A stretch of 46,132 nucleotides of DNA from Bacteroidota bacterium (GTDB lineage Bacteria > Bacteroidota > Rhodothermia > Rhodothermales > Bin80), in contig JAPOUL010000164.1 of NCBI GenBank assembly GCA_026708685.1, positions 1-46,132 of the forward strand, read 5' to 3'. The notes beneath the pieces are model-generated. The model worked only from the letters and a program-made list of their open reading frames with translations, was not told the origin of the DNA and ran no database searches. Below are positions 1 to 46,132 of the stretch, piece by piece; positions within the stretch are counted from its first letter, which is position 1; each line of letters opens with the position of its first letter. The position numbers and the translations under genes were made by a program.

Positions 1-2
1 TC

Positions 3-635
3 GCGTATTCTTCCAGTGACGGTGAACGAGGCATGTGTTCTTTACCTGATCTGACGGATAAAGAAATAAGGATTCGCAGGTATCAACGTAAGTTAGCTCG
101 TCAACAGAAAGGATCTGGACGGTACAAGCGAACCAAACGGAAGATCAACAAGTGGAAGCGAAAGCAGAAGAACTGTCGAGTTAATGCGGCGCATCAAAAC
201 AGTAGGGCCTTGTCCAACAAGGCTTACACCTTGAAGCGTGAAGGCTTGAAGATCAAGAATATGTCCAAGTCCGCCAAGGGCACGGTAGATAACCCTGGCA
301 AGAATGTGAAAGCAAAAGCAGGATTAAACCGCGTGATTCAGAATGCTGGATGGAGCAGGTTTAATTCCTACTGCGATTACAAGTTTGGTAATGTAGTCCT
401 TGTAGATCCAAAGTATACCAGTCAACGGTGTAACCAGTGTGGACATACAAATAAAGAAAATCGCAAAACACAGAGCAAGTTTCAGTGTATGTCCTGTGGG
501 CATACGGATCACGCAGATCTGAACGCATCTGCGAATATACTCTTGGCCTTCGGGATTGGGGCTACTGCACGTGGAGGGGCGTTTCCGTTAGGAACCCCTA
601 TGAGCCGTGAAATGGATCAGTCGGTAACTACATAA
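3..635 (+). CDS. tnpB: TnpB-type RNA-guided nuclease of an IS200/IS605-family element, 5' partial
   Basis: The reading frame is open to the left edge of the window, so the gene begins outside it; the ATG at 33 is only an internal methionine. The visible part covers the C-terminal two thirds of a TnpB/OrfB protein. It has a basic helical region, the RuvC-II block ending in EGLKIKNM with its acidic residue, the stretch SAKGT..NPGKNV typical of the family, and a four-cysteine zinc finger (CNQCGH...CMSCGH). It ends with the RuvC-III block DHADLNASANI, which carries the last catalytic Asp. The first catalytic Asp (RuvC-I) would lie left of the window. Family members are omega-RNA-guided DNA nucleases that help retain the transposon. 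No TnpA is visible. Whether the element is intact cannot be judged from here. Confidence 0.9.
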   Translation, partial: AYSSSDGERGMCSLPDLTDKEIRIRRYQRKLARQQKGSGRYKRTKRKINKWKRKQKNCRVNAAHQNSRALSNKAYTLKREGLKIKNMSKSAKGTVDNPGKNVKAKAGLNRVIQNAGWSRFNSYCDYKFGNVVLVDPKYTSQRCNQCGHTNKENRKTQSKFQCMSCGHTDHADLNASANILLAFGIGATARGGAFPLGTPMSREMDQSVTT

Positions 636-649
636 CCTGGTTACTTATG
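571..649 (+). other. candidate omega-RNA / right-end hairpins of the tnpB element
   Basis: Two hairpin-forming stretches lie at the 3' end of tnpB. In the first, GGGG (576-579) and TTCC (583-586) pair with GGAA (591-594) and CCCC (595-598) around a GTTA loop. In the second, CATAA (631-635) and TTATG (645-649) flank a partly palindromic AACC-T-GGTT core that spans the stop codon. In IS200/IS605 elements the guide RNA scaffold overlaps the end of tnpB and the right end is an imperfect hairpin. The position fits both roles, but the assignment is inference. Confidence 0.35.
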
Positions 650-788
650 GATATAATTCCCAAATTAATCACCTAGATACGACACGGGAGAATTTAGCGA
701 TCTCAATAGATTATTTCTACGTAAATTAGATGAGAAAACAATTCTCACTTAAAGATTGAGACAATCTCTATCAGGTTACACTCTTGAC

Positions 789-1310
789 ATGTATGGTATA
801 GCATTTACCAAACCTACGGAGGTGGAAGAGGCAAAACGTGAGGTCAAACTCATGCAGGATCAGTTGATCAAGGAAATGGAACAAAGGTTTTTGGATCATC
901 AGATTTCGCACTTTGGGAGTGATGTTGAACTGCGAGAAGAAGTTCTTAACGCCGATCGTATCGAATATTATACCCATCGCCTGCTTATGGCGGAGGCCAA
1001 AGAACTGATACTTCCATTTCGGAAATTTTTTGAGTCCTTACGACTACAGGAAAGCTCACGAAACGGTATCTACTCTAAAGTCATGCACTATTTGTCGCAT
1101 GTTTCAAGCCGCACCAACAATAAGGTGAAAATCACACCTGTTACTGAGGAGTGGGCACTTGCAGAGGTCGTATTCAATCCCTGGAATGTGTGGGATGAAA
1201 TCATAACGGTAGAAAAACGAAAAGGAGTCGCTCTGCGTGAGAGGCTTTCCCGTGACGAAGTCCTAGAGTTAATTCAAAGCGTGAAAGCCAGACGCGAGGC
1301 AGATCCCTAG
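789..1310 (+). CDS. hypothetical protein, 173 aa
   Basis: I do not recognise this protein. It is soluble in appearance, charged and mostly helical, with no signal peptide or membrane segment. The middle carries a hydrophobic-charged helix (residues about 60-85, ...LILPFRKFFESLRLQ) and the C-terminus is rich in Lys, Arg and Glu (KRKGVALRERLSRDEVLELIQSVKARREADP, given here only as composition: a likely helix). The frame could begin at a TTG at 756, giving 184 aa, but the ATG at 789 is the first conventional start. There is no clear Shine-Dalgarno before either. It sits alone between the tnpB fragment and the convergent glycosylase gene. That position and its lack of recognisable relatives suggest accessory DNA. 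Confidence 0.6.
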   Translation: MYGIAFTKPTEVEEAKREVKLMQDQLIKEMEQRFLDHQISHFGSDVELREEVLNADRIEYYTHRLLMAEAKELILPFRKFFESLRLQESSRNGIYSKVMHYLSHVSSRTNNKVKITPVTEEWALAEVVFNPWNVWDEIITVEKRKGVALRERLSRDEVLELIQSVKARREADP

Positions 1311-1407
1311 AATGGATTGATGAAGCTATACAGTGGATGTGGTCGTCATGTATGCATTCTAATTACACCAATTCATACTCATCATTGGATCATCATATTG
1401 ATCTTCC

Positions 1408-2022
1408 TTACAGTTCATTTGCTCGCCAGAGGTACCAACTGGCAACACTACGATAGGGCTTCCACGGGTTTCCAAGGGGTTGTAATTCAGATGCCTTGGG
1501 CAGCTCATCCAACTGATAGGCAATCTTATAGCCCCGCCGGATACCAAGATCAGTGACAGGCCATACATCCGGCCGTCCAAGATTGAAAATCAAAAACATC
1601 TGGGCCGTCCAAATTCCAATCCCCCGATGCTGGGAGAGGAGTTCAATGATATCATCATCACTGAATGTCTTCATCTGAGAGCGATCTGGAAGTGAACCCT
1701 CTCTTGCACTGACGGCTAGACTGCGAACGGTTTGCTCTTTGGATTGGGAAAATCCCACCTCTCTGAGAGTACCCATGGGAGTCTGCAATAACGCATCGGG
1801 TTCAGGTGGACCCCCGAACAGATCAAACAAACGGTTCTGAATTGCTCGTCCCGCTTGAGTAGAAATCTGTTGGAAAATGACAGAGCGAACGAGTGCCTGA
1901 AATGGACTCCACTCACGGGTAACAATCAATTCAAATGGCCCTACCTGGGCAATGAGATTGGCCATGCGTGGATCGGATGATCTCAGAAGATGAAGGGCTT
2001 CATCTACATCATATGGGGGCAT
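1408..2022 (-). CDS. alkA: DNA-3-methyladenine glycosylase II (AlkA/HhH-GPD superfamily)
   Basis: This base-excision repair enzyme removes alkylated purines from DNA. It has the HhH-GPD layout: a helical N-terminal part with the motif VIFQQIS, a helix-hairpin-helix (LLSQHRGIGIWTA), and the following loop WPVTDLGIRRG. The Asp of that loop is the expected catalytic residue. No iron-sulfur cysteines follow, which is normal for the AlkA branch. The short length (about 204 aa) matches the compact bacterial enzymes that lack AlkA's N-terminal beta domain. Possible starts are GTG at 2097, ATG at 2073 and ATG at 2022. I prefer 2022: family similarity begins about there, and the longest form would leave only 17 bp to the divergent gene at 2115. 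No Shine-Dalgarno decides it. Confidence 0.85.
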   Translation of the reverse strand: MPPYDVDEALHLLRSSDPRMANLIAQVGPFELIVTREWSPFQALVRSVIFQQISTQAGRAIQNRLFDLFGGPPEPDALLQTPMGTLREVGFSQSKEQTVRSLAVSAREGSLPDRSQMKTFSDDDIIELLSQHRGIGIWTAQMFLIFNLGRPDVWPVTDLGIRRGYKIAYQLDELPKASELQPLGNPWKPYRSVASWYLWRANEL

Positions 2023-2114
2023 TTTGAAAAAATAATCTTTAAGTGTAACTAATTTGGAAACGCTTCCGTACATGGAGGAAAGGCTTTTTTCTTTCACCTA
2101 TTCACCCATATACC

Positions 2115-2552
2115 ATGAAACTCTTTTTTGCTTTTTGCTTGACCGCACTTTTTGCCCTGCCCGTTTTTTCTCAGAATGTTGCATCCGTCATTCATGATGA
2201 GACGATTCGATGGAACTTGGCCACCGCTCAAATTGAAACTTCTCTTGACTCGGACTATCAGTCGGTACGGGAGCAGACCCTCAAAAATGCGATCGTGATC
2301 GTCACACTCTATCGTGACAAGATTGATCTCAGTGACGAAGGATCACTCCTACGTAAAGTGTATGAGGAAGCGGAATCCGTTCATCATCGCAAACTGGCAC
2401 TAGCCCTACTTTATACGATTGGTGGGGATAGAGTTCAGCAATATCTGGATCTGAACTCGACAGAAGCTGAGTCTGAACAGGTGCGGATTACGCTCGCCTC
2501 TGTGCTCAATGATTATTTCACCCATTATCACACATCTGCAGACGTAGGATAA
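2115..2552 (+). CDS. small secreted protein with HEAT-like helices, unknown function
   Basis: The 145-aa product begins with a textbook signal peptide: a Lys, a hydrophobic core and a cleavage-like site at PVFSQ-N near residue 20. The mature part looks all-helical, with alternating short amphipathic helices (EQTLKNAIVIVTLY, HRKLALALLYTIGG) that resemble HEAT-type repeats. I know no function for it. It is divergent from the glycosylase gene and preceded by a pyrimidine-rich leader without a Shine-Dalgarno. It is a single-gene unit, closed by a strong intrinsic terminator about 30 bp downstream. Confidence 0.75.
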   Translation: MKLFFAFCLTALFALPVFSQNVASVIHDETIRWNLATAQIETSLDSDYQSVREQTLKNAIVIVTLYRDKIDLSDEGSLLRKVYEEAESVHHRKLALALLYTIGGDRVQQYLDLNSTEAESEQVRITLASVLNDYFTHYHTSADVG

Positions 2553-2584
2553 CCCCAAAGGGGATCTGAATCTGAACGGTTCTT

Positions 2585-2618
2585 GGGGTGTATGGCATTG
2601 ACCATGCACCCCTTTTTT
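2585..2618 (+). terminator. intrinsic terminator of the secreted-protein gene
   Basis: GGGGTGTATGG (2585-2595) pairs with CCATGCACCCC (2602-2612) over 11 positions, with one G-T wobble, around the loop CATTGA. Six T follow at 2613-2618. The T-tract orientation serves the plus strand, separating this gene from the convergent tamB. Confidence 0.85.
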
Positions 2619-2650
2619 GTGGTCATCAAAAAGTCATGTTTCCAGATCCT

Positions 2651-5600
2651 CTAATCACTGTCTCCCTGAACATCCTCCGATGCAGAGGGAGTACGCCGAA
2701 ACAACTGCCTCCAAGAGGTAAACTCTGTACGATAGTTGATTCCCAACCCGGCTTCTGTATTGATCAAGGACTCACTTAATACATCCCCCTCACGGCGATA
2801 GAAAAACTCTACAGACACCGATGGATTCAGCTGGATTTCTACAATAAACTCTCCCTCAAGCCCCTGGGATGCAATATCCTCAGTACTGAGTCCACGATAA
2901 ACTCCTTGCCCACGAATGATTAATCGCTCGTTGAGCAGTCGCAGGGCAAGTCCAGCAGAAAAATCTAAATCTTGAACCGTTTCATCGCTTTGGACACCAA
3001 TTTGCAGATCTGCTTGAGGAATCACTTGACTAAGATAACGATTCAGCTGACTGGCTACAAGGCTGGATACACTGTTCACCGCCGAACTGGCAAATACTCC
3101 ACCCTGTGTAGCATTGGCAGAGAGCAGGAAGGAATTGGTCAGCAGAACGCTAGTTGCATGTTCTGTTGCTAAATCTGGACGATTCAAATAGGAATCCAGA
3201 AGAGGGGTGTCACTAATAGCTTCCTGACGTTGGTCAACCTCAAGGCCAAGATCAATCAGTACGGCATTGAGCGTACCAGAAACATATAGATTCACGATTA
3301 AGGGAAGACTGTTCTGGATAGCCCCTCCTACATCCTCTGGAAGTCCGCTTCTGGACGCTCTCGTACGGTAGGCCCCATGAATTTCAAGTGCGGGATTCAG
3401 AGGTGGTCCATTCCATGTGATCGTACCCGAATCGATCAAAAAGCGTCGCACAAAGATTTCACCCGCAGTAAACAAATAATCCCCTGAAGTAAGATCAAAT
3501 GACCCATAGGTAGACATCTCTCCACCCGTTCGCTGAAGCTGGACCCTGGCCGATCCAATCCCAATGATAATATCCCCGAGAAGCGGGTCAATCACCAAAC
3601 CAATGCTGGACCCAGGAGGACCAACCAGATTCAGATCCATATCCAAACCATCTCCGAATTTTCTCTCCCCTATCGGTCGCCGTTCAAGAATCGTCTCTCT
3701 CGGTCGACTGACAGAGGCAAGTTGGGTTTCTACAGATTGAGTAGAGTCAACATAAATGATAAATCCAGGGTCGTGTCTGCTACTGGTTTCACGAACGGGA
3801 ATATAGACTTCACTCTGCGGGGTAACAACCAAGTTATCTGAACGCAAAGATGATGAATAGACAGGTCCTGTTAGCGTTGCATCCCCAGATACACGGATGT
3901 CCCCATAAAATGAAAGGTCACTGGTATGACTCAGTACATTTATAATTTGCAGTGATTGAGTACTAGCAGATGCGTCAAAGGAAAGAAACTGAAACTCATT
4001 GAGATCCAAGATTCCAGCAACCTGGGCCGTCCCGCCATATGGATCATTCAACATCAATTGATCCGCATGAATCTGATCTCTCTCGAAAGAAAAGGAACCG
4101 GTTGCTTCATAAAGTGTGTTTAGTTCAGGGATGAAAAGTTCACCGTCCGTCCAGTCAAGAGCTCCATCAAGGATCAACTGTTCAAATGGTCCCTGAAGCA
4201 GGACGTCTCCAGAAAACCCACCTTGAAAATGAATCGGGTCACGAAACAATATATCCAGAAACCCTGCATCCAACCTTTCTATATCTGCAAATAAATCAAT
4301 AGATCTCGTTCTTTCTCGGTCACCAATCACAAGATTACCAATCAACTCTATCTGATTTGATGCAGGGATATACGGAGTGGAATCAGCCTCAAGGGAATCA
4401 ATCACCATGGCAACTTTGATATCAGAGCTTCCAGGCAGTAAGGTGCTTAAAGCTTGAACATGTCCTACCATTTTATTGTCAAATGTTAACGTATCAATGT
4501 CCAAACTACCCGTTATCTCAGGCAGCCAAAGTCCAGTCCATCGGAGGTTAGCATCAATGATCCCCCCCAACGGTCGTCTGAATTCAAAAATGCTTGATAA
4601 GTGTCCGAGATCTACTCCTTCAAGGGTGACGCTCAGAGTGTCTTCTGGCATACTTGAGAGTCTGCCTTGAACCGTCATGGTTTGGGCTTGATCAAGAAAA
4701 GGACTGACGGTTGCAAGCCTCAGTGAGCGAAATATTGCAGTCCCTGCATAGACATCAAGATCAGCAGATTCTGCTATCGTCCAGATAGCATCTCCAACTG
4801 GGATTCGCATATCCTCAATGCGGAGGCGGATTCGATCGCGCAATAGTTGGATCTCGGAGGATAGATAACTCTGTATTGAGGAATTTTCAATGTCAGTGAG
4901 CAGTTCCAAGGTTCCCTTGCGCCCCACCTGATTCCAAGAAAGACTTGGCATTTGAGTCGTAATTTGTCCAGTGGTGATGGAATCGGCAGCAAGATTCACA
5001 CCCATGGTCCAGTCGGTCTCAATAGAGTCACTTAAACTGGCATCAAATGTGAAGGTCATTACTGGTTGATAGGCTGCAAAATCATTGATTTCAAACCATT
5101 CATCAATGATCTGGGAGTGCATGAACAAAGATTCTCCATCCGCCTGAAGATGTACTTCTCCCTGATGCTGACTGTGAAAAGATGGAAAAAGGAATAGCAG
5201 TGCACTTGTAGCGGGGTGTGCATGCAATTCCCAGGTCGCATACAAATCAATGGGCAGAAAATCGCCAAGTCCCAGCGTACTGGATTCCTCTGCATCGTCT
5301 TCAGACTGATACAGTTGAGCATAGTCTTCCAAACCAGCCGCCTCCAAGGGTTGGAAGTGTTTTGAAAATCGATCCAGCATCTGCTCAAAAGATTGAGCCC
5401 AGACTGTGCCAATATGTTTGAAGGACTGATAACGAATGTCTCCAGAAATTTCAAGGTCAATGACATCTCCCTCTACAGTGAGGCGCGGCTGGGGTGTTGT
5501 AGATTCATGAAGGTGAATCAGCCACTGGGTAGGTGGAGCTACACGAACAGCTTGATTCCATGCAATCGTTGAGGAATCCGTCTGGATCAATAGCTGTCCG

Positions 5601-7183
5601 GAAAAATCATCCATCTGTCTGCCCGATCCGTTGATTTCCCAGGCCGCATTGAAATCAGTCTGCAGATTGGATATAGAAAGTAGATGTCCCAGATCGGCAG
5701 AAACTAGGTGCCCTGATGCCTGAACCAGAGGGGTATCATCTTTCAAGTCTGCGGTAAGATCTAAATGGATCTTTGCCTCCTTCTGATGTGCAGTGCCACT
5801 CAATGAGAGTTTTTGATCCTTGAGGCTCCCTTCCATTGAGAGACTGTCTATGGATCTTCCAGCAATTTCGGAAGAAGAAAGGGTGATGGATGAAGCAACG
5901 GTTGGTGAGCGAAGACCACTTCCTGCAAGATGTATCTCACCATTGATCACTCCCTGAAGATCGGATTCACCAGTGATTACAGAAAGATTCAGATTAGATG
6001 TTGTGAGATGGCCCTCATAACTCCATTGCGAAGAGCGTTGTACTGATGCAACAAGATTCGATCGTCCACCAGTGGAAGTCAAGATGTCCAGCGTTCCATC
6101 TAAATCTAGTTGATTCATCGTTCGGCTACCCTGAATCCGACCATCAACCTGAACCTTTCCAGCTCTCCACTGAGATGTGTCCATTAGATAGGACAAATCC
6201 TGGGGGTTGATCGTAGTTGGCGCAATAGATGCCCCAAATGTAAGCTGATTGCCATCTGACTCTATGGATGCAGAAGGGATTTCAATACGGGAGAGTGGCG
6301 TAGTAATAACGGTCTCATTGAACAACCACTGAGAGGCTTCCCGATGTATATTTCCTTGAATGGAAAGCGAGTTGAAGAGCTTGACCTCAGGGGAGACTGC
6401 ACGAATAAATTCCGGGGTAAAATAGCTATCTATCAGCGACAGGTCTGCAAATGCTTCACCCATTGAAAAAACACCAACTACAGAAGCTTGATTGTCTGAA
6501 CTTGAAACGTTGAGAGAATTAATAAACAATCGATCTCGTTCAAGGACGAATTCCCCATCTACACCTACATCAAGTGTATCCACTGATGCGGTCAGCGACT
6601 CAATGGTAAAGATCTTTCGATCCGATTGCAGGTGGATATGTCCCTCCAAGGAAAAATCGGACACCTCCGTTGCGGCAAAATCAAATACCCAGCCGGATTC
6701 AATCGCCTTCGGGACATGCTCCTGATACGATAGATGGATACGGCCATTGGTAATCTCAACATGGGCTGATTCAAAATCCCAGGACTGAGAACCCCCAGGC
6801 TTTCTGGAAGACAGAACCGAAGATAGATTCCATGTACTGTCTGCAAGATACTCAAGTGATAATGTAGGACCGTCTATCAAGAGTGAGCTCAGTTCAAATC
6901 GTGATCCAAACACACCGAACCAATTGGGCAGAGCCGTGATTTGGTTCACATGTAGCCAAAGGTGCTGGCGTTCATCGTACAATGAAACATCCTGCAGATA
7001 AATGGTCTGTTGGAGATTGCCAGTAACCCTTCCTATTTTCAGTTGCCCGTAAAAGGCCTCCGCAAATTGAGATTCAATTTCCTGACGCAGAAAATCTCGT
7101 CCAACTTCGGTTTGCGTCAACCCGATGTAGGTTAAAACCCCACTTCCTATCAAGAACCCAGTAATCACAAGAGCTCGCACCAT
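2651..7183 (-). CDS. tamB: TamB-like translocation and assembly module protein (AsmA/TamB superfamily, DUF490)
   Basis: The product is about 1510 aa: one N-terminal membrane anchor (MVRALVITGFLIGSGVLTYI), then the family's opening phrase (EIESQFAEAFYGQLKIGRVTGNL in part), then more than 1000 residues of repetitive beta-rich sequence. It ends in the DUF490-type domain with GGEMSTYGSFDLTSGDYLF and TITWNGPPLNPALEI motifs. TamB proteins span the periplasm as a beta-taco bridge and act in outer-membrane protein assembly and phospholipid transport. The frame can extend to a TTG at 7306 that overlaps the upstream gene. However, GAGAGGGG sits just before the ATG at 7183, whose product starts right at the anchor, so I chose that start. 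It follows the sialate esterase gene in one unit. No tamA is adjacent. Confidence 0.92.
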   Translation of the reverse strand: MVRALVITGFLIGSGVLTYIGLTQTEVGRDFLRQEIESQFAEAFYGQLKIGRVTGNLQQTIYLQDVSLYDERQHLWLHVNQITALPNWFGVFGSRFELSSLLIDGPTLSLEYLADSTWNLSSVLSSRKPGGSQSWDFESAHVEITNGRIHLSYQEHVPKAIESGWVFDFAATEVSDFSLEGHIHLQSDRKIFTIESLTASVDTLDVGVDGEFVLERDRLFINSLNVSSSDNQASVVGVFSMGEAFADLSLIDSYFTPEFIRAVSPEVKLFNSLSIQGNIHREASQWLFNETVITTPLSRIEIPSASIESDGNQLTFGASIAPTTINPQDLSYLMDTSQWRAGKVQVDGRIQGSRTMNQLDLDGTLDILTSTGGRSNLVASVQRSSQWSYEGHLTTSNLNLSVITGESDLQGVINGEIHLAGSGLRSPTVASSITLSSSEIAGRSIDSLSMEGSLKDQKLSLSGTAHQKEAKIHLDLTADLKDDTPLVQASGHLVSADLGHLLSISNLQTDFNAAWEINGSGRQMDDFSGQLLIQTDSSTIAWNQAVRVAPPTQWLIHLHESTTPQPRLTVEGDVIDLEISGDIRYQSFKHIGTVWAQSFEQMLDRFSKHFQPLEAAGLEDYAQLYQSEDDAEESSTLGLGDFLPIDLYATWELHAHPATSALLFLFPSFHSQHQGEVHLQADGESLFMHSQIIDEWFEINDFAAYQPVMTFTFDASLSDSIETDWTMGVNLAADSITTGQITTQMPSLSWNQVGRKGTLELLTDIENSSIQSYLSSEIQLLRDRIRLRIEDMRIPVGDAIWTIAESADLDVYAGTAIFRSLRLATVSPFLDQAQTMTVQGRLSSMPEDTLSVTLEGVDLGHLSSIFEFRRPLGGIIDANLRWTGLWLPEITGSLDIDTLTFDNKMVGHVQALSTLLPGSSDIKVAMVIDSLEADSTPYIPASNQIELIGNLVIGDRERTRSIDLFADIERLDAGFLDILFRDPIHFQGGFSGDVLLQGPFEQLILDGALDWTDGELFIPELNTLYEATGSFSFERDQIHADQLMLNDPYGGTAQVAGILDLNEFQFLSFDASASTQSLQIINVLSHTSDLSFYGDIRVSGDATLTGPVYSSSLRSDNLVVTPQSEVYIPVRETSSRHDPGFIIYVDSTQSVETQLASVSRPRETILERRPIGERKFGDGLDMDLNLVGPPGSSIGLVIDPLLGDIIIGIGSARVQLQRTGGEMSTYGSFDLTSGDYLFTAGEIFVRRFLIDSGTITWNGPPLNPALEIHGAYRTRASRSGLPEDVGGAIQNSLPLIVNLYVSGTLNAVLIDLGLEVDQRQEAISDTPLLDSYLNRPDLATEHATSVLLTNSFLLSANATQGGVFASSAVNSVSSLVASQLNRYLSQVIPQADLQIGVQSDETVQDLDFSAGLALRLLNERLIIRGQGVYRGLSTEDIASQGLEGEFIVEIQLNPSVSVEFFYRREGDVLSESLINTEAGLGINYRTEFTSWRQLFRRTPSASEDVQGDSD

Positions 7184-7265
7184 TGCCACCCCTCTCTTGC
7201 GAGGAACTTGACGAGATTCGTGTTGGGAAGGTTGAGCCACCTGATTCTGGATTGACTGGAGAGAT

Positions 7266-9185
7266 TTAGTTGCCGATTCGGAATGGTGCTGCGGGTAGTC
7301 CTTCAATATTCATTAAATTCGCTGAACTAGGATTATCCGCCCATGCATAACGAACAGATGTTGGATTTGGAATGTCTGGGTGAGAAACGATGACGGTTTC
7401 ATCTTGGATCCGTGCATGGGCCCAGACAAACTGACCGTCTTCTCCAGCGATAGCAAATCCTCCAAGAGAATCCCCATGAGCGATGAGTCCGCCCCCTACA
7501 TAATCAAACTGGATGTGAACTTCTCCCATTTCTATGGCATGATCGGAATACAGGGGCCCAGAGAATATAAGATCTTCCTGATAAACCAGATGTCGCGCCC
7601 AAAGGGAAAGGCGATCACCGACATCCTGCTTGTTTTTTGGATGGATATCATCGGCATCTCCAATATCAAGAGTAATCGCTTGCCCGACATTGGGGAGTGT
7701 CAATGCAGCGGCTTGGGATTCACGCAGGATAGCCCAATCGCTCTCTGTGGGTACATCATGGGCTGGCTGGAAACTGGCCAAAGATACAAACAAGAACGGT
7801 GCGGTGTCATGATTCCACCGCTTGCGCCATGTTGTGATCAGTGATTGAAATTGGTCAGCATACGCAGAGGCATCTTCAGGATTGGTTCCATTGGCTTCCC
7901 CTTGATACCATATAAATCCTGTGATCGGGAAATGCAGGATTGGATGAACCATTGCATTGTAGAGCAACGTAGGAAGTTGATTGGGGTTCCCATCAGGTTC
8001 AATGTCAAACTGTCCAACCTGAAACTTCCATTCCCCCTCCAGATTCAGCTCGCCTTCAGGCCATTGCAATTTGAGTTGTGAATCTCCGACCACCAGTCCA
8101 CCATTACCCCAAGAATCGTACACACGTATGGTGACTTGATTCATACCAGTCTGGAGAATGCCATCCTCAACTGGATAGGAACGCTGAATTTGATACTCAT
8201 TGGTTCCACCGATGAAGTGCCCATTGATCCAAGTCATATCTTCATCATCTACATGACCAAGATGCAACGTCGCTCCATTAGGGACGGAATCAAGCTCAAA
8301 GGTGGTTCTATACCATCCAGCCCCATTTAATCCTTCCAACCCGGCTGCCTCCCATGCTCCTGGGACTGGAATGTTCATCCACTGAGAATCATCAAGATCG
8401 GGATCTGCCCATATGGGTTGATTAGATTCAAAACCTGAGTCTGTTTCTGTGGAAGCACCATGCTCATCAGAGAGAATTCTCATGAGACGAACCTCCCGTT
8501 CTTTTGAGGCTTCAAAAACCTGATTGAGATCTTCCTGCGTCACTTCCAGTGCATCGGGGTCCATCCATGCTTCAATTCGGCTTCCACCCCATGAGGTGTT
8601 GACGATTCCAATTGGAATTCCAGTGTGCTTGCGTAGCTCTCTGGCAAATGAATATCCAACAGCCGTAAACGCACCAACATGATCTGGATTGGCGGAATGC
8701 CACTCTCCGCCAGCAAGTGTATCAACGAGGGAGTAAGACCAACTACGAGGCACTTTATAGTGACGCAGTAGGGGATCGTTAGCAGTTGAGATTTCGGATT
8801 CGGCATCTGCAGAAGCAGCAACAGACCACTCCATGTTTGATTGTCCCGATGCAATCCACACATCACCAAATAGAATATTTTCAGCAGTGAGGGTATCGGA
8901 ATCAGAGATGATCATCAAGGTGTGGGGGCCTCCCGCAGGATACGGCTTCAGTGATGTCATCCAATTCCCATCAGTGGTAGCCTGAGTAGAAACCTCATCA
9001 TCATCAAGAATGACCATTACGATCGCACTTGAGGATGCGGTACCCCAGATCGGGATGACCGCGTCTCGCTGAAGGACAGCACCATCGGTGAACAGTTTAT
9101 TCACCGTCAATGACAGATTTGGGGAGTGATTTCCGAACCCGATCAGTAAGACCAATTGCAGTAAAAGAGAGAAGATTACAAGCAT
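7266..9185 (-). CDS. sialate O-acetylesterase (SGNH hydrolase family)
   Basis: This exported esterase removes O-acetyl groups from sialic acids or related glycans. After a hydrophobic signal segment it shows an N-terminal beta domain (FTDGAVLQRD, VPIWG), the SGNH block with catalytic Ser in GQSNMEW near residue 115, and the GGSRIEAWM motif. An inserted jelly-roll domain of the beta-galactosidase type follows (GATLHLGHVDDEDMTWINGHFIGG region). The C-terminal catalytic part has GFIWYQGE and DIHPKNKQDVG, where the Asp-His pair completes the triad. The length is typical of Bacteroidota homologues. The start is either the ATG at 9185 or a TTG three codons earlier (9194). Its stop precedes the preferred tamB start by 82 bp, so the two are probably co-transcribed. 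Confidence 0.92.
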   Translation of the reverse strand: MLVIFSLLLQLVLLIGFGNHSPNLSLTVNKLFTDGAVLQRDAVIPIWGTASSSAIVMVILDDDEVSTQATTDGNWMTSLKPYPAGGPHTLMIISDSDTLTAENILFGDVWIASGQSNMEWSVAASADAESEISTANDPLLRHYKVPRSWSYSLVDTLAGGEWHSANPDHVGAFTAVGYSFARELRKHTGIPIGIVNTSWGGSRIEAWMDPDALEVTQEDLNQVFEASKEREVRLMRILSDEHGASTETDSGFESNQPIWADPDLDDSQWMNIPVPGAWEAAGLEGLNGAGWYRTTFELDSVPNGATLHLGHVDDEDMTWINGHFIGGTNEYQIQRSYPVEDGILQTGMNQVTIRVYDSWGNGGLVVGDSQLKLQWPEGELNLEGEWKFQVGQFDIEPDGNPNQLPTLLYNAMVHPILHFPITGFIWYQGEANGTNPEDASAYADQFQSLITTWRKRWNHDTAPFLFVSLASFQPAHDVPTESDWAILRESQAAALTLPNVGQAITLDIGDADDIHPKNKQDVGDRLSLWARHLVYQEDLIFSGPLYSDHAIEMGEVHIQFDYVGGGLIAHGDSLGGFAIAGEDGQFVWAHARIQDETVIVSHPDIPNPTSVRYAWADNPSSANLMNIEGLPAAPFRIGN

Positions 9186-9194
9186 GGGTATCAA

Positions 9195-9633
9195 TGTTAT
9201 TTGACGTTTCGTGAGTCATCAGGAAGCGAAAGAGAATCCGAACATGTCATACCTTCATTACGGGGATCAATGCAGGAAGGAATTAGCAACACAGAAGCGG
9301 TGAAATGAATTTCAATTCATACACAGCTTTGCAGGTACTATGTTCTGATGGAGGATATTAAGTGATGGCTACCATTCTGGCTTGTGCTTTTACGATGATT
9401 GCTCCCAAGTGTTATCTCAGAGAGTCAGAGAACCATCGCTTTCAAAATCACCAAAATGATCCCGAAAATCATAGATAGTCCGTGAGTGCATCATCAAAAT
9501 CATCCAGTTTTCGTTATGTAATGATCAAAGATTGACAGTATTGATTCGTGCATGGCCTTTATGAAAGGATTGTACACGCGATTGAAAGATACAAAAAATG
9601 TGCCAGAGGATGTGGTTTTTCAAAACATCGGAG
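9195..9633. other. non-coding stretch upstream of the esterase-tamB unit
   Basis: About 440 bases carry no supportable gene on either strand. The only structured element is a palindrome at 9305-9320. The minus-strand promoter of the esterase-tamB unit should lie here. Confidence 0.5.
9305..9320. repeat. perfect inverted repeat, possible operator
   Basis: ATGAATT (9305-9311) and AATTCAT (9314-9320) are exact reverse complements with a 2-bp spacer. It lies about 120 bp upstream of the esterase start on the minus strand, where a regulator site is plausible. The AT-rich sequence makes chance possible. Confidence 0.3.
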
Positions 9634-10023
9634 TTATAGAACGGGGATGTCAGAGAGGCTTCTTACCGTATAAAACTCTTGATACTTTCTATGGGGTACC
9701 CGTGCAAATTGCTCCAACAGGAATTCATAGACCTTTTCCAGAGAATTTAAATTCGTGGATAGCTCATTGAGTACCATAGAAATCTTCGTGATGATATCAC
9801 ATAAGGTGGAGTTCCGATCCTCATGGGTCCTATAGAGGAGATACAAACTCAGATCAATGCTGGAGAAAAGACCAGAGAAGTTGTAGTCAAGTGACTCATT
9901 TTCAATATACTCAAAGCTAGATTCAAGCGTGTTTAGAAGATCTTTACTGTTCGTATGTGCTAATGAGACGATACTCCTCCAAAGATATTCAGATCGAATG
10001 ACATAATAGGACTTGAGTCTCAT
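9634..10023 (-). CDS. hypothetical protein, 129 aa
   Basis: I do not recognise it. The predicted protein is helical, leucine- and serine-rich, with no signal peptide or membrane segment. It starts with MRLKSYYVIRSEYLW and has regularly spaced hydrophobics such as LSLYLLY, MVLNELSTNLNSL and VYEFLLEQF. The amino-acid texture looks natural rather than random. It sits in a gene-poor, AT-rich kilobase, and the start has only a weak AAGAAG directly before the ATG. It may be an orphan accessory gene or a remnant of a larger one. About 280 bp without a gene separate it from the glycosyltransferase. Confidence 0.45.
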   Translation of the reverse strand: MRLKSYYVIRSEYLWRSIVSLAHTNSKDLLNTLESSFEYIENESLDYNFSGLFSSIDLSLYLLYRTHEDRNSTLCDIITKISMVLNELSTNLNSLEKVYEFLLEQFARVPHRKYQEFYTVRSLSDIPVL

Positions 10024-10307
10024 CTTCTTTTCAAACCGCCGATGTCAAGATTGATAATGACTTTTTCACATAATGAACAACGGATAATCAAATGCCACAG
10101 AAATAATCAAAGTATTTCATGAAAGTGATGTGAGTAAATCTCTTCAATTGACGAAACTTTATGATATGGATGGCAGGTGCAGAATGGAAAAAACATACTT
10201 TGGGAAAAATATTCAAGGGTCATTTCAAAACCTACCGATCAACTCAAAAAAGCGTTTCATGTTGCTAGTGCAGCTTTGTACACAAACATTGAGGTTATGC
10301 AAAGGCC

Positions 10308-11261
10308 CTATATTTTATCAGATTGAATTAAATCTGACCAAACTCTATCTACAAAATCGTAGAATATGGGCTTGGAATGAGTCCAACCAAAATGGAGCGT
10401 AAATGGTGTTACCTTCATATAGTCACGCCGCCGAAGCATGGATGCAGCCATCTGCGTCAAAAAATTTCGTAGACGTGTATTGGTGATACCTCCCCCCTGT
10501 ATTTCATGGATAAATCGATCCGTATAGTACTGGTACGATACTTCGTCAAAATTCTCAGTGTGCTCTGTCACTTCAGGAATATAATCAAGTTGGGGACTGT
10601 TAGCACCCTGAAACCAGTCAAAGACGGGTAGCCCCAGACGACTCATCGCCATTGCGATACTCCATTCACACGATTCTATATAGGATTCTTTCTGATGACG
10701 AGATCTAAAATGCGTGAAGTCCCTTCTTGAAAAATAATCAATCGCCTGCTCACATACAGATTTGGTCACATCAGAATCTGCGGTATAAATCATGCCAGCC
10801 TGTACTCGGGGCAGGTGGGTCAATCCAAAACGCTTGAGTGTACGGTGTCTACAGTCACGCAAAAATTCTATAATCACAAGGGCATTCTTGGGGCCCCCAA
10901 AATATATATCCGCACGCTCCAGTCCTGTAGCAGTATACGGATAGATGGACAGTTGAGACCACAAGTGATCAGGGTTACGACACCAGATCATATCACTATC
11001 AACATACAAGGATTGATCCCATGGACAGAACTTGTATAAATGATGTTTGAATCCAATGATAGAGCAGTGTTCCTCGGGGAGTGGACGGATCAATGTGAAA
11101 AAATCTTTCAGCCCAGAACGCTCTAGAATTTCCCGATGTGAGTCCGTACAATACAGTGCAACAGGACGCGTGGTATCGTGTCGGCGAAGGGTAGACACCG
11201 AAACCACTGCGTGTTGCAAAAACTTCTCGTCTCCGTAAGAGTGAAGAACGTATCCTTCCAT
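10308..11261 (-). CDS. GT-A fold glycosyltransferase (GT8-like)
   Basis: The 317-aa protein has the outline of a nucleotide-sugar transferase. The N-terminal strand YVLHSYGDEKFLQHAVVS is followed by STLRRHD and the metal-binding DxD motif in SLYVDSDMIW near residues 88-90. Further on are a GG-containing loop and the pair VQAGMIYTADSD, which resembles the acceptor-side FNSGV motif of GT8 enzymes. There is no membrane segment, so it is probably cytosolic. Substrate and acceptor cannot be told. A GTG two codons upstream (11267) is an alternative start. It is the third gene of the TolC-MlaC unit, 49 bp after mlaC. This suggests, without proving, a role in envelope glycoconjugates. Confidence 0.75.
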   Translation of the reverse strand: MEGYVLHSYGDEKFLQHAVVSVSTLRRHDTTRPVALYCTDSHREILERSGLKDFFTLIRPLPEEHCSIIGFKHHLYKFCPWDQSLYVDSDMIWCRNPDHLWSQLSIYPYTATGLERADIYFGGPKNALVIIEFLRDCRHRTLKRFGLTHLPRVQAGMIYTADSDVTKSVCEQAIDYFSRRDFTHFRSRHQKESYIESCEWSIAMAMSRLGLPVFDWFQGANSPQLDYIPEVTEHTENFDEVSYQYYTDRFIHEIQGGGITNTRLRNFLTQMAASMLRRRDYMKVTPFTLHFGWTHSKPIFYDFVDRVWSDLIQSDKI

Positions 11262-11310
11262 GCTCACAAATTGAGTATCAATCTCTGAAAGATACGCCTA
11301 CTTGATCAAA

Positions 11311-11913
11311 TCATTGGTTTTGAATCGCATCAACCCGTTTTTGGAGACTTTGCATGAACGCCTCAAATCCCCTCTTGCGAACAAATGACTGAAAGGACGC
11401 AGAGTATCCATCAACAGTACCGACATCATCAATGATGATATCATACACCCACCAACGATCAAGTTTTTGATGAAGACGGTAGTCCACCTCAAGCGTTGTG
11501 CGATCAATTTCAACAGATGTCTTCACCAGAGCGTGATTTTCATTAACAGTAACCGATTCAATCGTAACAGGTGCTTCATAAACGGAGAGATCTCTCATGG
11601 ATTGAGATCGCACAATCTGGCCAAATACGTCAATAAACTCGTTCTGATCTTCAGTGGGCAGATCTTCATAATAACGCCCTAGGGAACGTCGTCCCATTTC
11701 TTCAAAGTCGATCTGCCCATTGATCAGAGACTGTGCTTTATCCTGAAGGGCTGGATCATTGCCCATTCCCTGAACTGCATCCTTGATCTCCTGATCGCGG
11801 GATAGAATGAACGCTCGTACCTCTGCTTCGGTCTCCAATGTGTCCTGAGCATAGATCACAGATGGTGCAAAGATCAGTAGAAATCCAATAAGTAAAAGTG
11901 GGGATTGCATCAT
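11311..11913 (-). CDS. mlaC: MlaC-family periplasmic phospholipid-binding protein
   Basis: The 200-aa protein opens with a signal peptide (core LLLIGFLLIFAPSVIYA). Its mature domain matches the MlaC / Ttg2D (Tol_Tol_Ttg2) family: an acidic helix ending in IDFEEMGRRSLGRYYEDL, the strand-rich part VKTSVEID..LEVDYRLH, and the signature WWVYDIIIDDVGTVDGY followed by SFQSFVRKRGFEAFM. MlaC shuttles phospholipids across the periplasm between an outer-membrane partner and the MlaFEDB transporter. The ATG shares its A with the stop of the upstream TolC-like gene (TAATG), indicating translational coupling. The rest of the Mla system is not in this window. Confidence 0.92.
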   Translation of the reverse strand: MMQSPLLLIGFLLIFAPSVIYAQDTLETEAEVRAFILSRDQEIKDAVQGMGNDPALQDKAQSLINGQIDFEEMGRRSLGRYYEDLPTEDQNEFIDVFGQIVRSQSMRDLSVYEAPVTIESVTVNENHALVKTSVEIDRTTLEVDYRLHQKLDRWWVYDIIIDDVGTVDGYSASFQSFVRKRGFEAFMQSLQKRVDAIQNQ

Positions 11914-13307
11914 TATGATTCTAAAAATGAGTCCATTTCCCGTATTAGTATCCCAGCAGTCGATAAAAGTTTAAGGATCGCCATATTGTAGCGACTCACA
12001 GCTTCGTAGTAGTCAGCCTCAACCGTCAAATTCGTTTGTACAGCATTCAAAAGATTTTCAGTATTACCTAGGTCAAGATCAAAATTGACTTGCTCTACTC
12101 GCAACCACTGTTTACTAATGGTCAGTGAACTGTCCTTGGCTGCGAGAGCTGCCTCCTCAATGGCCACCTGTCTCCACGCTTGCTCTATTTCTGCAAGAAT
12201 CTGTTGCTCAGCACCCTGAGAGAGATGCTGTGCCCTACTATGCTGTGCCTCTGCTTGTGCAACTTTTGCTCGGGTCTGGCCAAAGTTAAGTTTTTGAGAA
12301 ATCCGAAACCCTGCTCTTATAGAGGTTCGCCTGAATGTATCATGAACAAATGGATTCGGCTGGCGGAATCGGTTAGATGCACGACCGATCGAAAAGGTGA
12401 TTCCAAACCCACTTTGAGGATAGTAATCCGATCGTGCAACTTGAACCAGAGCACTGGATGCCGACAGGCCAGCTTTGGCCTGAAGGATTTCTGGGCGATA
12501 CATGAGTGCTTTCTGTTGGTAGTACTCCAAGTCTTCCAATACAAAAATCATGGGAGCCAACGTGTTTTGAGCAGGAGCGATATGAATTGAATCGGATAAC
12601 ATGAGCTGCCTTCGGAGGGCGGCATGTGCTGTCTGACGCTTCTCGGACACCTCCACCACGCGTCGCTCAAATTCCTGTTGAGTAATAAGGATCTGATATC
12701 GATCAGCGTCATCAATATCAGTGCTTCCTTCATCTAAAAGACGATTAATTTCTTGGATGGCCATGTTCACTGCGGCTTGACCACGACCAGCTAGATGTGA
12801 GAGTTCTTGGGCAAGTAATACATTGTAGTAAAATTCAGCCGCCCTAAGCGATGCACTGAGCATGGTCTCATGTGCACGAGCATCCTCTAAATCAGCACCA
12901 GCCGATGCAGCTTTGATGGATCCGCCAAGAGCACCCCAGGTGTAAATTGGTTGTATCAAGGAGAATTCTGCCAGAGCAAAAGGCTTCAAGTTGCTGAAAT
13001 CGTTACGTACAGCGGGATCCAGATAGAGTTGGTCACGAGGGGATCCGTTCGGATTATCAATCCCTGGTACGGCTGAAAAAGAAGTTGAGGCCGTTGCATT
13101 GGGTAAGACACGACTACTTCGAGCGAACTGATAGCGTGCACTGGCCGAGTTCGCATTAGACATAGCAGCTTGAATATCTGGACTTACAGCCAGCGTCTCT
13201 TTAAGAACCTGCTTTAAATCAATTTCGAGGGTGTCGGGATTGGCATGAGCAACCGATCCAGTGATCATCAAAAAGCTCACGCTTATGCAAAAGAAAAAAT
13301 TATTCAT
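11913..13307 (-). CDS. TolC-family outer-membrane efflux channel
   Basis: The 464-aa product has a signal peptide (FFFCISVSFLMITGSVAHA) and two related halves. Each half carries long alpha-helices with heptad spacing, joined by short strands, as in the outer-membrane factor fold. Typical phrases are ALAEFSLIQPIYTWGALGGSI, RAAEFYYNVLLAQELSHLA, AGFRISQKLNFGQTRAKV and AEIEQAWRQV. These proteins form trimeric tunnels for type I secretion or RND/ABC efflux. No fusion protein or pump gene is adjacent. It is the first gene of a minus-strand operon with mlaC and a glycosyltransferase, so it may serve lipid or glycolipid export. That role is inference. Confidence 0.9.
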   Translation of the reverse strand: MNNFFFCISVSFLMITGSVAHANPDTLEIDLKQVLKETLAVSPDIQAAMSNANSASARYQFARSSRVLPNATASTSFSAVPGIDNPNGSPRDQLYLDPAVRNDFSNLKPFALAEFSLIQPIYTWGALGGSIKAASAGADLEDARAHETMLSASLRAAEFYYNVLLAQELSHLAGRGQAAVNMAIQEINRLLDEGSTDIDDADRYQILITQQEFERRVVEVSEKRQTAHAALRRQLMLSDSIHIAPAQNTLAPMIFVLEDLEYYQQKALMYRPEILQAKAGLSASSALVQVARSDYYPQSGFGITFSIGRASNRFRQPNPFVHDTFRRTSIRAGFRISQKLNFGQTRAKVAQAEAQHSRAQHLSQGAEQQILAEIEQAWRQVAIEEAALAAKDSSLTISKQWLRVEQVNFDLDLGNTENLLNAVQTNLTVEADYYEAVSRYNMAILKLLSTAGILIREMDSFLES

Positions 13308-13703
13308 AATATACCATGTCGCTTCCTACCGTGATATAGTCACATTATCAGAGATAATTACTACACAATCTGGACAAATCTCATTGAATTGAGCTCACAT
13401 AATCACTTACAACACGACATCTGCTCCTTCTGAACTGAACGGGATTGCCTTGAAGGTCTAATCTGATTGCTCATCCATCTAGGAAGATGACTCCAAACAC
13501 TGGATGAGATCCAGTGGAGAGTAAACATTTTCATTTGAAAAATGTCATGCCCTTGTACACTCATCCTATCTCTGATTCAAGGTATCTGAGAGGTAAGCAC
13601 TGGATGGATGCACGGAAATGATAGGAAATTTGACAACCTTAGGCTTGGATTGCATCCTATGCTCATTTGAAGGGTATGATGGTGTCCAAGCCTGAATCCT
13701 TCT
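13308..13703. other. divergent intergenic region with palindromes
   Basis: About 396 bp separate the minus-strand tolC operon from the plus-strand DUF721 gene, so it must hold promoters for both. No ORF here is credible. It contains the exact palindrome at 13498-13516, an AT-rich 7-bp hairpin at 13525-13545 (ACATTTT...AAAATGT), and a third copy of the half-site CACTGGATG starting at 13598. Confidence 0.5.
13498..13516. promoter_or_regulatory. CACTGGAT palindrome, candidate operator
   Basis: CACTGGAT (13498-13505) is followed after GAG by its exact reverse complement ATCCAGTG (13509-13516). An unpaired copy of CACTGGATG begins exactly 100 bp further on, at 13598. The location between divergent genes suits a repressor or activator site; no known regulator consensus is claimed. 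Confidence 0.35.
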
Positions 13704-14003
13704 ATGCGGTCTCAAACATCGCCAAAACCCCTTTTGCTTTCTAACCTGATTGATCATATTTTTGATGATCTTGGTATTCGGCAACGTGTTGACGAAGCAC
13801 ACGCAGTTGAGGCATGGCACCAACTTGCTGGACCCGTGATTGCTACGGTTACTGAACACGTATGGGCCCGACAGGGTCGGCTCTATGTTGAACTCAATTC
13901 TGGCACATGGCGCCAAGAACTGCATATGCACCGCATCCAGTGGAAAGATCGCTTGAATCAGACTCTAGGTAAAAAAGTCATCCATGAAATCGTCTTCAAC
14001 TAA
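13704..14003 (+). CDS. DUF721 / DciA-like protein
   Basis: The 99-aa product has the DUF721 pattern: a basic N-terminus, an amphipathic helix (LSNLIDHIFDDLGI), the central block AVEAWHQLAGPVIATVTEHVWARQGRLYV, and the ending WRQELHMHRIQWKDRLNQTLG. DUF721 includes DciA, the loader or regulator of the replicative helicase in bacteria without DnaC, so a DNA-associated role is likely but not shown. It overlaps the peptidase gene by 20 bp, which places it first in a probable operon. Confidence 0.8.
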   Translation: MRSQTSPKPLLLSNLIDHIFDDLGIRQRVDEAHAVEAWHQLAGPVIATVTEHVWARQGRLYVELNSGTWRQELHMHRIQWKDRLNQTLGKKVIHEIVFN

Positions 14004-14946
14004 AGAGGCACTTCTATCGTTGATGCATTCACTCAGGGCATTTATTGAGTTTTACAAAAACATTCTTTGGAAGCTGGGCCGTGAGGCTCGTATCATCATT
14101 TGGAGGGGGGATGAAAAAGACACCTACAAGGAATACATCCCCCAACAGTTTTATCCCCGCACCCTATTGATTACCATGCTGTCACTCTTTACGGTGATCA
14201 TTTTTGGGTTGACTCTTTACGCTGTCAATCTGGGGCTCATTCCAAGTATGGATCTACGAGAGTTTCATCAACGTTCCATATCGACTTCTATACGATTACA
14301 GCAAATTTCTGATTCACTGGATGTACAGGCACAGTATCTTTCCAACCTGCGCACTCTTCTCTCTGAACATTCTGACAGCTTGTATGATGACGGTATGGAC
14401 CCATCCATGACGGCCATCCTTCCCACTGGAATGGGAGTGAATCATCCATCCACTTCAATGTATACTCACACAGGCCAAGGTTATCTGCCTGTGAGCCCAA
14501 TGGCTTGGGCATCCCTAAAATCATCCACGCAGGAATACAAATCACCGAGTCCACTTGATCATCTGATGCCTCTTCAGAGACCAGTGGTTCCTCCAGTTTC
14601 AGGCATCATTACGCGCTCCTTTGCCGCTGAAATGGGGCATTATGCCATTGACTTTGCCATTACTGCCGGATCAACGGTTCACAGCATCGGTGATGGGTAT
14701 GTCATTTTCTCAGACTGGACCTATGAGGGTGGCCACACCATCACCATTCAACATGCAGAAGGATATGTCTCTGTCTATAAACACAATCAACGACTTTTAA
14801 AGCGGGTTGGAGAGCGAGTTGATGCCCGTGAAATCATTGCGATCAGTGGAGACTCTGGGGAATTCTCCTCTGCACCACATCTTCATTTTGAATTGTGGAA
14901 TCATGGCATAGCACAACAGCCATCCACCTATCTACTTGGCTACTGA
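13984..14946 (+). CDS. membrane-anchored M23 (LytM) peptidoglycan endopeptidase
   Basis: The 320-aa protein has a cytosolic basic N-terminus, one membrane segment (about residues 59-81), a periplasmic coiled region (about 92-130) and a C-terminal LytM domain (about 205-315). The metallopeptidase residues are all present: H219 and D223 in GHYAIDFA, H267 in YKHN, and HLH (299-301). The enzyme should therefore cut peptide crosslinks rather than act as a degenerate regulator. M23 peptidases of this layout often sit beside bactofilin genes and work with them in cell-shape control; here the bactofilin follows 76 bp downstream. A terminator-like hairpin lies between them. Confidence 0.92.
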   Translation: MKSSSTKEALLSLMHSLRAFIEFYKNILWKLGREARIIIWRGDEKDTYKEYIPQQFYPRTLLITMLSLFTVIIFGLTLYAVNLGLIPSMDLREFHQRSISTSIRLQQISDSLDVQAQYLSNLRTLLSEHSDSLYDDGMDPSMTAILPTGMGVNHPSTSMYTHTGQGYLPVSPMAWASLKSSTQEYKSPSPLDHLMPLQRPVVPPVSGIITRSFAAEMGHYAIDFAITAGSTVHSIGDGYVIFSDWTYEGGHTITIQHAEGYVSVYKHNQRLLKRVGERVDAREIIAISGDSGEFSSAPHLHFELWNHGIAQQPSTYLLGY

Positions 14947-14964
14947 ATCCGTGATCAATTTTCA

Positions 14965-14992
14965 CATTCATTGGTGTGAATGAATTTTTTTT
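14965..14992 (+). terminator. intrinsic terminator after the M23 peptidase gene
   Basis: CATTCA (14965-14970) pairs with TGAATG (14977-14982) around TTGGTG, and eight T follow at 14985-14992. The stem is only 6 bp, so termination may be partial. A competing pairing TTCACA/TGTGAA uses overlapping bases. Confidence 0.5.
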
Positions 14993-15022
14993 CTTAAATT
15001 ACCAAAACTACTCTTTTTATAC

Positions 15023-15475
15023 ATGCCACCTTCACGAAAAACCAAAGAGATTGCCCCTCGTATCAAAAGGGAATCGGATGGGTCTTCCCATCTCAATGTC
15101 ATTGCAGAAGGTACGACCGTCAAAGGGACATTGACCTCATCGTCGGATACACGGATGGGAGGGAAACTGGACGGTGAACTGAAAGTAGATGGCACGATTT
15201 ATCTGACCGAAGATGGATTTGTTGACGGCTCCATTCATGGAAAAGATGTCAACATCTCTGGTTCCGTCAAGGGCGTAGTCACTGCCGCAAATAAAGTTTT
15301 TTTAACGGGCACCGCAAAAATTGAAGGTACCATTTCTGCGAATCGCCTCGTGATGGAGGATGGTGCCATTTTCAATGGCGAGTGCCATATGGGCGTTAAG
15401 TCAAAGGATTTGTCCTCCAGCTTTGTGCCATCCACCAATGGGAAAGACAAAAAACTGGCAAAGCAGCCTGCGTGA
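15023..15475 (+). CDS. bactofilin (polymer-forming cytoskeletal protein)
   Basis: The 150-aa protein has a short basic N-terminus and the bactofilin core of short beta-helix turns. The repeats include HLNVIAEGTTVKGTL, GGKLDGELKVDGTIYL, GFVDGSIHGKDVNISG and VKGVVTAANKVFLTGTAKIEG. A charged tail (KDKKLAKQPA) closes it. Bactofilins polymerise without nucleotide into membrane-bound filaments that place wall enzymes. The preceding M23 peptidase is the natural partner. The leader before the ATG is T-rich without a Shine-Dalgarno. Its 3' end overlaps the start of atpZ by 38 bp in another frame. Confidence 0.93.
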   Translation: MPPSRKTKEIAPRIKRESDGSSHLNVIAEGTTVKGTLTSSSDTRMGGKLDGELKVDGTIYLTEDGFVDGSIHGKDVNISGSVKGVVTAANKVFLTGTAKIEGTISANRLVMEDGAIFNGECHMGVKSKDLSSSFVPSTNGKDKKLAKQPA

Positions 15476-15656
15476 TGCCTCCCCTTACCTGAGTCTTGGC
15501 ATGCAGCTGGCCATGACTATGGCGGCTTTTGCTCTCGGTGGATATTTTTTGGATCAGTGGCTTCATACCACTCCATGGCTGATTCTTGTTTGCTCTATCG
15601 TTGGGATGGTGTGCATTTTTGTCAGACTGGTTCATATTGCCTATCATCAGGACTAG
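15438..15656 (+). CDS. atpZ: AtpZ/AtpI-family ATP synthase accessory protein
   Basis: The 72-aa protein has two membrane helices (MQLAMTMAAFALGGYFLDQWL and WLILVCSIVGMVCIFVRLVHI in part) joined by a short TTP turn. This is the AtpZ pattern (F0F1-ATPase subunit, ATPase_gene1 type), with Y-L-S-L-G before the first helix and G-x-x-L-D at its end. AtpZ and AtpI are linked to c-ring assembly or ion handling in F-type ATP synthases. The ATG at 15438 gives a normal N-terminus (MGKTKNWQSSLRDAS). This start lies inside the bactofilin gene. An ATG at 15501 would avoid the overlap but would begin right at the first helix. Confidence 0.82.
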   Translation: MGKTKNWQSSLRDASPYLSLGMQLAMTMAAFALGGYFLDQWLHTTPWLILVCSIVGMVCIFVRLVHIAYHQD

Positions 15657-15732
15657 TTCACAAATTCTTCACAATTTTTTCTATCCTTTTAGTTGATCAT
15701 CTTATTCGTTGTTTCGTAGAAGCGTTTTTCGA

Positions 15733-16011
15733 ATGAGTTCTCAATGGAGTATTGTTGCAGGAATGCTACTGGGGTTTGGTTATATAGGAACCAGCATTCT
15801 GGTAACGATGATTGCTCAGCGCACCACCAATTTTGTGCCTGTCGTGCTTGGTGGCATGGTGTTGCGAATGATTGGAGCTCTTTTAGTGTTCATCTTGATC
15901 ATTTCCATGGTTCCAGTTGTACTTGAGGCGTTTACGGCGACCTTCCTGCTGATCGCTTTGACAGGTCTCTTCGTAGAAATTCTGTGGATCAGCCGCCGAA
16001 AAGCTTCATGA
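15733..16011 (+). CDS. atpI: AtpI-like small membrane protein of the ATP synthase operon
   Basis: The 92-aa product is almost wholly hydrophobic, with four predicted membrane helices: IVAGMLLGFGYIGTSIL, FVPVVLGGMVLRMIGALLV, LVFILIISMVPVVL and FTATFLLIALTGLFVEIL. It ends in a basic tail. This is the layout of ATP synthase protein I (ATP_synt_I), and its place between atpZ and atpB supports the call. Sequence identity to AtpI is too weak for me to be certain. A TTG at 15709 would add eight residues; the ATG at 15733 is preferred. Its stop overlaps the atpB start (ATGA). Confidence 0.7.
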   Translation: MSSQWSIVAGMLLGFGYIGTSILVTMIAQRTTNFVPVVLGGMVLRMIGALLVFILIISMVPVVLEAFTATFLLIALTGLFVEILWISRRKAS

Positions 16012-17117
16012 GCATAGGCCACTTGTTGTCTACTCTAGTTTGCTTCACTGTGCTGTTGCTCCCATTTGATTCAATGGCCAGTGAGGAGGAAGAATTTGAT
16101 GCGGTCCATCACACTGCCGACGCTTACTATCTTGATTTTCTCCCCTTTGCAAAGGTAGAGTTACCACGACTTTTTATCGTTCGTCATGAACTTAGTGGTA
16201 CTCAATTGCTTGCCTATTCATCAACCAAGCGGGCCCTCCAGTCGGGAGAAATGCTTCCGTATCCTGATCATGCATCCGATGAACCTCATGATGACGAGCC
16301 TCATACAGCATCTCCAGTTGACCTTGATGCTTTGATCACATCTGGTAAGCACTTAGACAGCAAGCTCATTCCCCGTGAAGGTGCCTTGCTTCTTGATCTG
16401 TCGATCACGAAGCATCTGGTGTTTTCCATCCTTGCATCTGGCATTCTGCTGACGATCTTTATACGGCTTGCCCGTCGGTATCGTCGGGGAATCGGTCGCA
16501 CCAGTGCCCCCAAGGGAGTTTTTCAGAATCTGTTTGAAACCCTGATTGTATTCGTTCGAGATGACATTGCCGTTCCCAATCTTGGCAAGGAGAATTCCGA
16601 TCGATTTCTGCCCTATCTGCTCACGGCATTCTTCTTCATCCTGACCTGTAATCTACTGGGGCTTGTACCGTTTGGGGCCACGGCTACTTCCAATCTCAAT
16701 ATTACGGCTGTACTGGCTGGATTCACTTTTGTCCTTACCCAGTTCAATGGATCCAAAGATCATTGGAAGCATGTGTTCTGGCCCCCCGATATGCCAGTAT
16801 TGGTTAAGTTTCTCTTGATTCCGACGGAGATCATGGGACTATTCACCAAACCCATTGCCCTAGCGATTCGTCTGTTTGCCAATCTTACCGCCGGGCATTT
16901 GGTGATTCTCAGTCTCATTGGCATGATTTTCACCTTTACTCAGTTGTTTGGCGAAGTAGTTGGCTACGGAGTCGTTCCGATTAGTCTTGGCTTCACCCTG
17001 TTTGTGATGTTCCTTGAAATTTTGATTGCATTTATTCAAGCGTACATCTTCACCATTCTGTCCGCACTGTTCATTGGTATGGCTATCGCCAGTCATTCGC
17101 ACAGTGAGGCACATTGA
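16008..17117 (+). CDS. atpB: ATP synthase F0 subunit a
   Basis: Subunit a forms the proton half-channels beside the c ring. The protein (369 aa) has the family core: helices through TAFFFILTCNLLGLVPF, the stretch IPTEIMGLFTKPIALAIRLFANLTAGH with the essential Arg at about 288, and a C-terminal helix pair. Unlike the E. coli protein it begins with a cleavable-looking signal segment (residues 1-24). A roughly 100-residue external domain follows, with a His/Asp/Glu-rich run at about 86-100. Long N-termini of this sort occur in Bacteroidota. The ATG at 16008 overlaps the preceding stop (ATGA) and is preferred to the GTG at 15984. Confidence 0.96.
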   Translation: MSIGHLLSTLVCFTVLLLPFDSMASEEEEFDAVHHTADAYYLDFLPFAKVELPRLFIVRHELSGTQLLAYSSTKRALQSGEMLPYPDHASDEPHDDEPHTASPVDLDALITSGKHLDSKLIPREGALLLDLSITKHLVFSILASGILLTIFIRLARRYRRGIGRTSAPKGVFQNLFETLIVFVRDDIAVPNLGKENSDRFLPYLLTAFFFILTCNLLGLVPFGATATSNLNITAVLAGFTFVLTQFNGSKDHWKHVFWPPDMPVLVKFLLIPTEIMGLFTKPIALAIRLFANLTAGHLVILSLIGMIFTFTQLFGEVVGYGVVPISLGFTLFVMFLEILIAFIQAYIFTILSALFIGMAIASHSHSEAH

Positions 17118-17164
17118 GCATATAACCCAATCTTTCAACCCTAACCTTAACTTTTATCTTTATT

Positions 17165-17392
17165 ATGGAAGCTGCAGCTCTTGCATTCCTTGGTGCTGGA
17201 TTAGGCACCGGACTCGTCGCACTTGGAACTGGACTTGGCATTGGCAAGCTTGCCGGCCCCGCCATGGAGGGTACTGCCCGTCAGCCCGAAGCGACGAACG
17301 ATATTCGTACTACCATGATTATCTCTGCCGCCCTCATTGAGGGAGTTGCACTGTTTGGCTTGGTGATCTGCTTTATTCTTGCCTTTAAATAA
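17165..17392 (+). CDS. atpE: ATP synthase F0 subunit c
   Basis: The 75-aa hairpin protein has two membrane helices joined by the polar loop ARQPEATNDIR, the family signature. Helix 1 is rich in Gly (GAGLGTGLVALGTGLGIG) for tight ring packing. Helix 2 carries the ion-binding Glu59 in AALIEGVALF. Residue 60 is Gly rather than the Ser of sodium-binding rings, so proton coupling is likely. The leader has no Shine-Dalgarno and contains TTAACTTTT at -18 to -10, also found at the same place before rpsT. Confidence 0.96.
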   Translation: MEAAALAFLGAGLGTGLVALGTGLGIGKLAGPAMEGTARQPEATNDIRTTMIISAALIEGVALFGLVICFILAFK

Positions 17393-17406
17393 GAGACCTG
17401 TTCATC

Positions 17407-17940
17407 ATGTTATTCGGTGCGAGCCTATTGAGTGCCAATGTCGGATTGATCGTTTGGCTGTCCGTCATTTTTTTGGTGACTCTGCTGATCTTGCGCAGAT
17501 ATGCGTGGGGCCCCATTACGTCTGCCCTGTCTGAACGTGAAGAAACGATTGCGAGTTCCTTAAATCGTGCAGAAGAGGCACTGGCGGAAAGCCAGCGATT
17601 GCAAGAAAGCAATGCTCAGGCGAAGCGTGAAGTTGAACAGGAGGCACAAAAACTTCTTCGAGAAGCTAGAGATGAGGCCCAGTCTCTGCGCGACCGGCAG
17701 GTGGAACGCACCCGTGAGGAGATCACCTCGCTCCGTGAACAGGCACTACTGGACATTGAGCGAGATAAAGAGAGAGCACTTCAGTCTCTGCGTGATGAGG
17801 TGGCCGATCTTGCCATTCTTGCTGCGGAGAAAATCCTCCAGGGGAACATCAATTCTTCCAGTCAGCGTGCACTCGTGAGTCAGTTCATTGATGATCTGAC
17901 AACCTCTGATCGCTCTCAGAGCCCTTCTGCTCAGGCATGA
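17407..17940 (+). CDS. atpF: ATP synthase F0 subunit b
   Basis: The 177-aa protein is the peripheral stalk subunit. One N-terminal membrane helix (GLIVWLSVIFLVTLLILRRYAW) is followed by WGPITSALSEREETI and a long, highly charged coiled coil to about residue 140, as in all b subunits. The C-terminal part (LAILAAEKILQGNI) binds delta. It starts 14 bp after atpE and its stop overlaps the atpH start by 4 bp (ATGA), so the two are translationally coupled. Confidence 0.95.
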   Translation: MLFGASLLSANVGLIVWLSVIFLVTLLILRRYAWGPITSALSEREETIASSLNRAEEALAESQRLQESNAQAKREVEQEAQKLLREARDEAQSLRDRQVERTREEITSLREQALLDIERDKERALQSLRDEVADLAILAAEKILQGNINSSSQRALVSQFIDDLTTSDRSQSPSAQA

Positions 17941-18479
17941 CATCGTTACTGGTTGTTCGGCGTTATGCCGATGCACTCTATCAGGAATCAACTTCAATTG
18001 CCTCCGTCGTAGATGATGTGCAACTGATTCAGCAGACACTGAATGCTTCTCAGGACCTGAAGAACCTCCTCAAAAGTCCTGTCGTTTCTCGGCACCAAAA
18101 ATCCGTGATTCTACAGCGTCTCTTTCAGGAACATGTTCACCTGGTGACTCTGCGTTTTCTGCAACTGCTCATTCAGCGTGGAAGAGAACATCTTCTTTCT
18201 GAAATTCTGGTCTGTTTTCAGAACTGCTTGGATCAGTCCTTAGGTATCACCACGGTACATGCTTATGTTTATGCCCAGCTTTCTGACGGGGAAATTGAAC
18301 GCCTCCGGTCTGTTCTGACCTCACAACTTGAAGGCCGCGTCCGCCTTCTTGTGACCACCGATCCTTCCCTGATGGGGGGGATCATTCTCAAAATTGGAGA
18401 TATGGTGTATGATGGTAGTGTCCGACACCAACTCTCTCTCCTTCATGATCGTCTGCGTATGCAGATCTCATTAACGTAA
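17937..18479 (+). CDS. atpH: ATP synthase F1 subunit delta
   Basis: The 180-aa delta subunit joins the top of F1 to subunit b. The helical N-terminal domain starts with [11 protein letters not shown], as is usual (normally R-x-YA-x-AL). The C-terminal domain ends with [37 protein letters not shown], whose GG-x-x-x-x-x-G-D and D-x-S features define the family. It overlaps atpF by 4 bp and is followed 7 bp later by atpA. Confidence 0.95.
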
Positions 18480-18486
18480 TCTATTG

Positions 18487-20082
18487 ATGCCAACGGCTAT
18501 TCGACCGGACGAAGTCACTGCACTGTTGAGACAGGAACTCGGTGGCTTTCAGTCCGAAACAGATGTATACGAAGTCGGCACCGTCTTGCAGGTTGGAGAC
18601 GGAATTGCCCGACTCTACGGCCTGTCTCAGGTACAGGCTGGTGAATTGATTGAATTTCCAGAACGCGATGTCACCGGCATGGTTCTCAACCTAGAAGAGG
18701 ATAATGTAGGTGCTGTCCTCTTTGGAGAGGTGCAGGAGATTAAAGAGGGTGATCAAGCCCGCCGAACCCGTAGAATCGCCTCCATCCAAGTCTCCGAGGG
18801 GATGCTAGGACGAGTCATTGATCCTCTTGGAAATGTACTTGATGGCAAAGGTGCACTCACTGGCGATACCTGTGAAATGCCCCTGGAACGCAAGGCCCCT
18901 GGAGTCATCTATCGCCAACCGGTATCGGAACCCCTGATCACTGGTATTAAAGCCATTGACTCAATGATCCCTATTGGGCGCGGGCAGCGGGAGCTCGTGA
19001 TTGGCGATCGCCAGACTGGAAAAACGGCGATCCTCATTGACACGATCATCAGTCAGCGGTCTACCCATGAAACGGATGCACCTGTGTACTGCATCTATGT
19101 AGCTATTGGCCAAAAGGCCTCTACGGTTGCTCAGGTGGCCCGTGCCTTAGAGGAAAACGGTGCAATGGAGTATACCGTCATTGTGAATGCTCCCGCTTCA
19201 GCGGCTGCTCCTCTTCAGTTTATTGCTCCATTTGCTGGTGCATGTATTGGTGAATACTTTCGAGATACTGGCCGACATGCCCTAGCTATCTTTGACGATC
19301 TGTCCAAACAGGCTGTTGCCTATCGTCAGGTTTCTCTGCTCCTTCGCCGCCCTCCAGGTCGGGAAGCTTATCCGGGTGACGTTTTTTATCTGCACAGTCG
19401 ACTGCTAGAACGTGCTGCTAAAATCACCGACAGTCAGGAGATCGCCTCAAATATGAATGACTTGCCCCCTTCCTTGGAGGGTAAGATCAAGGGTGGTGGC
19501 TCTCTGACGGCTCTACCTGTAATTGAAACTCAGGCTGGTGCCGTTGATGCATACATCCCAACCAATGTCATCTCCATTACCGATGGACAGATTTACTTGG
19601 AGCCTGACTTGTTCAATGCGGGAGTTCGCCCAGCCATCAATGTTGGAATTTCTGTGAGTCGAGTTGGGGGCAATGCTCAGATTAAAGCGATGAAGTCCGC
19701 CGCTGGCATGTTGCGTCTGGACTTAGCCCAATATCGCGAATTAGAGGCCTTTTCAAAATTTGGATCTGACCTTGATCCTGCTACGCAACGGCAGCTGCGA
19801 CGTGGTGAATGTCTCGTGGAATTACTCAAGCAGGGACAGTTTTTGCCTGTGCCCGTCGAAGAGCAGATTGCCATCATCTACATTGGCAGTGAAGGGCTTC
19901 TTGATCAGGTTGCCGTTTCGGATCTGGAGCAGTTTGAATCCGAGCTACTGGAGACTCTAAGGATGAAGGCATCTGAGGCGTTAGCAAGTATTCGAGAGAC
20001 GGGAAACTTCTCCGATGAAGCCAAGCATTCTTTCCGCGAGGAAGCAGTTCGCTTCGTTGAACTCTACACGGCGAACGCTTAA
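18487..20082 (+). CDS. atpA: ATP synthase F1 subunit alpha
   Basis: The 531-aa subunit has the beta-barrel start ([19 protein letters not shown]), the P-loop GDRQTGKTA (about 173-181) that binds the non-catalytic nucleotide, the ASTVAQV segment, and the alpha-type [11 protein letters not shown] with the arginine reaching into the catalytic site. The C-terminal helical domain closes it. The ATG at 18487 is preferred to the TTG one codon earlier. The last base of its stop is the first base of the atpG ATG (TAATG). Confidence 0.97.
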
Positions 20083-21005
20083 TGGCGACGTTACGTGATA
20101 TCCGTACGCGGATTGCATCCGTACAAAATACCCAACAGGTCACGCGTGCCATGAAGATGGTCGCGGCGGCCAAGTTACGCAGGGCTCAGGAGAATATCTT
20201 CAAGACAAGACCCTACGCCTACAAGATCGGAGAAATCATTGAGCACCTCAAGCGGCAGGGAGCAGTGAATGCACATCCTCTGCTTCGTGAACATCCGTCG
20301 GTCAATGCAGCCCTGATCATTGTCGTCACAGGCGACCGTGGGCTCGCGGGTGCCTTCAATACCAATGTGATCAAGAGTGCTGAAACGCTCATTACATCCC
20401 AATTTTCTGAGCTCCATCGTCAGGGAACACTGCAGATCGCGGCAGTAGGGCGTAAAGGGGCAGAGTATTTTGGAAAGCGTGGATACAATCTGGTGGGGGA
20501 TTTCAGTGGTGTCTTCAGCGAGTTGAGTTTTGAGACTGCCCTCAGTATTGGCTCGTTGGCCATGAAAGGATATGTAGAAGAGCGATGGGACATCGTCAAG
20601 ATTGTCTATAACGAATTCAAAAACACCATTGCACAGAACCGAATTGTTGCTCCATTGATTCCCATTCCTCCAGAGCAGTTTCGTACTCCTGTGATGCTCA
20701 ACGAAGACGTGACTGCCCCCGACCTTGATGAAAAATACCGGGCACATTATCTGTTTGATCCGGACTCCGAGCACATTCTGGATTCCTTGGTTCCCCAGTT
20801 TGTCAATTTTGAGATATGGCGTGCTCTACTGGAATCCTCTGCAGCGGAGCAGGGGGCTCGCATGGTTGCCATGGATAACGCCACATCCAATGCTACCGAG
20901 CTATTGCAATCACTTCGTTTGCAGTACAACCGTGCCCGTCAGAGTGCCATCACGACTGAAATTCTGGAAATCATCAGCGGGGCAAACGCACTGGAAGAAC
21001 ATTGA
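20082..21005 (+). CDS. atpG: ATP synthase F1 subunit gamma
   Basis: The 307-aa rotor shaft has the two conserved coiled-coil termini. The N-terminal one is [36 protein letters not shown] (shown only in its key parts: IRTRI, T.AMKMVAAAKL). The C-terminal one carries ARMVAMDNATSNA and YNRARQSAITTEILEIISGANAL. The middle Rossmann-like domain has VTGDRGLAGAFN. It is the last gene of this operon: atpD and atpC do not follow, and the next 250 bp lead to tRNA genes. Confidence 0.96.
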   Translation: MATLRDIRTRIASVQNTQQVTRAMKMVAAAKLRRAQENIFKTRPYAYKIGEIIEHLKRQGAVNAHPLLREHPSVNAALIIVVTGDRGLAGAFNTNVIKSAETLITSQFSELHRQGTLQIAAVGRKGAEYFGKRGYNLVGDFSGVFSELSFETALSIGSLAMKGYVEERWDIVKIVYNEFKNTIAQNRIVAPLIPIPPEQFRTPVMLNEDVTAPDLDEKYRAHYLFDPDSEHILDSLVPQFVNFEIWRALLESSAAEQGARMVAMDNATSNATELLQSLRLQYNRARQSAITTEILEIISGANALEEH

Positions 21006-21259
21006 TCCCCAGATGCGTTCCTGTTCCTTTTGAGGCTGAACCTTGTGGTCTTTTTCCTTAGATGTTACTTGTACGACATGTCTCATGTGTACATATCATC
21101 TCAACTCAGATTGCCCTCTTGATGGCTATAATCCCGATGGTACTTTACCCTGAGTTGCAGTATAGTGTTATGGGTTCACAAAAACAATTTCCAGTTCAAC
21201 GCGTCTAAGCGGTTATTGAAGATGACGTAAACGTTGCAGGTTCTCTTTGGCAATCCTTG

Positions 21260-21347
21260 GGAGAGGTGGCCGAGTGGCTGAAGGCGCTCCCCTGCTAAGG
21301 GAGTATGGGTTAACAGCTCATCGTGGGTTCGAATCCCACCCTCTCCG
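21260..21347 (+). tRNA. tRNA-Ser (anticodon GCU)
   Basis: The acceptor strands GGAGAGG (21260-21266) and CCTCTCC (21340-21346) pair fully. The anticodon stem CTCCC/GGGAG holds the loop CTGCTAA, anticodon GCU, reading AGC and AGU. A long variable arm and the T arm GTGGG-TTCGAAT-CCCAC follow. The discriminator is G, as for serine tRNAs. The genomic 3' end reads GCA, so CCA must be added after transcription. Confidence 0.96.
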
Positions 21348-21389
21348 CATCTGATCTATGATTTTGGATTTGTACATTTGCATGACGTT

Positions 21390-21477
21390 GGAGGGGTGGC
21401 AGAGTGGTTGAATGCACTGGTCTTGAAAACCAGCGTGCCGAAAGGTACCGGGGGTTCGAATCCCTCCCCCTCCGCCA
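21390..21477 (+). tRNA. tRNA-Ser (anticodon UGA)
   Basis: GGAGGGG (21390-21396) pairs with CCCCTCC (21467-21473). The anticodon loop CTTGAAA gives UGA, reading UCA and other UCN codons. The long variable arm is serine-type, and the T loop is TTCGAAT. The discriminator G is followed by an encoded CCA (21475-21477), unlike the neighbouring serine tRNA 42 bp upstream. Confidence 0.96.
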
Positions 21478-21678
21478 TGAGTCCAACCCATTCAGCTATG
21501 GTTCAAACATCATTGACTCCGCACTGATTGATGTGAGACCCTGTCATGCTGACCAGCCCAAGAACAAAACCCATCTTCCAATCTACGTTGCAGGACATGT
21601 TCAAATCCTACCATATCGACCGTTACACCATGACTCCTCCTGTTGATTCTATTGAATTGCCATAAACCTTTCTCATCT

Positions 21679-22488
21679 ATGGACTACGATGCTATCAAAG
21701 ACCGTATTAGCCGCTGGTTAGATTCATCTCCAACGTTTCTTCCCATCCTGTACCATGTGATGGATCTGTTTTTCCTCCGAACATGGTATGTACATCGTGC
21801 TCTGCGTACCATTGATCTTCAATCGGGTTCCAGATTACTGGATGCAGGCACTGGATTTGGACAGTATGCATGGCATGTAGTACGTAACTATCCCAGAGTT
21901 CATGTAACGGCAACGGATCTAAAAAAGGATTACCTTGATCGGGCCGCTCGCACCTTTGATGCTTTTGGGCTCTTGAATCAGGTGGACTTTCAATTAGATG
22001 ATCTGACCGATCCCCACATCCATGAACATTTTGACTGTATTCTAGCGATCGATGTTCTGGAACACATCGTTGATGACGATACCGCTATCCATCACTTTTC
22101 AGAACGTCTAAGCCCAGGCGGTTATCTCATCATCAGCACCCCCAGTGATCAGGGAGGTTCCGATGTTCACCATAGCCATCAGCAGAGTTTTATCGGTGAA
22201 CATGTTCGGGATGGCTACAATCTTCAGGAACTCCACCAAAAACTTGTTGATGCCGGTTTAGACATTGTTGCAAAAGAATATAGCTATGGCAAGTGGGGAT
22301 CCATTGCATGGCGTTTACTGATTAAATGCCCTATCCTGCTTCTTGGCAGGTCCATGTTTCTGGCTCCATTGGTTGCATTATACTATATCCCCATTCTACC
22401 CATTGGACTTCTGATGAACCTGATGGATCTCCGTCAGATCAATGATCGTGGCACAGGGCTGATGATCGTGGCCCGCAAAAACACATAA
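21679..22488 (+). CDS. class I SAM-dependent methyltransferase with C-terminal membrane segment
   Basis: The 269-aa protein has the Rossmann methyltransferase motifs: motif I LLDAGTGFGQYAW (about 53-65), the acidic end of strand 2 in VTATDLKKDYL, and DCILAIDVLEHIVDDD with the DVLEH phrase common to methyltransferases of the UbiG/MenG type. LSPGGYLIISTPS follows. Near the C-terminus a hydrophobic stretch (LLLGRSMFLAPLVALYYIPILPIGLLM) suggests membrane attachment, so a lipid or quinone-like substrate is possible but unproven. The ATG at 21679 is preferred over the TTG at 21643. The 160 bp before it hold nothing I can name. Confidence 0.82.
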   Translation: MDYDAIKDRISRWLDSSPTFLPILYHVMDLFFLRTWYVHRALRTIDLQSGSRLLDAGTGFGQYAWHVVRNYPRVHVTATDLKKDYLDRAARTFDAFGLLNQVDFQLDDLTDPHIHEHFDCILAIDVLEHIVDDDTAIHHFSERLSPGGYLIISTPSDQGGSDVHHSHQQSFIGEHVRDGYNLQELHQKLVDAGLDIVAKEYSYGKWGSIAWRLLIKCPILLLGRSMFLAPLVALYYIPILPIGLLMNLMDLRQINDRGTGLMIVARKNT

Positions 22489-22543
22489 TGTCCAATCTAT
22501 ATCGTAACTTTAAAATTCTCATGTTCATTCGGAGCACGAACTC

Positions 22544-24166
22544 GTGAATACCAAGTACATCTTCGTGACTGGTGGCGTTTCATCCTCGCTAGGAAAAGGA
22601 ATCTTTTGTGCATCTCTGGGATGCCTCCTTGAAGCACATGGCCTACGGGTGTCCATTCAAAAACTGGATCCCTACATCAATGTGGATCCAGGCACCATGA
22701 ATCCCTATGAACATGGAGAGGTCTTCGTCACCCATGATGGGGCAGAAACCGACCTAGATCTTGGACACTACGAACGATTCTTGGGCCACAAAACTAGTCA
22801 GGCTAATAATGTTACGACGGGGCGCGTCTACCGCGAGGTCATCGAAAAGGAACGCTCTGGAGAATATCTTGGGAAAACGGTTCAGGTCGTCCCTCATATC
22901 ATTGACGAAATCAAGGCGTGGATTGTCCGTCTGGCCGAAACCCAACCACTGGATGTGATCATTTCCGAAATTGGAGGCACCGTAGGAGATATTGAAAGCC
23001 TGCCCTATCTGGAAGCGATTCGCCAGCTGCGTTATGAACTGGGATCCATCAATGCTCAGGTCGCTCATCTCACGCTAGTCCCCTATCTCGCCGCGGCTGG
23101 CGAACTCAAAACGAAGCCTACCCAGCATTCGGTGAAGACGCTTCTCTCTTATGGACTTCAGCCTGATCTGCTAGTGTGTAGATCAGAGCATCCACTGGAT
23201 CAAGAACTTCGTGAAAAAATTGCTCGCTTCTGCAATGTAGAAACGCGGGCCGTTATTGAAGCGGCTGACGCACGCTCCATCTATGAAGTTCCCCTTCAGC
23301 TTTCGCAACAGGGGGTGCAAAAACTCATCCTTGAACAACTGAGAATTCCTCCTCAACGCATCACCCCAGAACCCGACCTTACGCAGTGGACCCAATTTGT
23401 GAATCGACTGAATGCCCCCGAAGAACACGTACGGATTGCTCTGGTTGGAAAGTATGTGACCCATCAGGATGCCTATAAATCGATTACTGAATCGTTTGTT
23501 CTGGCAGGTGCAAAGCTTTCTGTTCATGTAGATGTGCATTACGTTGAGAGTGGAGACCTCACAGAACGCAACTATGAGGACATCCTCTCCGGTGTCAACG
23601 GAATTTTAGTCGCACCTGGTTTTGGGCACCGCGGCATTGAGGGAAAGATCTCCACCGCCCGATTTGCACGAGTGAACCAGATCCCCTTTTTCGGTATTTG
23701 CCTGGGACTCCAGTGTGCTATCATCGCTTTCGCACGAGATTGCTGCGGCCTTGAAGGAGCACATTCAACTGAATTTGATGAACATTCTCCATGGCCCATC
23801 ATTGATCTGATGGAAGAGCAGAAGACCATATCCAGTAAGGGCGGCACCATGCGACTCGGAGTCTATGACTGTCAAATCACTGAACATTCCAGAGCACATT
23901 CCATCTATGGAGATACGCTCGTCTCTGAACGCCATCGTCACCGCTTTGAGGTCAATAACTCCATCAAACATCACCTTGAAGAGCATGGTCTTGTGTTTTC
24001 GGGAATCAACCCCGAAAGTGGACTGGTGGAAATCGCGGAACTTCCCTCTCACCCCTGGTACATCGGCGTTCAATTTCATCCAGAATATCGCTCCACCGTT
24101 GGGTACCCCCATCCTCTCTTTACTTCCTTCGTTTCTGCTGCCGTAAACCTGAAAAACGGCCGTTAA
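22544..24166 (+). CDS. pyrG: CTP synthase
   Basis: CTP synthase aminates UTP to CTP with ATP and glutamine. The 540-aa length is standard. The synthetase domain starts TKYIFVTGGVSSSLGKG (P-loop; most homologues have VVSS where this has VSSS) and continues with KLDPYINVDPGTMNP and the EIGGTVGDIES site. The class I glutamine amidotransferase domain has its full triad: Cys386 in GICLGLQ, and His512 and Glu514 in VQFHPEY. The start is GTG, fixed by the family's conserved N-terminus. It lies 55 bp after the methyltransferase and before the dcw cluster. Confidence 0.97.
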   Translation: MNTKYIFVTGGVSSSLGKGIFCASLGCLLEAHGLRVSIQKLDPYINVDPGTMNPYEHGEVFVTHDGAETDLDLGHYERFLGHKTSQANNVTTGRVYREVIEKERSGEYLGKTVQVVPHIIDEIKAWIVRLAETQPLDVIISEIGGTVGDIESLPYLEAIRQLRYELGSINAQVAHLTLVPYLAAAGELKTKPTQHSVKTLLSYGLQPDLLVCRSEHPLDQELREKIARFCNVETRAVIEAADARSIYEVPLQLSQQGVQKLILEQLRIPPQRITPEPDLTQWTQFVNRLNAPEEHVRIALVGKYVTHQDAYKSITESFVLAGAKLSVHVDVHYVESGDLTERNYEDILSGVNGILVAPGFGHRGIEGKISTARFARVNQIPFFGICLGLQCAIIAFARDCCGLEGAHSTEFDEHSPWPIIDLMEEQKTISSKGGTMRLGVYDCQITEHSRAHSIYGDTLVSERHRHRFEVNNSIKHHLEEHGLVFSGINPESGLVEIAELPSHPWYIGVQFHPEYRSTVGYPHPLFTSFVSAAVNLKNGR

Positions 24167-24195
24167 AACCTCCCCTTTTTCCCTCTGCAATTCCT

Positions 24196-24219
24196 CCTCT
24201 CATACTCATTGATGAGAGG
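24196..24219 (+). terminator. hairpin downstream of pyrG
   Basis: CCTCTCAT (24196-24203) pairs exactly with ATGAGAGG (24212-24219) around an 8-nt loop. There is no T-run right after it, so it may be a processing or stabilising stem rather than a full intrinsic terminator. A second small palindrome (ACGGCCGT) overlaps the end of pyrG. Confidence 0.4.
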
Positions 24220-24267
24220 CAAATGCTTTGTGGTTTCGTAAAAAGTTTAAAAATTTTATTTATTTTG

Positions 24268-24292
24268 TGGGAAATTGTGGGAAATTATGGGA
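24268..24292 (+). promoter_or_regulatory. MraZ operator: three TGGGA boxes at 10-bp spacing
   Basis: TGGGA occurs at 24268, 24278 and 24288, each followed by a 5-bp AATTN spacer (AATTG, AATTA, AATTT). This matches the TGGGN-N5 repeat array that MraZ octamers bind upstream of their own operon in E. coli. The array lies 46 bp before the mraZ start in an AT-rich region that should hold the dcw promoter. Autoregulation of the cluster is the expected outcome. Confidence 0.9.
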
Positions 24293-24337
24293 AATTTTTC
24301 TTAACTTAATGTGTTAAATAGACAAAATCCGTGATTC

Positions 24338-24781
24338 ATGCCTGGATTTAAGGGGCAATCCACCAATTCCGTGGATGACAAAGGGCGAGTTGCGATCCCT
24401 AAACGGATGCGTTCCTGCATGCGTAGCGAGGCCAATAACACCCTTGTCATCACTCGTGGATTTGAAAAGTGCATTTTTGCCTATCCACTTGATGAGTGGA
24501 CCACAATTGAGGACCATGTCAAAAGCCTCAATCCCTATGACCGAAAACACCGGGCATTCACGCGCCAGTTCATGATGTGGGCCGAGGAAGTGAGTATCGA
24601 TTCAAAGGGCCGCATTTCTCTGTCAAGACCGTTACTTGAGTATGCGGGAATACAACATACAACCCTACTCCTTGGAAGTCAGACCTACATTGAAATCTGG
24701 AACCCCGATCGGTTTGATGATTACCTGAATGAAGAGGACATGGACTATGAGTCGCTTGCGGCGGAGGTGATGGCCCAGTAA
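24338..24781 (+). CDS. mraZ: transcriptional regulator MraZ
   Basis: The 147-aa protein contains two SpoVT/AbrB-like DNA-binding halves, each with its signature. The first is NSVDDKGRVAIPKRMR near the N-terminus and the second is VSIDSKGRISLSRPLLEYAG near residues 85-105. MraZ represses or tunes the division and wall operon it opens. Its boxes are present just upstream. It begins the long dcw unit, and its stop shares a base with the rsmH ATG (TAATG). Confidence 0.96.
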   Translation: MPGFKGQSTNSVDDKGRVAIPKRMRSCMRSEANNTLVITRGFEKCIFAYPLDEWTTIEDHVKSLNPYDRKHRAFTRQFMMWAEEVSIDSKGRISLSRPLLEYAGIQHTTLLLGSQTYIEIWNPDRFDDYLNEEDMDYESLAAEVMAQ

Positions 24782-25731
24782 TGCTGACTGCTTCGTATGC
24801 CACCGCTTATCATGCACCGGTGCTCTCTCATGCTGTACTTAACTATCTGATCACAGATATGGATGGTCTCTATGTGGATGCGACCGCAGGAGGGGGAGGG
24901 CATGTTGCCGCCCTTCTGTCTGGATTATCTTCCAATGGGAAGGTTATTGCCGTCGATCGAGACCCATCCGCCATCCATGCCGTGCGGTCTCGATTTCCAG
25001 AGGCCGTTCATCAGAAACAACTGATGACCCTAAGGGGAGCCTTCGGCCGTCTGCAGACGCTCATCCGTGAGTATCTGCCCGTGACCGGATTGCTGTTGGA
25101 CCTGGGCGTTTCATCCCACCAACTTGACGCAGGAGAGCGGGGATTCAGTCACCGAAGTAGTGCTCCCCTTGATATGCGAATGGATCCAGATTCACCAACC
25201 ACGGCAGCAGATATTGTCAACGGTTATGCTGAAAAGGATCTCGTGCGTCTACTGCGTCGGTATGGCGAGGAACCCCACGCCAGAAAGATCTGTCAATCCA
25301 TTATGGAGCATCGCCCTGTGGAAACCACCATGGATCTAGCGACCATTATTCGCAGGGCCGTTCCGACCAAAATGGAATCACGGGCCGTGGCCCGCACCTT
25401 TCAGGCCCTCCGCATTGCCGTGAATCAGGAGCTGGATGAACTCGCTCAGATTCTTGAATCAAGTCCTCAGATCGTCTCTGAAGGGGGTAGAATGGTCATC
25501 ATCAGTTATCACTCACTTGAAGACAGAATGGCCAAGCGGATGATTCGCAATGGAGCTCTTCATGGTGATGCACAACGAGATGTCTATGGAAACCGACTCG
25601 TTCCTTGGAAACCACTTACACGACGACCGGTGATGCCAGATCAAGTTGAGGTGAAAGCGAACCCCCGATCTCGCAGTGCTCGGCTACGCGTAGCGTCTCG
25701 CACCTCTGTATCCGCCAACCATTCTCATTGA
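24781..25731 (+). CDS. rsmH: 16S rRNA m4C1402 methyltransferase RsmH (MraW)
   Basis: RsmH methylates the exocyclic N4 of C1402 in the decoding centre of 16S rRNA. The 316-aa sequence has YHAPVLSHAVLNYL, motif I YVDATAGGGGHVAALL, the IAVDRDPSAI strand, and the signature GLLLDLGVSSHQLDAGERGFSHRS...LDMRMD, in short segments. ARTFQALRIAVNQELDEL and ISYHSLEDR follow. All are canonical. It overlaps mraZ by one base and ftsL by one base, as is common for the second gene of dcw clusters. Confidence 0.97.
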   Translation: MLTASYATAYHAPVLSHAVLNYLITDMDGLYVDATAGGGGHVAALLSGLSSNGKVIAVDRDPSAIHAVRSRFPEAVHQKQLMTLRGAFGRLQTLIREYLPVTGLLLDLGVSSHQLDAGERGFSHRSSAPLDMRMDPDSPTTAADIVNGYAEKDLVRLLRRYGEEPHARKICQSIMEHRPVETTMDLATIIRRAVPTKMESRAVARTFQALRIAVNQELDELAQILESSPQIVSEGGRMVIISYHSLEDRMAKRMIRNGALHGDAQRDVYGNRLVPWKPLTRRPVMPDQVEVKANPRSRSARLRVASRTSVSANHSH

Positions 25732-26141
25732 TGAAGGGCTCCAGACAACCACGTTCCGCAAGGCGCAAGAAACGTGCAGTCCGCCATGCCATGTTATCGA
25801 TGAATAACTGGCAGGAGCTGACCGTGATGGATGAATCTGCCTCCAAGCCAAAAGTGATCGCTCGTATCCCTACCCTTCACTTTGCGTTGATCATCTTCCT
25901 CCTAGCTGGAATCCTGACCATGTATATCGGTCAAATTCACCGTTCTCAGGATCTTCTTGATCAAATCAATACACAGCGAAGAGAGAATGTTCGGCTCCAT
26001 TTACAGCATAATCGATTCGTCTCCGACTTGAACGCAACGATTGGTCCTTCGGTGATCCATCAGCGTGCAAGCGAACTTGGGCTTAAGGAAGTTCATGAAT
26101 TGTCCAGTGACCTCAACCCTAACGAGCCACCTGCCCCATGA
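25731..26141 (+). CDS. ftsL: cell division protein FtsL-like
   Basis: The 136-aa bitopic protein has a basic cytosolic N-terminus, one membrane helix (FALIIFLLAGILTMYIGQI) and a short periplasmic coiled coil (residues about 75-105). The ending RASELGLKEVHE matches the FtsL pattern R-A-x-x-L-G. FtsL joins FtsB and FtsQ to activate FtsWI at the septum. Identification rests on topology and on its fixed place between rsmH and ftsI. The ATG at 25731 reuses the last A of the rsmH stop. It overlaps ftsI by 4 bp. Confidence 0.85.
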   Translation: MKGSRQPRSARRKKRAVRHAMLSMNNWQELTVMDESASKPKVIARIPTLHFALIIFLLAGILTMYIGQIHRSQDLLDQINTQRRENVRLHLQHNRFVSDLNATIGPSVIHQRASELGLKEVHELSSDLNPNEPPAP

Positions 26142-28144
26142 GTCTGCGAGAACAAACCCATGGACGCATGTACATCGTCCTAACTGCACTAGCACTGTTT
26201 CCCTTGATCATTGCAGGTCAGTTGATATGGCTCAACCTTGCTCAGGGAGATCACCTGCGGGAGCTGGGACTGCGGCAGGCAGAATCTCAGCAGATCCTGC
26301 CACCCCAGCGCGGTGAAATTATTGATCAGCAGGGGCGCCCACTCGTTGTCAATTCACCACGATATAAAGTGGCCCTTGATCCTCTGGCCCCTGGATTTGA
26401 AGACGAGAAAACGTTTTTTCTGGTTCGCTTGTCCTCTTTGACAGGCATGCCCATTTCAGAGCTTCAGTCAAAGATCGAAAAGCGCGTCAGCCAGCAGTTC
26501 GTGCGTTTGGTGGATATAACACCCGATCAACGTCAGGAAGTGGATTCGTGGGATCTTCCGGGAGTGATCATTGAAGAGCACTTTCAGCGACAGTATGTCT
26601 ACAGACAAACAGCCTCCCACATTCTGGGACGCATAGATGTGGACGGCCATGGGGTAGCAGGACTTGAACTTGAATATGATGCCTACCTGACCGGAGTGCC
26701 CGGTCGTCGCACCCTTCTACGGGATCGGCGCGGATTCCTTCGTGTTGACGCAGAGGGAGTTGTCGTTGATGCGGTAGATGGAGAAACCCTGGTCCTCACG
26801 GTTGATCTGATCCGTCAGACCATCATGGAAGAAGAACTGGCTCGTGGAGTTGCCCAGTCGGGGGCCGTTCAGGGAAGTGCAATCGCCGTTGACCCATCCA
26901 CTGGCGCGATTCTGGCGATGGCAAATGTTCCAACCTACGACCCGAATGCACCGATGCTTTCTGCGGTCTCCACTTGGCGTAACCGTGCGATCACCGACCG
27001 ACTGGAGCCTGGATCATCCTTCAAGCTCATTGCTGCATCGGCCGCCCTTGAATCAGGAATGACCACCATGGATCGTATTGTCAATACTGGGAATGGTCAG
27101 TTTCAGATTGCCAGTTATACCATCAATGATATTGTCGAGTATGGAGAACTCACCTTTAAGGATGTTATTGTTAAAAGCAGCAATGTGGGAATGGCCCTTA
27201 CGACCAAAGAAATGCCCGAAGAAACACTCTATGGCTACATTCGCAATTTTGGGTTTGGACAGAAAACATGGATTGATCTTCCAGGAGAGACCGCAGGGTT
27301 TTTGAAACGAACCGACCGATGGAGCAGAACGACCAAAACTGCACTCAGTATCGGCTACGAGATTGATGTAACACCTCTTCAGATCCTCATGGCTTATGCA
27401 GCTTTGGCCAATGATGGTCTCCTTCGCCAGCCCTACATCGTCGCCGAACGACGGGATGTTACAGGAAACCTGCTCTGGAGTGCACAAAATGACCCGGCCC
27501 GAACGGATTCCATACGACGAGTCCTTTCCCATGAGACTTCTCAACGTCTCATATCCGCACTGGTGGATGTGGTCCAACGTGGAACCGCTACTGATGCTCA
27601 GATTCCTCACATCACGGTTGCTGGAAAAACGGGTACGGCCCGTAAAACGGTTTACGGCCGATACATTGATCAGTACCGGTCCACCTTTGTGGGGTTTTAC
27701 CCTGCTGAAAACCCAGAAATCGCAATGATTGTGATTCTTGATGAACCACAAACCAGTATTTTTGGGGGAAAGGTTTCTGGGCCAATTTTCCGACAGATTG
27801 CACAGCGATGGGACGTTGCATTCTCTACGTCTCCGACCCCCTTCCCAGAAGAAACTTGGCAAATGGCTGTGTCCGACCAAGATGATGATGCTCCATCAGC
27901 CTTTTTGTCCTCCGTTGAATCGGCAGATGTTCAGCAGAATACTGGCATCAAACCTCACAGAGTTCCCCCTTTGAGCGATAGCACGGCCATGCCCAATGTA
28001 GTCGGACTTGATGCACGAGCCGCCCATTACCTCCTGAGCTCCAAGGGAATCCGCGTCCAGTTCCATGGATCTGGCTCCGTTGTTGAGCAAACTCCCCAAG
28101 CCGGCGAGCATGCTGATCCGGTGGCCATTCTTCACTTGCAATAA
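26138..28144 (+). CDS. ftsI: FtsI-type class B penicillin-binding protein with C-terminal PASTA domain
   Basis: This septal transpeptidase crosslinks peptidoglycan. The 668-aa protein has an N-terminal anchor (about 11-33), a dimerisation/pedestal domain (RGEIIDQQGRPLVVN, about 58-73) and a transpeptidase domain with the three active-site motifs: SxxK at S293-K296 (PGSSFK), SxN at S347-N349 (KSSN) and KTGT at 497-500. After an acidic linker comes one PASTA domain (about 617-668, MPNVVGLDARAAHYLL...VVEQTPQAG). PASTA is usual in Gram-positive PBPs and also occurs in some FCB-group FtsI. It overlaps ftsL by 4 bp, and murE starts 1 bp after its stop. Confidence 0.96.
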   Translation: MSLREQTHGRMYIVLTALALFPLIIAGQLIWLNLAQGDHLRELGLRQAESQQILPPQRGEIIDQQGRPLVVNSPRYKVALDPLAPGFEDEKTFFLVRLSSLTGMPISELQSKIEKRVSQQFVRLVDITPDQRQEVDSWDLPGVIIEEHFQRQYVYRQTASHILGRIDVDGHGVAGLELEYDAYLTGVPGRRTLLRDRRGFLRVDAEGVVVDAVDGETLVLTVDLIRQTIMEEELARGVAQSGAVQGSAIAVDPSTGAILAMANVPTYDPNAPMLSAVSTWRNRAITDRLEPGSSFKLIAASAALESGMTTMDRIVNTGNGQFQIASYTINDIVEYGELTFKDVIVKSSNVGMALTTKEMPEETLYGYIRNFGFGQKTWIDLPGETAGFLKRTDRWSRTTKTALSIGYEIDVTPLQILMAYAALANDGLLRQPYIVAERRDVTGNLLWSAQNDPARTDSIRRVLSHETSQRLISALVDVVQRGTATDAQIPHITVAGKTGTARKTVYGRYIDQYRSTFVGFYPAENPEIAMIVILDEPQTSIFGGKVSGPIFRQIAQRWDVAFSTSPTPFPEETWQMAVSDQDDDAPSAFLSSVESADVQQNTGIKPHRVPPLSDSTAMPNVVGLDARAAHYLLSSKGIRVQFHGSGSVVEQTPQAGEHADPVAILHLQ

Positions 28145-28145
28145 G

Positions 28146-29618
28146 ATGACCTGGGACCATCTCCAATCTCGCTTAGTGAACGCTGGACTGCTCATCCACG
28201 CCGACAGGTCTATGGATCATACCACCATCACTGGCATCTCGCAGGATAGCCGGAAGATTCAGCCGGGGTATGTATTTGTATCCATCCATGGCCACGCTGA
28301 ACATGGGAGCTCCTATATCCATCATGCATTGGATGCTGGTGCAGCGATCATTGTGTCCGAAGATGAACGGAACGATATTCCGAACCTTGTTCAGGTCACC
28401 CATGCCCGTAAAGCATGCGCTATCATTGCCGCTGCCTTTTATCACGATCCAGGAAATTCGTTACATCTAACGGGCGTGACAGGAACCAACGGAAAAACAA
28501 CGACCGCTACGGTCCTGCATCATGTATTTGAATCCACTGGAACTCCCACTGGACTCATTGGAACCGTGACCTGTCGTACTGGACATGCAACCTATACTTC
28601 GCACTTGACCACTCCCGATGCAACCGAACTTCAGCCAATGCTGGCAGAAATGGTCCAGTCCGACTGCAAAGCCTGTGTGATTGAGGTATCCTCCCACGCA
28701 TTGGATCAGTACCGAACGGGCACCCTTCATTTTTCAACGGGTATCTTCACCAATCTAAAACAAGATCATCTGGACTATCATCAGACCTTTGAACACTACC
28801 TGTCCTCTAAAAAGCGTCTTTTTGATGGATTGCCCCGTCATGCGACCGCCGTCTACAATCAGGATGATCCTGCAGGGGATCAGATCGTAAAGGATACACG
28901 GGCAAAGAAGTGTTCGTTTGGCCAGAATACAAAAGCAGATATTCAATTCAGGATCGTTGAAGATAGCCCGCGTGGACTCATGCTGAATCTAGATGGGCAG
29001 ACGTGTCAATTTCGGCTTGCTGGCACCTTCAATGCCTACAACCTGGCCGCTGCATACAGTGCTGCACGAGTGACAGGACTTGGTGCAAGCGATGTCATCA
29101 ATGCCCTATCAACAGCACCACCCGTCTCGGGTCGGTATGAGCAGTACCAATGCAATGACCAGACGCGAATCATCATTGATTATGCACATACTCCAGACGC
29201 TCTGGAGCAGGTCCTCAAGTCTTTGCACACATCACGCCGTCATCCATCCCAGATATGGTGTCTTTTTGGGTGTGGTGGAAATCGCGATCGACTCAAGCGC
29301 CCGCTCATGGGTGCCATTGCCGAAAACCTAGCTGATCATGTGGTCATCACCAAAGACAACCCCCGCCGTGAATCGGCTCATAGTATCACCCAGGAGATTC
29401 TTGGGGGCATGCAGTCTCCCCAACATGCCCATCAGATTCCATGCAGATCCGAGGCTGTCAGGTTCGTCGCCCAGTCATGCCATCCAGGTGATATCGTTCT
29501 GCTTGCAGGAAAAGGTCATGAACCTGCTCAGCTTGAACATGAATCCTCCATCACGATGAGTGATCAGCAATTGGTGCTTGATGCATTCTCAGCCGTATCT
29601 CCAGCCCAACTGAACTAG
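28146..29618 (+). CDS. murE: UDP-MurNAc-L-Ala-D-Glu:meso-diaminopimelate ligase
   Basis: MurE adds the third stem residue. The 490-aa ligase has the Mur N-terminal domain (TGISQDSRKIQPGYVF), the ATP loop TGVTGTNGKTTT (about 109-120), the carbamylated-lysine region (YLSSKKRLFDG) and IDYAHTPDALEQVL. At about 404-407 it has DNPR, the motif that contacts meso-diaminopimelate; lysine-adding enzymes differ there. The wall is therefore probably DAP-type. The start is the ATG at 28146, directly after the ftsI stop. Confidence 0.97.
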   Translation: MTWDHLQSRLVNAGLLIHADRSMDHTTITGISQDSRKIQPGYVFVSIHGHAEHGSSYIHHALDAGAAIIVSEDERNDIPNLVQVTHARKACAIIAAAFYHDPGNSLHLTGVTGTNGKTTTATVLHHVFESTGTPTGLIGTVTCRTGHATYTSHLTTPDATELQPMLAEMVQSDCKACVIEVSSHALDQYRTGTLHFSTGIFTNLKQDHLDYHQTFEHYLSSKKRLFDGLPRHATAVYNQDDPAGDQIVKDTRAKKCSFGQNTKADIQFRIVEDSPRGLMLNLDGQTCQFRLAGTFNAYNLAAAYSAARVTGLGASDVINALSTAPPVSGRYEQYQCNDQTRIIIDYAHTPDALEQVLKSLHTSRRHPSQIWCLFGCGGNRDRLKRPLMGAIAENLADHVVITKDNPRRESAHSITQEILGGMQSPQHAHQIPCRSEAVRFVAQSCHPGDIVLLAGKGHEPAQLEHESSITMSDQQLVLDAFSAVSPAQLN

Positions 29619-29621
29619 TCG

Positions 29622-30782
29622 ATGCTCTATTTTCTTTTACAGTGGCTGGAAACGGCATTTAGCCCGCCGGGATTTCAGGTGGTGGAGTTTATCACCGTTC
29701 GTGCGGCCCTTGCTGCCATCAGCGCCTTCTTGATTGTCATGATGATTGGCCCCCGCGTGATCCAGTGGCTGGCACGCAAGCAGCTGGGAGAACAGGTTCG
29801 AACTGAACTTGCATCCAATGGTGTGGATCATTCCCACAAACGCGGAACTCCCACCATGGGAGGAGTCATCATTGTGAGCGCCATCGTGATTTCAACCTTT
29901 TTGTGGGGGGACTTACGCGAAGTCTATGTATGGCTGATTCTGATCACCACGATGTGGATGGCAGGCTTTGGATTCGCAGATGACTATATCAAAACCATTA
30001 AGAAAAACAAAGATGGACTGGATGCACGGATGAAGTTGGCTGGGCAGGTCGGACTTGGGCTTCTGATTGGACTTGTCCTGTACTTTCATCCTCAGTTTGA
30101 GCAGACGCGTTCTGTAACAGAGCTACCGCTCTTGCGAGAGTGGCTCCTTGACTATAATGTTCTTGGAAACCTTTTATTTGCGGGTGCAGATCTCGGATGG
30201 TTACTCTTTATTCCCACCTCCATTTTCATTGTAACGGCCACCTCTAATGCGGTCAATCTCACCGATGGGCTTGATGGGCTTGCATCGGGAACGACGGCCA
30301 TTGTAGCCATTGGTCTCTTTGTTCTGGCCTACATCTCTGGCCATCTTGGATTCTCCTCCTATCTCGGGGTGATGTATCTGGAAGGGGCGGGTGAACTGAC
30401 TGTCTTTATTGCATCGTTGGTGGTTGCATGTTTGGGATTTTTATGGTTCAACAGCTATCCTGCTTCGGTCTTTATGGGAGATACAGGATCCCTGTCTCTG
30501 GGTGCTGCCATTGCGGTCGTCGCCCTGATGATCAAAAAGGAATTTCTTCTCCCCCTTCTGTGTGCAATCTTTTTTATCGAGACGCTGTCAGTCATTATAC
30601 AGACCTCCTACTTCCGCTATACACGCCTAAAAACGGGGGAAGGAAAACGCATTTTCAAGATGGCTCCTCTCCATCATCACTATGAGGCTGGTGGAATGCA
30701 CGAGGTCAAGATTGTATCGCGCTTCTGGCTGATTACCGTGATCACCATGCTGACAACGCTCCTTTCTCTTCGAATCCGATGA
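29622..30782 (+). CDS. mraY: phospho-MurNAc-pentapeptide transferase (lipid I synthase)
   Basis: MraY transfers phospho-MurNAc-pentapeptide to undecaprenyl phosphate. The 386-aa protein has about ten membrane helices and the conserved cytosolic loops: GTPTMGGV, FADDYIK with the Asp pair (about 120-121), NAVNLTDGLDGLA, FMGDTGSLSLG and PLHHHYE. The length is within the family range, with a slightly longer external loop around 135-165. It lies 3 bp after murE and overlaps murD by 4 bp. murF, often found between murE and mraY in other phyla, is absent. Confidence 0.97.
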   Translation: MLYFLLQWLETAFSPPGFQVVEFITVRAALAAISAFLIVMMIGPRVIQWLARKQLGEQVRTELASNGVDHSHKRGTPTMGGVIIVSAIVISTFLWGDLREVYVWLILITTMWMAGFGFADDYIKTIKKNKDGLDARMKLAGQVGLGLLIGLVLYFHPQFEQTRSVTELPLLREWLLDYNVLGNLLFAGADLGWLLFIPTSIFIVTATSNAVNLTDGLDGLASGTTAIVAIGLFVLAYISGHLGFSSYLGVMYLEGAGELTVFIASLVVACLGFLWFNSYPASVFMGDTGSLSLGAAIAVVALMIKKEFLLPLLCAIFFIETLSVIIQTSYFRYTRLKTGEGKRIFKMAPLHHHYEAGGMHEVKIVSRFWLITVITMLTTLLSLRIR

Positions 30783-32137
30783 ACCAGCAATCGAGTGTTA
30801 CAGGAAAGCAGGTCACCGTATTGGGATCTGGCCGAAGTGGGCGAGCGGTGTCGAATCTTCTGGTTCGATCAGGGGCGGCTGTATTTCTGTCAGACTGTCA
30901 CAGGATGGATGCTCAGACACGCAGGTGGTGTCATCAACGGGGTATTGATTATGAAGAGTGTGGTCATACAGAAGCAGTGCTTCAAGCAGATTTTGTGGTC
31001 ATCAGCCCAGGAGTTCCCTCTTCGGATGGTTTTGTACAGCAGGCACTTGCAATGGACATCCCGATCTATTCTGAATTAGAAGTTGCATCATGGTATGCAC
31101 CAGGAGGTCCAGTCATCGCCATCACGGGAACCAATGGAAAAACAACGACTGCATCTCTGATTGCACATATGTTGAATACCAGCCATCGATCTTCCGTTTT
31201 GGCCGGAAATATTGGAACCCCTCTTTCTGAGCATGTCCTTGATCTGGATTCAGATACCGTGATTGTACTAGAGGTCTCCAGCTTTCAACTGGATCATGTG
31301 GACTCTTTCCGTCCTGATGTGAGTGTGCTCCTGAACATTACATCGGACCATCTTGACCGATATGATGGTCATTTTGAGCATTACGCCCAGAGTAAACTGC
31401 GCATCTACGAAAATCAGTCTACTCAGGATGTGGTCGTCTACAATTACGATGATACTCTGGTGCGTAAGCAGGTCGAATTCTTCACCTCTACCTCAGATGT
31501 TCAGGGGCTTCCCTTTAGCTGTCAGGTGGAACTCTCCCAAGGTGCAGATGCTCTCCGCGATAGGATTCGTCTTCAGGAGAAGGTTCTGATGTCTATTGAC
31601 GATCTTCAACTTCATGGGCCCCACAACGTAAGCAATTCCCTTGCAGCTGCACTGGCTGGACAAAGTGTTGGATTAAATGATGCAACCTTGTGCAAGAGCC
31701 TCCGTGAATTCGGTGGTATTGATCATCGACTTGAAGTCGTCCGAAGGATTGAGGGAGTCACCTATATCAATGATTCCAAAGCAACCAATGTTGATGCACT
31801 CAAATATGCACTGTCGAGTTTTTCATCTCCCATCGTATTACTGGCTGGAGGTCGCGATAAAGGAAATGACTATGAGGTCATTAAGCCCCTCATCCAAAGC
31901 AAGGTACATACGCTGATTACATTTGGAGAAAGTGCTCCAAAGATGCTTCAGGAACTTGGCCCTTACACCGATCTGGCCATGGCCTCATCGACTCTGGATG
32001 ATGCCACTCGTCAGGCACATCAGAATGCCCGTCAAGGGGATGTTGTCCTGCTGAGCCCCGCCTGCTCTTCGCTTGATCAGTATTCAAGTTATGAAGAACG
32101 TGGAGCGGTTTTTCGGCACATTGTGGAGGAGTTTTGA
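30779..32137 (+). CDS. murD: UDP-MurNAc-L-alanine:D-glutamate ligase
   Basis: MurD adds D-Glu to UDP-MurNAc-L-Ala. The 452-aa protein has an N-terminal Rossmann domain (VTVLGSGRSGRAVSNLL), ISPGVP, the ATP loop ITGTNGKTTT (about 115-124), the LEVSSFQLD segment and DHLDRY. A C-terminal domain follows, with INDSKATNVDA and LLAGGRDKGNDY, the features that distinguish MurD. It overlaps mraY by 4 bp (ATGA). Its stop overlaps a TTG in the next frame, but ftsW more probably starts at 32140. Confidence 0.97.
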   Translation: MNQQSSVTGKQVTVLGSGRSGRAVSNLLVRSGAAVFLSDCHRMDAQTRRWCHQRGIDYEECGHTEAVLQADFVVISPGVPSSDGFVQQALAMDIPIYSELEVASWYAPGGPVIAITGTNGKTTTASLIAHMLNTSHRSSVLAGNIGTPLSEHVLDLDSDTVIVLEVSSFQLDHVDSFRPDVSVLLNITSDHLDRYDGHFEHYAQSKLRIYENQSTQDVVVYNYDDTLVRKQVEFFTSTSDVQGLPFSCQVELSQGADALRDRIRLQEKVLMSIDDLQLHGPHNVSNSLAAALAGQSVGLNDATLCKSLREFGGIDHRLEVVRRIEGVTYINDSKATNVDALKYALSSFSSPIVLLAGGRDKGNDYEVIKPLIQSKVHTLITFGESAPKMLQELGPYTDLAMASSTLDDATRQAHQNARQGDVVLLSPACSSLDQYSSYEERGAVFRHIVEEF

Positions 32138-32139
32138 GG

Positions 32140-33291
32140 ATGATCCATTCTGTGAAAACCATGACTGCCACTGCTTCAGCACCCATGGATAAGTATGTCC
32201 TGTGGATTGCTCTTGCCTTGTCGGCCATTGGAATTATGGCCGTCTATAGTGCGATTGCTTTTCTGGCAGAGGTCAAGGCAGACGGAGACACAGAGCAATT
32301 TTTGTGGCGTCATATCATCCGCATCAGTTTGGCACTGGCCACCCTTGTCATCTTCAGCATGTTGGATTACCACCAGCTTGCACGTTGGTCCAAGCTCCTG
32401 CTGGTCGCCTCTCTACTGCTACTGGTTCTGGTGCGAATCTTTGGAGTTTCATACGGAGGGGCTACACGTGCATTTCAATTCAGTATTCTGAGCTTTCAGC
32501 CATCCGATATAGCAAAGGTTGCCGTGATCCTCTACATCTCTGTCCTCTTGGTGCGCAAACAGGAATATATTCACAGTTTTAGTCGAGCCATTCTACCCCT
32601 GATGTTGTGGACATTTCTCACGGTTGTCCTCATTGGGCTTGAAGATATATCCACTGCTTTCTTGGTGTTATTGACTCTAATGCTGATGGCATTTATTGGA
32701 CGCGTGAGTTTGAAGTATTTAGGAGGTGCATGTGCCTTGGGAGCCCTGTGCGTTGTGCTCATGTTGCAGGCCTCTCCAAATCGTGCAGAGCGGCTGGAAT
32801 CATACCTCGGACTCAAGATCTTTTCCAATACGGAGCAGGCGGATGTATTCAGTTTACAGGCAGAGGGGTATCAATCCCATCAGGCACAGATTGCACTTGC
32901 GATGGGGAATTGGTTTGGACAGGGGCCGGGAAAGAGTATGCAACGCAATTTCTTGCCTGCTCCGTACAATGATTTCATTTTTGCGATCATCGCCGAGGAA
33001 TATGGCTTGGTGGGAGGCCTTGTGCTTCTCGGTCTATTTCTGCTGTTTCTATTGCGGGGATTCTTGAGGATTGCACGACATGCCATGGATCCGCTTGGGC
33101 TTTTTCTCGCGGTTGGTTGCTCATCCCTGCTGTTCCTGTATGGCTTGATCCATGCAGGGGTATCCGTTGGCATTCTGCCGGTTACAGGTCTTCCGCTCCC
33201 TCTGGTGTCTTATGGTGGAACCTCCATGCTATCCGCAGGGATGCTGATCGGAATTCTTCTCAACATTTCTCGACAGTTAGACAGGCGATGA
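32140..33291 (+). CDS. ftsW: septal peptidoglycan glycosyltransferase FtsW (SEDS family)
   Basis: FtsW polymerises lipid II at the septum with FtsI. The 383-aa protein has ten hydrophobic helices. It carries SEDS signatures: the catalytic Asp region YNDFIFAIIAEEYGLVGG and the end GLPLPLVSYGGTSML. The usual QPSE motif reads QPSD here (SFQPSDIAKVA). The start is set at ATG 32140, with GGAGGAG nine bases before it inside murD; a TTG at 32134 is an alternative. The stop overlaps murG by 4 bp. Confidence 0.96.
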   Translation: MIHSVKTMTATASAPMDKYVLWIALALSAIGIMAVYSAIAFLAEVKADGDTEQFLWRHIIRISLALATLVIFSMLDYHQLARWSKLLLVASLLLLVLVRIFGVSYGGATRAFQFSILSFQPSDIAKVAVILYISVLLVRKQEYIHSFSRAILPLMLWTFLTVVLIGLEDISTAFLVLLTLMLMAFIGRVSLKYLGGACALGALCVVLMLQASPNRAERLESYLGLKIFSNTEQADVFSLQAEGYQSHQAQIALAMGNWFGQGPGKSMQRNFLPAPYNDFIFAIIAEEYGLVGGLVLLGLFLLFLLRGFLRIARHAMDPLGLFLAVGCSSLLFLYGLIHAGVSVGILPVTGLPLPLVSYGGTSMLSAGMLIGILLNISRQLDRR

Positions 33292-34394
33292 GACGAGCTC
33301 CAAGAATTTTGCTGGCTGGTGGTGGCACAGGAGGTCATGTCTACCCTGCGATCGCGATCGCTCAAGCCATCCGCTCCATTGAGCCCAAAAGTGCGATCGC
33401 ATTTGCTGGGACGCGCGATCATCTGGAGTGGAATGCTGTTCCAGATGCCGGGTTTGAGATTCATCCGATCACGATCAGTGGGTTCCATCGCAAACAGCTA
33501 CTGCGTAATGTGGGTCTGCCCTTCAAGCTGGCTACGGGACTGTGGCAGAGCTACCAGCTGGTGCAAAACTTTGACGCGGATGTCGTTGTGGGAACAGGGG
33601 GCTATGTTTCTGGCCCCGTATTGTGGGCAGCCAGTCTTCGTGGCCGCCCAACGGTGGCCCAAGAGCAAAACGCCTATGCAGGGATCACCAATCGGATTGT
33701 TGGACATCGTGCCGCACAGATCCACATTGCATTTGAAGAAGCCAAGAGCTGGTTCCCCGAAGGACGATGCAGAGTCAGTGGAAACCCGGTCCGTGAGGAG
33801 CTGGCATCGTCCATCCAGCGCAGTAATGCCCGAACATCTCTTGATGTACCGCAGGATGCCAAGGTTGTCTTTGTCTTTGGTGGATCTCTTGGAAGTCAGG
33901 CCATCAATGAGGCCATGTGTCAGGTTTCTGACCAGATCCTCTCCGATCCAATGGTTCATGTGATCTGGCAGACCGGTCGACTTTATTATGAGCGCATGAA
34001 AAAGCACGAGCAGGCTCGGCTTCGGATTTTGAAGTATGTCGACCAGATGGATCTTGCTTATGCCGCATGTGATCTGGTGGTTGCTCGGGCGGGGGCATTG
34101 ACATGCAGCGAGCTGTTATGTACAGCAACGCCCGCCATTCTGATCCCATCCCCGCAGGTCGCCGAGGATCATCAGACCAAAAATGCAAGGAGCATGGCAC
34201 GTATCGGTGCTGCCATCTGCATCCCAGAGGAGGACCTTCTCAATGCACTGTCTATTCAGGTTCCTGCCCTTCTTGCAGACCAAGAACGCAGAGCTACGAT
34301 GACATCCAAGGCCCGAAAAGCTGCGAAACCTCAAGCGGCCACGACCATCGCAAACGATATTCTGGCACTGATTGGATGGGAGGGCTACGCATGA
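33288..34394 (+). CDS. murG: MurG, lipid II synthase (GT28)
   Basis: MurG adds GlcNAc to lipid I at the inner face of the membrane. The 368-aa GT-B enzyme starts RRAPRILLAGGGTGGHVYPA with the glycine-rich loop (GGGTGGH at 11-17), then GTGGYVSGPV and the QEQNAYAGITNR segment. The C-terminal half has VFGGSLGSQAINE and ARAGALTCSELL, which hold UDP-GlcNAc. The frame is open much further upstream inside ftsW, but the family N-terminus fixes the ATG at 33288, in an ATGA overlap with ftsW. Confidence 0.97.
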   Translation: MRRAPRILLAGGGTGGHVYPAIAIAQAIRSIEPKSAIAFAGTRDHLEWNAVPDAGFEIHPITISGFHRKQLLRNVGLPFKLATGLWQSYQLVQNFDADVVVGTGGYVSGPVLWAASLRGRPTVAQEQNAYAGITNRIVGHRAAQIHIAFEEAKSWFPEGRCRVSGNPVREELASSIQRSNARTSLDVPQDAKVVFVFGGSLGSQAINEAMCQVSDQILSDPMVHVIWQTGRLYYERMKKHEQARLRILKYVDQMDLAYAACDLVVARAGALTCSELLCTATPAILIPSPQVAEDHQTKNARSMARIGAAICIPEEDLLNALSIQVPALLADQERRATMTSKARKAAKPQAATTIANDILALIGWEGYA

Positions 34395-35803
34395 AGATGA
34401 ATCGTAGACAGCCCTGGTTCGGCCAAATCCGCCATGTCCACATGATAGGAATCGGCGGCATTGGAATGAGTTCCATCGCCCATGTACTCCTCGCACGAGG
34501 CTATCGGGTGACAGGCTCCGACATACACCTGAGCGAGATCACCGATCAGCTGCAGCAAAAAGGAGCGATCATCCATGAAGGACATCACCAGCGACAGGTG
34601 AAGAATGCAGATGTCGTGGTCTATTCCTCCGCAGTGAATCCTGATACCAATACCGAAACGCAGGCCGCTCTGGCCAACAGGACTCCCCTGATTCCCCGAT
34701 CCGAAATGCTCGGTGAGCTGATGCGTATGAAATACGGAATTGCAATTGCTGGTACTCATGGCAAAACGACTACCACCAGTCTGGTTGGGCATGTCATTGC
34801 AGAGGGTGGGTTTGATCCGACCGTCATTGTAGGTGGCAAAGTCACCCAATTCAACAGCAATGCCTTGAGTGGCGATGGAGATATTATTGTCATTGAGGCC
34901 GATGAATATGATCGTACCTTTTTACGACTTACTCCTGCCCTGGCGGTGATCACCTGCATTGAAGAAGAGCATCTTGATGTCTATTCAGACCTGAGCGAAA
35001 TCCTTGATGCATTCAGCGAATTTGCAGTGCAAGTGCCCTTTTTCGGAGCTGCGATTGTGTGCCTAGATGACCCTGGTGTCCTCTCTATTCTTCCAAAGAT
35101 TGATCGTAGACTGGTCACGTATGGAACCTCGCGCCAGGCGATGATTCGAGCCGAACGAATCACCCACGATCAACAGACTACACGCTTTGATGTGATTGCC
35201 TCTGGAAAACAGTTGGGAACCATCCAATTGAAGGCTTTAGGTGTACATAATGTGCTCAACGCATTGGCCGCTGTTGCAGTAGGGCTAGAACTTGATCTTC
35301 CTTTTGAACACATTCAGTCGGGGCTGGAGAAGTTTTCTGGCGTTCGGAGGCGTTTTCAAATCGTGAGTCAATCTCAGGATATCATTGTGGTGGATGACTA
35401 TGCCCATCACCCGACTGAGGTTCTCGCCACCCTTGATGCAGCAAGTCAGGGGTATCCAGATCGGCGACTGATCTGTGTTTTTCAGCCTCATCTCTACTCT
35501 CGCACGATTGATTTTCAACAGGAGTTTGCATCGTCTTTTTTCAATGCAAATGTATTGATTGTGACCGATATTTATTCCGCACGAGAGCAGCCCATCTCTG
35601 GAATCACAGGTGAATTAATCGTTGATCTTGCAAGTGCTCAGGGGCATCGTGATGCCCGGTACATCCATGACAGACATCAGATCATCCCCATACTGCTGGA
35701 GGAAGTCCAATCAGGCGATCTGGTGGTGTTCATGGGAGCGGGAGACATTTGGCGTACAGCTCGTCAATATTGTGAACAACTCTGTCCAAGCGTCGCCGCC
35801 TAA
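34391..35803 (+). CDS. murC: UDP-MurNAc:L-alanine ligase
   Basis: MurC adds the first stem residue. The 470-aa ligase has HMIGIGGIGMSSIA (Rossmann domain), VVYSSAVNPDT, the ATP loop AGTHGKTTTTS (about 120-130), EADEYDRTFL, and the MurC-specific VVDDYAHHPTEV and FQPHLYSRT. The start is the ATG overlapping the murG stop; the open frame continues far upstream inside murG but without homology. It ends 6 bp before ftsQ. The murB and ddl genes that often follow murC in other phyla are absent. Confidence 0.97.
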   Translation: MKMNRRQPWFGQIRHVHMIGIGGIGMSSIAHVLLARGYRVTGSDIHLSEITDQLQQKGAIIHEGHHQRQVKNADVVVYSSAVNPDTNTETQAALANRTPLIPRSEMLGELMRMKYGIAIAGTHGKTTTTSLVGHVIAEGGFDPTVIVGGKVTQFNSNALSGDGDIIVIEADEYDRTFLRLTPALAVITCIEEEHLDVYSDLSEILDAFSEFAVQVPFFGAAIVCLDDPGVLSILPKIDRRLVTYGTSRQAMIRAERITHDQQTTRFDVIASGKQLGTIQLKALGVHNVLNALAAVAVGLELDLPFEHIQSGLEKFSGVRRRFQIVSQSQDIIVVDDYAHHPTEVLATLDAASQGYPDRRLICVFQPHLYSRTIDFQQEFASSFFNANVLIVTDIYSAREQPISGITGELIVDLASAQGHRDARYIHDRHQIIPILLEEVQSGDLVVFMGAGDIWRTARQYCEQLCPSVAA

Positions 35804-35809
35804 GTCACT

Positions 35810-36529
35810 ATGAAACGTATACAAAAACGATATCTCCTTACGGTGTCCATCTTTCTGCCCCTCTGTGTTGCAGCCTTGGTTGGATGGAATTATCTATTGC
35901 GGTTGCCATGCACGGAGATTCAGTATACCGGGGCTGAGTTCTTGGAACCTGCCTCATTAAATAGCCTGATTGACACCACGCTCACGCCTCCTTTAATCGT
36001 GGACCGATTGCAGCGCCACCCATGGATTTTTGGGGTTCATGCCGTCTGTTACCCCACGAGAGTCATGCAGGTCAAGATTGATGAACGACAGCCATGGCTC
36101 CTTGGAGTCGCCCCCAACGGAGAACCGAGATACTATTTGGATGCTCACGGTTTTATGATGCCTCTCAGCCATCAGATGACATTTGATGTTCCCATTGTAC
36201 GGGGAATGAAGGAGTCGTACCATCCCCTGAAGCACATTGAGAATCAACAGGTGCGACAGTTGGCGGCTCTGATGCCTCTGCTTCCTGAGGAAATCATCTC
36301 CATCATATCCGAATTTGAGATCCATGAAGATGGATTACAGGTGGTGGTTCGTCAATCTGACTCCCACTTGATGGCTGCAGTGCAGGTTGGTGAGACGCAG
36401 TGGGAACAGCAGATCCATAAGATGTATCGTTTTTGGACGCAGCAGGAATGGACAGAGAAGGATTCCATTCCAGATTTCATTGACCTACGATTTAATGGTC
36501 AAATCATTACAAGGCAAACTTCCATCTAA
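35810..36529 (+). CDS. ftsQ: cell division protein FtsQ/DivIB
   Basis: The 239-aa bitopic protein has a very short basic cytosolic tail (MKRIQKR), one membrane helix (LLTVSIFLPLCVAALVGWNYL) and a POTRA-like then beta-rich periplasmic part. Typical phrases are RHPWIFGVHAVCYPTRVMQVKIDERQPW, YYLDAHGFMMPL and the ending FIDLRFNGQII, each given as separate landmarks. FtsQ scaffolds FtsL/B and links them to FtsA and FtsW. Sequence conservation is low, but topology and position between murC and ftsA make the call firm. Confidence 0.93.
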   Translation: MKRIQKRYLLTVSIFLPLCVAALVGWNYLLRLPCTEIQYTGAEFLEPASLNSLIDTTLTPPLIVDRLQRHPWIFGVHAVCYPTRVMQVKIDERQPWLLGVAPNGEPRYYLDAHGFMMPLSHQMTFDVPIVRGMKESYHPLKHIENQQVRQLAALMPLLPEEIISIISEFEIHEDGLQVVVRQSDSHLMAAVQVGETQWEQQIHKMYRFWTQQEWTEKDSIPDFIDLRFNGQIITRQTSI

Positions 36530-36534
36530 ACGCT

Positions 36535-37785
36535 ATGGCTACTGCCGATCAAATTATTGTTGGAATTGACATCGGAACCACCAAGGTGTGTGCTGTGGCC
36601 GCGGAGTCCGACGGCCAGGGGAAGATTAATGTTCTGGGCATTGGACTCGCCGAGTCTGATGGACTGAATCGGGGAGTGGTTGTCAATATTGACAAAACGG
36701 TGGCTTCCATTCAGAAAGCCATTGATGCGGCTGAAAGAGCCGCAGATGTTGAGATTCAAAATGTCATCGTTGGAATCGCGGGTGACCATATTAAGAGCTA
36801 TGAGAGCACTGGAGTCATCACCATCGCCAACCAAGAGATTTCCAATAAGGATGTCAAGCGGCTACTAGAAGACACTGCGAGTGTCAAGATTGAGGATGAC
36901 AAGGAAATTCTACATATCATCCCACAGGAATTCATTGTTGACAGTCAGGATGGTGTGCACGACCCCGTGGGAATGAGAGGAGTGCGACTCAAGGCCAATG
37001 TGGATATCATCACCGGTGATGTTCATGCGATGAAAAATATCTATCGGTGCATTGAGAAAGCTGGCTATCATGTCATTGATGTGGTTCTTGAACCCCTTGC
37101 CAGCTCGTTTAGTGTTCTCCATGAAGATGAATTGATTGCAGGTGTTGCACTCATTGATATTGGGGGCGGAACCACCGATGTGGCCGTCTTTGAAGATCAC
37201 AAAATCCGTCATACTGCGGTCATTGCCATTGCTGGTAACAATGTGACCGAAGATATCAGAAAGGGACTTGGCGTGATGCGTAACTATGCCGAACAGCTCA
37301 AATGTCAGTTTGGCTGTGCCATGGTTGACTATACAGACGACCAGGATCAGATCAAAATTCCAGGTCTGGGTGGTCGCCCCGATAAGATCATCAGCTCAAG
37401 TACACTCGCACAGATGATTCAGCCAAGACTGGAGGAGATTCTGGAGATCGCTCATCTTGAAATTCGTCGGAGCAAGTATGCGGCCCACCTCCAGGTGGCG
37501 GTATTGACTGGAGGTGGATCAAAGATTCCAAACATCAAGGAGCTTGCCGACGAGATCCTTGGGCTGGACACACGGATTGGAAGTCCCACCAAGCGTGGGA
37601 GTGGACTTTGGGAAGAAGTTTCAGATCCAAAATATGCAACGGGAACCGGATTGGTTCAGTATGGACTGTCTCCCAATTTTCTGGGGGATATTCATGGCAC
37701 AGGGGTAGGGGGAGCTTTGCACAGCAAAGGCTCAGGCACTGGTAATTTTTTCGCAGGCATCAAACGCTGGTTTGATGAACTTTAA
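36535..37785 (+). CDS. ftsA: cell division protein FtsA (actin-like membrane tether of FtsZ)
   Basis: The 416-aa protein has the actin-fold ATP-binding blocks: phosphate 1 IVGIDIGTTKVCAV at the N-terminus, the SHS2/1C domain (IPQEFIVDSQDGVHDPVGM), phosphate 2 ALIDIGGGTTDVAVF and adenosine LTGGGSKIPNI. After a Gly-rich linker it ends in the amphipathic membrane-targeting helix GNFFAGIKRWFDEL. FtsA binds the FtsZ tail and recruits later division proteins. It lies 5 bp after ftsQ and 41 bp before ftsZ. Confidence 0.97.
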   Translation: MATADQIIVGIDIGTTKVCAVAAESDGQGKINVLGIGLAESDGLNRGVVVNIDKTVASIQKAIDAAERAADVEIQNVIVGIAGDHIKSYESTGVITIANQEISNKDVKRLLEDTASVKIEDDKEILHIIPQEFIVDSQDGVHDPVGMRGVRLKANVDIITGDVHAMKNIYRCIEKAGYHVIDVVLEPLASSFSVLHEDELIAGVALIDIGGGTTDVAVFEDHKIRHTAVIAIAGNNVTEDIRKGLGVMRNYAEQLKCQFGCAMVDYTDDQDQIKIPGLGGRPDKIISSSTLAQMIQPRLEEILEIAHLEIRRSKYAAHLQVAVLTGGGSKIPNIKELADEILGLDTRIGSPTKRGSGLWEEVSDPKYATGTGLVQYGLSPNFLGDIHGTGVGGALHSKGSGTGNFFAGIKRWFDEL

Positions 37786-37826
37786 ACATTTTTTCTTCAT
37801 TGATCAATCACAATCTATCATTAGTC

Positions 37827-39053
37827 ATGGAGCAGCAAAATAAATCTCGTTTTGCATTTGATGCAGAGTACCAAGGGGTTGCAAAGATTTGCGTCATCGG
37901 TGTGGGCGGTGGCGGTGGAAACGCCGTCAATAGCATGATCAACAACGGACTGGAATCCGTCGAGTTCATGGTCGTCAACACCGACTGTCAGGATTTACAG
38001 AAAAGTCTTGCACCGCATAAAATCCAAGCGGGCCGAGAATTGACAAAAGGACTTGGAGCTGGTGCCCGTCCAGATGTCGGGATTGAGGCGATGATGGAGT
38101 GTACCGAAGAAATCGAATCGGTCCTACACGGATTTCATCTCGTTTTTGTGACCGCGGGCATGGGGGGAGGTACGGGTACGGGTGGTGTGTCCATAGTAGC
38201 CGATATTGCACGGAGAATGGGAATTCTGGTGGTGGCCATTGTCACCAAGCCCTTCCACTTCGAAAACAAAAAGCGAATGGAGTATGCCATTGAGGGTATT
38301 GAACGCTTAAAGAATTATGTGGACACTTTAATCGTGATTCCCAATGAGCGACTTCTTGACATCGCTGATGATTCAACGGGACTTTCCGATGCCTTCCAGC
38401 GTGCAGATAATGTCCTAGGGGATGCGACGCGTGGAATCAGTGATCTGATCACAAAAACAGGTCTGATCAATCTAGACTTTGCCGATGTCCGCACGACCAT
38501 CAAGGATAGTGGAACTGCGATCATGGGAGCTTCAACGGGGGATCTCAAAAAGGGTGCGGCAGCCATTACTCTGGAGGCCATCTCGAGTCCTCTGATGGAT
38601 GGCATCTCCATCTCGGGGGCAAGGAATGTACTCGTCAACCTCACCGCTGGATCTGTACCGATTCGAGAGGTCAACTCAGCCATGGAGGTGATCAAAAAAG
38701 AGGCTGGCACGGATACCGAAATCATTACTGGAGTCGTCATTGATGATCACTTGGATGGACAAATTCGGGTGACTGTGATCGCAACGGGCTTTGACGATCA
38801 TGAGGCAGGCCTGCTACCGACCCAGGCAAAAATGCTTAACCCTGATCAATCGTATGGCTATAAGGGAGAAGAGAATTTGAAAAAACTGGATGCCCCCGCG
38901 TTTCAGCGCCGAGGTCCTGCCCAGCCGAAGAGCGATTCGGAACCTGAAAAGCAGAAAATCAGGTATCTCAATGAGGATGATATTCCCCCAAAGAAGGAGG
39001 AGGCATCTCCCTCAGAAACAGTTCCCGCATTTTTACGTAAGATGATGGATTGA
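37827..39053 (+). CDS. ftsZ: cell division GTPase FtsZ
   Basis: The 408-aa tubulin homologue polymerises into the Z ring. It has IKVIGVGGGGGNAVNSM-type N-terminus (here ICVIGVGGGGGNAVNSM), the tubulin signature GGGTGTG (about 113-119) and the T7 loop region LINLDFADVRTTI with its catalytic acids. A charged linker (about 325-395) leads to the C-terminal peptide VPAFLRKMMD, the expected binding site for FtsA. The ATG at 37827 is preferred; a TTG at 37800 adds nine unconserved residues. The leader is T-rich without a clear Shine-Dalgarno. Confidence 0.97.
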   Translation: MEQQNKSRFAFDAEYQGVAKICVIGVGGGGGNAVNSMINNGLESVEFMVVNTDCQDLQKSLAPHKIQAGRELTKGLGAGARPDVGIEAMMECTEEIESVLHGFHLVFVTAGMGGGTGTGGVSIVADIARRMGILVVAIVTKPFHFENKKRMEYAIEGIERLKNYVDTLIVIPNERLLDIADDSTGLSDAFQRADNVLGDATRGISDLITKTGLINLDFADVRTTIKDSGTAIMGASTGDLKKGAAAITLEAISSPLMDGISISGARNVLVNLTAGSVPIREVNSAMEVIKKEAGTDTEIITGVVIDDHLDGQIRVTVIATGFDDHEAGLLPTQAKMLNPDQSYGYKGEENLKKLDAPAFQRRGPAQPKSDSEPEKQKIRYLNEDDIPPKKEEASPSETVPAFLRKMMD

Positions 39054-39097
39054 TTCATAGTCTTTTTCCACTTACACCTTTAACTTTTTCTATTCTC

Positions 39098-39355
39098 ATG
39101 CCTCAACATGTTTCTGCTGTGAAGAGAGTTCGTCAGAATGCTGTGCGTCGCCAACGTAATCGCGAACACCGCAGTCGTCTGCGAACGATGGTCAAAAGAA
39201 TCCTTCATTCTGAAGATCCTTCTGCATCCCAGAGTCTTTACCCTAAGACGCAGGCTTATATTGATCGCCTTGCCAACAAGGGCATTATTCACCGAAATAA
39301 AGCTGCCCATTACAAGTCTCAGCTTTCTCTTCACTTGAACCAAGCCGTCAGCTAA
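39098..39355 (+). CDS. rpsT: 30S ribosomal protein S20
   Basis: The 85-aa protein is strongly basic and helical with the S20 pattern: S-A-x-KR-x-RQNAVRRQRNREHRSRLRT at the N-terminus (in pieces), then TQAYIDRLANKGIIHRNKAAHYKSQL, where the KG-I-x-x-NKA-x-x-x-K-S-x-L signature is clear. S20 binds 16S rRNA early in 30S assembly. Upstream in-frame codons are open, but the ATG at 39098 gives the normal N-terminus. The leader carries TTAACTTTT at -18 to -10, as before atpE. It lies 44 bp after ftsZ. Confidence 0.96.
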   Translation: MPQHVSAVKRVRQNAVRRQRNREHRSRLRTMVKRILHSEDPSASQSLYPKTQAYIDRLANKGIIHRNKAAHYKSQLSLHLNQAVS

Positions 39356-39392
39356 CCTTTAGGCTGCAACGTTTTCCTTTTTTTTCAGACCT

Positions 39393-40937
39393 ATGAATCT
39401 TACTCGACTACTCTCTCTGGCATTCGCTCATTTGTTATGCCTTTGCCTTCTTCTCCCTACGGCCAACGCACAGGAGTATACCAAGAATCTCCGCCCCGAC
39501 GGAAATTTATTTGTCAAGCCCAGAATCGGATTTTCATCCTATCTTGGTGATAATGAAAAGTCGCCGTTTAATTTTAATGGCGACTCGTTTGAGCTTGGAA
39601 GCCCCTGGAATGCAGGTGTTGAATTTGGCTATCAATTTACCGTACCATTCTCCGTCAGCCTTGCGTTTACCGCTGGTGAGTATCCAGTCATCACGCAGTT
39701 TCCTTCAAGGATCAACGATGATGAGAGCGTGAAAAACGATGATGCCCTGCGTACTTCCATTCAGGCGATCGGACGCTACATGTTTGCTCAACGATCCACG
39801 CGCACGGCATTCTATGTCAACTTTGGTCTCACCTATTCTTTTGGAAATGTTGTTCAGGAGCGTGCTCCCTACACGACCGAAGAAAGTGGTAGTGCATTTG
39901 GACCTCTACTCGGGGTGGGCTTGGACATTGCCTTAAACACCCGTTCTTCATTCTTTGTGGAATTCAACAGTGGATTCCATCTTGATGATGAAGCTCTGGA
40001 TGGCACCTCTCAGCATGGATATGGGGGCGTTGATCTTCTCAATGCATTCGGTGCTGGCCTTAAGATTAACTTTTCCAAGGCGGTTACTCCTCCACTGGTT
40101 GGTGCACTCACCTGTCCATCTGGCCTGACACTTACTAGCAGTCCTGTTGAATTTTCGGCGGTCTCCAACGCCGAAGTTGCTACACAGCCTGTGGAGTTAC
40201 GCTGGGAATTTGGTGATGGAGCCACGGCAACTGGAGAGTCTGCAACCCATACGTATACTAGTGCTGGATCGTATGAGGTGATGTTCTTTGCAACCAATGA
40301 GGCTGGTACTGCCTCTGGTTCCTGCATGACGATCATCACGGCTCCCGCAGAGATTCTTGCCCTGACTACCAATAAAGAAAGTGTAAGCATCTGTGACGAG
40401 GACCCAAGCATCACCTTCACTGCCAATGCTAGCGGATCTGAGATCCTCAGTTATTTATGGGACTTTGGAGATGGACAGACCAGTACCCAGTCCACTCCAT
40501 CTCATGTATATGCCGAGTCTGGTTCCTATACGGTGTCCCTCAACCTTCTCAATGATGGAGGTAGCGATACCCGAACGGCCACGGTGAACGTGACCGAAGA
40601 CAATTGTTTCGAGTGCGATATTTCAGAGATGAATACCGCATTCTTTGATCGCAACTCTTCCACGCTTACGGAAACGGGACGTACCCAGTTGATGGAGAAC
40701 CTCCAAATCCTCCAAAATTGCGATCTCAATGTACGCATTGAGGGCCATGCATCCCGCGATGAACGCAATGCACAGCAGTTAAGTGAAGATCGTGCCACTG
40801 CGGTCAAGCAGTTCTACATGGACAATGGTATTGACGAGTTGCGCATGTCTGATATGGGCATGGGTGCCTCTGGTCAGACCACCAAGAAAGGAGCTGCTGC
40901 TCTCTTCCGACGGGTAGATACGATCCCCGCAAATTAG
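39393..40937 (+). CDS. OmpA-family outer-membrane protein with two PKD domains
   Basis: The 514-aa protein begins with a signal peptide (LLCLCLLLPTANA). Residues about 35-230 look like an eight-stranded beta barrel with alternating hydrophobics and aromatic ends (ending LNAFGAGLKINF). Two PKD domains follow, each with the WxFGDG signature (LRWEFGDGATATGES, YLWDFGDGQTSTQS). An OmpA C-terminal domain (about 405-510) comes last, with TAFFDRNSSTLTETG, VRIEGHASRDERNAQQLSEDRA and KKGAAALFRRV. That domain binds peptidoglycan and pins the outer membrane. Barrel-PKD-OmpA order is common in Bacteroidota. A strong terminator closes the gene. Confidence 0.92.
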   Translation: MNLTRLLSLAFAHLLCLCLLLPTANAQEYTKNLRPDGNLFVKPRIGFSSYLGDNEKSPFNFNGDSFELGSPWNAGVEFGYQFTVPFSVSLAFTAGEYPVITQFPSRINDDESVKNDDALRTSIQAIGRYMFAQRSTRTAFYVNFGLTYSFGNVVQERAPYTTEESGSAFGPLLGVGLDIALNTRSSFFVEFNSGFHLDDEALDGTSQHGYGGVDLLNAFGAGLKINFSKAVTPPLVGALTCPSGLTLTSSPVEFSAVSNAEVATQPVELRWEFGDGATATGESATHTYTSAGSYEVMFFATNEAGTASGSCMTIITAPAEILALTTNKESVSICDEDPSITFTANASGSEILSYLWDFGDGQTSTQSTPSHVYAESGSYTVSLNLLNDGGSDTRTATVNVTEDNCFECDISEMNTAFFDRNSSTLTETGRTQLMENLQILQNCDLNVRIEGHASRDERNAQQLSEDRATAVKQFYMDNGIDELRMSDMGMGASGQTTKKGAAALFRRVDTIPAN

Positions 40938-40959
40938 CATACTCTTCCATTGATTTCTC

Positions 40960-40993
40960 ACGGGCACTCTGATGATCATTGGGGTGCCCGTTT
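40960..40993 (+). terminator. intrinsic terminator of the ompA/PKD gene
   Basis: A 14-bp stem (40960-40973 with 40978-40991) starts with the perfect arm ACGGGCAC / GTGCCCGT, continues through three G-T wobbles and closes on a GATC loop. Only TTT follows directly, with more T a few bases later. Its position 22 bp after the stop makes termination the likely role. Confidence 0.8.
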
Positions 40994-41748
40994 ATGTTGT
41001 TCAGAGAATCTCTGATATCGTTCCCAACCCATTTATAGGTCGGGAGATTATAGGAAAGTTGCTTGACCGACTACATGTACGCGGTTTTGACCATGAAATG
41101 ATTGGTAAGGTCACTGATCTCATTGTTGAGCAACTACGGAAATCACTTCATGCAGAGCGAAACCGACTGGCTGAAATACTTTTCAAGAAATTTGTAAAAC
41201 AAGGGCATATACAATTCCGGCTTCGTCTTGACGGGCACAACTGGCGAATGCCACAACACATGGATCCTAATATATCTACCCATGGTGATCAACTTACCAA
41301 TAAAGATGGAGGACCTTTAGAAAAAAGTTTGTTTATTCCACATTTTGATTCCGAATTTAATCGTGAAGAAAGCGAAGTAGCGATCTATCTTGACGGAGAT
41401 TCTGCCTTAACATGGTGGCATCGGAATGTGGCACGTTCCCAATATGGAATTCAGGGATGGAAAAAAGGCAAGATTTATCCTGATTTCATTTTTGCACTTC
41501 ATACAGAAAGTGGAGCCCAACAACTAAGAGCTATTGAAACAAAGGGGGATCACTTGGGCAATGATGACACGGAATACAAACGAGAGTTACTCTCTTTCTT
41601 GTCAAGTAATTATGCCTGGGACACCAGTATACCTGCCGGAGAACTTGAACTGATTTCGGATAATGGCACCACACTTCACTGTGAGCTGATTCTCATGAGT
41701 GAGTGGAAAACTAGATTGCCCGAGCTCTTGGATAAAAACTCTTCCTGA
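40972..41748 (+). CDS. C-terminal remnant of a DEAD/DEAH helicase-nuclease (type III restriction Res-like)
   Basis: The frame encodes about 250 residues that look like the tail of a much larger superfamily 2 helicase with a PD-(D/E)XK nuclease. After a helical region (SDIVPNPFIGREIIGKLL, LRKSLHAERNRLAEILFKKF) comes WWHRNVARSQYGIQGWKKGKIYPDFIFAL and then RAIETKG, in which PD...ExK supply the nuclease acids. LGNDDTEYKRELL follows, as in Res-type proteins. No helicase motifs are present in the window. The apparent ATG at 40972 lies in the ompA terminator hairpin, so it is unlikely to be a true start; the next ATG is 41098. I read this as a decapitated, probably inactive gene whose 5' part was lost. 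Confidence 0.65.
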   Translation: MIIGVPVYVVQRISDIVPNPFIGREIIGKLLDRLHVRGFDHEMIGKVTDLIVEQLRKSLHAERNRLAEILFKKFVKQGHIQFRLRLDGHNWRMPQHMDPNISTHGDQLTNKDGGPLEKSLFIPHFDSEFNREESEVAIYLDGDSALTWWHRNVARSQYGIQGWKKGKIYPDFIFALHTESGAQQLRAIETKGDHLGNDDTEYKRELLSFLSSNYAWDTSIPAGELELISDNGTTLHCELILMSEWKTRLPELLDKNSS

Positions 41749-41915
41749 TTTCGATGAATATCTTATCACTATACAACCTCTTAACCTTCAATTTCATTTG
41801 AGATCATCTCCCTTGATGTTCATTGCTCTCGAATATTGAGTCTCAACATAATACCCCATCGTTTATGATTCTTCAAATACTCTCCTCTTGATCCTATTTT
41901 CTATGCTCCATCTTG

Positions 41916-42899
41916 ATGTCTGGATTTGATCAAAACCGACAGTCAGCACTCGCTCATCAATTGAAGCTAGAAGCTTTAAGAATCGGATTTAATGCGTGCG
42001 GGATCGCAGAAGCCAAAAGGTTGGATGAGGAAGCCGACCGTCTGGAAACATGGCTTGCCAATGGACAGCACGCCTCCATGGGATATATGAACCGAAATTT
42101 TGAAAAGCGGGTTGATCCTACAAAACTGGTGCCTGGAGCAAAACGAGTAGTAACCGTTTTGTACAGTTATTGGCAAGGAATCCAGCACACCGATGGAGCC
42201 GCTAAGATCAGTCGATATGCATGGGGCGATGATTACCATCAAGTGATGAAAGAACGCCTTTACGAATTGTATGCGTGGCTTGAACATGAGGTCAAAACTC
42301 TTTCGGGCCGAGTATTCGTCGATTCCGCCCCAGTGATGGACAAAGTCTGGGCACAGCGAAGCGGCTTAGGATGGATTGCCAAAAATACGAACCTCATCAA
42401 TCCTCACATGGGATCTTGGTTCTTTATTGGCACCATGATCATTGATGTTCCTCTTGCGTGCGATCCACCAGCTACTTACGATCACTGCGGATCATGTACA
42501 AGATGTATTGATGCGTGTCCTACCGATGCCATCTATCAACCGTATGCCGTGGATGCCAATCGGTGCATCTCCTACTGGACCATAGAACATCGTGGAGAGG
42601 TTTTCCCCGATGAAATCACATCCAATCAGGAGAACTGGATTTTCGGATGTGATATTTGTCAGGATGTGTGCCCCTGGAATAAGTTCAGCAGTAAGACAAA
42701 CGAAGCAGGATTCTTTCCCCGTGAAGGAGTTCACGACACCACTCTTGAAGAATGGGAGGAATTAGATTTGGAAGATTTCCGTAAACGGTTCAAGGGAAGT
42801 GCGGTCAAGCGAGCAAAGTACGAGGGATTTATGCGCAATGTAAGGGCCGCCAAGCACTCGCAAGACCCAGAAAATAAAGAACCTTCCTCCGTTGAATGA
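41916..42899 (+). CDS. queG: epoxyqueuosine reductase
   Basis: QueG performs the last step of queuosine tRNA modification: cobalamin-dependent reduction of epoxyqueuosine at the wobble position. The 327-aa protein has the N-terminal substrate domain with YAWGDDYHQVMKERL and VDSAPVMDKVWAQRSGLGWIAKNT (as separate landmarks), where the Asp of VDSAPV is the expected catalytic residue. Two [4Fe-4S] clusters are held by C191, C194, C197, C201 and C245, C248, C252 with neighbours (CGSCTRCIDACP, CDICQDVCPWN). The C-terminal HEAT extension of some homologues is lacking. The ATG at 41916 follows an AT-rich gap of 167 bp. It converges on lysS. Confidence 0.96.
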   Translation: MSGFDQNRQSALAHQLKLEALRIGFNACGIAEAKRLDEEADRLETWLANGQHASMGYMNRNFEKRVDPTKLVPGAKRVVTVLYSYWQGIQHTDGAAKISRYAWGDDYHQVMKERLYELYAWLEHEVKTLSGRVFVDSAPVMDKVWAQRSGLGWIAKNTNLINPHMGSWFFIGTMIIDVPLACDPPATYDHCGSCTRCIDACPTDAIYQPYAVDANRCISYWTIEHRGEVFPDEITSNQENWIFGCDICQDVCPWNKFSSKTNEAGFFPREGVHDTTLEEWEELDLEDFRKRFKGSAVKRAKYEGFMRNVRAAKHSQDPENKEPSSVE

Positions 42900-42919
42900 A
42901 CGTATTCTCCTGAGAGAGA

Positions 42920-44437
42920 CTACTCCACCGAAGGACCGCCTTCATCAGGTCGCATCAACGGAAACAGTATGACATCACGAATACTCGACTGGTTGGTCAT
43001 CAACATCGCCAATCGATCAATACCTACACCCAATCCTGCCGTTGGCGGCATCCCATACTCCAGAGCACGCAGGTAGTCATTGTCCATCTGCATAGCCTCC
43101 TGGTCTCCACCTTTACGGAGTTGAATCTGCTCTTCAAACCTCTGTCTCTGATCATCTGGATCATTGAGTTCACTGAATGCATTGCAGAGTTCCTTGCCTC
43201 CCGCAAACATTTCAAAACGCTCTACGAGTCCTTCTTTGCTACGATGACGCTTAGCAAGTGGACTAAGTTCAATCGGATAGTCCGTGATAAACGTCGGCTG
43301 TATAAGGTTTGGCTCCACACAACTGCTGAAGACTTCATCAAGTAACTTGCCTACACCCATAGACGGTGATGTTTCAATCTCAAGTGAATGTGCTATTTCC
43401 AGAATTGTATCATGGTCTTTCTGATAAAGATCATGTCCTGTATACTCAGAAATCGCTTCAAAAAATGGGATACGAGGCCACGGCCTCTCAAAAGTAATTT
43501 CCTTGTTCCCCCAATCAACAAGAGGCTCACCGTGAAGTGATATCGCCGTGGAGTGAATCAAATCCTCTACCAAGTCCATCATCCATAGATAATCCTTGTA
43601 AGCCACATACAATTCAAGCATCGTAAACTCAGGATTGTGGAATCTACTCAATCCTTCATTCCGAAAGTCCTTTGCAATTTCATAGACCCCATCAAAGCCT
43701 CCGACAATACATCGTTTCAGATACAACTCATCGGCTATCCGCATATAAAGTGGCATGTCCAATGCGTTATGATGAGTCATAAAGGGGCGGGCTGTAGCCC
43801 CGCCATAGATGGGCTGTAGCACTGGAGTCTCTACTTCAATAAAACCTTTTTCATCAAGAAACTTCCGAATTCCTGTCACCATCCGAGCACGCTGGATGAA
43901 GGTCTCTCGGACATGAGGATTCACGATCAAATCCACATAACGCTGACGGTAACGGAATTCCTTCTCCGTTACCTCATTGTAAACCGTCCCTTCCTGCTCT
44001 TTTACAATCGGTAGCGGTCTCAGTGCCTTGGCTAACAACTCCATCTTGGAAGCATGAACCGTCACTTCGCCCATACGCGTCCGAAAGACATGCCCTTCTA
44101 TCCCAATGATATCCCCTATATCTATATGACGCTTGAAGATATCATTGTAAAACCCCTCTGGCATGTCATCTCTACGAACATAGACCTGCATGCGTCCAGA
44201 GGCATCCTGTACATCAAAAAAGGATGCTTTTCCCATGACCCGCCGACTTAACAAACGACCAGCAATGGATACCGTCCGTTGCGGAGCATTCTCATCAAAG
44301 TCCTGCAGCACCGAGGCTACATGTTCAGATACTAGCCAGCTATATGGATAGGGATTGATCCCCGATGTGTCAAGAGCTTCCCGAGACTGTCGGCGTACTT
44401 GCTCCTGCTCAGAGAGTGGCGGTAGACTATCGCTCAT
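42920..44437 (-). CDS. lysS: lysyl-tRNA synthetase, class II
   Basis: LysRS charges tRNA-Lys. The 505-aa protein has an OB-fold anticodon-binding domain (about 55-160; TVSIAGRLLSRRVMGKASFFDVQDASGRMQ region). The class II core follows, with motif 1 (IRKFLDEKGFIEVETPVLQPIYGGA), motif 2 (KDFRNEGLSRFHNPEFTMLE) and motif 3 (GLGVGIDRLAML), each complete. FAGGKELCNAFSELNDP is the usual lysine-binding stretch. It is the last gene of a three-gene minus-strand unit and overlaps the cyclophilin gene by 11 bp. Its stop lies 20 bp from the end of the convergent queG. Confidence 0.97.
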   Translation of the reverse strand: MSDSLPPLSEQEQVRRQSREALDTSGINPYPYSWLVSEHVASVLQDFDENAPQRTVSIAGRLLSRRVMGKASFFDVQDASGRMQVYVRRDDMPEGFYNDIFKRHIDIGDIIGIEGHVFRTRMGEVTVHASKMELLAKALRPLPIVKEQEGTVYNEVTEKEFRYRQRYVDLIVNPHVRETFIQRARMVTGIRKFLDEKGFIEVETPVLQPIYGGATARPFMTHHNALDMPLYMRIADELYLKRCIVGGFDGVYEIAKDFRNEGLSRFHNPEFTMLELYVAYKDYLWMMDLVEDLIHSTAISLHGEPLVDWGNKEITFERPWPRIPFFEAISEYTGHDLYQKDHDTILEIAHSLEIETSPSMGVGKLLDEVFSSCVEPNLIQPTFITDYPIELSPLAKRHRSKEGLVERFEMFAGGKELCNAFSELNDPDDQRQRFEEQIQLRKGGDQEAMQMDNDYLRALEYGMPPTAGLGVGIDRLAMLMTNQSSIRDVILFPLMRPDEGGPSVE

Positions 44438-45167
44438 AATTCGGTAGTGGACGGACCTCCATCGAAATTTGGATCATCGGTCGATCGCCTGTAGGAAGAC
44501 CCCTCTGGCCTGCCCGATTTGGAGTCAGAACTCTGGTAATACGATCCAATACGTCAAAGCCTGTCACCAATTCGCCAAAAACCGTGTACATCCCGTCCAG
44601 CATAGGTGCGCCTCCTTCACTGAGATAGAGTTCTCTTGCCTCTGCTGAATATTCAAAGGTTGAATCTGGAATCATCTGCTGCAGACGACTTTGAAGTTGA
44701 TCCAAGAAATCACTGGGGTAAATACTGCCGTGAACAATATAAAACTGGCTACCGCTGGATTCGCGGTTTGGATTCATATTATCCCCCGTTCGTGCTGAGG
44801 CAAGTGCACCCCGCTTATGATAACGCTCTGGAACAATCTCTGCAGGAAGTGTATATCCAAGATCGCCAGATCCATCATTATTTGGATCGTCATCCTTGGA
44901 ATTCGGATCCCCTCCCTGAATCATAAACCCACCAATCACGCGGTGAAATGTCGTTCCATCCAGTGTTCCCTCACTAACGAGCTTTTTGAAATTATCACGA
45001 TGAATCGGAGTATCGTCATAGAGCTCAATCACCATGGCCCCCATTGGAGTCGTGATTTCGTAAAAATTTGTTTCATCAACAGACTTTGCTGATTGCATTC
45101 CACAACCAAGGATCGGTATCATTAGAGGAATCAGTAAAATGACAGAAAAAAGTTTAAAATTTTTCAT
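44427..45167 (-). CDS. lipoprotein cyclophilin-type peptidyl-prolyl cis-trans isomerase
   Basis: The 246-aa protein has a lipoprotein signal (hydrophobic core then PILGCG, lipobox LGC), so it is exported and lipid-anchored. The cyclophilin domain follows: GAMVIELYDDTPIHRDNF, TTFHRVIGGFMIQGGDP with the catalytic Arg, ASARTGDNMNPNRESSGSQFYIV, and GMYTVFGELVTGFDVLDRI. An insertion near residues 155-190 (LQSRLQQMIPDSTFEYSAEARELYLSEG) is longer than in minimal cyclophilins. It should help fold envelope proteins. Its ATG overlaps the upstream stop (ATGA), and its stop lies inside lysS. Confidence 0.94.
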   Translation of the reverse strand: MKNFKLFSVILLIPLMIPILGCGMQSAKSVDETNFYEITTPMGAMVIELYDDTPIHRDNFKKLVSEGTLDGTTFHRVIGGFMIQGGDPNSKDDDPNNDGSGDLGYTLPAEIVPERYHKRGALASARTGDNMNPNRESSGSQFYIVHGSIYPSDFLDQLQSRLQQMIPDSTFEYSAEARELYLSEGGAPMLDGMYTVFGELVTGFDVLDRITRVLTPNRAGQRGLPTGDRPMIQISMEVRPLPNYER

Positions 45168-45565
45168 GAGTGTAAATAGTGATGAAAGTATCGTAGAATT
45201 CCTGCCCGCAGGAGCAAATCTTGTTGAGAAGAACTCATTTGTTCGGGCATATCTTCATGTGGTTCCCAAATCCAAAACCCATCTACTTCTTGTCCAACCC
45301 TTTCAAAACATCCTAAGCGTTCAAGTACACAGTATGTGCCTTCATGAACAAGACGTTGCTTTGAGGCCTTATCTAAGTCGGGCTCATATTCAAGTTCTAA
45401 TTCTTGGATACCAACCAGAAAAAGGATTCCTTCAAGATCATCCGCACATCCAAGAGTTATATCAAGCCACTCTGTGAGTTTGGGCCAGTCAGATGCAACT
45501 GCCACTGGATCTGGTTCAAAAATTTTCGCCACAACCATATAGATATTGAAAAGCATGCCAACCAT
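45164..45565 (-). CDS. hypothetical protein, 133 aa, first gene of the lysS unit
   Basis: I do not recognise a named family. The acidic protein has no signal peptide, with WPKLTEWLDITLGCADDLEGILFLVGIQELELE in its centre and a striking C-terminus FWIWEPHEDMPEQMSSSQQDLLLRAGILRYFHHYL, quoted only as landmarks (Trp-rich, then a helix). The texture and the ATGA overlap with the cyclophilin gene support a real, co-translated gene. AGGA lies eight bases before the ATG at 45565. The context (a lipoprotein isomerase and LysRS) gives no clear clue to its job. Confidence 0.75.
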   Translation of the reverse strand: MVGMLFNIYMVVAKIFEPDPVAVASDWPKLTEWLDITLGCADDLEGILFLVGIQELELEYEPDLDKASKQRLVHEGTYCVLERLGCFERVGQEVDGFWIWEPHEDMPEQMSSSQQDLLLRAGILRYFHHYLHS

Positions 45566-46132
45566 AGGAGAGTCCTATTGTTCCAACAATGCACAATGTA
45601 ACGACCTAATGAAGAATGAACATTTATTTTAACATCCACATGTAGAATATGATTGTTCATCAATTGAAACCGCCAAACTCAAATATGTTGAAATATACCA
45701 TGGTAATGACGATCATTGGATTGATTTTATGATCGTAGTAAAGGAGTAAATGGATAGTTGCGATGGCTGTACTCATTTAAAGTAAAGATCAAATAAAATA
45801 CTGTCATGCGGAGGTTGTGAGTGTGACAGGCACCAAAATATTTAGCAAATATACATCGTGAGCAATTTCTGAAGCTTCCGCCAACAGCGACGCGAAGATT
45901 CATACTTCAACGTATCTATAATCGTCTGAACTCTGCGAAGCCAAACGAAAAGAGGTGCTCGCGAAGATGAAGAGGTTAGACAATGGATATGGAGATCCAA
46001 CCATTTCTAACTATACTAGGGTTAGAATTGTGGGAAAAAGCATCTTCAATGCATTTATTGGGACACCCCCTTCCCCATTAATTTGCTACCAAACAACAGT
46101 TGTGGAAATACTGTCAACTTACTATCTGGGAA
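45566..46132. other. non-coding right end of the window
   Basis: No ORF, tRNA or clear repeat can be supported in these 567 bases apart from the small palindrome near 45580. The promoter of the minus-strand lysS unit should be in the first 150 bases. The last 300 bases have a slightly different, less AT-rich texture but no start-to-stop frame of credible length. Confidence 0.5.
45577..45590. repeat. inverted repeat before the lysS unit
   Basis: ATTGTT (45577-45582) and AACAAT (45585-45590) are exact reverse complements around CC. It lies 12-25 bases upstream of the first start codon of the minus-strand unit, in the presumed leader, so it could be an operator or an mRNA hairpin. It is short enough to be chance. 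Confidence 0.3.

Follow-up and report, generated by a model that had tools for sequence, protein, structure and literature searches.

The C-terminal tail of a type III restriction gene at the ompA terminator of a Rhodothermales genome, probably a relic of a lost system

Type III restriction enzymes require ATP hydrolysis before cleavage, and Mod recognises the site and stabilises Res (PMC3874151). In the solved example, EcoP15I Res, a helical spacer (620-810) comes after the RecA domains, and behind it lies an endonuclease domain, disordered in that structure (PMC4490356). According to the survey in PMC3488263, only type II restriction enzymes work without a methyltransferase, and a solitary type I or III enzyme is safe and useless; in its 1040 genomes 272 solitary restriction enzymes were counted, 99 of them probably truncated (for type III, 4/39). 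Truncated solitary restriction genes as such are already published there. The open reading frame (ORF) described here is likewise far shorter than its complete homologues and stands without a methyltransferase; beyond the cases as that survey presents them, its junction was located, within a few bases, at a terminator hairpin, and a parallel deletion is seen in a sibling genome. Over its last ~250 residues type III Res is of the same sequence family as the tail and shares PD...ETK with it; the tail differs in lacking the helicase part, a Mod partner and a start of its own, and in measuring 258 aa as against ~870. We consider the ORF a relic, the tail of a lost type III restriction system whose head and mod are missing from the genome (probability about 0.84).

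The window is the whole stretch of 46,132 nt shown, contig JAPOUL010000164.1, from a draft assembly of 170 contigs (completeness 99.64% by tool). Ten relatives (G001-G010) were compared, among them the siblings G002, with a full-length res, and G004, with a res tail. Genome loci for tail homologues were the best 80 of 102, and a class survey covered 244 genomes at a match threshold of E<=1e-10. Alignment A1 has 25 rows, the window and 24 loci chosen by hand out of the best 80 of 102. Features are collected in Table 1. Elsewhere in the window, two adjacent tRNA genes lie on the + strand at 21260-21347 and 21390-21474 (Rfam).

Table 1. Features around the junction, in window coordinates.
Feature	Position	Strand	Basis
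OmpA-family protein with PKD domains, upstream neighbour	39393..40937	+	PF00691 1.1e-14, PF18911 2.5e-32; matches in relatives
ompA terminator-like hairpin, interrupted T-run	40960..40991	+	scan and fold
Open frame, hairpin ATG through res tail	40972..41748	+	258 aa
Junction, hairpin 3' foot overlapping first res-homologous bases (GTTT, up to GTTTATG)	40987..40996	+	base identity, sequences
C-terminal tail of type III Res	40990..41748	+	PADLOC REase_III, 64% to G002 res
PD of nuclease motif	41479-41484	+	nuclease motif from sequence
ETK (ExK) of nuclease motif	41536-41544	+	nuclease motif from sequence
queG, epoxyqueuosine reductase, downstream neighbour	41913..42899	+	TIGR00276 9.2e-105

Anatomy of the tail and its junction with the terminator

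The tail ORF matched PADLOC REase_III (PDLC03653) at E 8.6e-38; the match covered profile positions 634-875 of 883, the end of the profile only. The tail was 64% identical to residues 618-865 of the 872-aa Res of G002. This E-value and this identity to an 872-aa Res place the resemblance beyond chance; as judged from sequence, the ORF is what remains of a type III restriction subunit (Res), its last ~250 residues. The preliminary description had called it the C-terminal nuclease part of a Res-like protein, with PD...ExK and without helicase motifs, and each of these points was borne out. The P, D, E and K of PD...ETK were invariant in 25/25 rows of A1, and this motif together with the REase_III tail match points to a C-terminal PD-(D/E)XK nuclease region. 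By position, the tail probably comprises the end of the helical spacer plus that region. Pfam and NCBIfam searches of the ORF gave no credible family and no helicase family, ResIII and RecA-like domains being absent; in contrast, the full-length G002 Res carries PF04851 at 5.9e-13, and the homology of the tail begins only at its residue 618. A match to ribosomal protein S4e (E 0.18) was regarded as chance, as was a PADLOC type I specificity match (E 9.4e-4), for which the limit of a second PADLOC search (1e-5) was too strict to show it. The AlphaFold2 model of the tail had a mean pLDDT of 73 and a pTM of 0.63, and in a fold search with it the best PDB hit had E 0.22, above the limit of 0.001.

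The G002 Res was matched by REase_III over residues 7-859 (4.9e-181), with a type III Mod (597 aa, MTase_III 3.1e-217) directly before res. In an IQ-TREE phylogeny of 17 tails, those of the window, G002 and G004 were separated from the rest with 100% support. One solved sequence was matched by G002 Res in phmmer, EcoP15I Res 4zcf, over residues 413-469 (57 residues, E 4.4e-6), which fall outside the tail region.

The ompA hairpin pairs 40960-40973 with 40978-40991 (14 pairs) around the loop 40974-40977, at -21.5 kcal/mol and z -2.65. The frame of the tail is open from a stop at 40951 to 41748 and its first ATG is at 40972, so that this codon spans the boundary between left arm and loop, close to the earlier claim that the first ATG lies within the terminator stem. 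Behind the stem the window reads TTATGTTGTT. At least four T directly follow the ompA stem in 7/10 relatives and are absent in the window, G001, G009 and G010; the stem is followed by TTTCGTTT in G001 and G009, and G010 has no T-run. In an ungapped comparison in codon register, 66/100 bases were identical to G002 res at 40990-41089 and 14/49 at 40938-40986. Given this drop to the left of 40987, the res homology begins at about 40987-40990, in the 3' foot of the hairpin, in agreement with the proposal that it starts in frame within a few bases of the terminator. GTTTATG is common to the window (GTGCCCGTTTATG) and G002 (GATCCAGTTTATG). The foot of the hairpin has GT as its last bases, and CGTTTATG is found behind the G001 terminator too, so that terminator and res overlap by ~2 to 7 bases. 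For the right-hand junction, 41740-41945 was set against the intervals of the siblings and the sequence following G002 res, and only words of 9-13 bases were found among the matches listed.

The locus in relatives and the missing parts

ompA and queG lay on one contig in 8/10 relatives and on separate contigs in G002 and G004. Comparison of the interval across relatives, which had been suggested at the outset, found no Res between the two genes in any of the 8 relatives with a contiguous interval. Between coding matches the interval measured 155 bases in G007, 221 in each of G003, G005 and G008, 372 in G006 and 437 in G009, all of the same genus, and 78 in G010, 1216 in G001 and 978 in the window. 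The G001 interval contains a 236-aa NYN-domain ORF (L129 3853-4560, minus strand; Pfam NYN E 9.7e-5, just under the cut-off). With this ORF in G001 and the res tail in the window, the ompA-queG interval takes different insertions in different species.

Other elements were seen near these genes. G002 has a match to the group II intron family (RF00029, E 2.6e-5, 35.4 bits against a gathering score of 40) at L131 6199-6273, minus strand, ~340 bases past ompA and close to the contig end, and the bases directly behind the G004 ompA terminator resemble the region of that match. A search of the literature for group II introns located at terminators found nothing evidently related. In G005 a different type III mod-res pair (L140 9656-13785, minus strand) is situated <2 kb from queG, presumably between lysS and a peptidyl-prolyl-isomerase-like gene, as named by translation. 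The neighbour names ftsZ, lysS and acs are likewise our assignments from the translations.

When the genome of the window was searched with G002 Res, the tail, a different Res on contig C93 (40%, 842-aa frame) and a negligible match (E 4.6e-4) were obtained. The best match to G002 Mod was a 47% Mod just before the C93 Res; weaker matches comprised 16 pieces on other contigs and a second piece of the C93 Mod. These searches recovered neither the head of the Res to which the tail belonged nor a close Mod from the assembly (completeness 99.64%). Within the window no significant Mod match was obtained (best E 0.67), and no type III mod gene adjoins the tail. The C93 genes form another type III mod-res pair (G000:C93:54813-58927, within L095) with frames of 536 and 842 aa.

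The mod-res of G002 stands upstream of a gene that we take to be acs-like, and G004 has the same flanks. In the DNA alignment of the two, G004 lacks L091 4808-8731, a deletion of 3924 bases that begins inside mod and ends inside res; L091 2732-4142, which lies upstream of mod, is also missing. The res remnant of G004 has 98 residues, with the catalytic ETK changed to KTK; no shared repeat of note was seen by eye at the ends of the deletion. In the joint codon model the relic branch had an omega of 2.0 (0.03 lnL from 1, 7.1 lnL better than 0.08), and with a neutral end segment the best neutral time was 0.2, with a gain of 7.2 lnL. The G004 relic evolves as if neutral. The contig of the window's genome that bears the acs-like gene (C25) gave no match to Mod or Res, so the location in G002 does not explain the tail.

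Selection on the tail and the frequency of solitary tails

Conservation was counted in 48 tails (the window, G002, G004 and L011-L056 without the frameshifted L055); L057-L090, mostly more distant or partial but including L060 (58%), were left out. The tail of L044 carries a stop and was kept in the conservation count and left out of the codon model. That model was built on 17 of the 48 tails, and the first 11 codons aligned in the G004 relic were masked because they are not homologous. At columns conserved in >=95% of the 46 other tails, the window retains 65/69, as does the intact G002. In a leave-one-out count 41/46 tails miss <=4 conserved columns, and G002 misses 6.

Seven branches were freed one at a time. 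The window branch alone had an omega of 0.055 against a background of 0.082 (2 delta lnL 0.82); in the joint fit it was 0.057 against 0.078, and fixing it at 1.0 cost 12.9 lnL and at 0.15 cost 2.55. Because this branch is saturated (t about 7.6-7.9) and mostly older than the truncation, the test cannot date the truncation. The other branches gave 0.31 for L011 (2 delta lnL 5.87), 0.033 for L026 (4.07), 0.035 for L041 (2.32), 0.070 for L020 (0.17) and 3.2 for the G004 relic (14.5); the test is noisy, the very short branch of the intact G002 being fitted at 7.4 (5.35) when freed alone. With a neutral end segment on the window tail the best neutral time was 0, and lnL dropped by 0.5, 1.1, 2.56 and 4.39 at 0.05, 0.1, 0.2 and 0.3 neutral substitutions per codon, so that a short neutral period still fits. 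Since ~3.2% of neutral substitutions would create a stop, 258 codons could readily stay open through a brief neutral phase. No decay is seen in the window tail, which was therefore either truncated recently or is still constrained; recent truncation fits the data as well as continued constraint does.

Open frames at the best 80 of 102 loci were >=800 aa at 61, 600-799 aa at 7 and shorter at 12. Five of the 12 short frames end at contig ends (L043, L049, L058, L061, L087), L033 and L057 have the helicase part in another frame, and L055 has a frameshifted tail. The other four are truncated res copies, of which L044, L050 and L046 retain ~400 C-terminal residues and L059 retains 186. Their varied ends indicate that beheading of res recurs, at different breakpoints. 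The tails of L046 and L059 stand within ~130 bases of the contig start, behind unrelated sequence. L059 has the sole frame of 220-260 aa in the best 80 of 102 (224 aa), of which only the last 186 residues are Res; short direct repeats, which presumably resemble transposon ends, lie ahead of this tail near the contig start (L059 1-160). With only part of Res following the repeats, L059 is another truncated copy with a different breakpoint. In the Chlorobiaceae-type genomes of L044 (2667-3926) and L050 (5614-6750), which carry no more of Res than these residues, the tails adjoin a 674-aa minus-strand ORF of near-identical sequence, and L046 is truncated at nearly the same point.

In the class survey 9/244 genomes had a match, and 10 of the 12 matches had open frames of 814-890 aa; the two short ones were the window and G004. 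Viral contigs yielded four relatives; three have open frames of 839-869 aa, and the fourth is truncated by the contig start. Plasmids gave 4 matching records (33%), of which two lie under genes annotated as DEAD/DEAH helicases and two have no annotation, and the phage collection gave no match. Neither the best 80 of 102 loci nor the 12 class matches nor the 4 viral contigs contained a stand-alone gene conserved in length and start. The preliminary description had named full-length homologues of about 220-250 aa with conserved starts as the sign of a genuine stand-alone gene, and no close ones were seen; the alignment to full-length Res that it proposed placed the tail at the C-terminus of a family that is full length in most of the class matches.

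Origin of the tail and its meaning

These results support the earlier suggestion of a junction left by the loss of a defence gene whose tail survived, the parent being a type III Res of which a sibling genome has a full-length relative. A whole mod-res would once have stood between ompA and queG, and a deletion ending at the terminator would have removed mod and the head of res. Since none of the 8 intervals holds an intact mod-res, the deletion itself is a step that we infer. Deletion in place is the likelier route, and it looks the same in these data as its variant, which overlaps the relic reading: a res fragment captured by illegitimate recombination, with no whole system ever present between ompA and queG. 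The empty intervals of all 8 contiguous relatives and the empty acs-like site of the window's own genome would suit such a capture. It is nonetheless unlikely, as the tail extends to the usual C-terminus and has the orientation of ompA, which is what a 5' operon deletion would leave, and G004 shows the deletion route within the same genus.

Under the relic reading the tail is probably inert: it lacks both the helicase, on whose ATP hydrolysis type III cleavage depends, and Mod, which recognises the site. Any transcription would be read-through past the ompA terminator, and any translation would start at the hairpin ATG or at an internal start. The same read-through, with either start, would be used if the tail were kept as a free-standing PD-(D/E)XK nuclease. 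That reading, improbable overall, stays a live alternative because the tail shows no sequence decay: its frame is open, PD-ETK and 65/69 conserved columns are kept, and the fit favours a neutral time of 0 (lnL lower by 2.56 at 0.2); the interrupted T-run behind the stem also suits it. Against it stand the absence of any homologue with the window's start in the loci, class matches and viral contigs searched, the lack of a phage match and the few plasmid records. Moreover, no promoter-like site was found on the + strand at 40800-42000, and the ATG sits in a strong stem with no ribosome site evident by eye. It is very improbable that the tail persists as a small nuclease gene with its start codon inside the upstream terminator hairpin; with the start so placed, its expression would depend on terminator read-through. 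An assembly chimera, conceivable in a draft of 170 contigs, is barely credible, as 40936-41930 matches once in its own genome and lies >4 kb from the contig end.

The function of the tail is most likely ordinary. As the relic of a type III system, the window tail joins the full-length copy of G002 and the decaying tail of G004 as three states in one genus. If it is expressed, the tail would be a natural test of a type III nuclease region acting without its motor.
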